From contig NW_015971537.1 of NCBI RefSeq assembly GCF_000182565.1, positions 1,213,299-1,277,298 on the forward strand: a stretch of 64,000 bases of DNA, read 5' to 3'. The DNA comes from Spizellomyces punctatus DAOM BR117. Its lineage: Eukaryota; Chytridiomycota; Chytridiomycetes; Spizellomycetales; Spizellomycetaceae. The stretch's first letter is position 1; every line of letters starts with the position of its first letter. This document shows, in pieces, positions 1 through 64,000 of this stretch. The position numbers and the translations under genes are program-made. Under the pieces are notes generated by a model. The model was given only the letters and a program-made list of their open reading frames with translations, ran no database searches and had not been told where the DNA came from.

Positions 1-2180
1 ACGTCGAGACTGAACACACTGGGTAATAATACCAATGACCGTATCCGACACTCTCTTGATCTCTGCGTACCGACGAGGATTGGTATCCGGCAACACGACC
101 AAAATCATCTGTGGCTTCTTCCTGCATCCTTGACCCGCATCCATGAACGCCGCTTTGAGGTTATTTTCAATATTGTTGTCAGATCCGTATCGGAGGGGCG
201 GTTTTTCTTCGGTGATCTGAAGCCCCGTGTTCTTGCATGTTGAGACGAGTTGACGAACAAATTTATCGACAGCGTCGTTGCGAACTCGTTCGGAGGGAGC
301 GAAAACGAGGACCGCCCAGGAAGAAAGAGTCTTGCCGAACGCAACCATCTTGTCACGAAGGTTCCAGGTGCCGTCGCGGGGTGTGACTTCCTTCTCGCGG
401 GACTTGGGGTGGTAGGAGATGGTGGGTGTGTCGAGGAGGCGGGCTTGAAGGATGCTAGGTTGGCGGCCTACGCGAAGATCAAAAGCACGGAGGTATTCAT
501 TGTCCCGGTAGTCAGTTCCTTCGCGCACGGTTCCGACGAGCTGATTGATCGCGTCGGAGGTCCTGTTCAGACGATCCGTAGGGCGCTGCTGCGCGATGCT
601 GATCATTCGAGACTAGATATAAAGAGAAGTGTGAGTCCATGATATCAATGAAAAACACCAAGTGAAAAGAACGTACCGTCTGTTTCTCATCCAACTTCCT
701 GATGATCCTCTGACCCGGCGGAATCTCACAAACCTCCATCGGCAAGTAGATTCTCCTGTCCCGCTGCCCCGTTACGACGCACGGAAGATGCGGGTATCGA
801 AGACGAATCCCATACACCTGTTCAAAATATCCTTGAACGCTAATCTTGCGACGGGTGCCTTCGCCTTCATAGTCGAACATGGTGCGTGAGGCCGGCGTGA
901 TGGAGATCTCGGAGATACGGTACTTTTTGCGACCAGTCGCGCGGTGTGTGGTTTTGACTTGGAAGTTCCTGAGAGAGCGTTGGAGGCGACGGATATCTCC
1001 TTCATGGAGTTCGCGTTGGAAGGTTTGATCGGTCGTTTCGAGGATACGCTTGGAGACTTCAATGAGCGGACCTGCGAATAGAAGAGTGAGTAACAAAACG
1101 ATGAGATGATAATACAACATACGAGATGGGCTTACCAGGTGCCAAAAAGGCCGTCGTACTGAGGTCCGCATTCAAGAACATTTTTTGCTGTCCGGGCCGC
1201 ATCGAGAGCTTGCATCCGTTCCATGCTTCCGCGCCGCCGCCGAGGTAGCGATCTTGAGGGCTCCGAGAAAAGAGGTTCTGGAGGTACCACCTACAGTAAA
1301 CAAATGCCTATGAGTGATCTCGTTGCAATATTAAAGAAAGCCAATCGACTACATACCCGCGTCCAGAAGGTACACATCCCGGAATCTTTGAGGCATGGTG
1401 ACGAAGAATCACATCAAACACGCTGCAATCAAAATAGAAAGGTGAGATACCGTCGTAAAAAAAATGAAAAGGTACGAGTGTCACTTTACTTGAGAGCATC
1501 CTGCGGCGTTTGAATGGACGGAACTCTGCCTTCAAGGAAATTAACGAGTCGTGTCATGTCGACCGTCACCGCAAACTTGATGGCCACTGTAAACTTGCTG
1601 TAAAGAAAAGTCAATACAAGCAAAGTAAAAAGTAAAGCAGAACTGACGTGGAACTCACCTTTCACGCGGAGGGGGGCCTTCTTCCCTAGGCGCTCGCGGA
1701 GGGGGACTGGTACGACGTTCAGGACCATTGTCTTCTTCTGGGAGAATTGTCGAGAGCATGACGGCTTCAGCGGTCCCGAGGTTGAGCTTCTCCGGTGCGT
1801 AGGCAATCTTTCTACCGTCAAAAACCTTGAACAAAAAAAGAAGGAAAGGAAGAAGCGGTCAGTATCCTAATCCATAAATGAAATGAATAACTACAAGAAC
1901 TTACAATCATACGAGACCTGGGAGTAAAGTACTCTCGGTTCTCCTCAGCCGCAACCACCAAGTTGAACACTTTGCGGTTAATGAGAATGCTGGCCGCAGG
2001 CTTGATCTCGACGTCATACTGGTAGACAGGCTTCGTAGGCGTCGAGAGGGTAGGCCAGTGGTTGGCAATGATGGAGATGGGCTTGCCGACGGAACCAAAC
2101 CCGGGACGCTTGGGGAAGGCGACGGTGGTGATGGGCGCACCGGTAGGTGGACGTGCAGTGGAGGGCGGACGGGCTGTCAT
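1..2180 (-). CDS. Argonaute (partial, 3' end beyond window)
   Basis: Small-RNA-guided silencing protein. Seven exons on the minus strand, all phase-consistent: 1905-2180, 1659-1825, 1490-1597, 1357-1422, 1136-1290, 677-1071 and 1-612, the last open to the window edge. The product starts MTARPPST, then the ArgoN block (RPGFGSVGKPISIIANHW), the L1/PAZ region (YLQNLFSR, YFEQVYGIRLRYPHLPCV), L2 (QTSRMISIAQQRPTDR), MID (WAVLVFAPSE, GLQITEEKPPLRYG) and the first PIWI strands (PQMILVVLPD). The slicer catalytic residues would lie to the left and cannot be checked. The N-terminal extension is only about 25 residues, shorter than the Gln/Arg-rich tails of many AGOs. The start is the first in-frame ATG. 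Family assignment is secure; slicing ability is unknown. Confidence 0.95.
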
Positions 2181-3064
2181 GACAAGCGATGTGGTAAATG
2201 GGGTTCACAACAAAAAAAAGGAATGTGTGTTGAGTAAAAGTGGAGAGTTGGTTGAACAAAGAGTGTGAAAGACCAAAAAGAACAAAAAAATCCATATACG
2301 AGCACAAGGAAAAAAGCGGGGGGGATCGAAAAGGTCCCCTCCTTTTATAATCCGTCAAAATAAGCTTTTGACAATTCGGAGCATAACTTCAAATGACTCA
2401 TGGGGTGGCTTAAACGATCAGTCTGAGACCTCCTTTTTGCGTTTCTTTTCGATGGACCTGAGACCATTGGCTTTTTTGTTCTTCAATATGCCTTTTTGGT
2501 GGGCTTTTTCAGGGCTTTTTACGATCGGTCTGAAACCATACTTTTCTTATGATCAATTATGAGTATCTTGGAAGCAATGCCCTACTCGGCACGCGCTCAA
2601 CAGACAAGCTGTCAAAAACGCGGTCGTGCACACAAGAAAAAGTGTTCTAAATGTTGCTGTTGCCCTACAGCAGTACGCTGACCGCCATCTCAGCAGTACT
2701 CTTCGACCACCCATTTACGATGGAATGCCCTCTTACTTGACCATTGTGCTCACAAGAACAAACCCACTTTTGCCATCTCTTTGGAATGGGTTGACATGAC
2801 CAAACGACACCAAAGCTGTCAAATCCACGATCGGCAGCTAAGCCACATGTGGTTACGTAACCCCTAATTCAACGTGTTGCGAGCAAACTACTAGCTGCAC
2901 ATGATTGCCTGCATTAGACGAGGCATATTTTAGTTGGTAGCAATAAAAGTGTAAGAATAACAGCATGCGGATGTGAATTCCTGATTCATCAATTTAGAAA
3001 CTACAATTATTCCAGTCATAATTCTATGAGGCGCTGACTTTGTTGATTCTGATCTACTGCAAGA
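2181..3064. other. Intergenic, no gene seen
   Basis: AT-rich upstream region of Argonaute. It contains T-rich tracts around 2420-2550 with two related stretches (gaccattggc/gatcggtctg contexts). No ORF with family resemblance and no RNA gene was recognised. Confidence 0.6.
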
Positions 3065-3556
3065 CTATTCAAGAGGAATAATGGTACCATTTCCAGCAAG
3101 GGTCTTCTTCCGGGGAGCAATCCCGCCACAGTTAATCCAGAAACCGCTATCATCAACCCATTCCGTATAACCTACAACAGCCCAGTTGGCATATCCGCCC
3201 TCCCCCCATTTGCGAAGACTTCCGACATGATATCCCTGGCAAGGGAATACATACACGTTGTAATCGTGATAGTTGTTGAATAACGATCCGCAGTCGTAGC
3301 CGACACGCTTTACAGTGTACTGCCCGGTTGCAAGTTGCTTCAACCCCATATTAATGACTGCTACGGTCATCCCAGTTTCGTCAGAGAGACGCAAGGCCAA
3401 GGATTTGGTGAATTGTTCACGTTGGCTATTAACTGGTTTGAAATGCCGGCGGCAATGGCGTTAGCAGCGTTAGTTATCTTCTCGCCAATGTCACTATGGA
3501 CAAAAGAAGCGCAGCTCAAAAGCGACTATAATGTAAGCGAGAGAGAAAAACTTCAT
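3065..3556 (-). CDS. Small secreted-type cysteine-containing protein, structure ambiguous
   Basis: Not assigned to a family. The ORF body (3065-3425) encodes a Tyr/Trp/Gly-rich domain with YDCGSLFNNYHDYNVYVFPC and GEGGYANWAVVGYTEW, four Cys in the C-terminal part, ending GTIIPLE. Upstream, an ATG at 3556 begins a hydrophobic leader (MKFFSLAYIIVAF). Two readings are possible. (1) A 69-nt intron 3426-3494 (GTGACA donor, CTAAC branch-like site, TTAATAG acceptor) gives an intact 140-aa ORF. (2) The intervening +1 frame (LLSCASFVHSDIGEKITNAANAIAAG) looks like the natural continuation of a signal peptide, which would mean two compensating 1-nt frameshifts. I cannot decide between them. Secretion is inferred from the leader only. 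Confidence 0.45.
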
Positions 3557-4655
3557 GATGCTGGTACTTTCTGATTTACGTCCGGGTTGAGTGATTACTA
3601 CAACAAAAAAAACAACAGTGTAAGACAACAAGAATTTTCGAAAAGCACAAGTGGAATTCGGCTAACCTGCTTCGTGTATATCCTGGACAAATCAAAAGAA
3701 AGAGCCAGAGGTCAACGACACAGGGAAAAGAACCCAGAGAGTCCACGGCTTTATATATGCTCAGGAATGCCTCACAACGGGCGTCAGGCAGCAAATGAAG
3801 GAATTGGGAGCAGCTCAGGGTGCAATAGTACGATGGAAAAGCGTCAGATAAAAAACACCTCATTTGATGATGAAATAAAAGGCATACGATAGTTCCGACT
3901 GGGGTTCGTTATGCTAAACTGGGGATGTTGAGCAAGGCCGGCAACTGCTTCCGATAACTGTTGTGATCAGGAGGCTTTCATTGAATGGCAAACCGACGGA
4001 GGCACGATGCCTGCTGTCAGAGAAAGGAAAACCAAGACTGTTGAATAACGGAAGCTCCACACTTGTCGGTGAACTCCTTCATGCTCAAATGGGCATGTTG
4101 AATGTGGCCGGCAGCTGCTTCCGATAACTGCTGAGATCGTGGAAAGTTGCATTGAACGGTAAAACGACGGAGCCAGAGAACCCCGCCCATGGTATACATC
4201 TGTTAGCGGTCCGATCCAGAGCTGAACAAGTTGCATTCTTGCTAAAATAGCACGATCGAAAGCGGACAACGCGGTTGCGGAGTGTATGTTGAATGAAGAT
4301 AAAAAAAGTTCCAATCGGAACCAGGAGCAAAAGTTTAACAACTCTAATTGCATATCTTTGTACGACCACCTTGGCAAAGTCACGCGAGGGCAACCACCGC
4401 GCTTCTCAGCCGCGAGCTTTGCACAAGTCGGCATTTTAGCCCTTTTATGATATACAAGGGAGACGGGGATGAACACCGACGTTGACAGCCAGCGAAACCA
4501 AATTCACCTTCCGGACCAAACATGCAGATTTGACGTTGGAAATCATGACCTTGGGTATATTATAAAAGGCGTCTGACATCCTTTAGCCTGCCCATTACTT
4601 CTCGACCTCTGTATCATACTCTTTACCTGAAGCAATCCCATTGAACTCTCTCAAT
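3557..4655. other. Intergenic with a diverged direct repeat
   Basis: Open frames here are short and unconvincing. About 3905-4010 and 4080-4180 are diverged copies of one another. They share ggccggca-ctgcttccgataactg, then cattgaa(t/c)gg, then a cgacgga block, at a period near 175 bp. The function of the duplication is unknown. Confidence 0.5.
4561..4568 (+). promoter_or_regulatory. TATA box upstream of the 4656 ORF
   Basis: TATAAAAG lies 88 nt upstream of the ATG at 4656, inside tatattataaaagg. Spacing matches other TATA/ATG pairs in this window. Confidence 0.5.
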
Positions 4656-4881
4656 ATGGGTAACAAGCCTTCAAAGACTGACGGAAACCTACGAGAGTTA
4701 GAAAGAGAAACTGACTGGAACCGATAAGAAGTGGAAGCCTACACCCACCTGGAGCTTGAGAGAGTTCCAGCACGTGGCCGGATTCGAGTCTCAGGGGAGC
4801 AAGACTTATGAGATTTTGGCGAAAGCGGCAGAAAAGGATTTGAAATCGCCAGTAACGGCGGAAAAAGATGCTAAAAAGTAA
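4656..4881 (+). pseudogene. Small MGNKPSK-type ORF broken by a frameshift
   Basis: ATG at 4656 opens MGNKPSKTDGNLRELERETDWNR and stops at 4725-4727. A second frame, offset by +1 from 4723, continues DKKWKPTPTWSLREFQHVAGF and ends KDAKK with TAA at 4879-4881. Together these would give about 73 residues, charged and soluble, with an MG start compatible with N-myristoylation. No intron with a suitable phase joins the two frames, so this is either a frameshifted relic or a 1-nt sequence error. A good TATA box upstream favours a once-real gene. Family not recognised. Confidence 0.4.
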
Positions 4882-5319
4882 TCGGCGGTCCGTACCCAGT
4901 GTATTCAGGCGTCAAGACGCATATTCTCGGTAGCATAGGGTTACTGGCGTGTATATAAATGTACATTTTAGAAACAGGATTGTTGTGGGGAGGGAATGGC
5001 TTTGGGATGTATTAAGTTGAGCATTCCCGTAGGAATTTGACGTACTGGTAGTTGAAAAGATTTGACCGTTCCTCATTGATAAATATAAAAGCCACAAAAG
5101 GGCCATCCAAAGTCGTCAGAGTGTGTCGATTAAATCATGGTCATATGGAAGGTGTCATAGCACCAGCAGCGCCGCTTCGGCTGTCACTGGCGGAACCTCC
5201 AAAAAAAGGTCATTGATCAGGGATAGATATCCCACAAAAGGATCTAAACCTCCGTTTAGGGTTGCAAGGCCATGTAGAAAAATGAACTAGACAAAAAGCA
5301 TAGCGGGGTGATTGTAGAT
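4882..5319. other. Intergenic
   Basis: No gene recognised. It leads into the 3' flank of the tRNA gene. Confidence 0.6.
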
Positions 5320-5390
5320 AGCACCACCTGGTTTCGATCCAGGGGCCTCAGGGTTATGAGCCCTGCGCGCTTCCTCTGCGCTATGGTGCT
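5320..5390 (-). tRNA. Initiator tRNA-Met (CAU)
   Basis: The reverse complement folds as a 71-nt intronless tRNA: acceptor AGCACCA/TGGTGCT, anticodon loop in AGGGCTCATAACCCT (anticodon CAT), T-arm GGATCGAAACC. A1-U72 plus A54 and A60 in the T-loop are hallmarks of the eukaryotic initiator. CCA is not encoded. An identical copy lies at 41683-41753. Confidence 0.95.
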
Positions 5391-5914
5391 GTGCTAACAA
5401 TCCAATGTGCATTAGTTACTCTATCACTAGCAAGGGACACGTGCGTGATGGCAAAATCCAAGTGTTTCTATAAAGAACAAATCAGTTGTAGAAATGAATA
5501 TGTCAGCAAGAATAAAGAATAAAAGTAGTAAATGATTTTGCGGCTTAAAAACTTGCCATATTGAGAGAGCCGTTTGTAGTGGACATTATAGAGTAGGAGG
5601 ATAAGCAACTTGATCAGGAAGAGTAGAGAGACGATACAGACAAGAGAGAGAGAGAAGAGAGTAGATTAGTAATAAGTCCAATAATAATAAAAATATCTCT
5701 CACATATCCCCTCTATTTACCCTCATTCCCCCCATTCACACAACACTACTAGTTACTCTCTCCCACTCTCTCCACGGAAATAGAACGCGCTCTGTTTTTG
5801 AATGGAATCCGGATAAATTTGGAACACTCGGACATTTCCCCAGTCTTTCACAGTCACACAATCTAAAAAGGGTCGGAGTCCCGATATTCCCACTTGTTTT
5901 TATTGATTTTCTCA
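5391..5914. other. Intergenic, ABC transporter upstream region
   Basis: Contains a GA-rich purine tract near 5640-5665 and a pyrimidine-rich stretch near 5700-5775. No gene seen. Confidence 0.6.
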
Positions 5915-5922
5915 TATATAAA
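5915..5922 (+). promoter_or_regulatory. TATA box of the ABC transporter gene
   Basis: TATATAAA, 46 nt upstream of the chosen ATG at 5968. If functional, the 5' UTR is very short. Confidence 0.55.
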
Positions 5923-5967
5923 CGATTGCTTCTTTTTCACATTCACACGCATTGCTCTCGCGCAACG

Positions 5968-8900
5968 ATGGCAGATCATCCATCATCATCACAACTGCCA
6001 GAAATGGTACAAGTCAACAAGGTGGAGGATCCACCTGTAGAGGTTGCTGGCAACAACACAAATGACAGTTACAAGGTGGTGGAAGACGATCGCAAGTCTA
6101 CTCGCTCTCGCAAATCATCATTGCATGAATCCCTTCCCGTCATTCCTTCCATCTCTGCTACGCCTGCTCCCGCTGCATCCGGCCCCAAAGACCTCGTAGA
6201 GACCGCAGAAACATATGCACTTGTCAAATCAGAGAAACCGCCCGCCCCTCCCGCCTCCAAACCCGCTCCTGTCAAGCGCATCTCTTACATGGCCCTCTTG
6301 ATGCGTTACTCGACCAATCTGGAGCGTCTCTTGATGGTCATTGGTCTCATTGCTGCTTGCGGTGCTGGGGCCGTACTGCCGCTCATGACCATCATCTTTG
6401 GTGACTTGACAAACACTTTTGGCGCCGTGCAAAACACAGACATGTCAGCGTTGACTCCCATCCAACGATCCGCCATCCAGGACGCCATGCAAGACACCAT
6501 CAATGAGAAATCCCTCATTTTTGTCTACCTCGGCATTGCCATGTTCTTTGCTACCTACATTTACATGGCCACTTGGCTCTTTACCGGGGAAAACATTTCC
6601 CATCGCATCCGTGAAGGCTACCTCCAAGCCATCCTCCGTCAAAACATTGCCTATTTTGACTCGACTGGTGGAGGCCAAGTCTCCACCCGCATCATCACCG
6701 ATACCCAAATGGTTCAGGATGGCATTAGTGAAAAAGTACCCATGTTTTTCATGAACTTTGCCACCTTTGTCGCTGGTTTCGCCGTCGCCTTTTCCCACAG
6801 CTGGAAACTCACCCTCGTCCTCTTGTGCTGCGTTCCCGCCATTGGCATCACCGCTGCCTTTTTGGGACGCTTTGTCGGCAAGTATACCCGTGAAGGACTC
6901 AACTCGTACGCGTCCGCCGGTGATGTCGCTGAAGAAACCTTTTCCTCGATTCGCACCGTCACCTCGTTCATGTCCCAAGAAAAAATGGCCAAAGTCTACT
7001 ATTCCTTGCTCGGCAAGGCCGAGGTCTTTGGCATCAAAAAGCAAATCGTGACGGGAATGGGATGGGGCTGCATCCAGTTTGTCATTTTTTCGACATATGC
7101 CTTGGCCTTTTGGTACGGCTCCAAAATGCTCGTGGACAAGGAAGTCCTGCCCGGAGACATTATGACATGCTTCTTTTCCGTTCTCATTGGTGCCTTTGCC
7201 CTCGCTGGTACTTCGAGTGAAGTCACTGCCTTTTCTTTTGCTATTGGTGCGGGGACAACCTTGTTTGAAGCCATTGACCGCCTGCCCGAGATTGACTCGG
7301 CAGCCCCAGGCGGTTACCGCCCTAACGAGGTCCATGGCCGCATTGTCGTCAAGGACGTGAAATTCCGATACCCCTCGCGTCCCGAAGTCGTTGTCCTCCA
7401 CGGCATGACCTTGACCATTGAACCGGGAACGACTTGTGCGTTGGTGGGAAGTTCAGGTTCAGGAAAGTCGACCATTATTCAGCTCCTCGAACGTTTCTAT
7501 GACCCAGAATCGGGCACTATTCATCTCGACGGTGTTGACATTACCACCCTCAATGTCAAATGGCTCCGTCAGCAAATTGGTTATGTGACCCAGGAACCCG
7601 TCCTGTTCAAAGGGACCTTGTGGGAGAATGTCGCGCACGGTCTCGTTGGCACAGCCGACGAACAACTGCCAAAAGAGAAGAAAATGGACAAGATTATCGA
7701 GGCATGCAAGTTTGCCAATGCCCACAACTTTATCATGGCCCTACCCCAAAAGTACGAAACCCGCATTGGTGAGCGCGGTCTGCTCCTCTCGGGTGGTCAA
7801 AAGCAGCGTATCGCCATTGCGCGAGCCATTGTTAAGAACCCACCGATTCTCTTGCTCGACGAGGCCACGTCCGCCCTCGACACCGAGTCTGAAAAACTGG
7901 TCCAAGAAGCGCTTGACCGCGCCGCGCAAGGCCGTACGACCATTGTCATTGCCCACCGACTCTCCACCATTCGGAACGCAGATAATATCATTGTCATGGA
8001 CCAAGGCAGAATCATTGAGACGGGTACTCACCATTCCTTGGTGGCAAAAGAAGGCGGGTTTTACCGTAAGTTGGTGGAAGCACAGCAGATTAGCGCCAAA
8101 AAGGAAGCAGAAGCAGAAAAGGCGAAACCCAAGGTGGACCCTGACGCCGTTGCCCTTGAGGATGAGCAAGAACCAGCAAAGGGTCTTGTCAGAGCCAACT
8201 CTGTGCACTCGACCCATAGCACCCGTTCGGGTAAAAGCATACCAGACGTGTCAACACCTGGCAAGACACCTCAACCTTCGACTCTCGACACCCTCCGGAT
8301 TTTTAACAAGATTATGAAGCTGAACCGTGCGGAAGCCCACTACATTGCGCTCGGTCTCCTCGGTTCCATTGTCAATGGCATCACCCAACCCGTGTTTGCT
8401 ATCCTCTTTGGACACTTTATCAACGTCTTTTTCATCGTGAATGACGATGCCAAATTACGGCACGATGCAGATTTTTGGGCGCTCATGTTTTTGGTGATTG
8501 GGATTGCCAATTTGTTTGCGAGTTTTATAAAGTTTACCATGTTTGGAATTTCGGGAGAAAAGTTGACCACTCGGTACGTTTTTTTTGGTTTTTTTTTTTA
8601 ATTATATGGGACATTGAGCTGACGCTTTTTTAATTTATAGCCTGCGTGACAAGTCGTTCCGGACCATGATGCGTCAAGATATTGCGTGGTTTGACGTGGA
8701 AGAACACTCTGTCGGAGCTCTCACGTCCAACCTTTCCAACGACGCCCAAAATGTGCAAAACATGTCTGGCCAAATTGCTGGTAACCTCCTCGAACTCACC
8801 ACGTCAATTCTCGGCGGTGCTATTGTAGCCGTCGCGACGGGATGGAAGCTCGGTCTGGTTGTCTTGTCGACCCTCCCACTCATGGTCGCCGCCAACAAAC

Positions 8901-10132
8901 TCCGGATGGATTTGATTCGAAAGGGGAACCAAGCCACAAAGATTTACTATGAGCGGTCAGCTCAAGTTGCTTGTGAAGCCGTGGCAGCCATGCGCACCGT
9001 TGCGGCCCTCAGTCGTGAAGAGGATGTGGCTCAGGTCTACCACCACGACTTGGAAGAGCCTCTACGAATCGGTCGCCGAAATGCCATTGGGAATACCGCC
9101 ATTTACGCCTTCTCTCAAACCGTCACGTTCTTGATCAACGCCCTTGGGTTCTGGTACGGTGGTAAACTCATTGTCACGGGAGAATATGGGGGCTCGGACG
9201 GTGTGCGCACCTTTTTCACAACGTTTATGGCCATTGTCTTTGCCTCCCAAGCCGCGGGCCGTGTCTTTTCGCTCATGCCCGATGTTGGTAAAGCGCACGA
9301 TTCCGCTAAATACATGTTGGACCTCTTTGAGCGCAAACCCCCGATTGACAACTGGGACCCCTCTGGCACGAGCTTGGACAAGGCTACCACCCAAGGCAAA
9401 GTTGAATTCAAAAACGTCCACTTTGTCTACCCCAACCGGCCATCCATCAAGGTCCTCCGTGGCCTCGACCTTGTTGTCAAACCAGGCCAATTCGTTGCCT
9501 TGGTTGGCCCTTCGGGTTGCGGCAAATCCACCACCATTGGCCTCATGGAACGATTTTACGACACTGTTTCTGGCACCATTACCATTGACAACCAACCCAT
9601 CAATTCCCTGTCCATTTCCAACCTCCGCGAGATTGTATCTCTGGTAGGCCAAGAGCCCAACCTCTACAACCTAACCATCAAGGAAAACATTTGCTACGGC
9701 CTCCCTTCCATGCCCTCTGACGAAACCATTATCCAAGCCGCCAAAGACGCCAACATTCACGATTTCATCACATCCTTACCTGATGGGTACGATACCTCTC
9801 TAGGCGGAAAGGGCACCCAACTCTCTGGCGGCCAAAAACAACGCGTGGCCATTGCCCGTGCTTTAATCCGTAACCCCAAAATCCTCTTGCTCGACGAAGC
9901 GACATCCGCCCTAGACGCCACCTCTGAAAAAGTCGTCCAAGCCGCCCTTGATAAAGCTTCCCGGGGCCGTACGACCATTGCTATTGCACATCGGTTGAGT
10001 AGTATCAAGGATGCTGATGTGATTTATGTATTCAAGGATGGTGTTGTTGCAGAGTCGGGGACTCATCAGAGTTTGATTGCCGAACGGGGACTGTATTATC
10101 AGTTGGTTGTTCAGCAGGATTTGAGTGGGTAG
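5968..10132 (+). CDS. Full-size ABC-B multidrug/peptide exporter (P-glycoprotein type)
   Basis: ATP-driven membrane exporter of 1365 aa. Two exons, 5968-8573 and 8641-10132, with one 67-nt intron (GTACGT...TTTATAG) joined in phase at TTR/LRDK. The order is a Ser/Pro-rich N-terminus, TMD1, NBD1 (Walker A GSSGSGKS, signature LSGGQKQR, Walker B ILLLDEATSALD), an acidic linker, TMD2, and NBD2 (GPSGCGKS, LSGGQKQR, ILLLDEATSALD). Both ATP sites look canonical. The start is the first ATG after the TATA box; the open frame extends a few codons upstream without an ATG. Substrate cannot be told from sequence; the subfamily includes drug, sterol and peptide exporters. Confidence 0.95.
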
Positions 10133-10250
10133 ACAGTTTGGGAATGGGGTTTTTTTGGTGTGTTGTATTTTTTTTGTTCTTTTTAGATTTTAATACATGC
10201 CCTTGAAAAGAATACTGAATGGGACAATGTTTTTTCAAGAATGAACCATA

Positions 10251-10278
10251 GTGCGGAGCCGGTGGGTATTGGCACTAG
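10251..10278 (+). repeat. Left terminal inverted repeat
   Basis: 28 bp, a perfect inverted match to 12489-12516. It starts immediately after CATA. Confidence 0.95.
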
Positions 10279-10365
10279 TACAGTGATTCCAACCAATTGA
10301 ATCATAATTTTACTCGATTTAGACTCATGAACTATGATTTGATAATGGTTCGATGCACAAACGAT

Positions 10366-10454
10366 GCTCCACCATTAAAAACGGGTCCAATATGTGCGGC
10401 AATGAACGGATTGAATATTCTGCAGTTGCTCCACCATTGAAAAACGGGTCCAAT
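10366..10454 (+). repeat. Direct repeats in the Fanzor upstream region
   Basis: 10366-10391 and 10428-10454 share gctccaccatt-aaaaacgggtccaat. A second pair, cccatttcccagg-tttcatc, occurs at 10494-10514 and 10523-10543. These are subterminal repeats of the kind that bind transposase or reflect slippage; role unknown. Confidence 0.7.
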
Positions 10455-10472
10455 GCGCAGTTGTCATATCTC

Positions 10473-10480
10473 TATATAAA
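10473..10480 (+). promoter_or_regulatory. TATA box of Fanzor ORF
   Basis: TATATAAA-like ctatataaaccc, about 85 nt upstream of the ATG at 10565, inside the element. The element therefore appears to carry its own Pol II promoter. Confidence 0.6.
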
Positions 10481-10564
10481 CCCGCCTTCTCTGCCCATTT
10501 CCCAGGTTTTCATCATTCTCTTCCCATTTCCCAGGCTTTCATCCATTTTTCTATTCCAATCATC

Positions 10565-12430
10565 ATGCCACCAAAGAAGAAGCAAAAACTCGACAATCGA
10601 CCTACCTGTCTGCATTCATGCAACAAGACTTCCTTTGCAAAGGCTTTCTTACCTAATGGGACCTACCGGCAGCGTCTTCTAGATTACATCGCCATCATCC
10701 ATCAACTCGCCGACCACGCTTCCCACGCTCTCAAATTCTACATCCTATCTGCACCAACCTTCACCGTGAACGAGGAGACCATCGAAGCAATTCTCTATCT
10801 TCTCAACAAGGGGGAGGCTTGGCATCCAAGAAAGGAAGCAAAGAAGGCATGGCGGGATTGTTTGCTGCCATATGTTCAACGGTACTGCCAAATCGTCGGC
10901 TTCGTTCACCCAAATCTACGAGGCGAGCAGCAATCAGTCAATTACCTGACAGCGAGTATGATGGCGAACCTGAAAGTCAACGTTCAAGAACATTTCATGC
11001 AGATGCTCCTTCGGTATATCAATCTGCGGCTCGACGTGAAGGGACACAAGCAGCGACTGCCACTGAAAAGCGATGCGCGGCAAGCTTTCTTTACTCGGCT
11101 ATGCTACTTGAAGTCAATTTTCCTTTTTGATATTGTGCCCGAGTCACTCGATGACTTGACCGCTGAAGAGAGTGAGCTTCTAGAAGAGATGTGGTCCTTC
11201 ATTCCCCTTTCCGACCAGCCGCTCACATATTCAGTTGCTGTAGACCCTCTCGCCTTCTTCCCTGCCTACTGTCGGTTGTCAAGCCTATATGAAAAGCATG
11301 GATTTCGACGGTTCAGTGCAATCCCACTTCGCCGCTCCCTCATCCAAAGCCATGTGCGGATCGACACCGTCATCCTCTACTCTCATATCCTTTGCATCAC
11401 GCGGCGAGATGCAGAAGCCGTAGCGAAGGTCGATTTATGGATGCGCATCTGCAATCTGCGTACCAAGGCTTTTCGGTCTCGCCACGATATGCAGTTTGAA
11501 GGCTCAATCACAACGGACGGTACCTCAGTGTCTGTATACCTAAAGCACCCAGAAGCTGACAAGTACGGAAAGCGCGGAGCGAGAAAGTCAGCAAAGGCTC
11601 TAGCAGCTGAGGTGAAGGTGCTGTATGTGGAAAACAACTTATCTGCTTGTCAAGAGAACATTGTCGTTATCGATCCAAACAAGCGCGACATTCTCTACTG
11701 CCAAGACAACAAGGGCACCATCTTCCGTTACACCGCCAATCAATGCTGCAAGGAGACTGGAAGCCGTCGATTTGCAAAAGAACGGCAGCGGATGAAAGCT
11801 GGCAGTATTGACCTCATAGAATCACGTATCCCAAGCCACAAGACGATGAACCTCATAGACTTCATGCGTTACCTTCTCGTTCGCTGCGCTGATTGGGATC
11901 GTCGAAAGGACTTCTATTCGCATCCTGCCCACACGCGGTGGAAGTGGCATGCATTTATAAACCGTCAGAAGAGTGAATCGAACCTCATATCCAACTTATG
12001 CAACAAGTACGGTGAAAACTTTACCATTGTGATGGGAGATTGGAGCGATGCCGGTCGAACTGCAAGATTTCAGACCTCATCAAAGACGAAAGGTTGGCGC
12101 ACCCTCTTTAAGTGCAACAGGATCAACTGCTTCCTTCTCAACGAGTATAAAACCTCATCTGTCTGCCCTCACTGTTCATCCGATGACTTCCTTGAAAAAG
12201 GTTTCAAAACACGACCTCATTCAAGACCTTGGCGACGACGAGAAGGCAAGATTGAAAAAGTCCATGGATTGCTGGGTTGTACCAACCCTAACTGTCAGCA
12301 AGCCTGGACGATGCGCTACTGGAATCGAGATACGCTGAGCACCTGCAATATGCTGATAATCGTGCAATCAATGTTGGATGGACACAGTAGACCAGAAGTG
12401 TTCAGCAGGAGTGTTCCAGCCGTAGCTTAG
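10565..12430 (+). CDS. fz: Fanzor, eukaryotic TnpB-like RNA-guided DNA endonuclease
   Basis: Intronless 621-aa ORF, unlike the intron-rich neighbours. The N-terminus MPPKKKQKL is a classical NLS. The middle is the helical REC/WED-like region. The RuvC-I aspartate is D370 in NIVVIDPNKRD. The RuvC-II strand is FTIVMGDWSDAG (about residue 490), where the TnpB-type glutamate is absent. The zinc ribbon uses C534-x2-C537 and C572-x4-C577. The RuvC-III aspartate is D589 in WNRDTLSTCNM. Fanzors cut DNA next to a TAM using an omega-RNA encoded at the transposon's 3' end. The frame is intact and all visible motifs are present, so it is probably active. It strongly resembles, or is, the published S. punctatus protein (from memory). 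Confidence 0.95.
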   Translation: MPPKKKQKLDNRPTCLHSCNKTSFAKAFLPNGTYRQRLLDYIAIIHQLADHASHALKFYILSAPTFTVNEETIEAILYLLNKGEAWHPRKEAKKAWRDCLLPYVQRYCQIVGFVHPNLRGEQQSVNYLTASMMANLKVNVQEHFMQMLLRYINLRLDVKGHKQRLPLKSDARQAFFTRLCYLKSIFLFDIVPESLDDLTAEESELLEEMWSFIPLSDQPLTYSVAVDPLAFFPAYCRLSSLYEKHGFRRFSAIPLRRSLIQSHVRIDTVILYSHILCITRRDAEAVAKVDLWMRICNLRTKAFRSRHDMQFEGSITTDGTSVSVYLKHPEADKYGKRGARKSAKALAAEVKVLYVENNLSACQENIVVIDPNKRDILYCQDNKGTIFRYTANQCCKETGSRRFAKERQRMKAGSIDLIESRIPSHKTMNLIDFMRYLLVRCADWDRRKDFYSHPAHTRWKWHAFINRQKSESNLISNLCNKYGENFTIVMGDWSDAGRTARFQTSSKTKGWRTLFKCNRINCFLLNEYKTSSVCPHCSSDDFLEKGFKTRPHSRPWRRREGKIEKVHGLLGCTNPNCQQAWTMRYWNRDTLSTCNMLIIVQSMLDGHSRPEVFSRSVPAVA

Positions 12431-12476
12431 ATTGGTTAGATTAGGTTTTCCGAGCCGGTTGTCGCCGGTTCAATCC
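12423..12476 (+). promoter_or_regulatory. tRNA-like A box and B box (possible internal Pol III promoter)
   Basis: A box TAGCTTAGATTGG at 12423-12435 fits TRGYNNAR(N2-3)GG. B box at 12467-12476 fits GGTTCRANYC. The gap between them is 31 nt, as in a normal tRNA gene. The D- and acceptor stems do not pair properly, so it is not a functional tRNA. A TTTT at 12445-12448 between the boxes could weaken Pol III elongation. Confidence 0.5.
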
Positions 12477-12488
12477 CTGGTGCGGGTG

Positions 12489-12516
12489 CTAGTGCCAATA
12501 CCCACCGGCTCCGCAC
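12489..12516 (-). repeat. Right terminal inverted repeat
   Basis: Perfect 28-bp inverted copy of the left end, followed by TA. It probably also forms the 3' part of the omega-RNA scaffold. Confidence 0.95.
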
Positions 12517-12518
12517 TA

Positions 12519-13330
12519 AGAATAAACTAGGGTTTGGACAAGTGGGAAATTCCCATAGTGATGCAAAAGTATTCGGTCATTAAACGTCCAATCTACTCTT
12601 TATGTAATGTACCCAGTTGGTACTTCAGATAAGATCGTCTACAAATGTGGGGATAAACTAGGACAACTTTTATCCTAAAATGTCTCCCCATCCCCCACAA
12701 TGATTACGTGATGCATATCAGGATAAGTTTTTTTTCATTCATTTCTTCGGGTGTTGATGTCAAAAGTGTGTACGCGGCGAGCAATGCGGATGACTCTATC
12801 CACCGTCCTCGCCGTATGAGGCTATGTACGTTGTCGAGTATTTTATCGTTGAGAGTTGGAAGAGTCACATGGCAAGGGGGGAGTGTGCATAGCCAATCTA
12901 CCACAGTCTTCTTTTCCCCACATGCCAACAATTTACTGCGTTTGTATGTCATGTTGCATGGTTTGTCGTATTTTTGGTGAAAACTCCGTGAACACAAATG
13001 CATTGTCTCTTTTTGACTCTTTATGCAAAAGGGTTTTTTATTCATGACATCAGATTCGCTCTGAAGTGTTCTTTGCGTGTTTTCTTTGCGTGCGTGCGTG
13101 GGTGAGCGGAAATCTATTTCTTTTGGCATAGTTTTTTTTTTTTTTTCCTTTTTGACGTTGAGGTGTTATTGCTGGATGTGGCCATGCCCTCTTTTTAACT
13201 ATTTTGACGCCATGTGAGATACATGGTTATGCAAATGAAAACTCCATGCTAGTGCGAGCAAAAAAGGAACAAGGCAAAAAAAATGGATTTTTGCATAGCG
13301 TTGCGCACGTTACGGGCCAAAAGTGTATTA
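12519..13330. other. Intergenic between Fanzor element and SOD
   Basis: The first about 15 bases are the predicted native guide. The rest is AT-rich with short frames only; no gene recognised. Confidence 0.6.
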
Positions 13331-13338
13331 TATAAAGG
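13331..13338 (+). promoter_or_regulatory. TATA box of SOD gene
   Basis: TATAAAGG, 94 nt upstream of the SOD ATG at 13425. Confidence 0.55.
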
Positions 13339-13424
13339 CAACCATTACAGCCGTTTCCCCACATCAAACAAAATACTTGAACATTTTAAACACACACACA
13401 TTTTGTTTTTCTTGCTCTTTTACA

Positions 13425-14040
13425 ATGCTCAAAGCTCTCCTCTTCAGTCTTCTCCTCACCCTCGCAAGCAGCACACCATGTCGCCGCACCAACACCCCAA
13501 CCCCCCAAAAAGCTACATCCTACCTCCAACCTGACCCATCAGCCTCAACAAAGATAAACGGCACCGTGGACATCACCCAAACCAAAACCGGTCTGCACCT
13601 CAAACTCTACATTCAAGGTCTTTCACCGGGTGAACACGGGTTCCATGTTCACGCCTTTGGATCCATTTTTCCCAATTGCACTGCAGCGGGTGATCACTTC
13701 AATCCTGACAACACTACCCATGGTGCTCCGACCGATTCTGTACGGCATGCCGGTGATTTGGGTAATATCGTTGCAAATGAGTTTGGAGTTGTTGATACTG
13801 AGATTGTGGATTCGGTTATTGCTTTGGATGGACGGTATAATATCATTGGGTAACGTAACAAGTGGTGATTTTTATCGGTTTTTTTTTTGTTGATGGTTTT
13901 TTTTGGGGTGTTATAGGAGGTCGTTTGTCGTTCATGCCAATCGAGATGATTTGGGTCGTGGGAATGCGCCGACGTCGAAAACGAATGGGAATTCGGGAGC
14001 GAGGGTTGCCTGTGGCGTTATTGGGATTGCTAAATCATAA
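13425..14040 (+). CDS. Secreted Cu/Zn superoxide dismutase
   Basis: Converts superoxide to peroxide and oxygen. Exons 13425-13849 and 13917-14040 (67-nt intron, GTAACG...TTATAG) give 182 aa. Residues 1-18 ([16 protein letters not shown]) are a signal peptide, so it acts extracellularly or at the wall. All metal ligands are visible: [26 protein letters not shown] and FVVHANRDD. The disulfide Cys pair is present (FPNC and RVACGV), as is the active-site Arg before ACGV. It should be catalytically competent. It lies 0.9 kb past the Fanzor element and is unrelated to it. Confidence 0.93.
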
Positions 14041-14750
14041 TTGTTACTTTTTGTAGTTTGTAGGGATTTTTTTGTCAACCTTAATTGTCTTTGAAATGTA
14101 TGATCAACATGTACTTTTATTGTTTTTATTCGTTTGTATAGCTCCCATGGAATGGTGGATGCCCGTCCAACTTGTTGTGGAGATCCATTGCTGGAACAGC
14201 TCCATATGCAATGTGGAATCCATATGCCCCATTCTCCCCCTTCACAAACAAAAAAAAGCACATTCATGCATAAACAAAGGAAACCTGTTCATGGCCCAAG
14301 TGGGTATAGCTCCATATAGTTCCGTTTTGCAGATCAGCTCGTGAAAGTCCGAACGAAAACCAAATGATTACCTCATCGTCCTCAGCCACGTGGATTGTTC
14401 ATTGGAGTCTCTTTCGCCACTTTTGAATTTCTTGTGTTGGGGGGCTCTGCTACAAGGGTTTGTTCATCTTGTCCCCAATTTCTTTTGATTTTGGGCTCAT
14501 TGGAACAAACGGTCCGGGTTTTCTTTACCCATTCTAAACTTGACACTCGTCTTGTCGTGTTTCTGCATTTGTCAGGATACATAAACACATTTAGACAGTG
14601 TCATTGTTTTTTCTCACCTTGTTCCGTCGGCACCCCGCAATCCTTTCTCTTTATTCACCTCATCCACACTTTACCGTGTGCTTTTATATCCAACCTCTCG
14701 CTCCTCCGTACTTGCAAAATCAAACCTTTAAAATGTCGTCCTTTTGAACA
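14041..14750. other. Intergenic
   Basis: No gene recognised; short frames only. It holds the upstream region of the 14751 gene. Confidence 0.6.
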
Positions 14751-15422
14751 ATGTCCATCCACCCAGACCTCCCAATGAAGCGCTCCTACTCGCATCAAAC
14801 AACGGTGGCATCCCTCCTATCCTTCCTGGGGTTTTCGCACGCGGATTCCGTGTCAACGTTTCCACCATGCGGGTTAGAGCGCCATGAAGACGACGAGAAT
14901 AGTATTGGGAGGCGAAAACGGCGACGAGGGGTGGGTGAGCGTTTACGACATGTCGTTGGGAAATTCATGCGGTCCCGACAAGATGATGATGCTGTCCTGT
15001 GCGATACCATCCCAACGGATCCCGACCCAAAACACGATCCACTGTCCACCATCTCCTCTGATCAACTCACTGCCCGTGAATTCGCTTCCTTGGCGCACAT
15101 CAAAGTCCTCGTCATGTCCGACACGGAAGAAGAAGATTTAACCACGTTTTCGAGTTCAGCTCTGTCACTTTCGACTCCCACCACCACGATTCTGGATCCA
15201 ACCTTTTTTCATCCACCTACGCTTCACACGGAACACCGCACTGCTATTACCAAAGTCGGACGGTTTACGGTTATTGTTGAATCCAATAGTCCGTCACAAC
15301 CCCCCATGCGCACATCGAATGAATCGCGGAATAGTACCAGCGGGCCTTCGAGGGATGTTATGGAAGAGTTTCCGGAATTGAGGAGGTTTAGAGCTCAGTC
15401 CCAACCTCAAGCTGTTTCTTAA
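14751..15422 (+). CDS. Hypothetical protein with an RFTV (RFxV) motif
   Basis: Intronless ORF of 223 aa, family not recognised. It has a basic patch (GRRKRRRGVGERLRHVVGKFMR, residues about 52-74, NLS-like), long Ser/Thr/Pro-rich disordered stretches, and near the C-terminus the motif KVGRFTVIVES (residues about 167-177). RFxV peptides are docking sites for the conserved C-terminal domain of SPAK/OSR1 (Fray) kinases. The K(V/K)GRFTV context recurs in fungal proteins I have seen, so an adaptor or kinase-substrate role is possible but inferred. No membrane segments. The start is the first ATG in frame. Confidence 0.65.
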   Translation: MSIHPDLPMKRSYSHQTTVASLLSFLGFSHADSVSTFPPCGLERHEDDENSIGRRKRRRGVGERLRHVVGKFMRSRQDDDAVLCDTIPTDPDPKHDPLSTISSDQLTAREFASLAHIKVLVMSDTEEEDLTTFSSSALSLSTPTTTILDPTFFHPPTLHTEHRTAITKVGRFTVIVESNSPSQPPMRTSNESRNSTSGPSRDVMEEFPELRRFRAQSQPQAVS

Positions 15423-15955
15423 AGTTTTTTTTATGACCTTGAGATATGAAAGATGGGATTACGATTCTGTGTTCTTTTTGTTGTTCTTTTTATGCGATAC
15501 CCCACCGCGTTCCCAACCTTTATAGTACCTCATAGAACAAACTCGTAGAGTTTGTTGGGTTATTTCCTGCTTCCAAACATTCTTTTATTGCTGTTTTCTT
15601 TTGTATTTTATATGGAACCTGGCTAGTATTTTTCAGTCTTTTTCTGATATATACATTTTTTTTCTCTTGCGTTTTGCGTTAACGTTGATTCGTTATTTTT
15701 TCTGGGGTGTGTGTGTTGGGTGTTGGGTGGGATTGTAGAGCGTGGGAGGGTATATCGGATGGTGGATGGTAGAGATGAAAGACAAGGGGACATTCAGAAG
15801 GTCGTTCAAAGCAACTTGTTTCTTTGAGATTTGTAGGCAAAATGATATCCAAGTGATTTTCATATTGATATTCTGTGTTTCTTTTATTTCGTTACTATCA
15901 AATCCATTAAAAAAAAAAAAAAAGAAAGACTAGATACAAAAAAAAGTAATGGCTT
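15423..15955. other. Convergent 3' region
   Basis: Shared downstream region of the 14751 gene and the CLC gene; T-rich with an A15-like run near 15910-15922. No gene. Confidence 0.7.
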
Positions 15956-18900
15956 TTACCCAACGACCCGATTCCACCCCACACCCCCAACATCCTCATT
16001 CTCATCACCCCGTTTCCAACTCACATGCCTCAACAAATCCTTTTTAGTCACAATCCCAACGAGTCGGCCATCCTGCACAACAAGCACATAGCGTAACCCC
16101 ATTTTCTTGAATAATTCCATGACGAGTTCCATGGGGAATTTGGGGGAGATGGTCATGGGGGTTTGGTCTGTCCAGGGGCGGAAATCTAGAAAGGGGTCTT
16201 CGGTGTCTTGTTGGAGGTCTGTAAAGATGCAGAGTGTTGTCGGTGGACACCTGTTTTGATGGGCTTGATCTAAAACCAAAGAGTTACATTAAACACACAA
16301 AGAAACAAAAAAAAAAAACATAAATATAAAAATAACTCACCAATGGCATACCTCAACTCGGCACTCCCAGCATACCCAACCAAAACCATCCCATCCAACC
16401 CCGCTACAACCGGGTACCCCTTAAACCCCGTCGTCTGTACCAACTCACTCAAAGCCTCCAACGTACACCCACTCCCACAAATGACTTCAAGATCCTCGAC
16501 GCGGGTCATGACGGATCCCACTGTGGTGCTGTATGTGTACTCTTCTTTGGCGTCTAGGAAGGGGTAGCCGTTTAATTCGATGAGTGCGTCGTAGATGGAT
16601 GCTTTGCCTAGGGCGTCTCCGACCCATTTGGAGACCATGACGGTTAACATGATTGGGAGGACTGTCAAAAAGGTGGGTATTTAGTTTTGTTGAACATTGG
16701 GGAATGGGTAATCAGTTTTTGAAACGTAACTGTATGTCAAGGCCCCAGTCAGCTCAAACATGATGACAGTCAAGGACACTGTCATGCGCGTCACGCCTCC
16801 CAACGCCGCGGCTGCTCCCACCACTAAAAAAAAAATAAAAAAAAAATCCATATGAATAAAAGCTGAAATGTTGTTGCATACTTTGAAAGGCCCACTCACT
16901 TGCGTAGGTCCCAGGTGTCACGCACTGCTCATGCGGTTTACACGAACTGAACATCCACATGTTGGGATACGCCATCTGCCAAAGCTGCATCCCGATACCC
17001 AGGGCCCGCCCCACACAGGCTCCCACAGCCATGGACGGAATGCTAAAAAGAATACAATAAGTCCACGTAACAACTACACCAAAACAAGTCCAAATACGCA
17101 CAAAATCCCGGCTGGAACACGTATCCCAAACGTAAAGATTGTGAAAAAGATTTTGATTCCCGCCGCTAGGAACAGGTATTTCACCACGGATGCCAAAGCA
17201 TTCTCGTGGTCACTGTACAAAAGCGTCAAAACCACACCAGATAAACAAAGAGCACCTCGTTTGTAAATCTCCCACCTGCACAGCCCGTAAAAATCTGTTT
17301 CATTGTCAATACACTCTTTAAACAAGTTTGCAACGAGCTCCACAGTGCTAACCCTAACCATCCAAATGATCAATATTTACGAATTTGAATCTGTTATTAA
17401 ACCAGTTTGCAAATACCTCAAAAAAGGATGCGCAAAACTCAAGAGCGCGGTAAGGATGGCCACCACTCCGACCTCGGCAATCACCCAATGTCGTAACCAC
17501 GATGATTTACGGTAGGCAGCTACCCGAATGTTCTGGTATTCAAACATTTAGATAAATATCGTAAACAACACGCACAAAGAACACAACCCTACGCACCATT
17601 CGAATAAAAAATGACCCATACAATCCCTAATTGTCCATAAAATGAGCGAGGACAGATAGCGCAAAAGTTTTTGGCGGGGACACTTACCCCAAGAATACCC
17701 AGCAAGACAAAAAACGGAAGCTCGAACCCGTGCCACGCTCTTTTATATTCCACCGCAAACAACACCTAAGCCGCGAACATACCATTGACCCGAAAATCAA
17801 TGACAACGAGAAATATCATCTGTACGACTATAACGGTACGTACCAACTTGCCCGTCCGAAACGGGTTCACTAATTGCAATGAGATCGCCGCAACCATGGC
17901 ACAGAAAAATGATCTCCACATGGTTTTATATGGGAAGTAGTAGGAAACTTCCTGTATGGACGTAACAGCATTAGCCTCGCGTCTTTGGTCATATAGGGTA
18001 CATAGCATACCCACCTCCAAGGAAAACAGCACACCACCAATCGGGGCGCCGAAAGCAACTGACACGCCAGCTGCACTGGAAGCACTCTACACAACCAGAA
18101 ACTGTCAACATTTGTTTGCACATTCGACTAGAAAAAGCCACTCACCAATATCTCCCTCTTCTTGGCTTCATTCTTTGCATACTTGTCAAAAATCCTCGGG
18201 AAAATATTTCCTACACAGCATGCCACGTGGACGAGTGGACCTTCTTTGCCCAACGATAACCCTGATGCTACCGATAGACAAAGACCAATGCATTTAATCT
18301 GAAATTACTCAATTTTAGGAACGAGATTGAGTTCGTTTGTTGTAACTAGTGAGACATACCAGTAACGTCCAGCCTCCAAGAAACTTTCGAATGACAAAGC
18401 CGCCTAGGATGGTCTTGACTTCTGGGATACCCGACCCAGCCGCATACCTAACAAACAAACTCAGAATTATGGCCGTAGTAAGGATGCCAATTCATGTGCT
18501 TACGGAGCGTAAACTTTGACTAGTACAGCACTTGCGAGAGCAAATGCCGTTCCGAATACAGTGAACATGAAATATTCCGCGCCCCACATTGCTGCGCCGG
18601 ATTGCGCATTAAAAGTCATACTCCACGTTGCCCACTCTGTACATTCCTCATTGGCTAGAAGAAAAAGGAGAATGAAATGAGAACATGTACGCTGTTATCA
18701 CACAAACCGAAACGCCGTGATATCCTACCTTCCACATGCCAACAACAGAATTTTCTGTTCAGGTAGAACCCCTCTTTACAATACCCTTCTTTCAGATCGC
18801 TTGCCCATTCCGACGCTACATCAATGTACGCTGCCAGCCATCCTGTAATCGCACCTAACATTTTTTTTACTAGATGAGATGCTCGCCAACATGCCGCATC

Positions 18901-19869
18901 ATGAATTTCCGAGTCCTCACCAACTATGAATACTAGAATCCATGCTTGGCATGCATCGTAAGCTTTTCGCAGAGTTCCCCGTACGCCTCTGAGGTTCTGA
19001 AGATTACGTATTCGGACGCGCTCTAAAATGAGATGCTGCTTATTAGCCATTTGCTTTATCCGGTACACGACGTGACGATTTCACCTTTGGAGAAATCGTG
19101 AATCCAGTCTACAACGACCAAGAGTGAAGATATTGATATGTCAGCCCATGTCGATTCCCATAATGTATGTGATGACAACATTACCGATAGTCGTAAAATC
19201 ATCATACACAACTCTACGCCCTGTCCCTTCCATCGCCCATTCAAGAGAACTTGGATCATATTCATCAATCTGCAACGTACACTTAGAATTCGGAATAAAA
19301 CCATGCAACGCATGGTATCTCAACCTACTTTATTCGCATTCGAAGGCCCATGATAAACACCCGGAGAAGTGGGCATAAAACTTGACCCATCTCTTGTATG
19401 AGAAGATCTGGAACTGGATGACCTCCATGATGCGGCTAGTCCACCCAAGAACCGCTGTGCGCTGCTGCTGCTACTCCCAGTTGGTGTCCCCATCCCAGAC
19501 GTGCGTCGAGAACTTGTTTTGCGCTTAAATGAAGAAAATGACGCTGGATCGGATCTAGGGCAACATGTTCCCTAATTAGAACCCTCTTCATAGTTCATGA
19601 TGTGTATATTTCACATTGACCATTCTTGGCACAGTCCAGAATAGTTCGACTACATACCCCACACCTTCCTCCACATTATTCAACAATCTCGCAGCGTCGG
19701 GTCGCCCACTCAGCCGTATTCCAGCTGCCGCTGCTGCAGCCTGCATATCAGCCTCATCGCCTTCCAAGTCCGTCAATGATTCTGCCGCTGTATCAATGCT
19801 CGACCGTTGAAGGAGTGGTGCAGTTGATGCCGCAGAGGGAGAAACCGATCGCGTTCGGTAAGCTGTCAT
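15956..19869 (-). CDS. CLC-type chloride/proton antiporter with CBS domains (Gef1/ClC-3-like)
   Basis: 897 aa in 19 exons, all in phase: 19658-19869, 19329-19554, 19185-19269, 19085-19108, 18921-19022, 18729-18854, 18504-18654, 18360-18447, 18146-18298, 18015-18086, 17844-17951, 17688-17765, 17597-17626, 17417-17532, 17102-17353, 16900-17042, 16731-16823, 16341-16661 and 15956-16269. Chloride-selectivity motifs GSGIPEVK and GKEGPLVH (gating Glu) are intact. LEEVSYYFP carries the proton Glu typical of exchangers, as opposed to channels. [17 protein letters not shown] follows. Two C-terminal CBS units end [23 protein letters not shown]. It probably acts in endosomal/Golgi acidification, as yeast Gef1 does. 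The N-terminus is Ser-rich and cytosolic. Confidence 0.94.
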
Positions 19870-21591
19870 GAGCAGACTAATTCACTATGCAACCCCGTAG
19901 CAATAGATGTGAGGTTAAAAGGTCGAGCGTCCGTTAGGGTATACGTTCTCGTTGCGTCTATTTTCGTTTATTTTTTTGGATGTCGCTTGCTTTCGTGTTG
20001 TGGCCCACCGGCCAAACTCTAAAACCAAACCTTGCGCGCTCAGCTCCTACCAGAACGCTAAAGTGATGGTAGGAGCATATCAGAGCCACGAAGATGTCAC
20101 TGTATCCAAAGCCAATGAGAGATCGGTGCAGGTTGGGGGTGGCAGGCATGCATAGTTCGATGATGACGCTACGACACTCGAACCACATTCCAATTCTGGG
20201 TCGTATTTGCGCGTCGGACTGTTTTAAAGCTCTTGATGCAGTTCCTTGATGTGGCTTCACTAGCTCCGTTGATCGCTCTCCATACGGATGCTCTCATCTT
20301 TTCTCTCTTTGTATATTTTGTGTGTTGAATCATGTCATTGATTAAAGGAAGCATGAGCCGGAATCAGCAAGAGTGGGAGCGGTTTCGTTTCAAATTGCCT
20401 TCGTCAGAGGGCGAGATATTGCAAAACTCAGTAAGCCAGACGAGGAGACACAGAATTGTACCAAGCAATGACAGAATTACAGGTCCATTTACGCTGCCGT
20501 GTTGGTTAGGAATGCGCGAATATGGTAACAGCTTGGTCAATGGATCCGCCCAAGTTGAAATATTCTGCCAAGACTGTCAGTGTTCTCTAACTCGCCTGAA
20601 TACTCCAAATCCTCAACACTTGCATCCATGAGAGGGTAAATGCATGCGCAAGCATATGCCTGTGAAGACAGTAATAATCACGATAGGTGTCGTCGGATGT
20701 GAGAAAGCGCATGAATGGAAAAATACCCAACCCAAGAACCTAGCGACAAAACAACTCCCTTGTAAACCTCTTCCTCAAGTTGAGGATATTGCCTAGCACC
20801 CGACTCTACATTGCGACAAATCTTGATAGAACCTTTCAACAAATCCGCGACATGACCGACCCGAAAGGAAACACAACACAACACAAAAATGCAAACCAAA
20901 TTATCCCCGAAATCGATGAGCGGTTGCCGGGCTGCCGACGGACATGCAGGCTCCTACAGAAATACATCAATACCCATAGCTACATCCGCAGCTTTTGGAT
21001 GCTGAGTTAGAGTATGACTGATGATTGGATTTCTGACGATAGATACTGTACTTTCGCACAGTCTGGAGATATCCCATTCTACGGTTCGCATGCACGGCCT
21101 AATGATGGCGTCCTGATCTCGATCGTGTTCTGATGCGCGTGGCTAAGCAGGCGCGACACACGCAATTCGGAGCGCGCGGACAGCCGCCACACCATGCGGC
21201 ACGGATATCGATATGAAGGACTTGTTATCAAAATTCCATCATTCCCGGTATTCCAACTGAAATGCAAACCAGAGACTTCATGGAATACTTGGTTAACGAT
21301 GAATGCCATATCATGGATGCAAATCAATAAATTGCAAATGCATCTTGCATTAAGCAATCATCTTCCAATACCACCGTAGAGTCAAGGCTCATGAAACTCT
21401 TGAGTATTTGCCAATGTTTACATGCAGGAGAGAATAGATGGATACTTGTCCAGGAAACGGTGGACAGATTGGTGGACTGTGGCTAAACAGATCACGTGCC
21501 ATCGATTGCTGGATGTTGTCATCAACGCATTCCCTTTCCAGCTTCCTTTCTTTATGTCCCAACCAAAGACCCAAAAACTGGGTTTCTCGAC
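19870..21591. other. Intergenic; possible spliced small membrane-protein gene on minus strand
   Basis: No confident gene. On the minus strand between about 21000 and 20400, several short open blocks bordered by splice-like sites look protein-like: KGSIKICRNVESGARQYPQ, then YPLMDASVEDLEYSGELENT, then GPVILSLLGTILCLLVWLTE (a transmembrane-like segment). I could not join them in phase or name a family. The remainder shows nothing. Confidence 0.3.
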
Positions 21592-22791
21592 ATGAAAGCA
21601 CCAGAACTACCGATTCGTGTTGCCCTTCTCGGCGCCGGGATCTTTGCTCGAAACGCCCACCTTCCGACTCTTGTAGCCCATCCAAGCGTGTTTAAACTAC
21701 AAGCGATCTACAGTCGATCCGAGGCGTCCGCCAGCAAAGTTGCTGAATTGGTTCCAAATGATTACTTGCACGGCGCCCCCAAAGTTTATTTTGATCAAGG
21801 AGAGAATGTAGATGGAGAAAGGACTCTGGATGCTCTCCTATCGCGGGAGGATGTGGATGCTGTTGTGATTTGCTTGCCAAGTGCCACACAGATTAAAGTT
21901 ATCCAAATGGCGTTGAAGCATGGCAAGCATGTCCTAAGCGAAAAGCCCGTTGCTACCGGGGTGCAAGAAGGCTTACAGTTGGTGAAAGATTATGAAAACG
22001 TGCTCAAAACTCGTGACGGCGGCCATCTGATATGGCAAGTGGCCGAAAATTGGCGGTGCGAACCAGCTGTAATTTGGGCATCCCAGTTGTTCTCGACGCT
22101 CGGAAATGGACGAGTACGAACGTTTGCGCTCACATGTTACCTTGAAACGAAAAAGGATAATCAGTATGTAAAAACAGGCTGGAGGACGGGCGACGGCGCA
22201 ACGCTTCCTGGTGGCTTTTTGATGGATGGGGGCGTGCATTGGATTGCTGTTTTAAGGGCAGTGGTTGCATCAGCAGGATGGAGAGTTGATAGAGCCTGCG
22301 CTTTTGGAGGACTGTGGTTAGATTACTGCGCCCCGATGGATTTTATCAGTGGCATTTTGCGATTGCGACAAGGAGACGGATCCCAAAGTGAAACTTTGCC
22401 AAGTGGGACAGTTAACATGTGCTTTGCAGCGTCGGGCAAACCATTCGAAATATCCTTGACGGTGGTATGCGAAAGCGGTACGCTCTACTTTCAGGTAAAA
22501 CCCGATCCAATTGACGGGACTCGAAAATACTTTGTGTGGTGGGTCGCCGAAGGTGGCGAAAAGGTCGTAGAAAAAACTTTCGGGTTCAATGGTATCGAAG
22601 AAGAATTTAGGACGTTTGCCAAAGCCATTCTTCGGGTTCCAGAGCTGCCGAACGTCCGAAACAATGAGTATGGGCAAGGAGATCTATCACCGCGAGAAGC
22701 ATTGATGGACGTTACCGTAATTGAGGCCTTGTTAGATAGTGCCGGAGTTGATGGCAAACCCATGGACGTACCAAATATGTTAGTTTTGTAA
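21592..22791 (+). CDS. Gfo/Idh/MocA-family NAD(P)-dependent oxidoreductase
   Basis: Intronless, 399 aa from the first ATG at 21592. The open frame runs 32 codons further up without an ATG. The Rossmann N-terminus reads PIRVALLGAGIFARNAHLP, a typical GxGxxxxxH dinucleotide loop. Next comes DVDAVVICLPSATQ, then the family motif GKHVLSEKPVA with the catalytic-region EKP. The C-terminal Gfo/Idh domain has GGFLMDGGVHW (DxGxHW-like). Members oxidise sugars, inositols or biliverdin-like substrates; the substrate here is unknown. Probably cytosolic. Confidence 0.9.
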   Translation: MKAPELPIRVALLGAGIFARNAHLPTLVAHPSVFKLQAIYSRSEASASKVAELVPNDYLHGAPKVYFDQGENVDGERTLDALLSREDVDAVVICLPSATQIKVIQMALKHGKHVLSEKPVATGVQEGLQLVKDYENVLKTRDGGHLIWQVAENWRCEPAVIWASQLFSTLGNGRVRTFALTCYLETKKDNQYVKTGWRTGDGATLPGGFLMDGGVHWIAVLRAVVASAGWRVDRACAFGGLWLDYCAPMDFISGILRLRQGDGSQSETLPSGTVNMCFAASGKPFEISLTVVCESGTLYFQVKPDPIDGTRKYFVWWVAEGGEKVVEKTFGFNGIEEEFRTFAKAILRVPELPNVRNNEYGQGDLSPREALMDVTVIEALLDSAGVDGKPMDVPNMLVL

Positions 22792-22857
22792 CAGAAGCTG
22801 GTAAGACTTTGGGCAAACAAGTGAAAAATAGGTGATTCAAATAGAGACTAATAGGAG

Positions 22858-23697
22858 TCAGAAACACAAGTTATCATCTACATCTACATCCACTTCATAT
22901 ACTTCCGCTGGGATAGCAGACATCGGCACACCCTCATCATCATTTGAGAGAGGAAAATCAATGTCCCAGTCAGCCGGAAACGCTCCAAATTCGTTTACCT
23001 CTCTATGTTCACTGGAACTTCGACGATCTCCTTGCCCTCGTCTTTGACTTCGGCTACTCTTCCGTTTTCCAGGCGCATTCTCATTGTTTGGTTTTCGTGG
23101 TGTATCCTCATTCTTGGGTTCTTGACTCTGCATACGATCATCATCTCTATCCGCATCAGATGGAGCATTGACGAAATGATACCGAGCTTTCGCCAGCCCG
23201 TGTACTGTAAATACGGCAGCATTGATACGCTCAAGGGTATCTCTGGTAACGCCGTTCCGCAGCAATGTGTAATCTAAATCGAGATGCCCTTCATGAAAGG
23301 TCATTATCCGTCCGAGATAAAGCCATAACTTCTTGTTGGGATCCGACGACATGGGATTGATTGTGGTGACAGGGTAGGGATAGATCTCTTCAGGTTCTGT
23401 GGCTGGATGAATGGGCATATAGAGATGTCGTGCGTCTTCAAGAATTAACCGATCTGACCGACTTGTAACGATGATGAAAAGAGAATGTCTAGTGCCTTTT
23501 GGACTTGAAGGGCACAAATAGACATGATCCGTCAGAGTGGCATCATTGAGACGTTCCAACGAATCTCGGGGCGATGTCAACGCACTGGTATGCGGAGAGC
23601 TAGCAGTTGAAGATGTGGGGGTTGCTCCAGTGGATGCACTCAAAATGATGTTACTAAACCAATACAGTCTTCCAGGGTAGAACCTTGGCTTCGACAT
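22858..23697 (-). CDS. Hypothetical protein, 279 aa
   Basis: Single-exon ORF, ATG at 23695-23697. Family not recognised. The N-terminal half is folded-looking (YPGRLYWFSNIILSAS, LTDHVYLCPSSPKGTRHSLF, DPNKKLWLYLGRIMTFHEGH). The C-terminal half is charged and disordered with a KRKSSRSQRRGQGDRR basic stretch (NLS-like) and an acidic tail (VYEVDVDVDDNLCF). It is convergent with the oxidoreductase, 66 bp between stops. Tract composition suggests a nuclear or RNA-associated protein, but this is a guess. Confidence 0.65.
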   Translation of the reverse strand: MSKPRFYPGRLYWFSNIILSASTGATPTSSTASSPHTSALTSPRDSLERLNDATLTDHVYLCPSSPKGTRHSLFIIVTSRSDRLILEDARHLYMPIHPATEPEEIYPYPVTTINPMSSDPNKKLWLYLGRIMTFHEGHLDLDYTLLRNGVTRDTLERINAAVFTVHGLAKARYHFVNAPSDADRDDDRMQSQEPKNEDTPRKPNNENAPGKRKSSRSQRRGQGDRRSSSEHREVNEFGAFPADWDIDFPLSNDDEGVPMSAIPAEVYEVDVDVDDNLCF

Positions 23698-24082
23698 GTC
23701 TGGAATGCGGGATTAGCATGGTTTTGGACCGGGGGATGCTGATATGGGTATCGTCAATGGGTGGATCTAGTAGATTATGTGACTTGGCAACGACAGCACC
23801 CAAAGGAAAAGAAAACATTGTCACACCGTGGAGCGGAGTTTCATCTCATAACACGTGACTATCGTTCATTACATAATCAAAATAACGCGTGGAAGACGAC
23901 GCGCAGAACAAAAGATCTGGATAGTTAAAGTTTCATTCGCGCTCTTGAAAACGGTACATGTGCAAGGAATCCGGCGAATTTAGCGGAACACACTGCGGAG
24001 CTCATGTGTACATAGAGTGTCACTCGTTTGCCTTTTGCAGTTTCTGTGCAGTAGATTTAGCAACCGTTTGGGGAAAACGGGC
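23698..24082. other. Divergent intergenic region
   Basis: Shared upstream region of the 23697 (minus) and 24083 (plus) genes. It contains CACGTGA near 23850. No gene. Confidence 0.6.
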
Positions 24083-25722
24083 ATGGCCACGACGATACCG
24101 CTTCTCAGCTATCTCCTTGGTGTCATCCTTTTCGCAACGCTGCCGTATGCATCCGGCCTAGTTTACCCCACAGATGCTTCCGGAAAGCCCCTCCCAAACT
24201 CTATTCAAACATACTACATAGATGCCTTGAATCTCTGGCGAAACCGGGACCTCTACCAATCGGGTCTAGATGATCTGAATCCAGCTGTCAAGCGCGTGGC
24301 ACGTCTCGGCAATGCTTCCGTAGACGATCAAACTGTGTACACTGTGACGGCCAAGAATAAAAGTCAGTTGGCGCCTTCCAACAACCCGCACGATTATTAC
24401 TCTCTTGCACGATATTTTTGGCCAAATAATCTGACCGTGAACGGACTCCCATATGTGCGAATAGATGGACGGCTAAACCCCGAGTCGACGCAGGTGGCAG
24501 ATGAGGCGTGGTTGTCCAAGGTTGTAGAGGATGTCTGGAATGCAGGATTAGCTTGGTTTTGGACGGGGGATGTGAGATATGCTGATGTGGGAGTGAAGAG
24601 GCTTCGTCAATGGTTTCTGGACGACGCCACGAGAATGAATCCGACCTTGGAGTTTGCTGAGGTAGTGAAAGGCAGAACGGCTCCGCAGACGGTGACCATC
24701 CCTAGCAACATTCCGCCCGGCTGGCCAGGAACAACAACAGATGATGTGTGGGATCATATTCCTGTTGGGTGGCCAGGGCGCCCTGCAGGAGTAGCCAGAA
24801 TAAAGCGCCAGGTTCCTGCTACGTCGATCACGTTCGCGCCCTATAATGGCAGTCTTATGGGTAAAGTATACTGGGAAATCTTGCGCTCCTAGCTAAAGTT
24901 AATAGCCAAGCTGACTGGATTTATTTATTTCTGCTTCTTTTCATCTTTGTAGCCATGTCAACGTTCTATGAATTAATCGACGGTGTCAGTCTCTTGCGTA
25001 CTTCCCCGTCTTTAACATCTAAAGACCTTGCCTCCTTCACAAACTGGACGACCGCATACCTACAATGGCTACAAACTTCTCCACGGGGACAGTACGAGTC
25101 CTCGCGCACCGATTACCGCGGCGTCTGGTACGATGTCCAAGAAGTCAGCCTGCTTCTTTATTTAAATCGCACAAACGATGCATCTCAAGTTTTACGGAAC
25201 CGGTCGTCATACCGGATTGCTACTGCTATTTCACCAAACGGGAATATCCCAGTCGAACTGGCCAAAACTTCCAGTTGGGAATCATCTGTTACCTTTGTTC
25301 AAGGTTTATTTGCATTAGGAACGCTATCTCAAAACGGAGGGTTAGAGGTGGACCTCTTTACCGTCAGCACCAGCGACGGACGAAACATACAGCGTGCACT
25401 GGACTTCTTGTACCCCTTTGCCCTCGTAAATGGAAGTGGATGGCCAGTGCCTTCCAACCGGGCTTTTCAAAATGGTGAAGCGATAACACAGCTATGTAAA
25501 GAAGCCTGGGTGGTGTACGGTGACCAGAAATACCAGCGAGCCGTGCAAACATTGCAAGGTGGAAACCCTGAAACGTGGAACCCGAGTAGGTTGTGGGCAC
25601 CTTATCTGGCATTTGATGCGGCTGTTGAGGCGGCCGCGTGGAAAGGAGCTGTCGCCAATTGGCGACTGGTTCTCGGGATGATGGTACTGAGCATAGTAGG
25701 GATTGGATTTTCAACGGCGTAG
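24083..25722 (+). CDS. Alginate-lyase-like polysaccharide lyase, secreted and surface-anchored
   Basis: 515 aa; exons 24083-24860 and 24953-25722 (92-nt intron with a CTGAC branch site and TTTGTAG acceptor). The signal peptide is MATTIPLLSYLLGVILFATLPYASG. The catalytic fold is the alpha/alpha toroid of the alginate lyase superfamily: NNPHDYYSLARYFWP, RIDGRLNPE, LAWFWTGDVRYAD, and TDYRGVWYDVQEVSLLLYL (the His/Tyr region; the usual NNHGxWYD appears here as TDYRGVWYD). Eight or so N-glycosylation sequons are present. The C-terminal hydrophobic stretch (LVLGMMVLSIVGIGFS) suggests a GPI signal or membrane tail. The substrate is probably a uronic-acid polymer, but the altered His motif leaves activity uncertain. 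Confidence 0.85.
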
Positions 25723-25976
25723 GAAAAATGTGCACTGGACTGTGTTTTATCTGTAAATTGTATAGCAGCTACAAGGCTCATGTAATTTAATGCGTACATG
25801 TAAACTTAAAAATGTGTGTCAATATATATCAATCGGTACTGGCAAAAAGGATATCGTGGGCAGTTCCAAACGAGTGCGCAGTGAAATTGATACTTTTTGA
25901 ATAAATACAAAATGCAATTTGACAAATGCCCGTCCACTCCCATTTATATTCCCATTCATTCTACCGTCGGCTTCGT

Positions 25977-28190
25977 TCATGCAGCGGGATACTTTATCAT
26001 CTTCTCGTCAGGCGGCAGATAATTCCCCTTTGCGCGTTCGATTTGAAGGAATTTTGGAAAGCAGTTCAAATACTAAAAGTAAAATACTACTAGTCAGACC
26101 CTGCATGGTACGTCATCAGGCGCTTAATACTTACCAGATTTTTCACCACCTCGTCTTTGACTCTGTCAAACATACCCACTACCAATTCCTTTCGTTCAAT
26201 CTTGCCCACGACGGATTGTAATACCTCATGCGAGACATTGACAGCCATCGGAGCATCATGTTTTACAAACATTTGGAAAAACCCAACGAACAATGGTCGA
26301 AGTTCCTTTGGGACAGGGGAAACAGCGACCAAGTCATCCAAAGATGCAGGCATGGCCGATCCATCTAATGCAGCTCTTCTTTTTGGTGAGTGTCTGCTTA
26401 CATTTGACATGCTTCGGACGTGTTTGCGGATGGATGCGGATAAGCGGATGGAACCCGTAAGGGATGCAGGGGATGTGGATGACATGGAACGACTGCCTGC
26501 GTCGTCGGGTTGGGATATAGTGGAATTTGGCGGTAACGAGGCAGGGTTGGCCATTCCTATAGCTTGCTCTGCATCTTCTACATCTTCCGGTGTTTGTTGC
26601 ATAAAGTTGCTGAGGCGTCGGATGAATCCCGAAAGTGGGTGCAGAACATTATCGGTAGTCATATTAGCCGCTCCATCACCACTCTGGGGGATGTGACTGA
26701 GAAGAATGGCTCGAGCTTGACGCTGTAGATTTTGATATTCTTGATAAAAGATTATGAGCTCTACGCACGAGTCTGAAAAGTGGATTTTCGTACAAGAATT
26801 TAGCACCGCACAGAACTGTTGCATCAATGTTGGTTATCCACCTACCAGCAATGGTAAACGCCCTGAACTCATAGGACAAGACTGGATCATCCAGAACCAT
26901 GATAAAGTGCTCCAGGTTCATCAACAACTTTCTTCGTCGTTTTCGCTTCTCATCCATAACTGCCTTCCATAGCGGCATAACGATCGACGATACATGCCCT
27001 GTAATCGCCACCATCATCAAGAAAACATTGCCGGCCGAAAAGGCGTTGGGAAACTTGGGATCTATAAATACCCACCAGACGAGGCCAAGTACGGAAAAGG
27101 GTAGCCCAACGACGACGCACAAGTAAACGTCCACCTGTACGAGGTGTGGATCTTTTGTTGCGCGGAGCTTCCAGAGGAGGATGGGACACACCACAAAAAA
27201 GAATACCACACCAAAAGTCCATGCTGGGAGAAATTCCCATCCCATGGGGCAGGTATGGGTCCATGCAATTGTCGGCCATATCCGATGTGTCTTTGTCGTC
27301 ACTTGTATGATCATAGTCACAACAAAAACAAAGGCCACTGACAGTCCAAAGTTCCTCGCCATCCATTGATCGATCGCTGCCGCCCGTTGACGGAGATACC
27401 AATTGACCTCAATCTGCCGGTGCGCATTCTCTTTCGTCACAGAAAACAGTGTAAAATCATTGTACAGAGGGGATGGTGGTGGCGGGACATTATCCAATGC
27501 AGCCGGCTGCTCAGCGTATCCCTGTGTGCCTGTAGCGGACTTGCTCTCGGCATATGAATTTGATTTTGGTAGTTGATCGTCACGGAGGGCCTCTGAGGAC
27601 CTCAAGCCCGCCATCTTTCGCCAAATCGACTGAGCTTGAGTCTTTTCAGAGAATTCGGGTCCGCATCTACTTAGAATCTCCAATTTTCGAGCGAACATTT
27701 CATTCTCCTGTTTCAATCGTAATCTGTAGCGACTTTTTAACATTCATTGCCAAAAAGAGGTTTCCAGTGGGCGATCAGAGTGTACTTACGAGCGACATAT
27801 TACGCACATGTACCAGAGGGACGTGATAAAGTTGTTTCCCCATACCGTTATGAAGCACGGTATATGGGGAATGGCGCTTTGAGCAAAGTTTTGAACGAAA
27901 TACATTAAGCTGAGGACGGCTTGTATCAAGGTTACGTATGGACTATTGGAAGAACAAGAAAGAAACAGTCGGAGGAAAAAAACGGGATGATTAGAAGATG
28001 GCATGCGGGAAAGAGCGCAACTCTGCAGCAGGCGACGCAGAACACAATACCTTCGATTCCAAATAGCTGGCGATCGCCATTTGAACAGCCACCATATCGT
28101 CGTAACGAGGTGGAACACCACCACTGCAGTTCCAGCGACTCCAAATCCGATCCCAACCTCCCACGACCAAGAATCGTCCGGGGCGGTCAT
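25977..28190 (-). CDS. Multi-pass membrane protein with RGS domain
   Basis: 637 aa in five exons: 28051-28190, 27790-27942, 26846-27732, 26135-26772 and 25977-26072, all phase-consistent. The start is the ATG at 28190. The N-terminal part has about seven hydrophobic segments (VGIGFGVAGTAVVVFHLVTT, TLIQAVLSLMYFVQNF, FGLSVAFVFVVTMIIQV, FGVVFFFVVCPILLW, YLCVVVGLPFSVLGLVWWVF, NVFLMMVAITGHVSSIVM and others). It is followed by an RGS domain: LLMNLEHFIMVLDDPVLSYEFRAF, then DSCVELIIFYQEYQ, and after a long Ser-rich insert, NLYLNCFPKFLQIERAKG. This is a receptor-like RGS, accelerating GTPase of a G-alpha at the membrane. The disordered insert of about 150 residues splits the RGS helices. Confidence 0.82.
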
Positions 28191-29480
28191 CAGGTTTATA
28201 CTCTCTCAGGGTATCCAAATGCGGGTAGCAATACGTGCTTCAAAAGTACCGTTTCGAAAGCGGCCACCTTTACATTCAAACTCAGTGCGGTCCTGCGGGA
28301 TGTTCGGCTTTTTTTTTTTGGTGTAGAAGGGGGAGCCCGGGTTGGAAAAGTTCACAACAAGGCGAAAACCACAACAGCAAAAACAGTTCCCGCAGGCCAA
28401 CCAAGGAACGAATGTGATAATGCACCCAAATCTGTCTTGAGCGGAAAACCAAGAGTGTTCAAAATCCTTTCTCTCAAGGGCCAGCACCCCACATTAAGCT
28501 GGGACCCAACAGCAAGCTCAATAGACACAGCGTCTCTAAATCCAAATGTCACGCCAGTATATCAAAGCAAACAAGCTTGTTTTTAACCAGGGTGCTATAA
28601 TTGGATTCGTCGGTAACAGAATCCTATGCTTGTGTGTCTAAAATTAGATATGGTTGAACCTTGACGGGTTTGTTGGGGATTGGTGCCCTCAAAAAAGGTC
28701 GAATCATCATGAGATGCGAGCGTGTCACCTCCAAACTGGCTGAAGAGCAAGTCGCCGCGCGCACAAAACAATTATGTGTGTAGCTTGCACTTGCGCTCCC
28801 CCAAAATGCTGAAAATGGGCTTGTTTCTTTTGTCTTTATCACCACGGACATGGAAATTTCCCCGGAGGTTTTCTAATACTCTGTTGTGATGTTGCTCTCT
28901 CTTCTTGTTGAATGGCAAAACAATGGATATAAGGTTGATTCCAAATCCTTGAATGGGTATGGGTCTCGGCCAAGCGCCAAAACAAAGACAATAATAGCGA
29001 AATCGGTGATCTCTCAGTTATATAACGTCATCAAGGGATCTACATCTTGCATCAGGTAACAAACTCAAACTTTAATAAGCCCATAGCCCATTACAAGAAA
29101 AATATCAGAGGAGAGGAATAAAAAAATAAAAGTGTTTTCTATATAATGACAATCTCAAAGCACAGTTGCTCGAGACCACGCCGAATTTTGCTCTACATTG
29201 ATTACTCTATAAATACGCCGTGCACGAATCTCTACAAAAGGGTCCCACAACAACAACGAACAAGTGATTGCGAGGTCGCGATAGGTTAAAAAGCAGCAGA
29301 GGTAAAAGCATACATCCCGCAGTCTAAATCAGCTCCCCATATTAATGCATGTGCAAACTCCGCTTGAAAGTTTCGTTCTCCTGCCCAATATCGCCCCCAT
29401 AATCTCCATATCTATCTCGATGACGCGTGGATCAGTTCTTGCTTGCCTTGAACTTTCTCCTTGCTGGCCACTACCTGACA
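28191..29480. other. Intergenic
   Basis: Short frames in several orientations, none with family resemblance or coherent splice sites. It contains a T10-like run near 28308. Confidence 0.5.
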
Positions 29481-30832
29481 CTAGCCCTTCTCCTCTTCGA
29501 GTTCTTCTTCATCTTCTCCACCAGCTTCACTTGTTGCAGCAGAGGATAAGCGTCTCCTTCTTGTTTTGCGACGGACCGGAATCTTTATCCCTTGATGTGA
29601 AAAGTGCCTTGATAGATCCGATGTCTCTGGATATCCAGTAGCAAAAGCAACGGTGGTTGACCTAGTGTGGGCAATGTGGACAATGATACGCAAAAGTCTC
29701 ACAGTCTAACCTTGTAATCCAGGGAAAAACCTTGCGTTGTATGAGATGAAGGCATCCGAGAAGACCGTCGCCATGACTGTGGCTACACCTCGACTCTTGA
29801 TGCTAGATTGCAATTTGAAATAAAAGAATAAATATGGGGGCTGCGTGGATAGTACCAAGCGCGGGAAGAATAAATAGCACGCGCTTCCCCTGGACAGGGC
29901 TGTTATGGGAGACAATTCGGATATGGCGGCTGCTAGCTTCCCCAATTGCACTGTGTCCGCCATTCTATAAAGCAATAGCGTCCTCTGTATTACCGACGCT
30001 TTAGGCCAAGCAACGCGCATCCGAGTCCGCCAAGAGGCCGTAGAGCCCACTTTATTGCTTGCTAACTAAGAACTCACCTCGCCAAGTTACTCAATATAAT
30101 CTTCAACTTGAAGGTCCCTTCAACTCTGATGCAGAGCTCTGGGAATACGAAATACGCTCCCTTCGTACCGCTGAGATCCGTTAGAAAATGACACTGACTC
30201 ACAAGGGAGCCAAAAAGCGTTCCAACGTAAGGTTTGGAATCAGCAGGTGATTGGCCGTAGGGGACAGGTAGGTCTTCTCCGCCGATTGAGACAAACTGTG
30301 AAGACGGGATGGGTAGATGTTGTGAATGGGGATGGATGACAATGTTGCGGTCTTGGATTCCGGTTTCGTCCCACAAGGTTGCGTGGGCCACAAACATGGT
30401 GACATCTTTAAGTACTTCCAATCTGCAAGTGGATAGAACAACAGACAAAATACATTTAGCCTAGGTTTGAAGGTTGGTTGATGATTTCATTTGGCTTCAC
30501 CTCGAATCCAATTCATTGTCATCCCTAAGATATGCTAGCTGGACTATGCAGCACGGGTCAATGGGTCGCCTATTTATTTTCTCTCCGAAACCACAGGATC
30601 TCCCCCGCTGTGGCTGCTGTATGATTATTAGTTGATATCTAGAAACAAAAGCACAGTTGGGAATGAAGAATGATCAATGTCAGATAAGTAGCCTCGGTGA
30701 AGAATCAGACGAGTACAACCTTGACGATGTATCCACCTCTTCGCCGCGCTCTACGCTGTGCAGCTCCAAAGATGTAGGCACGGCCGATGAGAATTCATTG
30801 ACCTCCTTTGACGAGGATCCCTGATCTGACAT
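29481..30832 (-). CDS. Velvet-domain protein
   Basis: 277 aa in five exons: 30720-30832, 30501-30638, 30078-30422, 29711-29802 and 29481-29626, summing to whole codons. The velvet fold reads YQLIIIQQPQRGRSCGFGEK then INRRPIDPCCIVQL. It continues with LVSQCHFLTDLSGTKGAYF, then FPELCIRVEGTFKLKIILSN, then FSDAFISYNARFFPGLQ. The last strand and tail are ETSDLSRHFSHQGIKIPVRR followed by KTRRRR and an acidic end. Velvet proteins are NF-kB-like DNA-binding regulators of fungal development and secondary metabolism. Intron 3 (275 nt) is much longer than the window norm. The first donor (GTTGTA) is weak but required by phase. Confidence 0.88.
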
Positions 30833-33800
30833 GACGGCATCTGTTCTTTGGCGTCAAACCAAGGGCGAGAAAGTTTACACGGGCAGTGTAGGAAGCAGAA
30901 GTCGGTATCTGGCAATCTCGTCTATAAACAAGACGGAAAGTATTCACAAAAGGAATTGGAAATTAAGTTCCTTAAAAGCTGAATTTACATCAAATGTCAC
31001 TTAACGTAGATGCGGACTTTACCTGTGACTACAGGAATAATTTCTAATAAGCAAGGTTGAGTGCTGAGTTGGAATTGGAACTTCACTGATGTAGCCTGAG
31101 CAGTAAAAGTTGGAAAGCTTCGGAGGTGTCAGTTTATAAAACCTGCTGTATACTGGAGAGCTTACCTCGGCTTCGAGAGACGCGTAGAATGATTGATAGC
31201 AAACGGCGGTTGATGGATCGTAAGGGTCTTGTACTTTGTGTTGATTGGATGGTTTAACTTGAATAACAGCGTGGAACTACGGACGAAGCAGACTGTCAGT
31301 GCGGGATACAGTTCGGAAGCTCCGAGAAGAGTAAACAAGTAAAAACTCAATCGAAACCAGAACAATACCCTTTGTTTAATCGAGTTTGTTTAAGGGCGAT
31401 CCAAAAGTGAATGAAGAAAAATGGAGAGATACTTGTTTGCTTTACGGGTTTGATGATTAGCCTATTCCATCTGCGCTTGCAAAGGATGAGTGAAATTAGA
31501 GCTGGAAAGACATGTCTGTTCTTTTGAATGAGTCCATCCGTTTTGATGTGAAGGGTTTCCAGCGGATGGCCTGTGACAACGGGGCAAGGACCTACCGGGA
31601 ACAGTAGCTGGTAGCCTTTGCAAACTCGATAAGAAAGACAATGTAAAGTCTGGTCAAAACACAACCCGACGACGACGGCGGGAAAGTGAGGCCTCTGAAC
31701 GGGGAGGAAACTAAAGAAGCCGGGAGTTTTGGACAAGAGGATTTTTGGATTTGTGGGCGTTTGGGATCCATGGATACTGGATCCGTATAACTGGAACACT
31801 TGGTAAATGTGGTCCTTGAGACAGGGAACTGGACCGACTGCACTCTCGGGAGTACCTTGTCTACCGCGGTTGCAACCCTTGCTGGGAGACCGTCTATTTT
31901 TACCCGGTTTTTGTTTCTGGTAGGGGATGTTGGAAACTACGCCAAAGCCTCCACCCGAGCCACACAGATAATGGCCATTCTTACTCCTTGCAAACAAAAG
32001 CTAACGTGATTTGCTCACCAGATCCAGGGACAATGCAAACCATTCGTAAAAAAGTTACAAATTGTCGAAACGCCCTTGTTCGCTTTGTTGCCTTGTTTTA
32101 TATTTGACAATGGTTTTGTAGAAGCTGTGTGTGCTTTGGCTGTGCACTTTGCTCGACGGTTTCAGAACCGCTGAGCAAAAAAAAGAAAAACAAAACCAAA
32201 ACGATCGAAGGGCGATGGTAGGCTCAGCGGCCCACCCGTCCAGCTTCCTCTGTGGTACGCGAAAAAGGGAGTTTTCCTCCAAAGAACGAGCTCGACTGCC
32301 AATCAACCCGTAACCCACGCGTCCACACGCTTGGATTTCGAGGCGTTCGAGATTAGCAAATCACATGATTGAGTCATCCTGTACGACGTATCATAAAGAC
32401 GATCTGAATAGTCACGTGCGTGATTCATTTTAGGGAGGTTCGGAGCGCCAATCGAGATTGCACGTTGCCATGTGTCAAAGGGGAACAATGCAAGGAAAGC
32501 CCATTACCAGGATATTGTTCATCTGATGCGAAACCTATTTTCCCATTGGTTCGCTACTGCTGGGCCATTGGGGTCTTTTGTTTGAAGTTCGCCCTTCAAT
32601 TTCCACGCTATAATCTCTGGGAGATGCAAAAGACACTTTTACAAACGCTAATATTGGATAAATATCAAGTTTTTTTGCCAGTGTCTTGTCCCTGAATCAT
32701 CCAAGTGATCCGACGGGCAACACTTTTTTGCCCGACTGACTGCGCTTTCTACTTTATTGACTTGGTTCATGGATGGCAGTCGCTGGGAGCTTTGTTTCAG
32801 CCTATGACAGCCTGTGGCAGGAAGGGAAGGGAGGAGAGAGGCGAGACGCCCAGATGAAAAGAGATACAAGATCTTGGACAAGGGTGATTCATTTTCGAAA
32901 AGGATTTTTGCCACGCCACATCCTACTTTTCGCCTGCATCATGTTTAGGTTTTACAATTGCCGTTACGGCGCGATGTATTGCGTGTCTGTTGAGGCAGTG
33001 TATCGGTAATATTTCATTCAAAAAAAATAAAAGAATTCCGGGATTCCGGGACGAATTCCCTTGTCCTTTTGCAGGCGGGGGGAATGCAGGTGGATCAAAA
33101 CCTGCAGTGCTGTTTCTAGAACGTTGAATGACTTGTCTTGACGCATTGTGTAACTTTGGAGATCAGTGATAGCGTGGAAGATTGTCGCTAGAGTATAACA
33201 CCCTGCTATTTTCAAAGTGTATCAACCTGCAAAAGATATGCTGCTCGTTTTTTAGATGCAGTTGGACGTTGGCGAGCGAGACCCGTGATTGCACGTGATG
33301 TATTGGCTGTGTCATTTCAACTGTCACGTGCAAAAGTGTCAGCGATCTGTCTACCAGGACAACCAAAAATGAAATGACTCCAAAAGATAAAGAGTATTTG
33401 TTGATATCTACTATCTCAAAGGTACGTGGATACAGATGATTACTTGCATTTATAGAACTACCACTCCTACACCGTTGACACCCAATATGTTGGTTATAGT
33501 GCATCAACTCAATTTAAATGCACGCAGTCACTGCCCACATCACGTTAATAATCTCGGTTGGAGTGTTCCAAAAAAGGTTAACCCATTGGTTAAGTGTAGG
33601 TCCGAGTGCCCCCCGACGCAACTTGACAAAAGACCTGACAAATAGCAGAAGAAGCAGTGTGTTTTTATTTATTGCCTACGGAAGCACTTTTCCATACACT
33701 GAATTATCTGTACATCCCAGTAAAAAGTCTTTATTATCGCATCATTTAGAAAGTATTTTCAAACCACAATAACGCCAGAAGTTGTGATAAAGTCGATAGT

Positions 33801-34163
33801 TAAAATACTTTTGATGGCAAATGATTACCGCCAGACTTTGCATCTCCTATCGACCGATGGTTCTTTGCCCTTCTAAATTCGGAAGCTCATGTCCCTCCGC
33901 ACAAACAACTGATCCGCTTTGAATGTGTCATGCAGGAAGCATCCACCGACGGTAATGTCACTGGCGGCTCGTTCATAGATGACATATCACAAGATGAAGA
34001 TATCAACAGATAATAAGCACGACCTTATTATACTAAACATAAGTTACTCCAAAAGCCTGGTCAGCCATTCATATACACCTAAACCGCATTCACCCAATGC
34101 GATAAATCTCTGGTCATCCAGACCCGAATCGTGTCTATCGACACGTTCCCCTGTCCAAGTTGC
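30833..34163. other. Long intergenic region, no confident gene
   Basis: 3.3 kb between the velvet and R3H genes. Minus-strand blocks at about 31000-31300 (QDPYDPSTAVCYQSFYASLEA, then FYCSGYISEVPIPTQ) and 31600-31900 are open and flanked by splice-like sites, so a poorly conserved spliced gene or 5' UTR exons of the velvet gene are possible. I could not assemble them. 32040-34160 shows only short frames and AT-rich DNA. Confidence 0.35.
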
Positions 34164-35370
34164 TCATGCAAAGAGGTAATCAAAAAATGACTTGCACGGG
34201 CGCAACTTGTCAAAGGCAGACGACCCAGGAGGATGAATGTAAGTAAAGCGCTTGCCATCCACGGTATCCTCACCTGGAGATTCACAGTCAGTATGCAAAT
34301 CAGAGTATTATTGGGACGTTAAACTTACTGTGAGAAGGAAGTAAATAATAACGGCACATGGCGTGAACAAGTAAGCGGAGAAAACTATCCCTAATCTCTA
34401 GGCAGATGGGCCCGGGATCTGGCGAGCTTGCATTTTTTACAGCAAACTCCGTTTCCACTACTTCTGCGGCATCAAGTCGAACCCATCCATCTTCGTCCTG
34501 GTCATCCTTCTCAGCGACAAAAGCATGCTTGAGGACAACCTGTTCAAACTTTTTGATGGATTCCTGAGCACATCCGGTACGACGAATGTGCTGCCTCAAC
34601 CGACGATCATTTTTCGTGAGATTCGATTCACCCGCTACAATCTTTCTTGGGGCCATTCGGTTCCCACGAGTCGAAGCGTAATGAATGATGTGAATCCGAT
34701 GGGGTTGGTCCGTCGATGCGTTTATCATAGCGTGATAAAGTTCATTTTTGGAAATTTCAGAAAAAGCACAGGGAGGTCGGGGTATGTGGTATCCAGGGTT
34801 CATGTCTTGCGGACTGTGGAAATCAGGATCGTGCTTTGACGTGGCAACAATAGGATGATCTGTGAAATGATCTGCAGAGGAAAGGGTGTCGTCAGTTACG
34901 GTTTGGAGTCAGGTTGCAATATTATCTCTCTGATCCACTGATGTATAGCATCCAGACTTACTGTTGTCGTGACGACGCCTCCGTCGAGATCCAACCTTCC
35001 CAATGCGTAACCGCTTAGCAAGAGAATCCCTGCACGCAACCCATCGCTTCTTTTTGGGTGAGGGTGTGTGCAATGCAACCGGCAAAGAGTCGTTGCACGG
35101 CGCAGCAGCTTCCAGGTGAACCACTGGCAACCGGGGAGGCGTTTCGACCACCACACCTGTCAAGGTCGAAACCGCAGGAGCTCCCAGAGTCGTTCCACCA
35201 ACAGTGGACCTACGGCAAAGGCGACCCATTTTTAGAGGGATTTATTACGCCCTACCGCGCGACCAGCTACTGCCGCAGTTCTCAGCTGCAGGTTTGCGCC
35301 TCTTCCACCAAAGTCCTCTCACATACCTCCGCTCACGGCCTGGCCGGGGCGTAGCCGTATCAACAGCCAT
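34164..35370 (-). CDS. R3H-domain protein with R3H-associated N-terminal region
   Basis: 314 aa in four exons: 35327-35370, 34962-35209, 34329-34871 and 34164-34273. Splicing MAVDTATPRPGRER to RSTVGG removes a 117-nt intron. Initiating instead at the ATG at 35229 would also be in frame, but I prefer the spliced form because its donor (GTATGT) and acceptor (CCGTAG) are good. A basic region KRLRIGKVGSRRRRRHDN is followed by the R3H-associated helices and an R3H core (RDSFLRLLVHAMCRYYLLPSHS), then GKRFTYIHPPGSSAFDKLRP. R3H binds single-stranded nucleic acid. Targets unknown; probably RNA-related. Confidence 0.8.
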
Positions 35371-36041
35371 AGTATTTCTTTTGTAATCAAACGTAGCGAA
35401 TATAGATAAGGGGAACTTTCCAGTGGCCGTAGGTAAAGACAACTTCGTCCTTTGAGTCTGGCTAGGCAGTTGACAACGTAGATGCGGCCGCTAAGAAGTC
35501 GTAGAAGCCCGCAGTAAAGAGCTTCAAGTCAAACCCACTGGGGGAAAAGAAAAACGAACGCTGCGGGGAAGTTTTATAAAGTCAATGTACGTAGCTTTTC
35601 CACGAGGGGCGAGCGCTGCAGCGGATTGGGAGGAGATTTGGGATCGGAGGGCCAAGCCACACCCTAGAAGTGCATCATCATTCGCGTACGCGTGACTTGT
35701 TCACTTTCCGCTTGGCAAACAAGTCTCATGAACGGCCCCAACAACCGAAATCACAATGAACGCAGTCAGATGTCATGCCGTCAATGACCAAAGAAGGCGC
35801 TTCACATTCCGTTAATTGCATGCCTAGAATCCAATTGAATTAGATGAAGCAGAAGAACAGATTTCGGATATCATCCATTAATGATTGAATCAAGCAATAG
35901 AGAGTATTTTGAACAGGTGCCTGTCCGCCTGCTGCCAAAACCAACGTCAACTACATGGCTGAGCACGGCGACGGCATGTCGGCTGAATGCGTGAATGTTG
36001 GATTAGGGTTATAATAGACAAAATCTCTTTGAGCTCTCTAT
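35371..36041. other. Intergenic
   Basis: Upstream of the R3H gene and tRNA-Leu; no gene recognised. Confidence 0.6.
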
Positions 36042-36123
36042 GGGTGTTTGGCCGAGTTGGTCTAAGGCGCTACGTTCAGGTCGTAGTCTCTCCGGAGGCG
36101 TGAGTTCGAATCTCACAGCACCC
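36042..36123 (+). tRNA. tRNA-Leu (CAG)
   Basis: 82 nt, acceptor GGGTGTT/AGCACCC (one T-G wobble), D-arm GGCCGAGTTGGTCTAAGGC, anticodon stem-loop CTACG-TTCAGGT-CGTAG with anticodon CAG, long variable arm TCTCTCCGGAGGC typical of class II Leu tRNAs, T-arm GTGAGTTCGAATCTCAC. No intron. Confidence 0.96.
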
Positions 36124-36292
36124 ATACCGCAGATACCGTGTTGCTTTTTGTCGTTTAGGCCACTGAATCCTCCTCCAGCACAGACTCGGCACCTAATATT
36201 TACGGCATGCACAGAAGAGGTTCATAAGAGCATCCTTCCTGAACAAAGTTGCTCAGCAAGTTGTCGGCGTCCCTTCTGCGCGCGTGGCACTC

Positions 36293-37250
36293 ATGCAAAG
36301 CATTTCGACCACTGTGCCCATTCGCCGCACGATAACATCTTCTGGTCCATGGCGAAGAAACTTGCAAGCAAGGGCACTAAAGACAGTAGTGAATGCAAGG
36401 CCACCCATTCGCGAGTACTTTTACTACATTGATGTCCATGGGCAGGTTGGTTGATGCATGTCTGTCTGCATACCTTGGTAATGTAATCACCATGGGCATA
36501 GTGAAGCTTCTGGTAATAACGCCGTTCGTTTTACCTTTGTGCAGCTGTTTTTGCATGATACTGTTCCTCGAAACTTTACAACATGTATGTTTACAAGCTA
36601 CATAACATGTGTTGCGGTGTTTACTGTTACTTTTTTTCGAAAGGTGTTCTAAATATCAAACTTGCTACAGGCTTCAAGGATAAACGGTTTCTCGATTTCT
36701 TCTTTTCACGACTCCGTTTGAATGACTTGCAGCAAGCTCACGCCCGAGATGGCTATCGATATGTGAGCCCGTGCGGACGGGAGATGAATTATGTCCAGGC
36801 GGAGGATGGTGAGTACGTTCCGCATCTAGGTTTTTTGTTGAGCATGCGGACAGTGGGACGATTGTCTTATGCATTGCTGGAGTAGCTCCGATTGTGTTTC
36901 AAGATTTAACGCCAGATGGTCAGTTTGTGCTGTTTTTTGTCAACGATAAAATATGGAGCCTAATGTGTGGCAATGTAGGCTCTCAGCTCACGTACGCAGG
37001 TTCACATGTCCACCCCTTCTCGCCCTCCTCCCTCTACATGTCCGCCACATCTGGTCGTCTTTATCATCCCCTCCCTTCTGCCCTGAATCTATCGCCAACG
37101 TGGATGCTGGACGACAGGCGAACGTCGATACCACCACTAGGTCTCCTTCGGTCTTCTCTAGTGCTAGCAAAACTATTTGATAAACTTAATGTGGAGAATG
37201 GGAGTGTGCAGTGGAATGGACGGGAATTCCCCCTTCATGTAATTGATTAG
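36293..37250 (+). CDS. UPF0598 (C8orf82-like) protein, probably mitochondrial
   Basis: Five exons: 36293-36445, 36545-36584, 36671-36808, 36886-36918 and 36979-37250, giving 211 aa. The last intron (36919-36978) is exactly 60 nt and open, so retention would also be in frame (231 aa). The conserved blocks of the family are all present: IREYFYYIDVHGQLFLHDT, FTTCFKDKRFLDFFFSRLR, YVSPCGREMNYVQAED, SGRLYHPLP and LGLLRSSLVLAKLF. The N-terminus MQSISTTVPIRRTI...PWRRNLQAR is basic and lacks acids, as in mitochondrial presequences. The family has no established function. It starts 170 bp after tRNA-Leu. Confidence 0.82.
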
Positions 37251-37554
37251 ATGAGTCTTGGGAGGATGTTTGTCATTGTCATAGTACTTGTGGATCTCTC
37301 GTGCTGTACATCAGGTCGCTGGATGACTTAGAGCGATGATATGAATATGTTATTATCCGTTTCTTTGTCTTCTGCTTTACCAGCACCAAAAACTGATATT
37401 TTGAGATTGACTTTAGTATTTTTGACTTAAGGTTTTTGCACAGAATTTCGAATGTTCTATTTCGTAAGCGCGGAATAATTAGAGTTTATGACGCTTGCGA
37501 TTGTGAATTGCCTCTTCCAACCAGCCCATCTTGCTTGTTTGGTGTGAAGGGGCC
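37251..37554. other. Intergenic
   Basis: About 300 bp between two plus-strand genes; no feature seen. Confidence 0.6.
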
Positions 37555-39950
37555 ATGCCTTCAATGAAACGACAACATGATTCAGAAAGCGGTGCTCAGG
37601 AACCCAACAGAAAGCGGATCGCTCGGACGAAAAGTGATCTGTCAAGCGACCATTTCGAGGTGTTCCAGGACGACGACGAGTCTACATTCAACGACGCCGA
37701 GGGAGACGAGGGAGAAGACAAGGATATTGGGAGCGCCAAGCAAGACTCGCTAGTTGAGGAGGAGGATTCATCGGCAAGTCGCTTGAAGACTTTTGGCGCA
37801 AAACTCCGCGAGTCTTTTGCATATCAAGGTACGATCAATTCGTGAGATACGAATAGCGGGCCGGTAGTTTGAGTAAGCTGCTACATGCTAGGTTCAGCTC
37901 CTTCATTTACTCGTAGCACGAGAAGGACACGATCAAGTGAAGCGGCATCCTCTGCTCGAGCTGCACCGCCCACCGTTCCGGCTTCGCGCACAAGAAAAGG
38001 AAAGGAAAAAGCAACTGAATCCGCACATACTCCATCTATTCAATCCAAATCTACCTTTTCTCAACCGATTGAACATTCTGTTCGATCCATCAACGACGTA
38101 ACGACCCCCACCATTTTCAACCCGTTCCGACCATATCGGCACACCCTTCATCCATCAGCCTACCTCCTCAGCCCATTGGGAACAATCACCCCTCTGCACA
38201 CGTCTCACATTCTCGCATCCTGGTCGCTTCCAACCTATGCCGCGCGTATACGTCAACTGCGTGTCTCGCGTACCGCAGCCTACTTTGATCGCCGGGTGAC
38301 ATGTATCGAGTGGCATCCAGACACGAGATTTCCCGCGGTGTTGGCAATGGGGTCTAAAGGAGGTGATCTGGTCTGGTGGGATTACGAGAAGAATGCAAGA
38401 CATGCAGGATATGTTGAGGAGGATGGAGATGATGGCACGAATGATGGGGAAAGTGTTCCGTACTTGTATGGGAGGGGGCCGGGTGGCTCTATTACAGCGG
38501 TACGTATTGACCACGTTAATTGTCTGAGTGTTGCTACTTTGCTTAAAACGAGCGGCTGCACAATTTAGATGCGATTCCACCCAACAGAAGCTAACATGGT
38601 ATATGCCCAAACATCATCTTCAAACGATATGTCATCCGCTGATCATCCATACATTTTTGTTTTCACTATTTCGCAAAGATCTACACCACATCCATCGACG
38701 GCACTGTCCGCAAACAAGATTTCGAAGGTCGACACGGTCGAGTATTCCTTGACACCCTCCACCGAGAAAAATGGTATACAGCTCTCGACATTTCTCCCCG
38801 TCTGCAGATGTTGATGGTGGGCAGTAATACCGGGTATGCGACGCTGGCAGATATGGATGGATGTGAAATTTGGAGTGGACGGCTGCATAAAGCCAAGTGC
38901 CATGATGTCGAATTTCATCCTGTGGAAGAAAATGTTGTTTGTACGGCTGGAAATGATAGAGTAGGTTAGCTTATTTTTTGTCTACATGGGTGAGCATGGT
39001 ATACTGATGCATTAACTTGTAGGTAGTTAAACTCTGGGATCTTCGTATGATGAAAAAGGACTGGAAGGAAGGCGACATTGGTGTACCGTTAAACACATTA
39101 GAACATGAAGGCGTCGTTACGGCAGGTAAGATAGTCACCGTTCTTTAATCCGTATCACTCAACTGGAAGGTGAGTCTGACCCAATGTTTTTACAGCCACA
39201 TTTTCAACATTTGCGCCGTATACTCTCTTAACAACCTCTCAGGATAGTGTAAGCGCTCCATTTCGTTCCCTATTTTGCAATCCCCGCTGACTATGTCTGC
39301 AATTAGCAATGTCGTCTGTATGATACTCCACTCACACATTCCACCCCATCCTACATCATGTCACATCCGCACCGACCGTTCCAGCATTTAACCGCCATCC
39401 GCGCAACATGGTCCCCCGTGCACCCTGACTTGTTTGTGATTGGGCGATACCCGGACACCACCACGGATCGACGGACGGTGGATGTGTTTCGATTTTGTCC
39501 GGGCTTGACGGGTGTGGAGTGTGTTGCGCGGATTGCAGATCCTCGAGTGGGTGGGATCCAATGTGTGAGTGGTTGGCAGGATGTGAGGTCTACTCTTAGT
39601 AGATGATATTGACTGTTTTGCATTTGTGACAGCTCGCAAAGTTCAACAGAATGGGAGACGTGCTTGCCACATGTTCAGGTATGTTGAAAACTGGCAAAAG
39701 CATGGTGTGGACTCGCCGTCGTCTAATATTATCTGTCGCATCAGGGTTCACGACGTATGTCTGGACGGTCCCTTCCGACACCGACGAGGATCACAATGGT
39801 AACGGGCCAAAAGACCGACCAGGAGGAGGTGGACCCAGTGGGGGACACAAGCCGAACATGTACGGACGGGGAGATGGAAAGGGCAAGAAACGTAATGAAG
39901 CCAACAACGAGAAAGGTGTAAAAGGAAAACGAGGAATAAGAGGTGAATAG
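37555..39950 (+). CDS. DDB2: DDB2/CMR1-like WD40 DNA-damage-binding protein
   Basis: 619 aa in nine exons: 37555-37828, 37892-38499, 38569-38598, 38679-38960, 39023-39125, 39196-39248, 39307-39564, 39633-39678 and 39745-39950. It starts MPSMKRQHD; the acidic/basic disordered N-terminus carries KRIARTK and RKGKEK. A seven-bladed WD40 region includes VTCIEWHPDTRFPAVLAMGS, KGGDLVWWDYEK, GPGGSITAMRFHP, MIYTTSIDGTVRKQDFEG, NVVCTAGNDRVVKLWDLR and ATCSGFTTYVWTVP. This block order is that of DDB2, the UV-lesion recognition subunit of the CUL4-DDB1 ligase. WDR76/CMR1 is the close alternative. The tail is Gly/Lys-rich. The start could be the Met three codons later. Confidence 0.85.
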
Positions 39951-40070
39951 GAAGATCCTCCGACTTGAGCAATAAGGATATTCGAATGCACAATCCTATG
40001 TTACATTGCTCTCTAAATGAAGCTAAACATGATGCTCAAATAATGAGCGCTATATAAATCCCCTTGTCCT

Positions 40071-41551
40071 TCACACACCATACACATCCACCAAAGCAAT
40101 CTTCTCGCCAAGTGCATTGCACTCTTTAAACTCCCTAGCAAACTCAATAGATACGCCATCACAACCTACAATCCGTAACACCCTCAGCCTCGGCAACGCA
40201 CGCGCGAGCACCTCCACATGGACATGCGTCAAGTCCAACCCCGAGACATCCAAGCTCTCTAGACGCGATAAACGGGCGAGCTCGGGAGTAAGGAGGGTAT
40301 CGGCATGAATGCCCACGCAATGTTTCACAGAGAGATGTACTAGCTGGTTTGCACAATGGGCGTTGACTATTGCGTTGAATGTTGTGGAGGTGATATTCGT
40401 GCTTTTAAAATGTAGGTCAGTTAAGAGTGGGCTGTGGTGGAGGAGGGTGATGATGGGCGCATCGGTAAGCAGCATGCATCCGTCCACTTTGAAAGACAAA
40501 AGGTACGGAAGATCGCGCACAAGAGGTTCCAGATCCGCATCCGTAACGTTCGAGCAGAAACTTAGGTTGAGTGATTGGAGGGTTGAACGGCATGTTTTGA
40601 GACTGGCGAGTGTTGACGGTGGGAACTTGGTTTGAGCAAGGTTAACCGACACCAGTTTGGTACACCACTCTCCCAATCTCGCCAGACAAGGCAAACTCTC
40701 CTGTTTCGTTAAACACAGTTCACGTAACCTTCCACACCGCAATACCTTCTCCAACCCATCATTACACATTGGTATCCTCGCGACAGAAAGAGTGGTAAGC
40801 GCCATTTCATCCAAAACAATCTTCCCGCATACCCAATCAACACCACTATCCACACAAAACACCTCCAATGTCCTCCGACTCCCCCGCACCGCATCTCCAA
40901 CCGCTCTACAATTCTCAAAGATAACCCCGAGAATCAGCGTACGAAGTCGTGTACACTCTCCAATGTGCTTGATGGCGGTGTCGGATAACCCCGACCATCC
41001 AGAGACGTTCAGATGCACCAGATACGGACTAGAGGAGATGAGATGAATGAACGCAGTGTCGTTGACTAGATAGCAATCGGATAGATCCAGCCAGACGAGG
41101 TGAGTAATTGAGCCATCAAAGGATAAGCAGCGTGTAAAGTCATTGACAAAGGTATTGTCGATCCGGCTCTTGAATCCTTTTAGGGGGCCTAGGCGGAGGG
41201 TCTTGACGTGATGCCCTGGGTAACAGGAGAGGATATCTTCACCGACGACGCCCTGTTTGGAGCACATGGGTTTGCAATGTTAATGATAGGAATGTTTGCA
41301 CATTTGGACCATGCATGTTTGGAACGTGCCTTTTTCGATTCTGCATCTCTTGAGCGTGCGTCGATTCGCCATTGACGGGATCGACGGAGGGTGGACAGAA
41401 GACGGTCAAGACGCCAAGGGTCGGGGTCTTTGAAGAGGAGGGTGGTCGTCACTTGGTACCAATCCCGCGTCGCCACTCGACAGTTGAGGAGGTCACCTAG
41501 TTCGAGTTGCGCAAAAATGTTGAATTGGAGTTCGTGTGGGAGGCTGCGCAT
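40071..41551 (-). CDS. F-box / leucine-rich-repeat protein
   Basis: The N-terminal F-box (residues 3-45: RSLPHELQFNIFAQLELGDL then LNCRVATRDWYQVTTTLLF) binds Skp1. It is followed by an array of roughly 10-12 cysteine-containing LRRs (LVWLDLSDCYLVNDTAFIHL, LVHLNVSGWSGLSDTAIKHI, LQSLNLSFCSNVTDADLEPL and so on) to the stop at 40071, as in Fbl/Grr1-type SCF substrate receptors. The F-box and LRR frames differ, so one intron must lie between about 41320 and 41230. No donor is clearly canonical; a join giving KKAHILSCYPGHHVKTL is one option. The target is unknown. Confidence 0.85.
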
Positions 41552-41682
41552 CCCACGCAGGTCTCCTTCCTTTCAGAGTGGACAACTTGCGCAGAGCGCC
41601 ATGGACGCAAAAAAAGGGCACGCAAAGGAGGACACCTAATTGCGTAACAGCCAAAAAAAAACCAAGCTGCCCGCGATGCAGT

Positions 41683-41753
41683 AGCACCACCTGGTTTCGA
41701 TCCAGGGGCCTCAGGGTTATGAGCCCTGCGCGCTTCCTCTGCGCTATGGTGCT
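41683..41753 (-). tRNA. Initiator tRNA-Met (CAU), second copy
   Basis: 71 nt, base-identical to 5320-5390, with the same A1-U72, CAT anticodon and A54/A60 T-loop. Flanks differ beyond a few bases, so this is a dispersed gene copy and not a recent segmental duplication. It lies 132 bp upstream of the F-box gene start, same strand. Confidence 0.95.
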
Positions 41754-42253
41754 GTCTTGAAATATTGGGAGGAAATTAACTCGTGAACACTAAAAGCACA
41801 ATCCAACGTATAAGCGCAACAGTGTTGTTCAAGCGAAAATACGTGGCTCCCCCTCATCCATCTTAGCTAATGCAGACTTTCTTTCACCTCACCCTACATT
41901 AGCACGCACTGAACCCCTCTGCCCAACGACAATATCCGCACACTGGTCTTTTATTCAAGACGAATATAACGTCTTTCTAACATGCCATATCCTGCCAACG
42001 CTGCCTTCCAACTTGGATGCTTCTAGCACGCCACCTATAATATCTGTCATTTCCCCAATTAAACAAACCACACTAAACTCTTTCTCTACAAACAGCGATC
42101 AACAAATAAACAATTCACGCTTACCTAAACTGACTCACGTTGACGCGTCCATTCCTCCGGGTGCATCGATCATGATTCACTCTCTGCCTTTGCAATGGCT
42201 GATTCCTATGCAGGGTATCGACCTGCTATGAACCGGGGAATTCCGATATGGGT
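41754..42253. other. Intergenic
   Basis: No convincing gene. An open frame at 42013-42231 lacks any recognisable feature. Confidence 0.55.
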
Positions 42254-42262
42254 TATATAAAG
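42254..42262 (+). promoter_or_regulatory. TATA box of the B12D-like gene
   Basis: TATATAAAG, 124 nt upstream of the ATG at 42386; a CA-rich leader follows. Confidence 0.5.
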
Positions 42263-42385
42263 AAGAGGTGAGTATAGCAATCGTTCATTCGTACCAGAGC
42301 ATAACCAAAGCACGAGCACGGCAAAGCAAACACAAAACACAAAGCAAAACCAAAGTCAACTCAAGGCAAACTCGACCACAACACA

Positions 42386-42671
42386 ATGTCGTTTAAATCA
42401 CTTCCATCGGAATGCTACCCCCTCTTTGGGATGCTCGCAACAGGGCTCGGATGTACGTATTCAACATCATTTTCTCCTTTTCCAGTAGCCTAACTCGTTA
42501 TTCTATGCAGTCGGCGTATACGTTGCCTCCAAACATCTTCTCAAAGACCAGGAGCTGAGACTACGGCCACGACCGGTCGGAAGTCTCAAGAGTTCGTGGG
42601 AGGAGCGTGTGACTGAGTTTGAGGGATTGGGTGAGCGGCAGGAAGGGGAACGGGTGTGGGCACGCAAGTAG
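42386..42671 (+). CDS. B12D/MLRQ (NDUFA4-like) small mitochondrial protein
   Basis: 75 aa in two exons, 42386-42452 and 42511-42671. The 58-nt intron (GTACGT...ATGCAG) restores LGFGVYVASKHLL, so this gene is too short and split for simple ORF finding. The sequence MSFKSLPSECYPLFGMLATG then LGFGVYVASKHLLKDQELRL has the single transmembrane helix and the following polar (K/R)xLxxDxELR block of the B12D/NADH-ubiquinone reductase complex I MLRQ family. It is expected in the mitochondrial inner membrane, associated with complex I or IV. The C-terminal half is charged. Confidence 0.78.
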
Positions 42672-43019
42672 GATATCACTAGATTTGGGTTTTTGGGTTG
42701 TTAGTGGTGTATGGACAGTTTATTTACCATTTAATTCTATGGGTGTAATTTGCAATATATTTTCGTAAGAGTGTATTATTCGACTTGCTGTATTCTTTTG
42801 CGCGCCCTTATGGTTGTTGGGGAAGAGCACATGGACTTTTCAGGATATCGCAAGGGATAGAGACTTTCAAGTTCCGAAATAAGCGCTGAACGCAATCGCT
42901 TCCTGATCCTTCTTTCTGTTCACCTTCCCTGGAACGGAGAGCAAGCGCGAGCTCAAAACAGATACACATCTATATCACATTAAGCCCATTTATTGCGTTT
43001 ATATAAATATATACAATCG
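42672..43019. other. Convergent 3' region
   Basis: Between the B12D-like and sirtuin stop codons; no gene. Confidence 0.65.
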
Positions 43020-45156
43020 CTATGTCTTTGCTAGCAACCTAGCACTCTTGCGTACACATAACGGAGGCGGAGAATCGACATCTGGTTTCCCTGCTACAAT
43101 CGATGTCAACGTGTTTCGGGGTTTGACGGTCTTGAGCGTACAAGTAATGGGTAGTTGCTGCGTGACAGCCGGTTTTTTCTTTGCAGGGGGCTTTTTTGCC
43201 GCTGGTTTCTTCCGTGGTTGTCGGGGTGGTTTTGTTTTGGGAGGCACCGTTAGGAGGATGGGTGGCATACATGTTTCTTCATCTGCAACCGATTCTTCTC
43301 GGATAAGGGGTGGAACGGACGAATCTTCTTCTTCAACCTCTACGACCATCTTTTGCTTCTTGCTTGGACTCCCCGGTGCAGATTTGGCGCCTCGTTTGCT
43401 GGGGCTTTGAGGTGGGGAGGTAGACTCTCTGCCTGTGGGAGTGGTGGAACGGTCTCGGTTGGCGGACGCGTCGCATCGGCCGCGAGGAGGGTCGAGTGTG
43501 ACGGATTTGTTGTCGGTACACCCTTGGGGTTTTTTGACTTGCATAAATGACAGAATGTCTGGGCAGGCGGCCTTGGTTTTGCCGGAGGATGATGATTCTT
43601 TGCCTTTTGCGGTCTTGGGCGTTGCTCTGGTCTTTGTTGGTTTGCTGGGTTTGCGTGAGGATTTCCCTAGTGTGGCTTTAGAGGACGCTGACTGCGATGG
43701 TTTACTCATGAGGGCCCCGGCAGACAGGTCGGTGGTGCCAACTTCTACGAGGCGATCTACACCTACACCCACCCGCAGTGAGAAAAAGAATGAAAACGAC
43801 AAAACTGAAAAGGAGCCTACCTGATTCATTGTTGGCCATTATTGGTAGCTGAAGGTCCCGGGTAGGATCCCTCTCTACAAAACTCGCCAGTTCTTTCTGC
43901 TCTCGCGCTCTCGCCAACTTTTGCGCTCTCAGCTGGGCGATCACATCCAACCTTTTCATTTCCTGCTCCAACTCAGCGACAACGTCATCCGTTTTGCCTA
44001 AAATATGGTAATCAAAGACGTCGTCCCATTCCTTATGTCCAATTTCCGTGTTGTTGATGAATACTACTTGGCCGTTTCGCAGCTCATGCACAGATTTAGC
44101 GAGATCTTTGACGAGGCGCTTGATGCCTACTACTTTAAGTGATGTTCCCATGACGATGAGCATATCAGGGCGTTTCTTGACGTCGTAAGCAGTCATGTCG
44201 GCGATTTGATCGCCTTAAAAGGAACGGAAGCAAGTCAGTGCCGTGCGTATAAATTCAAATGATCATATAAGCTCACCTCGCGAGTGATGCTCATTATACA
44301 AAACAATGTTGGGTCTCAAAGTCCCAATAGGTAAAGGCCGCTTGCCAGCTGCAATCCTCACTCCCTCCATCTCAACACAGGTCGGACAAGACGGAGGCCC
44401 GCCTTCTTTGAAATCATCTCGAAAGGTATCGCTAAAGTCAAACATGGCCTGACAGATTGTACACACAACATGGTCTAAATCCCCATGCAGTTGCACAATC
44501 CTCGCGCTCTGCTTATTGCTCAAATCGCACGACATTTGCAATCTTAGCTCCAAACAATCAATGTTTTGCGTATAACAGCGAAGGAGCTGTCCTCGTTCGT
44601 CAAGATCCTTGACAAAGTGGTGTGTAGGAGTCGTGTTGGCTTGGTTAATGACTTGCTTGAGTTCCGCCATAAATGTGTAAAAGAGGGATGTGGACACTGG
44701 GTCTTTGAAAAGCGTGGCGTCAAACAGATCTTTGCCTTTGACAATAGCGTTGGGATATTTCTCTTTTACAAGATTGTAGAGACCGTCGGCGGACCGAAAG
44801 TCCTGTGTACGGGAATATGAAAAGAAGCCAATTGTTAGCATGGCGTGCCAAATGTCTCCTTCCATGACCGTGGTCCCCATTCCAGAATGCCAATGCCCAT
44901 CCTAGACCCATTCCACACCACATCTGCCCCCATCTCGTATTGAAAACGACCCAATCTTCCCACAACTCATGTTTTTCTTCTCATGCAATCATGACAATCT
45001 CAAAACCCAGGAAAAGCACTCACTCACCGGTATGCCCCCAGAAACCGAAATCCCAGCACCCGTAACAACAACACACCGCTTACTACGCCATAAGGCTGTA
45101 GCAACCTTTGAGAAATGCTCTCGCCCCTCCTCTTCGATCTGGAATCGAATCGTCAT
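43020..45156 (-). CDS. Sirtuin NAD-dependent deacetylase (Hst3/Hst4-like) with basic C-terminal tail
   Basis: 594 aa in four exons: 45028-45156, 44277-44802, 43821-44213 and 43020-43756. The start is the first ATG before the Rossmann core; the open frame upstream has no ATG. Catalytic motifs: VVVTGAGISVSGGIPDFRS, CYTQNID, VQLHGDLDH with the catalytic His, zinc Cys pairs CTIC and CPTC, RPNIVLYNE, and MGTSLKVVGIKRLV. The C-terminal about 240 residues are disordered, Lys/Ser/Pro-rich, with a PAAKKPPAKKKPA histone-H1-like stretch and CVRKSARLLAKT at the end. The GIPDFRSADGLY form and nuclear-type tail suggest the Hst3/4 class acting on histone H3 K56, which is inference. Confidence 0.9.
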
Positions 45157-46630
45157 TGTGGAGTTGGGTATATTTTTATCCCCAGAATGGGAAAAGATGC
45201 CGAAACGGAAGAAACAAGCTGAACGGCCACCGTACTTCTTAACAGTAGAGTAGATGCGAGGGACGGAGAATACAAGTGAGGACAAGGGACCTATGATTTG
45301 CCCCTTTCACAGGCAACGGCGTTCAAAGCGCAGAACCAACAAGTGTCCGGAGAAGGTGGGTAGGGATAGCGTGACGTTGGCAAACGACGAGAAACGTTTG
45401 TATAATGCAAAATCTAGTTATTGACCAGGTAGAGACTGTTCATATGTTGGATAGCGGTAGGTAGGATGTGCACATGTGCTGATGATGGGTGTCCAAAATG
45501 TAAAGTACAAAATGGACAAAAAGGTCCGAAATGGATTGGGCGTGTCGGGGCGGAGAGTCCTCGCAACACGGGGGGGGGCGTACCGCGCGATTTCCCTTCA
45601 TGTTTCTGTTTTCAGTTTTTGTGGGCGACGCAACACACGTGTGGTGACTTTTTCCTTTACGTTTGTTCTTTATCTGTTATTAGCATTGGTCGTCCTTTGA
45701 GCAATTTGTTGCTGATGCTGCTGCTGAACGAGGAGAGGATTGATGACCATTACGATCTGCTCATCCTTACGAGTTGGTTTGCCGGCGGGCCCTTCCTTGC
45801 ATGATCCGCATCGACGGTTTTGGTTCACAGTTCTAAACGAAATAGATCTACGGGGTCCCTGCAATGGATTGCCTGCTCTTCAATCCCACCATTGGCCAAG
45901 ATGCTGGACATCAAAGTAGAGATCCAAACCCATGCAGTCATCCGTGAAATAATTTGAATATAGTACATCGCAGACATGATAAAAAAGACAAGAAGTTCTA
46001 TCTTATTGGTGCGAAACTCGAGTACACATATCTTATATCCTAATGTGATGAACACAGTGCTCATGCTGTTGCATCAGAGTAGGACCTAGGACTGCATAAA
46101 GAGTCGCCATATGGACCAATCGTCCTCGTTCCATGTCAGTGCATCTGGTATACTCCTTTTACCACTTGACCATACCAAACTTGCGTATGTCTGCGTTCCG
46201 ACTCGTGCCGTATCATGTCGTATCCTACAACCCGTGAACGAAAAATAAGATGAGCAAATCCGATCAAAAGCATTATTAAACTATGTCAAAATCCCTCCAA
46301 ACACTCATCAGCCCCCTCAAAAGAATCAGTCACGGGCAAAATTGTAACCACGAGATAGGTCTTCAAGACTAATCGTTGTTTCGTGAAAGCATCATCTCTC
46401 TTTTGCTGAGTGAGGGCTTGCTTTCCGGGTGTTTGTGGGGATGTACAAAGTACTTACCATTAAGAACATATTTGCCTAGGAGCTGAGTATCTCCGCAATT
46501 TTCTAGCCTTCAAACGATGCCGTTTGAAGGAGAAAAACGACAGCAAGGTCGACGCCACACTGCGCCATGTCAAGCCTCTCGTTTACCTAATGTCATTTTC
46601 GACCTGTTACTATTTTTCATATTCCAACTC
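45157..46630. other. Intergenic
   Basis: 1.5 kb without a recognisable gene. It has a G9-type run near 45571. Confidence 0.5.
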
Positions 46631-46638
46631 TATAAATA
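46631..46638 (+). promoter_or_regulatory. TATA box before the 46715 ORF
   Basis: TATAAATA, 84 nt upstream of the ATG at 46715; supports a transcript starting near 46660. Confidence 0.45.
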
Positions 46639-46714
46639 GATAATACCTAATGTCGACTTGGAGCATATATTCCAGGTTGGATTGAGATGATTTCCAACAG
46701 CAGCAAGAGTGTTG

Positions 46715-47233
46715 ATGAGGCGAGCGACTTGGATAGGGTCCTTGTTAAAATCAGTCGGTCATGTTCCACGTGTCGGGCAACACCCGAGGATCCCGACGGG
46801 TGGAAATGCATCTCATCGCCATAGCCTGGTAGGCTCCCAGGTTATTCCAATCAGTATCTGCTCTTCTGCACTCCTCACTACCCAATACATGTCGCACATT
46901 CCACCTGTCGAAGCGCTGATTTATCCACTGTGCGGATACACGGTGACGTACGTATGCTATGTCGTAGCGTCTCGCCCCCGCGTCATTACAAGCATCTTTG
47001 GTGGTACATTGATTGTGTGCGGGATGGTGGCGTGTGGAATGGGTATAATTGGGTGGATTGCGGGGAGGGTAGAGGATGGAGGAGTGTTGCTGAGGGGCCC
47101 AACGCGGGTATGGAGAGAGGGTTGGTGGATGGTTGATGAAAAGCGGGGAATAAGGGATGGCAAGCAAGTCAGGGTTGTGGGGAGGGTCCCTGCATGGGGA
47201 ATATGGAAGCAGCCTCAGATTACGACCTATTAA
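46715..47233 (+). CDS. Candidate small membrane protein, 172 aa
   Basis: Not recognised. The second half is protein-like: two adjacent hydrophobic segments (LIYPLCGYTVTYVCYVVAS and ITSIFGGTLIVCGMVACGMG then IIGWIAG), then a charged cytosolic-type tail (REGWWMVDEKRGIRDGKQVR then VVGRVPAWGIWKQP). The first half is less convincing. An alternative start at 46687 in another frame (MISNSSKSVDEASDLDRVLV) would need an intron to reach the hydrophobic part, so the 5' structure is uncertain. Confidence 0.35.
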   Translation: MRRATWIGSLLKSVGHVPRVGQHPRIPTGGNASHRHSLVGSQVIPISICSSALLTTQYMSHIPPVEALIYPLCGYTVTYVCYVVASRPRVITSIFGGTLIVCGMVACGMGIIGWIAGRVEDGGVLLRGPTRVWREGWWMVDEKRGIRDGKQVRVVGRVPAWGIWKQPQITTY

Positions 47234-48352
47234 TGTGTGGGGCGTACGAGTTCCTTTTACATGTGTACAAGTATGATGACTTTACTGGACCAAATGCAGA
47301 AACGTTGGAGTCGATCTTTTGCCATATTTCCCTTGGCGTCTACACACTAAATCAATGAAATGCAGTCTTTCCTAAGGTCCAGCAATCGCTGAGCAATGGC
47401 ACTGGTTGCGCACATGATCGCAATCCCGGACTTGCCAATGTGATGACGGCGCACATGAACCCATCGATGTAATGCTTTGAATGATGGTTGTGTGATCCTT
47501 GGATTCCCTTTATTCTCGGCACCTTCACTGGATCACTTGTTCTCTCGCATTAGTGCAGTTGAATTCTGGTGCTGGGTACTGCAACATTGTGATTCAACGC
47601 CTCGGTTTACAGGGACGAACCTGGTGACCTCATCCGGCATACAAGTATATCTCTCTGACGTCGTCTCACGTACATGTCGATGTGCAGTTCGCTGGAAGCC
47701 CTGCTTGGCACTCTTCATGCAGGTTAGAAACATGAATTCAAGCATCCAACGTAGGCATGCCAGAGCATTGTAATGGGCAGAAATATCTAAATCCATAATG
47801 CCCAAACACAATGCACACTGACTTGACACCTTCTCCAAACTTTAAGCCTAATCACGTGCATATATAATTCACATGACAGTTGCTGACACAATCGCGCGTT
47901 TGTGACGTCACCAAACGTCGCGTGATAGGATTGCATATGAATGGAATGCGTTTGAGTGCATTCCATTAATACACATTGAGGGTGGAACGTGATTGGAGTG
48001 CACTGTAGTGTGAATAATGATTAGAATGCAGTAGAAGGCCACAGAAATGACTTGGACTTGCTTTAGAGTTTCGTTCGCCCGTTTGTGTCCTTTTTGTTTC
48101 CCCTTTGCCTACTGGCAGCAAAACCAAAACGCTTTTTAGAGTAGGAAATTGCAAGCAAACGCTGGCGTATGTTTCTTAATTATTTCTGTGGTATGTTATT
48201 GTGTATGTTGAATTTTGTGATGGGAGTAAGCGACGAGGGAAAGCGAACGGAAAGAGTGACATGTGTGTTCTGTTCTTTGCAGGTTTACAAGTTAAATTGC
48301 AAAAGTCGCGCTCTCAGCAGCCTTTTTTCAAAAACAAATCGCCAGTATCAAC
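47234..48352. other. Intergenic with a short inverted repeat
   Basis: No gene seen. A 10-bp inverted repeat AATGGAATGC (47940-47949) / GCATTCCATT (47958-47967) with an 8-nt loop lies in a stretch repeating variants of GAATGC. This is upstream DNA of the PAH-repeat gene. Confidence 0.5.
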
Positions 48353-50885
48353 ATGGCCAACCTGCTCAACATTAACACGCACCATCACCGGCGAGAGAGT
48401 AGCTCTCCAAAGTGGGTGGATACCTCGGCGCCCGTTCTCTCACCTCGCCGTAAGCTCTCGGTCATGGACGTGGCCACATCTCCCCTCGCTGTCAACTTTC
48501 ACACCTGGAGGATTAATGCTCTCACCAACAATGCTCTGAGGCATGTCCAGTTTTTGGAACGGGCCCAACAGGCATTTGATCACGTTGATGACAAAGTCGC
48601 AAAGAAAGCCCTCAGAGTCCTCAAGGACTTGGGCATCTCAGTTGACACAAAAAGTCACCCAGAGTGGTCTCCCCTTTATGCGGGATTCATTGAACTCCTC
48701 AAGGCCCAATGTTCCATCGTATCTGATACCGACTGGTTGGTGGCCATCAGGACGTTCTTGACTGATTATGCCGACTTGTTTGAAGACTTTAAAGATGCTT
48801 TTGGAATACGTGAAGAAGAGATTGCTACAGAATCTGTCGCAGGCGATACGTCCTTTGCTGCCGCTGCGGCCGAGGGCGGCAAACTCTCGAGGAGGTCTAG
48901 CAGCAAAGTCACCTTTTCGCCACCTCCCGAAGTGGCAGAAGGCGGACATCCGTACTTTCCTCCAACGCCCGCACCTCTTCACCTTGACATCTCTCCGTTC
49001 GATACGAAATTGCAAATCAAGTCCCCGTCGCCCATGAGCTCTACCCCTGCCAGCCCCATGCAAGCCGACCCTGACCCGGAGCCCACCGAAGTTTGTCTTA
49101 ATGGCCATTACATTGCATATGATCTTCACGTTGCCATGATGGACCGCCCGAATGAAATGCGGGACCTTTTCGCCCGCAATCCAGACATTTTCGAAAACAT
49201 TCGCAAAAGCTGCTGTCCAAGTGAAACAGACTGGGAGAACCTCCAAGAACTATTTTACATTCCCCGTGATCATATGGACGATTTAACCTGGATGCGGTCC
49301 ATTGGGGCTAAGATGCAGGACGGACCGAGCCTTTTGGCGATTCTGAAAGAGTTGGTTGGGTATGATATGTATGAAGAGGTGTTAGAGGGTTCTGACGATG
49401 AAGGAAGTGATCGCAGTTTCGAGGACGAATACGAGGCGATACACAAGGAGGATAATGCTGTGGAGGAACCAAAAAAGGTTGAGTGGCTGGATTCGATTGT
49501 CAAGATGAGAGAGTTTCCGGAAATGATGGCTAGGCTGGAAAGTGACTGTATGTAATGTATTTTGTTTACGTTTCGCAAGCACCTCCGAACTAACGTTTTA
49601 CGTAGATCCCCAATTTTTTGCCAACGTCAAAAAGGCCCTCACGCCGCACCATCATCACCCCCATACGCACGATCACCCTACGCACGATCACGAGCACACC
49701 CCGACATCTCCGACGCCCTCCGAGTATGAGCGCTTCCTCACACTCTTTTTCAGCGCCCCGGCGGACGTGACGGACCAAGAGTGGGCCGCAGGGGTGCAAA
49801 AGTATATGAGGTCGAGTCAACTGTTGGAGCAATTACGAGAGATTGCTGTTTATGAATTGGACATTGATGAGGCCAAGCTGTCGAGTTCGGCATTACCTCT
49901 CGGCGAAGTACAAGAAGAGGACGCAATTCCGTCCGACCAAGACACCTCTGGCCTAGTCGTGGTCAAAGTCCGCTCTGACCCTGCGAACCTCCGCAACCTG
50001 GAAACCGAGCACCCCCTTTTCTTTAACCTTCTTCAAAAACACCTCACATCGCATGATGACTACAACCGGTTCATTCGCGCACTGTACGCCCCACGCTCCG
50101 CCATCCCCGACGACAAATGGGAAGCACTCATTACGCACCGGTTTCTGTCGTCTTCTAAACGGTTACGCCAAATGTTTCGCGAGGTCGTTGAGGCGGTTGT
50201 GCTCTCCACATCTGAAATTATGGATTCCGATGATGAAGAGTGGACGGGGCGGTTTCGTGTTCCCATCCGAGGCGCTGAGGACGGTCCTTTGAAACTGCTT
50301 CGGTTGGAAGTCGTCCACCCTGAACTGTTTGGAAGGATCAAGAAGAGGGTTGGAGATGCCTATGGGAGGTTTCGTTCTCTGTTGGCTTTACCCCGCGATG
50401 ATGTTCCAGATGATGTCTGGGCAGAACGGGTGGAAGGGTTCTTGGACGCAGATGTGAAATTGCTTCAAGAATTTGCGAGCGTCGCTGGGATTCAACAGAT
50501 TCCCAAATCCGAATCTGAATCCGAACCACAACCTGACACTTCCGTCCAAGCCCCTCCTCAGCCACCCTCTCCAACTCCCTCAACAAGTACATCCACCCAA
50601 TACGCCATCAGAGATCAACTCCCCTCTCTCCTCGCCAGTCTCCATACGTACCTTTCCCTTAAACAAACTATTCAGGACGAAAGATTGTTTGGGAAACTCG
50701 TTCATGCGTCTATTGAGCAGCGCGAGAGCGTAAAGTTGGCGGCTCGAGAAGGTGAAGCGGATCAGAATGAGGGGGAGATGAAAAAAGTTTTGGCTGATGT
50801 CGTCAATGAGGTTGTGGGGTTGGAGAGTGATGTTGGCAAAAAGTTTGTGGGATGGATAGGTGCAGTTGATGAGTCGATGTGGTGA
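48353..50885 (+). CDS. Protein with about five PAH-like helical repeats
   Basis: 824 aa; exons 48353-49547 and 49606-50885 (58-nt intron joining ESD-Y-PQFF). Named family not recognised. A unit recurs about five times: a hydrophobic (L/F)F..(V/I)..., then Y.RF...L..P, then a D..W...V segment, then LL..(F/L).E. Examples: WSPLYAGFIELLKAQCSI / DWLVAIRTFLTDYADLFEDF; YERFLTLFFSAPADVTDQEW; YNRFIRALYAPRSAIPDDKW; YGRFRSLLALPRDDVPDDVW. The helix pattern resembles paired amphipathic helices of Sin3, but no Sin3 histone-deacetylase-interaction domain is present. A His-rich linker (about residues 410-430) and Ser/Pro linkers separate the units. Protein scaffolding is inferred. Confidence 0.75.
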
Positions 50886-51057
50886 ATGTTATAATGTGGT
50901 TCTTTTTGTGTATTTTATTTTGTTTTTGAAACCACAGCTTTGTTTATTGAATTGTTGCGAATTTTTGGGGCTAGGATACCACCTGTCTATCCTTCTTTTC
51001 TTGGACTTTATCGAGAACGTGGCCAATTGCGTCCTAATGCTGCTACCCTACATAGAC

Positions 51058-52259
51058 TTAGATCTTGGACCTGACGTCGACAAGATCCCACCAAGGGTAA
51101 AAGTCTGGCAGATCCTTTGTGACTGTCCCTGCAAACTTTGGCTGCCTCTTTTCCAAAAAGCTCTTGACACCCTCTTTCCCATCTGCGCCATTCCCAGTCG
51201 CGTACATGGCCTTTGAATCCAACAGATGCTGTTCCTCTGGGGACGCCTTTGGTCTCCAAACCAGAGCTTTGGCAAACGCTGCACTGACTGCGCTCGTCTT
51301 TCCTGCAATTTCCTTTGCGAGCTCCAGAGCAGCGGGCAAAACTTGGTCCGGTGTGTCGATGAGCGATGAAAAGAGGAGACTAAGAAGGGGAGAGTGGGCG
51401 GGGTACACCTTGCCGGTTAGGAATAGGGTCATGGTACGTGAGTGGCCTATAAGGCGGGGGAGAAGGTAGGTGGATGTGGCTTCCGGGACGATACCCCGGC
51501 GGACAAAGACAAAACTAGAATATGCAGTTTGAGCGTACGGTATAGACCTTGGGACATTGTACAATTCTCTTACCCAATCTTTGCATCCTTGTACGCAATT
51601 CGGATGTCCATTCCCAAAGTCTATCCAACATGCAAATGATTTGTGTAAGCCACATACTCGTTTCTCCTAAACAACAGACAAGAAAAACGTACAATGGTGA
51701 TCCCAACGCCTACCGCCGGCCCATTGATAGCCGCAATCACCACCTTGCGGCATCGCTGAATGACCAGCGAGGCTTGACCTCCTCCATCACGATGGTCTAT
51801 TGTCAAAAAAAAAAAAAAACCATTGGTTACGAGTGAACGAGTGTACGAGTGCTGCGTATGAAGGCTCACCGTTGATGGTAATGGGTTGGTATCGTCCGTC
51901 TGTAGAGAAATCGCCTTTTCTCAAATCAGCCTAAAAAACAAACTGGTTTACACACGACATCAACATTGTCAAGCCTTTCTTTTAGAACGTACACCAGCAC
52001 AAAACGCTCCACCCGTTCCCGTCACAATGACAACCCGAACTCGGTCATCCAGATCAAATTGCTCAAAGGCGTGAATGACTTCCTTGTTCATTTCTTCCGT
52101 CCATGCATTTTGACTGGATATTTATTTAGATATTTCTTTTTGTTAAACCTGGGGAAATTTTGAAAGTACATACTACTTGGGCCGGTTGAATGTCAATATG
52201 GCGACAGGCCCGTCAAGCGCGACGAGAATGTCCTTGTAATTGTCATAGGTAAATGGCAT
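51058..52259 (-). CDS. Enoyl-CoA hydratase/isomerase family, peroxisomal-type
   Basis: 290 aa in six exons: 52177-52259, 51993-52113, 51870-51930, 51693-51796, 51574-51620 and 51058-51514, summing exactly. The crotonase core reads [37 protein letters not shown] (oxyanion-hole CAGAD), [20 protein letters not shown] (second oxyanion NGPAVGVG), and [20 protein letters not shown] with the Glu at the usual active-site place. It ends VDVRSKI, a PTS1-like tripeptide, so a role in peroxisomal beta-oxidation is likely. A CGA microsatellite lies 39 nt upstream of the ATG. Confidence 0.9.
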
Positions 52260-52296
52260 TGCTGTTTATCGTTGGCAGTGGTTAAAACAAAATAAT

Positions 52297-52330
<34 letters not shown>

Positions 52331-53228
52331 TGGGGGCCGAGTGGTCTTTTAAATGTTGCAACAAGGGCGGATGAATTTGGCAGCCGAGTCATGAACTGTG
52401 CGAGCGTGACACGTCCTTTTGTTTCTTTGGGTTTTGGGTATTTTGAGTTATTGGATGAAACCACAAGCATCAATAAACGATATATTGCATAAAACCTATG
52501 GATGTATTCTCAATCCTGAACGATAAACTACAACCGCGGTTGAAAGGCCATGATGCATTTCACACTTTTTTAGCACACTTACAGCGTGAAATACAATAGA
52601 AAATGTTAGATTTGGGCGTTCAAGTAATAATAAATGTCCCATTTTGCATCCGATCGTTTGGAATTGTCTCCCTCCTTTAATCTCCTTTGGCCCTTTTGAT
52701 CCAACTGTTGGACTTGTAGTAGCGTTGTATGTCCTTTGGATTTCCCTTTGTTTATACGCATTTTATGACTACAGATGTTATCCTCCCGTTCTCCTTCCTC
52801 CCTCCTTCCCTTCCTTCTCGTCCTCCTAGGAGTAAGCGCATGGACAAGTTGCATAGGAACAGCAGCTTCACCCCATGCGATTCCCATCAAAAAGTGTCCC
52901 CAAATGTTGTTTTGCGCCGCGGATTCGGCACTCAATATAAGTCACGTGACACAATTCGTTCAATTCAACTCCTCAGCAGACCCCCTCCTCCTCCTCCTCC
53001 TCAACCTTATGAAAAAACCACCTCCGTCCATTGTTCGTTGTTGATTTTCATTTTGGGTTTTCATTTGTCTTGCTGGTGGATGTTTTGGTGAGTATTTCCT
53101 CACATACGAACACCTATACGCCAATTGCGTAGTTTTTCTTCCCACCCATTTTGTGGTAGGTTCGTGCTGTCAGTTTGGGTGTCTACAGTCTGGTTCACCA
53201 TTTATTTTTTTTTCTCCGAATTTTAGCA
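52260..53228. other. Divergent intergenic region between hydratase and kinase genes
   Basis: Contains the CGA microsatellite and a CTC-rich tract near 52985-53000. Upstream DNA of the kinase ends in a pyrimidine-rich TTTTAG just before its ATG, so a 5' non-coding exon is possible. Confidence 0.5.
52298..52330. repeat. (CGA)11 microsatellite
   Basis: 33 nt of uninterrupted CGA, in the promoter or 5' UTR of the enoyl-CoA hydratase gene. Confidence 0.98.
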
Positions 53229-56200
53229 ATGCGCAATAGCTCTGCCTGCCTCTTGGGCAATGTAGAGTCCGTACTCGCTTGCATCAATGCAGGAGAATGG
53301 GACAGTGCATCCACTCTCGTCGAGAGTCTTACAGACCTTTCCTCTCCCAATGCCTCACTTTCGAGTCTGACGGACCCACCTCTGGCGAAGGCGCACTCTA
53401 ATATTCCGGCCAAACCCGTGCGGTCAAAGTCGATCACGGCCAAAATTGGAACGTTCATTTTTGGGCCTCAAACTGTTGCACAGACGATGCCGGCTGATGT
53501 GGACGAGAATGGAATTGATGATCAGGCACAGAGGATGCAGGAGATGTTGAGGATGCTGTTGCAGTCGCATCAAGCTTTGCGGGAAGAGCTAGCAGAGAGT
53601 AAGTGTCGTGTGTGCATGGCGCTGATTTTTTTTTTTGTGTTGGTGTTACTCTGGTGGCATGAGATGTGAGGCGCCAATCTCTTGATTTTCTCAACTCACA
53701 CATGGCAAACACGCAGACACTGCCCAAGCGAAAAAGGATTTGCGCCTCGAGCCGAACCCCATGGACTTGTACCGACATACTGCCAGCCTACCAACTCCGC
53801 CTGGTCCATATACCCCGGCTTCCATGGATAATGGCCCAATCGATGGCCCCGCAGCTCCGCTCCTCTCTAACGGAAATAGCGACGAGGTTGTCAACGAATG
53901 CATACGCGTGGTGAATGCTATTGGAAATGGTGACTTTTCCCAACGTGTTTCCCTCTCTGGGGCCTCTCCCCTGCACGCCGCGCTTTCCGTTAGCATCAAC
54001 TCTACCGTCGAACGTTTGGACACAGTCATCACACCCATGAACAAAGTGTTGAATGATATTGGTACTGAAGGCAAATTGGGTGCTCAGGTGGAGGTAGGGG
54101 AATCCACAGGCGCCTGGGCCGATCTGGTGACGGGCGTCAACAATGTCACCGGAACCCACAGCGATCGCATCAAGGAGATTGTTGAAGTATGCAAAGCTGT
54201 TGCTGCGGGTGACCTGACCAGGGAGATTCGGGTAGATCTCAAGGGTGATGCGCTCATTTTGAAAGACACGATTAACATGATGGTCACCACACTGAGCTCG
54301 TTTGCTACTGAGGTAACACATTCTAACCTTTCGTTATGTGTGCTTGAACAAGTGATATTAAAGCATTTGGTATTATGTAGGTCACAAAGGTGGCGCATCT
54401 GGTCGGAACGGAAGGGCAGTTGGGCGTCCAGGCTCAGGTTCACGGTGTCAGTGGAACCTGGGCTGTTCTTACTGACAATGTAAACAGAATGGCTGCCAAT
54501 CTAACGGGTGAGTATTTCCTCCATTGTTAAGCGTCGCATGCTCATCTAACGCCTGTACCCTGTTTTAGATCAAGTGCGAGACATTGCTAATGTGACCAAA
54601 GCGATTGCACGAGGTGATTTGAGCAAAAAGGTCCGCGTGGATGGTCGCGGTGAAATTTTGGAGCTCAAGGAGACTGTGAACAGTTTGGTGGATCAGTTGA
54701 TAACATTTGCAGCAGAGGTATGCTCGTCCATCATACATACGTGTTCTTGGTAGTGTGTATTTACGGTGAGGTGTAGGTGACTCGAGTGGCTCGTGAAGTA
54801 GGTACCGAAGGGAGGTTGGGAGGGCAGGCTGTCGTCAAGGATGTTGGTGGAACTTGGAAGGAGTTGACTGAATCTGTCAATGCCATGGCTGGCAATCTTA
54901 CTGCACAAGGTGGGTTGTAATGTTTACGCAATATGTTACGCCTAGCAGATTGCTGATTTGCAATAGTGCGAGATATTGCATCCGTCAGCTCTGCCATTGC
55001 GAGAGGCGATCTAAGTCGCACGGTCACTGTGGATGTCCGTGGTGAAATGCTGGAACTGAAGGAAACTGTCAATAGTCTTGTTGATCAACTGCGAACGTTC
55101 GCATCTGAGGTATGTTCTAAATTGCGTTGGTGCATTATTTACAGAAGCATTAATTTTAATGGACAGGTCACACGAGTGGCGCGGGAAGTAGGCACAGAGG
55201 GCGTGCTCGGGGGTCAAGCTGTCGTCAAAGACGTTGCAGGAACATGGAAGGAACTCACCGAGTCTGTAAACGCGATGGCGGCAAATTTAACAGCGCAAGT
55301 CCGGGACATTGCAGATGTGACAAAGGCCATTGCCAAGGGTGATTTGAGTCGCAAAGTACGGGTAGACGGACGCGGAGAAATCTTGGAACTCAAAGAGACT
55401 GTGAATAGCTTGGTTGAGCAATTAACCACGTTTGCGTCTGAGGTGAGTATCTGATATCATGCAAACGGTACATGGCAGTCATGTTCTGACGAGTGATTCA
55501 CTTTCCTTAGGTTACCCGAGTGGCTCGTGAAGTGGGCACGGATGGTAAGCTGGGCGGACAAGCAGTTGTGGAAAACGTTGCTGGGAACTTGGAAGGAGCT
55601 GACAGAGTCGGTGAATGCTATGGCAAGGTAACATTTGATGGCGAGGATGTTCGTTCAAGGAGGCTCCGATGCTCACACACCTTATCTTATTCAGTAACCT
55701 TACTGCGCAACTTCGGGATATTGCCTCTGTCAGTTCGGCCATTGCTAAAGAGATCTCAGCCGCACGGTTACCGTCAATGTAGAGGGAGATGCTGGAGCTG
55801 AAAGAGACGGTGAACTCTCTGGTCGACCAACTGCGGACCTTTGCGAGCGAAGTGACGCGTGTAGCTCGAGAGGTGGGGACTGAGGGCAAACTTGGTGGGC
55901 AAGCTGTCGTTAAAGATGTCGCGGGAACCTGGAAGGAGTTGACAGAATCTGTCAATGCTATGGCTGCCAACTGTAAGTGGGGGCCAGTGCAGTTGTATTA
56001 AGTTGAAGTGATTCTGACTACTTGTTCCAAACAGTAACTGCGCAAGTGCGAGATATTGCCTCTGTTAGTACCGCCATTGCTGCAGGTGATTTATCGAAGA
56101 CTGTGACGGTCGACGTCCAGGGAGAGATGCTGCAGCTCAAAGAGACCGTCAACAGTCTGGTAGATCAGCTAAGAACATTTGCCCGAGAAGTCACTCGTGT

Positions 56201-59200
56201 TGCTAAGGAAGTAGGAACCGAAGGCAAATTGGGCGGGCAGGCAGTTGTCAAAGACGTTGCAGGAACTTGGAAAGATCTAACCGATTCTGTGAACGCCATG
56301 GCTGCGAATCTGACCGCCCAAGTGCGAGATATTGCCTCTGTTAGTACGGCCATTGCTGCAGGTGATCTATCGAAAACGGTGACGGTGGACGTCCAGGGAG
56401 AGATGCTCCAGCTCAAGGAAACCGTGAACAGTTTGGTGGATCAGCTAAGGACTTTTGCACGGGAGGTAACGCGAGTCGCGAGAGAGGTCGGAACTGAAGG
56501 CAAGCTCGGCGGGCAGGCTGTCGTCAAAGACGTTGCTGGCACATGGAAAGACTTGACCGATTCAGTCAACGCCATGGCTGCAAACCTTACTGCCCAAGTG
56601 CGGGACATTGCATCCGTCAGTACTGCCATTGCCTCTGGCGACCTCTCGAAGACGGTTACGGTCGATGTCCAGGGAGAGATGTTACAGCTCAAAGAGACCG
56701 TCAATAGTTTAGTTGATCAATTGAGAACATTTGCACGAGAAGTCACACGAGTCGCTCGTGAAGTCGGCACGGAAGGTAAACTTGGTGGACAAGCTGTAGT
56801 GAAGGATGTTGCCGGGACCTGGAAGGATTTAACGGACTCTGTCAACGCCATGGCTGCCAACCTTACCGCTCAAGTGCGTGACATTGCTTCCGTCAGTACG
56901 GCTATTGCCGCCGGTGATTTGTCGAGGACCGTCACTGTAGACGTTCAAGGAGAAATGTTACAACTTAAAGAGACTGTCAATAGTTTAGTAGACCAGTTGA
57001 GGACATTTGCGCGAGAAGTCACCCGAGTCGCCCGTGAAGTCGGCACGGAAGGTAAACTTGGTGGACAAGCCGTCGTGAAGGATGTTGCCGGTACATGGAA
57101 AGAGTTGACTGAGGCTGTGAATGCTATGGCTGATAATCTTACGGTATGCATCAAGCAACTGCCCATTGCTATGCCACTTACTAATCCTATTTTTTTCTGG
57201 ACAGACTCAAGTGCGTGACATTGGGCGCGTCAGTAAATGTATTGCAAGAGGAGACCTTAGTAGTAAGATAGAAGTAGACGTTCGAGGTGAAATGCTCGAG
57301 CTCAAGGAGACGGTCAATTCTTTGGTGGACCAATTGAGATTATTTGCTAGCGAGGTGAGAGGTCTTGTGGCATTATACGTTGGTGTTCTACTTCATCGTG
57401 CAGGGTGCTGATTTGCTTGACGGACATGGTGTAGGTCACACGAGTGGCTCGTGAAGTCGGAACAGAGGGAAAGCTGGGCGGGCAGGCCGTTGTCAAGGAT
57501 GTTGCTGGTATCTGGGAAGAGCTGACAAAATCTGTGAATGCCATGGCCGCCAACTTGACGGTAAGAAGGGGATCGCTCGTTATTACGATGTAGTACATGT
57601 TATTCAACAATGCACCTACCTACGAATCCACAGCGCCAAGTACGTGACATTGCGGGTGTTACCAAGGCCGTCGCGAGGGGAGATCTTGGCAGGAAGATTG
57701 TCGTCGAAGGTGGAGGCGAGATCCTGGAATTGAAGGACACCGTCAACCGAATGGTGGATCAGTTGCGTACATTTGCTGCTGAGGTGACGAGAGTAGCCCG
57801 CGAGGTCGGAACGGAGGGCAAGTTGGGTGTGCAAGCTCAGGTCGACGATGTAGAGGGCACTTGGAGAACCATTATCGTCAATGTCAACACCATGGCTGCC
57901 AATTTGACGTGAGTAGACATCCGGACTTTGGGAAGAGAGTGTGAAGATTTGCATGTACAGTGTTCATGATGATTATTGTGCAGATCGCAAGTCAGAGCCT
58001 TTGCAGATATTAGTGCCGCGGCGACGGATGGCGACTTCACGCGTCTCATTGATATCAAAGTCGAAGGTGAAATGGCTAGTTTGAAGAGCAAGGTAGGTTG
58101 CAACTAGAGAAAATTCAAGATATGAAGTGGACACTAATTATGGTGATTGTATGCAGATCAACCAAATGGTCTTGACCTTGCGCGACTCTATTCAAAAGAA
58201 CACGGCCGCAAGGGAGGCTGCTGAACTTGCAAACAGAGCAAAATCAGAGGTGAATTCACTTTGACTTACCATACCATCTAATTTGTTTGCTAATCCTGGC
58301 TGCAAACAGTTCCTTGCCAACATGTCTCACGAAATTCGTACGCCAATGAACGGTATCATTGGCATGACGGCCCTGACACTCGAAACAGAGCTTACCCGCC
58401 AACAAAAAGACAATCTTATCATTGTCTCCTCGCTTGCCAACTCTCTCCTCTCCATCATTGACGACATTCTCGATATCAGCAAGATTGAAGCTGGTCGCAT
58501 GGTTATGGAGGAGATTCCAATGAGTTTGAGGAGTGTGGTGTTCTCGGTCTTGAAAACGTTGGCGGTCCGGGCGCATCAAAAGAGTTTGACATTGGTGTTT
58601 GATGTCGATAATGGAATTCCGGATCAATTAGTAGGAGACCCTTTGAGGTTGAAGCAAGTTATCACCAATCTTGTTGGTGAGTATTCTAAGACTTTGCCTT
58701 GCCGATTTGCTCGAATCATCTAAATGACCCTCCCTGTTTCGTAGGAAATGCTATTAAATTTACCGCCGAGGGTATTGATCTTTCCACTACCCCGAGAACG
58801 GGTTTGTTTTTCAAATTATCAGTTCGGACATTTTTCGTCCTGAACGACGGGAACACATAACGTTGCCTGATGATATTTGTTTTCTTTTCTTTATTTTCGT
58901 CTACGTATAGGTGAAGTTGTTCTACATGCTTCGTTTAAAGGAATCGCCGGCGACGTTGTGGAGCTTTTGTTCTGTTGCTCGGATACGGGCATTGGAATTG
59001 AAGAGAATAAGATGGATTTGATTTTTGATACATTCTGCCAGGGTGAGACTTGTTTGGTTCTGTGATATATTTGGGATTTGTGTTGATTGATCTTTGGATG
59101 TAGCGGATGGATCTACGACAAGAAAGTTTGGAGGCACCGGTATGTCTGTGTGGAGTGTGGATATTTTTCGGATTCGATAATAATGTAGTGGTATCGTTTT

Positions 59201-60701
59201 TTTTATTGTAGGTCTTGGGCTTACGATTTCACGTCGCCTGGTTGCGCTCATGGGAGGCGATCTTTGGGTCAAGTCCATCTTTGGCCAAGGGTCTCAGTTT
59301 TACTTTAACGTCCGATTCAAGCTATCCCAGAAAATTGCGGAAGATGTTGAACAGAAAATGTCAGCCTTCCGCAACTCGAGCATCTTGCTCTTGGAAGAGG
59401 AAGACTATAACTACGAGTTGGAGGAGGCCTTTGTCCAGAATGATGAGTCTGCGGTCAAGCCTCCCAAGCCGTACATTTCCCCTGGCTCCCCTGACCCAGC
59501 GGATTCGATGGAGACCCTCGAAGTCTCCCTCAAGCACCTTGGCCTTGTCACAACCCTCGTCCGCTCTCTCCCTGAAGCCTCTGATTTCGCCGAACGCACA
59601 ACATACTCCACCATCATCCTATCCTCCCTCGCCACCCTCGAACGTGTCCGAGACGACACTCGTCTCAGATACATTCCTGTCGTCCTCTTTGCATCCGCAG
59701 CTCGTATGCGCCTTGACATGAAGTGGTGCATTGACACGGGTATTTCCTCATACGCTTCCAGTCCCGCAACACGGGAAGACATAATCAACGCCCTCGTTCC
59801 TGCGCTGGAGAGTTCGATCCAGAGTGGGACGCATGGCACTGGAGAAGCGGGCGCCGCAAGTGGAAGCGCCGGCACAGGTTACGAGATTTTACTGGCTGAG
59901 GATAACCTTGTGAACCAAAAATTGGCTCTAAAGATTTTGGAAAGATTTGGACATAAGGTGGTCGTGGTCGAGAATGGAAAACTGGCGGTTGAGGCGTTCC
60001 AACGGAATGCATTTGATTTGATTTTGATGGATGTTCAGGTAATTTTACTATTTAGCTCATTTTCACTTTGACCTGGTTGACTAAAATGCCTCTTGCCTAT
60101 CCCCTAGATGCCAATCATGGGAGGCTTTGAAGCAACCCAGCGCATCCGCGAAATTGAAAAGAAAATGGGCCATGACACCCCTCTGAAAAGGATACCCATC
60201 GTTGGTATGTATTTTGTCCCCGCTGTCCTTCCTGGTTGATAATAAGTGCTGTGTCATGGGAGCTAAACTCATCTTTTACTTTCTATAGCCGTTACCGCCC
60301 ACGCCATGATTGGCGACCGGGAAAAATGTCTCAATGCAGGCATGGACGAATACATTACCAAACCACTGCGCATGAACGAACTCAACGCCATCATCAACAA
60401 GTTCCCCAAGCGTGTCCACCAAGCCCACGTCACGGGCGGTCGGGCAGCTGTCGCCACAGGCGGCGCCGCGAGTGCCGGACTCGGTTTAGGCGCCGATATG
60501 CGGTTGGCAACAGATAGAGCCGTCGGAAGCGTCAAAGGCCTCGGTGTCGGTGCTGAAGCCGTCTTGTCGCATATGCAGCAACAACAGCAACAACAGCAAC
60601 AGCGTCAGCAGCAGCAGCAACAGCAACAAATAGAAGATCGCGACCGTGAGTGGGAAATGGCTAGAGAAAGACAAATCGAAAGAGAGCGGGAACTCCAGTG
60701 A
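53229..60701 (+). CDS. NIK1: Group III (Nik1/Os-1) hybrid histidine kinase with about 12 HAMP repeats; one unit frame-damaged
   Basis: Cytosolic osmostress hybrid kinase, more than 20 exons (53229-53598, 53717-54312, 54381-54507, 54569-54717, 54777-54909, 54967-55109, 55167-55442, 55511-..., 56035-57143, 57205-57354, 57435-57560, 57634-57908, 57984-58092, 58157-58249, 58310-58676, 58745-58771, 58911-59042, 59104-59139, 59212-60038, 60109-60204, 60291-60701). No membrane segment. Twelve [12 protein letters not shown]-type HAMP repeats of 92 aa are followed by the H box [17 protein letters not shown] boxes [17 protein letters not shown] and FGGTGLGL, and a receiver with LAEDN, phospho-Asp LILMDVQMPIMGG and ITKPLR. 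The tail is poly-Gln. One HAMP unit (55511-55851) carries three indels; see findings. Confidence 0.93.
55511..55851 (+). other. Frame-damaged HAMP unit of the Nik1-type kinase
   Basis: Compared with sister units: one extra G at 55583-55585 (GCTGGGAACTTGG for GCTGGAACTTGG), one missing base at about 55750 (AAAGAGATC for AAAGGAGATC), and two missing at about 55787 (GGAGATG for GGAGAGATG). Normal splicing at 55628/55695 then meets an immediate TAA. Splicing from the 55442 donor directly to ATG at 55791-1 region (after GGGAG) would skip the unit in phase. Confidence 0.75.
56190..57143 (+). repeat. Intronless 276-bp tandem HAMP repeats
   Basis: GTN-AC(T/G/A)-CG repeat starts at 56190, 56466, 56742 and 57018, exactly 276 bp apart. 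Each encodes one 92-aa unit with near-identical protein ([20 protein letters not shown] in each). Earlier and later units of the same gene are split by introns at fixed places, so this block looks recently amplified. Confidence 0.9.
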
Positions 60702-61568
60702 ATCGGGCCCTTTAGCAGAGACAAGGTACACACGGTAACTTGAGAAGATAGATTTCTCTTTTTTTGATTATTCTATTAGACTGTGTACAAGACAGTCTGC
60801 TTTCATACAAAACATTTTTACGAGTGTTTGGGGTTTGGTGCGGGATACACTGGATCTTTTAATATGGGCTCAAACGTATGGGGATCGAAAGAGGTGCAAA
60901 ACTAGATGACAAAAAGGAATTGGGCTTGAGACGATACTTTTTTGTACATAGCTTGTTTGATTGTTTCTTTTTTTTTGTTGGCTTTTCTTGTCTTTTTTTT
61001 TGTTTTTCAGTTATTCCTGTCCTGTATTCGTATGTGTTCGTATAATGCAAAATTTTGACCTTGATTCCTTGGGTTTTGGTTAAAACGAAAGGCTTTGCGT
61101 TTTCCTTCCTAATGGCAGTACTTTGCGCTTGGGGAGTATCTTGTGGCATACCCTTGCGTGAGGTACTGATAAAGTCATTCGCAAAAAATCTGAATAGCAT
61201 GCAAGACACAATCAACCGTCAACTTGATGACAGATATAGGACACGAATTTGAATTGGAACAATTCATTCTCATCCACAGTCAAAGAATCGACCAATAAGA
61301 AAAAAATCGGAGACTAGCAAAGTAAAAGAGAAACATGTTATGTTTTTAAAACATCTACCCACTACGCAAACCTCCATGCATCCCCCCCTCATTTTTTTTT
61401 GTCTCAATCGCAATCAGTCCAATCCATCCATTCATCCGACCAACCACCCCACCAAACTCAAAAAAGTAACAAAGAATCCAAATGACGCCAAATAGACCTC
61501 TTATTTTCATAAACCATTTTTGTAAAGGTGCGCTTCGTTTTCCCCCGAAAACATGGTTGGTTTTTTCC
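60702..61568. other. Convergent 3' region
   Basis: Between the kinase and Sec31 stop codons; T- and A-rich, no gene. Confidence 0.6.
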
Positions 61569-64000
61569 TTACTGCCTCCATCCCATTGTGCCCATAGGAG
61601 GCGGAGGGACCCCAGCGTATGCACCCGGTCCCCCCATTTGTTGATTTACCGGTGGGGGTGGCATACCGACCATGCCGTGCTGTAGAGGTGGACCTTGCTG
61701 TGGCGGTGGTTGCATGGCTTGCATTGGTGGCATGGACTGCATGGGCTGGGCTTGTTGGGCGTGCTGACCTCCCGCGGCAGCATTGCCACCGGCTACGCGC
61801 TCTGCAGCGTCAATGAGCCTCTTAACGACTAGCATCCATTGCCCGGTTGCGTCAAAACGGGTGGTTAGGAGATCGATTTGGATTCGGTGCGCGGTGGCAA
61901 AATCTTGGACGTCCATTGCTAAAATATGTACGACAGGTTTGGCTCAATGATCTTTGGTGCGCGGCACATGAAAAGACTAGACGTACCTTTCACCAGCTCC
62001 ATCATCTTGTCCACAACGTCCGCTGGAATCTCCTCCGCATTCAATTGATCGAACATGATATTCAGATTTCGTTCCGCATTGTCATAGATTCTTCTTTGCT
62101 GAGGCTACAAGGACCGAAAGTTTGAGTCCATATCTCTTCAAAACGATATCACTGCCCGCGCCAAATGACTTACAGCACTAGAGACACTACGGAATAGATC
62201 CAAATACTTTGTTAATCCGTCGTATAGGGGCTTATGAGCCACTGGAATGTGGGAACGGTCGCCAGGAGCTGTTCTCTGAAATTTTAGAGCCATTCCTTAA
62301 TGCATACATATCAGAAACAGAACTTACGATATTTAGATGCCACTGGTGCAGCCGATGGTGGCCTCTGAGGTGTAGGTGTCCGCGCTGGACCAGGTGACGG
62401 CAGTCCACTCTGGGCAACGGGTGCCTGAGCATGTGTAGACGGCGCTCCAGCATAAACTGGCGGTGTCGCCGTTCGCAAGCCTACGCTGGGGATCGTGGGT
62501 TTCCCACCTATAGGAGGAGTAGGAGGTGGGGGAGTGGGTGTCGGAATAGGTCCAGCGCCACCATAGCCAGGTTGTTGTTGTGGTTGTGGTTGGCCGTAAC
62601 TATTGTAATCGGCCTGATAGCCTGTTGGGGGCGGAGACAAGATTCTTCCTGGAGCAGTTTGTGCCGTGTATTCATGCTGCCCATTTTGTGGCAGCGCCGG
62701 AGTTCTCCGCCCCAGTCCAGGAGATGCTGACGGTTGTTGTGCATATCCCGTTGTCGGTGGTGGGGGCAATGGAGCAGTTGCTGTTGGCTGCTGTGCGCCC
62801 GGGAACGGATTACTTACAGGGGCGGTATTACTGGCCAGGCGAGACTTTGACAGCACCATTGGCGGATCATTAAAGCCGGTCTTCGGAGCTGCAATTGAAG
62901 AACTTCTGTTAGACAAATGACCTCACAAGGCGTCAACTATTTACCTACTAGTATGTTGCATGGAAACAGGCTGTGGCGCTTGCTGATCAAACGCGTTGCT
63001 CGCGGGCGGCGGTGGGTACGCGGAAGCCGGAGGAGGATTACTTACGTGACCATAACTAGAAGGTTGATACTGGGTGTTATAGGTCGCCGGGGTTGGCTGC
63101 GAGTAACCATATGCCGGCTGTTGGGGCTGAGCATAATACTGGCCACCCGTCTGCTGTCCATATACAGGGGTATAGGACGGTTGATTCCAGGCACTATTAG
63201 TAATGTGCGTCGGTCCGTTCGCTGGCTGCGATACGTAAGGTTGCTGCGGGCCTTGGTAATGAACTGGAGCAGGTGCGAGGATATCTTTCACCTCAAAGCC
63301 AGGTCCGGGAGGTCGTGTCACCTGTCGTTTCAAGCCGCCACTCCGATACACTCTATCTTTAAGCACCGCAATAGCATCTTCTGTGCCCGGAGGTGGGCCA
63401 TGACGCTCTTCTCTTGGCGTCCATCGGAATCCTTCAGGTACGAGTTCAAGCAATGTCCATGCCATATCCAATTTCCCTTGTCCAGCGACAGAATCAGCAT
63501 ACTCCGCATAGTGGTCGTACAGGTTTTCCAATTGAAAGAATCCAGACGGGTTACTAAGTTCTGGATCGACGAAACCAATAGCCTTTCGGAATACGGTAAC
63601 TTTTTCAATGAGGCTCTGGAGAGCAACAATATGAGACGCGTAAGCAGTAACTTGCTTCTTGTTCTGCGACCCAGCACCCTCCAGCAGCCTATGCTCTTCC
63701 TCAATTTCTCTCCGGCTCCAAATGTTAACAACCTTTTTCAAATCGCCGGCTGCGAGGTAACATAATACTGCTGCAAACTTTTTGTTATCCCTAGTTGCTC
63801 CGCGGTAGTCGGCTCCGTCAGGACTGGTAGGGCTAGTTGCTTCAAGTCGCCTGCCAAGTGCTGAGAAAAGACTAGACGAGTCCTCCGCCTTGCCGTATGT
63901 ACAGATAAGCGCCAGAATATCCTTCCATCCTCCCTCTGCACCGTCCAGGTTCCCGTTCTCCACAATATCCTCAAGATCGCCGGTTACAACGCTTTTGAGT
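61569..64000 (-). CDS. SEC31: Sec31, COPII outer coat (C-terminal part; 5' end beyond window)
   Basis: Outer-coat subunit of ER-exit vesicles. Exons visible: 62949-64000 (open at the edge), 62328-62888, 62174-62268, 61987-62104 and 61569-61918. The alpha-solenoid part reads GGWKDILALICTYGKAEDSS, ALGRRLE, AAVLCYLAAGDLKKVVNIWS. A long Pro/Gln/Tyr-rich linker follows (Sec23-binding and GAP-stimulating region in the family). The C-terminal helical domain starts with the diagnostic PPGDRSHIPVAHKPLYDGL and continues RIYDNAERNLNIMFDQLN and VQDFATAHRIQIDLLTTRFD. The linker/C-terminal join uses the AACAG acceptor, which restores the conserved YPPGDRSHIP. The N-terminal WD40 propeller lies off the window. 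Confidence 0.93.

Follow-up and report, generated by a model that had tools for sequence, protein, structure and literature searches.

The window, a stretch of 64 kb of Spizellomyces punctatus DNA, contains an intact copy of the already known SPu-1 / SpuFz1 Fanzor transposon of this chytrid, and across the genome the copies of this family normally carry a CA at one side only of ends that otherwise mirror each other. This asymmetry fits a rule set by the TAM of the encoded nuclease, acting via retention or via homing or guided copying, and we hold it highly probable that retention or copying accounts for the window copy as a whole. As one of dozens of copies of a described element, the window copy adds one annotated copy. 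What is contributed beyond the known element is the count of the one-sided CA, a null search for empty sites, and a testable hint on the transcription of the guide RNA; the one-sided CA and the idea that the element brings its own promoter are the two additions that could move the field.

The complete element occupies positions 10249-12518 of the window (all features given here lie on the plus strand). The left terminal inverted repeat is TAGTGCGGAGCCGGTGGGTATTGGCACTAG (10249-10278, 30 bp), and its exact reverse complement, identical in 30/30 bases of the window sequence, forms the right terminal inverted repeat (12489-12518), which ends in CACTA; both element ends are also paired by BLAST, at 97% over 33 nt. 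The 28-bp perfect inverted repeats described in the initial annotation are correct, since 28 bp plus the terminal TA make up these 30 bp. The same annotation placed CATA directly against the left end, where it is indeed found (10247-10250), but the start it gave for the element, 10247, is that of CATA: the CA (10247-10248) is flank just outside the left repeat, the TA is the tip of the element, and the element proper starts at 10249. This CATA equals the TAM measured for SpuFz1. TA is present at both sides of the element, where a duplicated TA and repeats ending in TA would look alike. An ABC-transporter ORF ends 116 bp before the element, and a Cu/Zn superoxide dismutase ORF lies downstream of it. 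Mirror ends enclosing an intact nuclease, recurring at unrelated sites, are not the product of chance.

The nuclease is encoded by an intact, intronless ORF of 621 aa (10565-12430), as had been claimed, and its N-terminus reads MPPKKKQK. A phmmer comparison with solved structures matches it to S. punctatus Fanzor 1 (8gkh) over residues 2-621, and the two proteins are 84.7% identical (621 vs 638 aa). In the alignment with SpuFz1, the RuvC residues D383, E541, and D606 are kept, together with N385, R96, Q129, Q130, N133, R291, Y345, W570, H21, and five C-terminal cysteines, the sole change among the catalytic and TAM-contact residues checked being T22, which is Ser in the window protein. The Fanzor identity proposed from the letters alone is borne out by this match and these residues, and the family is already published. 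Pfam at a threshold of 1e-3 found no family for the window protein. A further copy, L026, codes for a protein that matches the solved SpuFz1 at 100% identity, and the genome is accordingly taken as that of S. punctatus.

The recommended check for further copies with the same ends showed the family to be repeated in the genome. Of 167 first-look candidates the search scored the best 40, with 119 matching pieces listed, and 40 loci were examined, namely the window and 39 fetched stretches; since only 40 of the 167 candidates were scored, the number of Fanzor copies is a lower bound. Frames of 550 aa or more are present in the fetched stretches of 15 of the 40 loci, and 13 of these 15 loci keep D383, N385, E541, and D606, the exceptions being L020 and L036. 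For the nuclease-less ghosts, 41 matches were obtained from the best 40 of 132 candidates, and 22 were fetched. Saito 2023 (PMC10432273) counted 42 Fanzor loci and 134 ghosts for Spu-1. In the element L009 (G000:C17:397200-400400), the body is inverted relative to the first 59 bp, together with its right end and 17 nt of the flank beyond, and the break in the flank lies near the published cut distance of SpuFz1, 16-17 nt, which may be a coincidence. In G000:C14:142600-143600, the left end of the Fanzor copy L011 is preceded, at about 300 bp, by a ghost right end of the same orientation.

The left end could be located in 29 of the 40 loci, and its junction reads CATA in 26, TATA in two (L020 and L047), and is decayed in one (L038). 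The right end was located in 32 loci, 29 of which end in CACTA, the other three being a rearranged one (L021), a masked one (L027), and one with a right repeat of the ghost type (L024). Because the repeats are mirror images of each other, the ends alone should favour CA at the left and TG at the right equally. However, among the Fanzor copies CA stands at the left in 26/29 and its mirror TG at the right in 3/29, and with the readable ghost ends added the counts become 35/39 vs 4/46 (Fisher p 9e-15, a test that takes the copies as independent insertions, their flanks being unrelated where tested). Ghost left ends entered this count only with an intact TAGTG tip, decayed ones being dropped, which applied to 10 of the 22 (nine with CA and one with AA, the latter giving an AATA junction); among right ends outside the main table, 2 of 11 show a TG start. 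Both TATA junctions represent a C to T change from CATA, which could have arisen by mutation after insertion, yet a strict rule is broken. The prediction that other insertions would show CATA at the left junction holds for most copies (26/29) and is departed from at the two TATA junctions and the decayed one, and CATA as the TAM of the S. punctatus Fanzor, as the initial annotation had it, is right for the SPu-1 family and published (Saito 2023, PMC10432273). The one-sided CA beside mirror ends is a genome-wide, experiment-free sign that the TAM of the nuclease governs where copies occur. As a separate observation, the fourth base of the right flank is A in 21/29 Fanzor copies and either A or T in 28/29, which could point to a preference at insertion that extends beyond TA.

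Others have demonstrated the RNA, the TAM, and the cleavage for sister copies, by analogy with which the window nuclease would bind an omega-RNA that joins the final 75 nt of the element to some 15 nt of right flank. The predicted scaffold, placed by analogy with SpuFz1 from sequence and fold only, spans 12444-12518 (75 nt) and folds into two stems (z -3.24), and the predicted native guide, AGAATAAACTAGGGT, comprises the 15 nt of flank at 12519-12533, its length being taken from Saito 2023 (PMC10432273). That the downstream flank serves as native guide, as the initial annotation had it, is right for the SPu-1 family and published in the same work. Loaded with this RNA, the nuclease would cut the chromosome that still has the empty site, where CATA is followed by the right flank, and would spare the occupied site, which reads CACTA before the same flank. 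The 29 tabulated intact right ends all read CACTA before the guide, and the occupied allele is thus without CATA at that place. Repair from the occupied copy would restore the element, so that the nuclease would favour retention or copying. This retention logic, already put forward in the initial annotation, gains from the one-sided CA and from the CACTA at occupied right junctions, and stays conditional, no empty allele having been found. For the window copy we infer its expression, its former empty site, the step from cutting to retention, and whatever first moved the element. What Fanzor does in its host was described as unknown in 2023, and no transposase within the repeats is reported in the available text of the same paper (Saito 2023, PMC10432273).

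The contrary reading, that CATA is part of the left tip of the element and is brought in at insertion, which would leave the empty site without a TAM and uncut, would give an identical junction table, draws on a constancy of CA that nearly equals that of the repeat, and faces no available empty site that could separate the two readings, but it is improbable, given the match to an independently measured TAM, since it fails to explain why that TAM equals the left tip and why the mirror ends, perfect otherwise, do not include the CA. Under retention or copying, the restored empty site of the window copy is deduced to be CATA followed by AGAATAAACTAGG. The initial annotation had claimed this site, which was not confirmed and stays a deduction: the joined junction, searched in the genome with up to 3 mismatches, gave 0 matches. 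The joined flanks of 12 copies gave 24 matches in the genome, each of them one half of the copy's own flanks, and no empty site; these 12 come from the 19 copies that are intact at both ends, a set that includes the window copy.

How the guide RNA is made allows two readings. The somewhat favoured one is that a polymerase II transcript begun at the TATA region, where TATATAA (10473-10479) probably serves the nuclease gene as its polymerase II promoter, is processed, possibly by the nuclease, so that its 3' part yields the guide RNA. This reading is ranked first because a yeast construct in which a polymerase II promoter drove the ORF and the 3' repeat yielded the native RNA (Saito 2023, PMC10432273), even though that construct also holds the tRNA-type boxes described below, if its 3' region is complete. 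The upstream sequence CTATATAAA of the window copy is kept in 13 of the 22 ghosts fetched, and the right repeat of 7 of these 22, read by eye, contains a T5 or T6 run, which is poor for polymerase III. Bacterial TnpB is also described as processing its own mRNA in the available text of PMC10278001. What processing of a polymerase II transcript leaves unexplained is the presence, in Fanzor copies, of tRNA-type boxes at tRNA spacing.

The boxes lie at the right end of the element. The A-box-like sequence, TAGCTTAGATTGG (12423-12435), overlaps the stop codon of the nuclease, over which the right end reads GTAGCTTAGATTGGTTAGA, and the B-box-like sequence, GGTTCAATCCC (12467-12477), lies inside the omega-RNA scaffold, where it is the 3' arm of stem 1; both were detected with box matrices, and their promoter function is putative. 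Twenty-five host tRNA genes with 20 distinct box pairs, the three of the window and 22 fetched ones, served to build the matrices. The right end of the window copy scores 27.8, within the range of 24.2-32.0 of those 25 genes, and its boxes are 44 bp apart, a spacing that is 43-45 bp in 23 of the 25 host tRNAs and 53 and 54 bp in the remaining two. Only four sites reach a score of 19 on either strand of the 64 kb, namely the three tRNA genes, themselves in the matrix, and the right end. In 20 Mb of simulated sequence, nine positions reach 23.5 and one reaches 26, a comparison that overstates significance because the idea arose post hoc and the copies share ancestry. Among 29 Fanzor right ends (L021, L024, and L027 being left out of this table), 28 score at least 20 and 13 at least 23.5, and among 11 further right ends the corresponding counts are 10 and 5, with L086 at 13.8. 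The best local likeness of the right end to a host tRNA, 47.5, was equalled in 0/1000 shuffles, and among 1500 random windows two reached it, each overlapping a tRNA gene.

From these boxes follows the second, tentative reading, which is compatible with retention or copying: in Fanzor-bearing SPu-1 copies, polymerase III would make the guide RNA from an internal tRNA-type promoter, uncoupled from the nuclease mRNA. The element would have taken over such a promoter, with polymerase III starting near the stop codon and reading through the end into host DNA, a course of events that we consider possible and less likely than the processing of a polymerase II transcript. Read-through of this kind would give a guide RNA from any insertion site, independent of the nuclease mRNA. 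In favour of this reading, 18 complete copies agree at an identity of 0.93 over the 13 non-coding bases that precede the scaffold (12431-12443), vs 0.70 at 274 fourfold sites (resampling p 5e-5). However, base 12434, within the A box, varies (0.63), and the near-invariant TTAGATTA just after it could have a role in RNA folding or processing instead of a promoter role. The B box, in turn, coincides with the arm of a scaffold stem. No T run longer than four lies between the A box and guide base 16 in 28 of the 29 copies, which allows polymerase III and does not prove it; downstream, T4 and T8 runs are found at +150 and +210, and the flanks of about 20 bp of the host tRNA genes are mostly without T runs.

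Several results weigh against polymerase III. Strong boxes are no commoner with an intact nuclease (5/12) than in the other copies (8/17), and the SpuFz1 copy itself, L026, scores 22.6 at a spacing of 52 bp. The 20 ghosts scored, all fetched ones except L092 and L104, which have no TTTTCCG anchor, range from -0.1 to 14.3, and would rely on another promoter. A distant Fanzor, L130, scores 7.2. Boxes as a general trait of SPu-1-type omega-RNAs were accordingly rejected. The idea that the right end forms a complete tRNA was dropped as well: ARAGORN called no tRNA there, and Rfam returned none, its one match being a chance snoRNA (E 7.8), so that what remains are the boxes and a moderate overall likeness. 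The scaffold stretch GGTTCAATCCCTGGTGCGGG is matched in 18 and 17 of 20 bases by the 3' ends of two host tRNA-Thr UGU genes, L083 and L084, which hints at an ancestry from tRNA. Neither tRNA nor polymerase III is mentioned for Fanzor RNA in the main text of Saito 2023 or in PMC11423790 and PMC10711439, as far as their available text goes, nor is tRNA in that of the SPu-1 paper (PMC3627910), the subscription and preprint literature lying largely outside this scope. A tRNA-type promoter at the origin of the guide RNA may be new and, if true, would show how a eukaryotic transposon supplies its guide RNA separately from its protein.

The Fanzor copies and the ghosts are linked by L024 and L082, which have a Fanzor body and end in a right repeat of the ghost type (GGCACTGACATTTGTTTTTGCTAATACACTA), as if ends had been swapped between the two groups. 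The distant Fanzor L130 (G000:C7:72800-75500) is 24% identical over 430 aligned columns (E 2e-17) and has an apparent intron; at its right end, CTAGTGACATTTTCTACCACCTGCACACTA, it is similar to the right repeat found in one of the ghost subfamilies, and no matching left repeat was seen.

Among known systems, the closest is SPu-1 itself, whose 2013 description is reportedly due to Bao and Jurka. SPu-1 was described with 17 full-length copies of about 2.1 kb and putative TA duplications, as the first eukaryotic TnpB-like protein found (PMC3627910), and shares with the window copy the host, the single intronless ORF, and the terminal inverted repeats; the paper gives repeats of 33 bp vs the 30 perfect ones of the window copy, and in its available text nothing essential differs. 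SpuFz1 (PDB 8gkh, PMC10432273), for which RNA-guided cleavage next to CATA is published, agrees with the window copy in protein family, catalytic residues, CATA TAM, and the layout of scaffold and guide, reported as 75 nt plus 14-15 nt with CA before the left repeat (Saito 2023), and differs from it in the sequence identity and length given above and in T22. The ghost Spu-1 elements (PMC10432273) are like the window copy in the CA before the left repeat and in a related scaffold and upstream region, whereas they have no nuclease, different repeats, and, in the 20 scored, no A and B boxes. The tRNA-type polymerase III genes resemble the right end in their A and B boxes, at tRNA spacing and with scores in the tRNA range, but the right end has no tRNA fold and its transcript would carry a guide. 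In the bacterial TnpB of IS200/IS605, a nuclease is guided by a right-end RNA and the TAM lies at the insertion junction. Contrary to that system, the window element is eukaryotic, has mirror repeats, and has no transposase known from the available literature; like it, it combines a guide RNA from the right end with a TAM at the junction.
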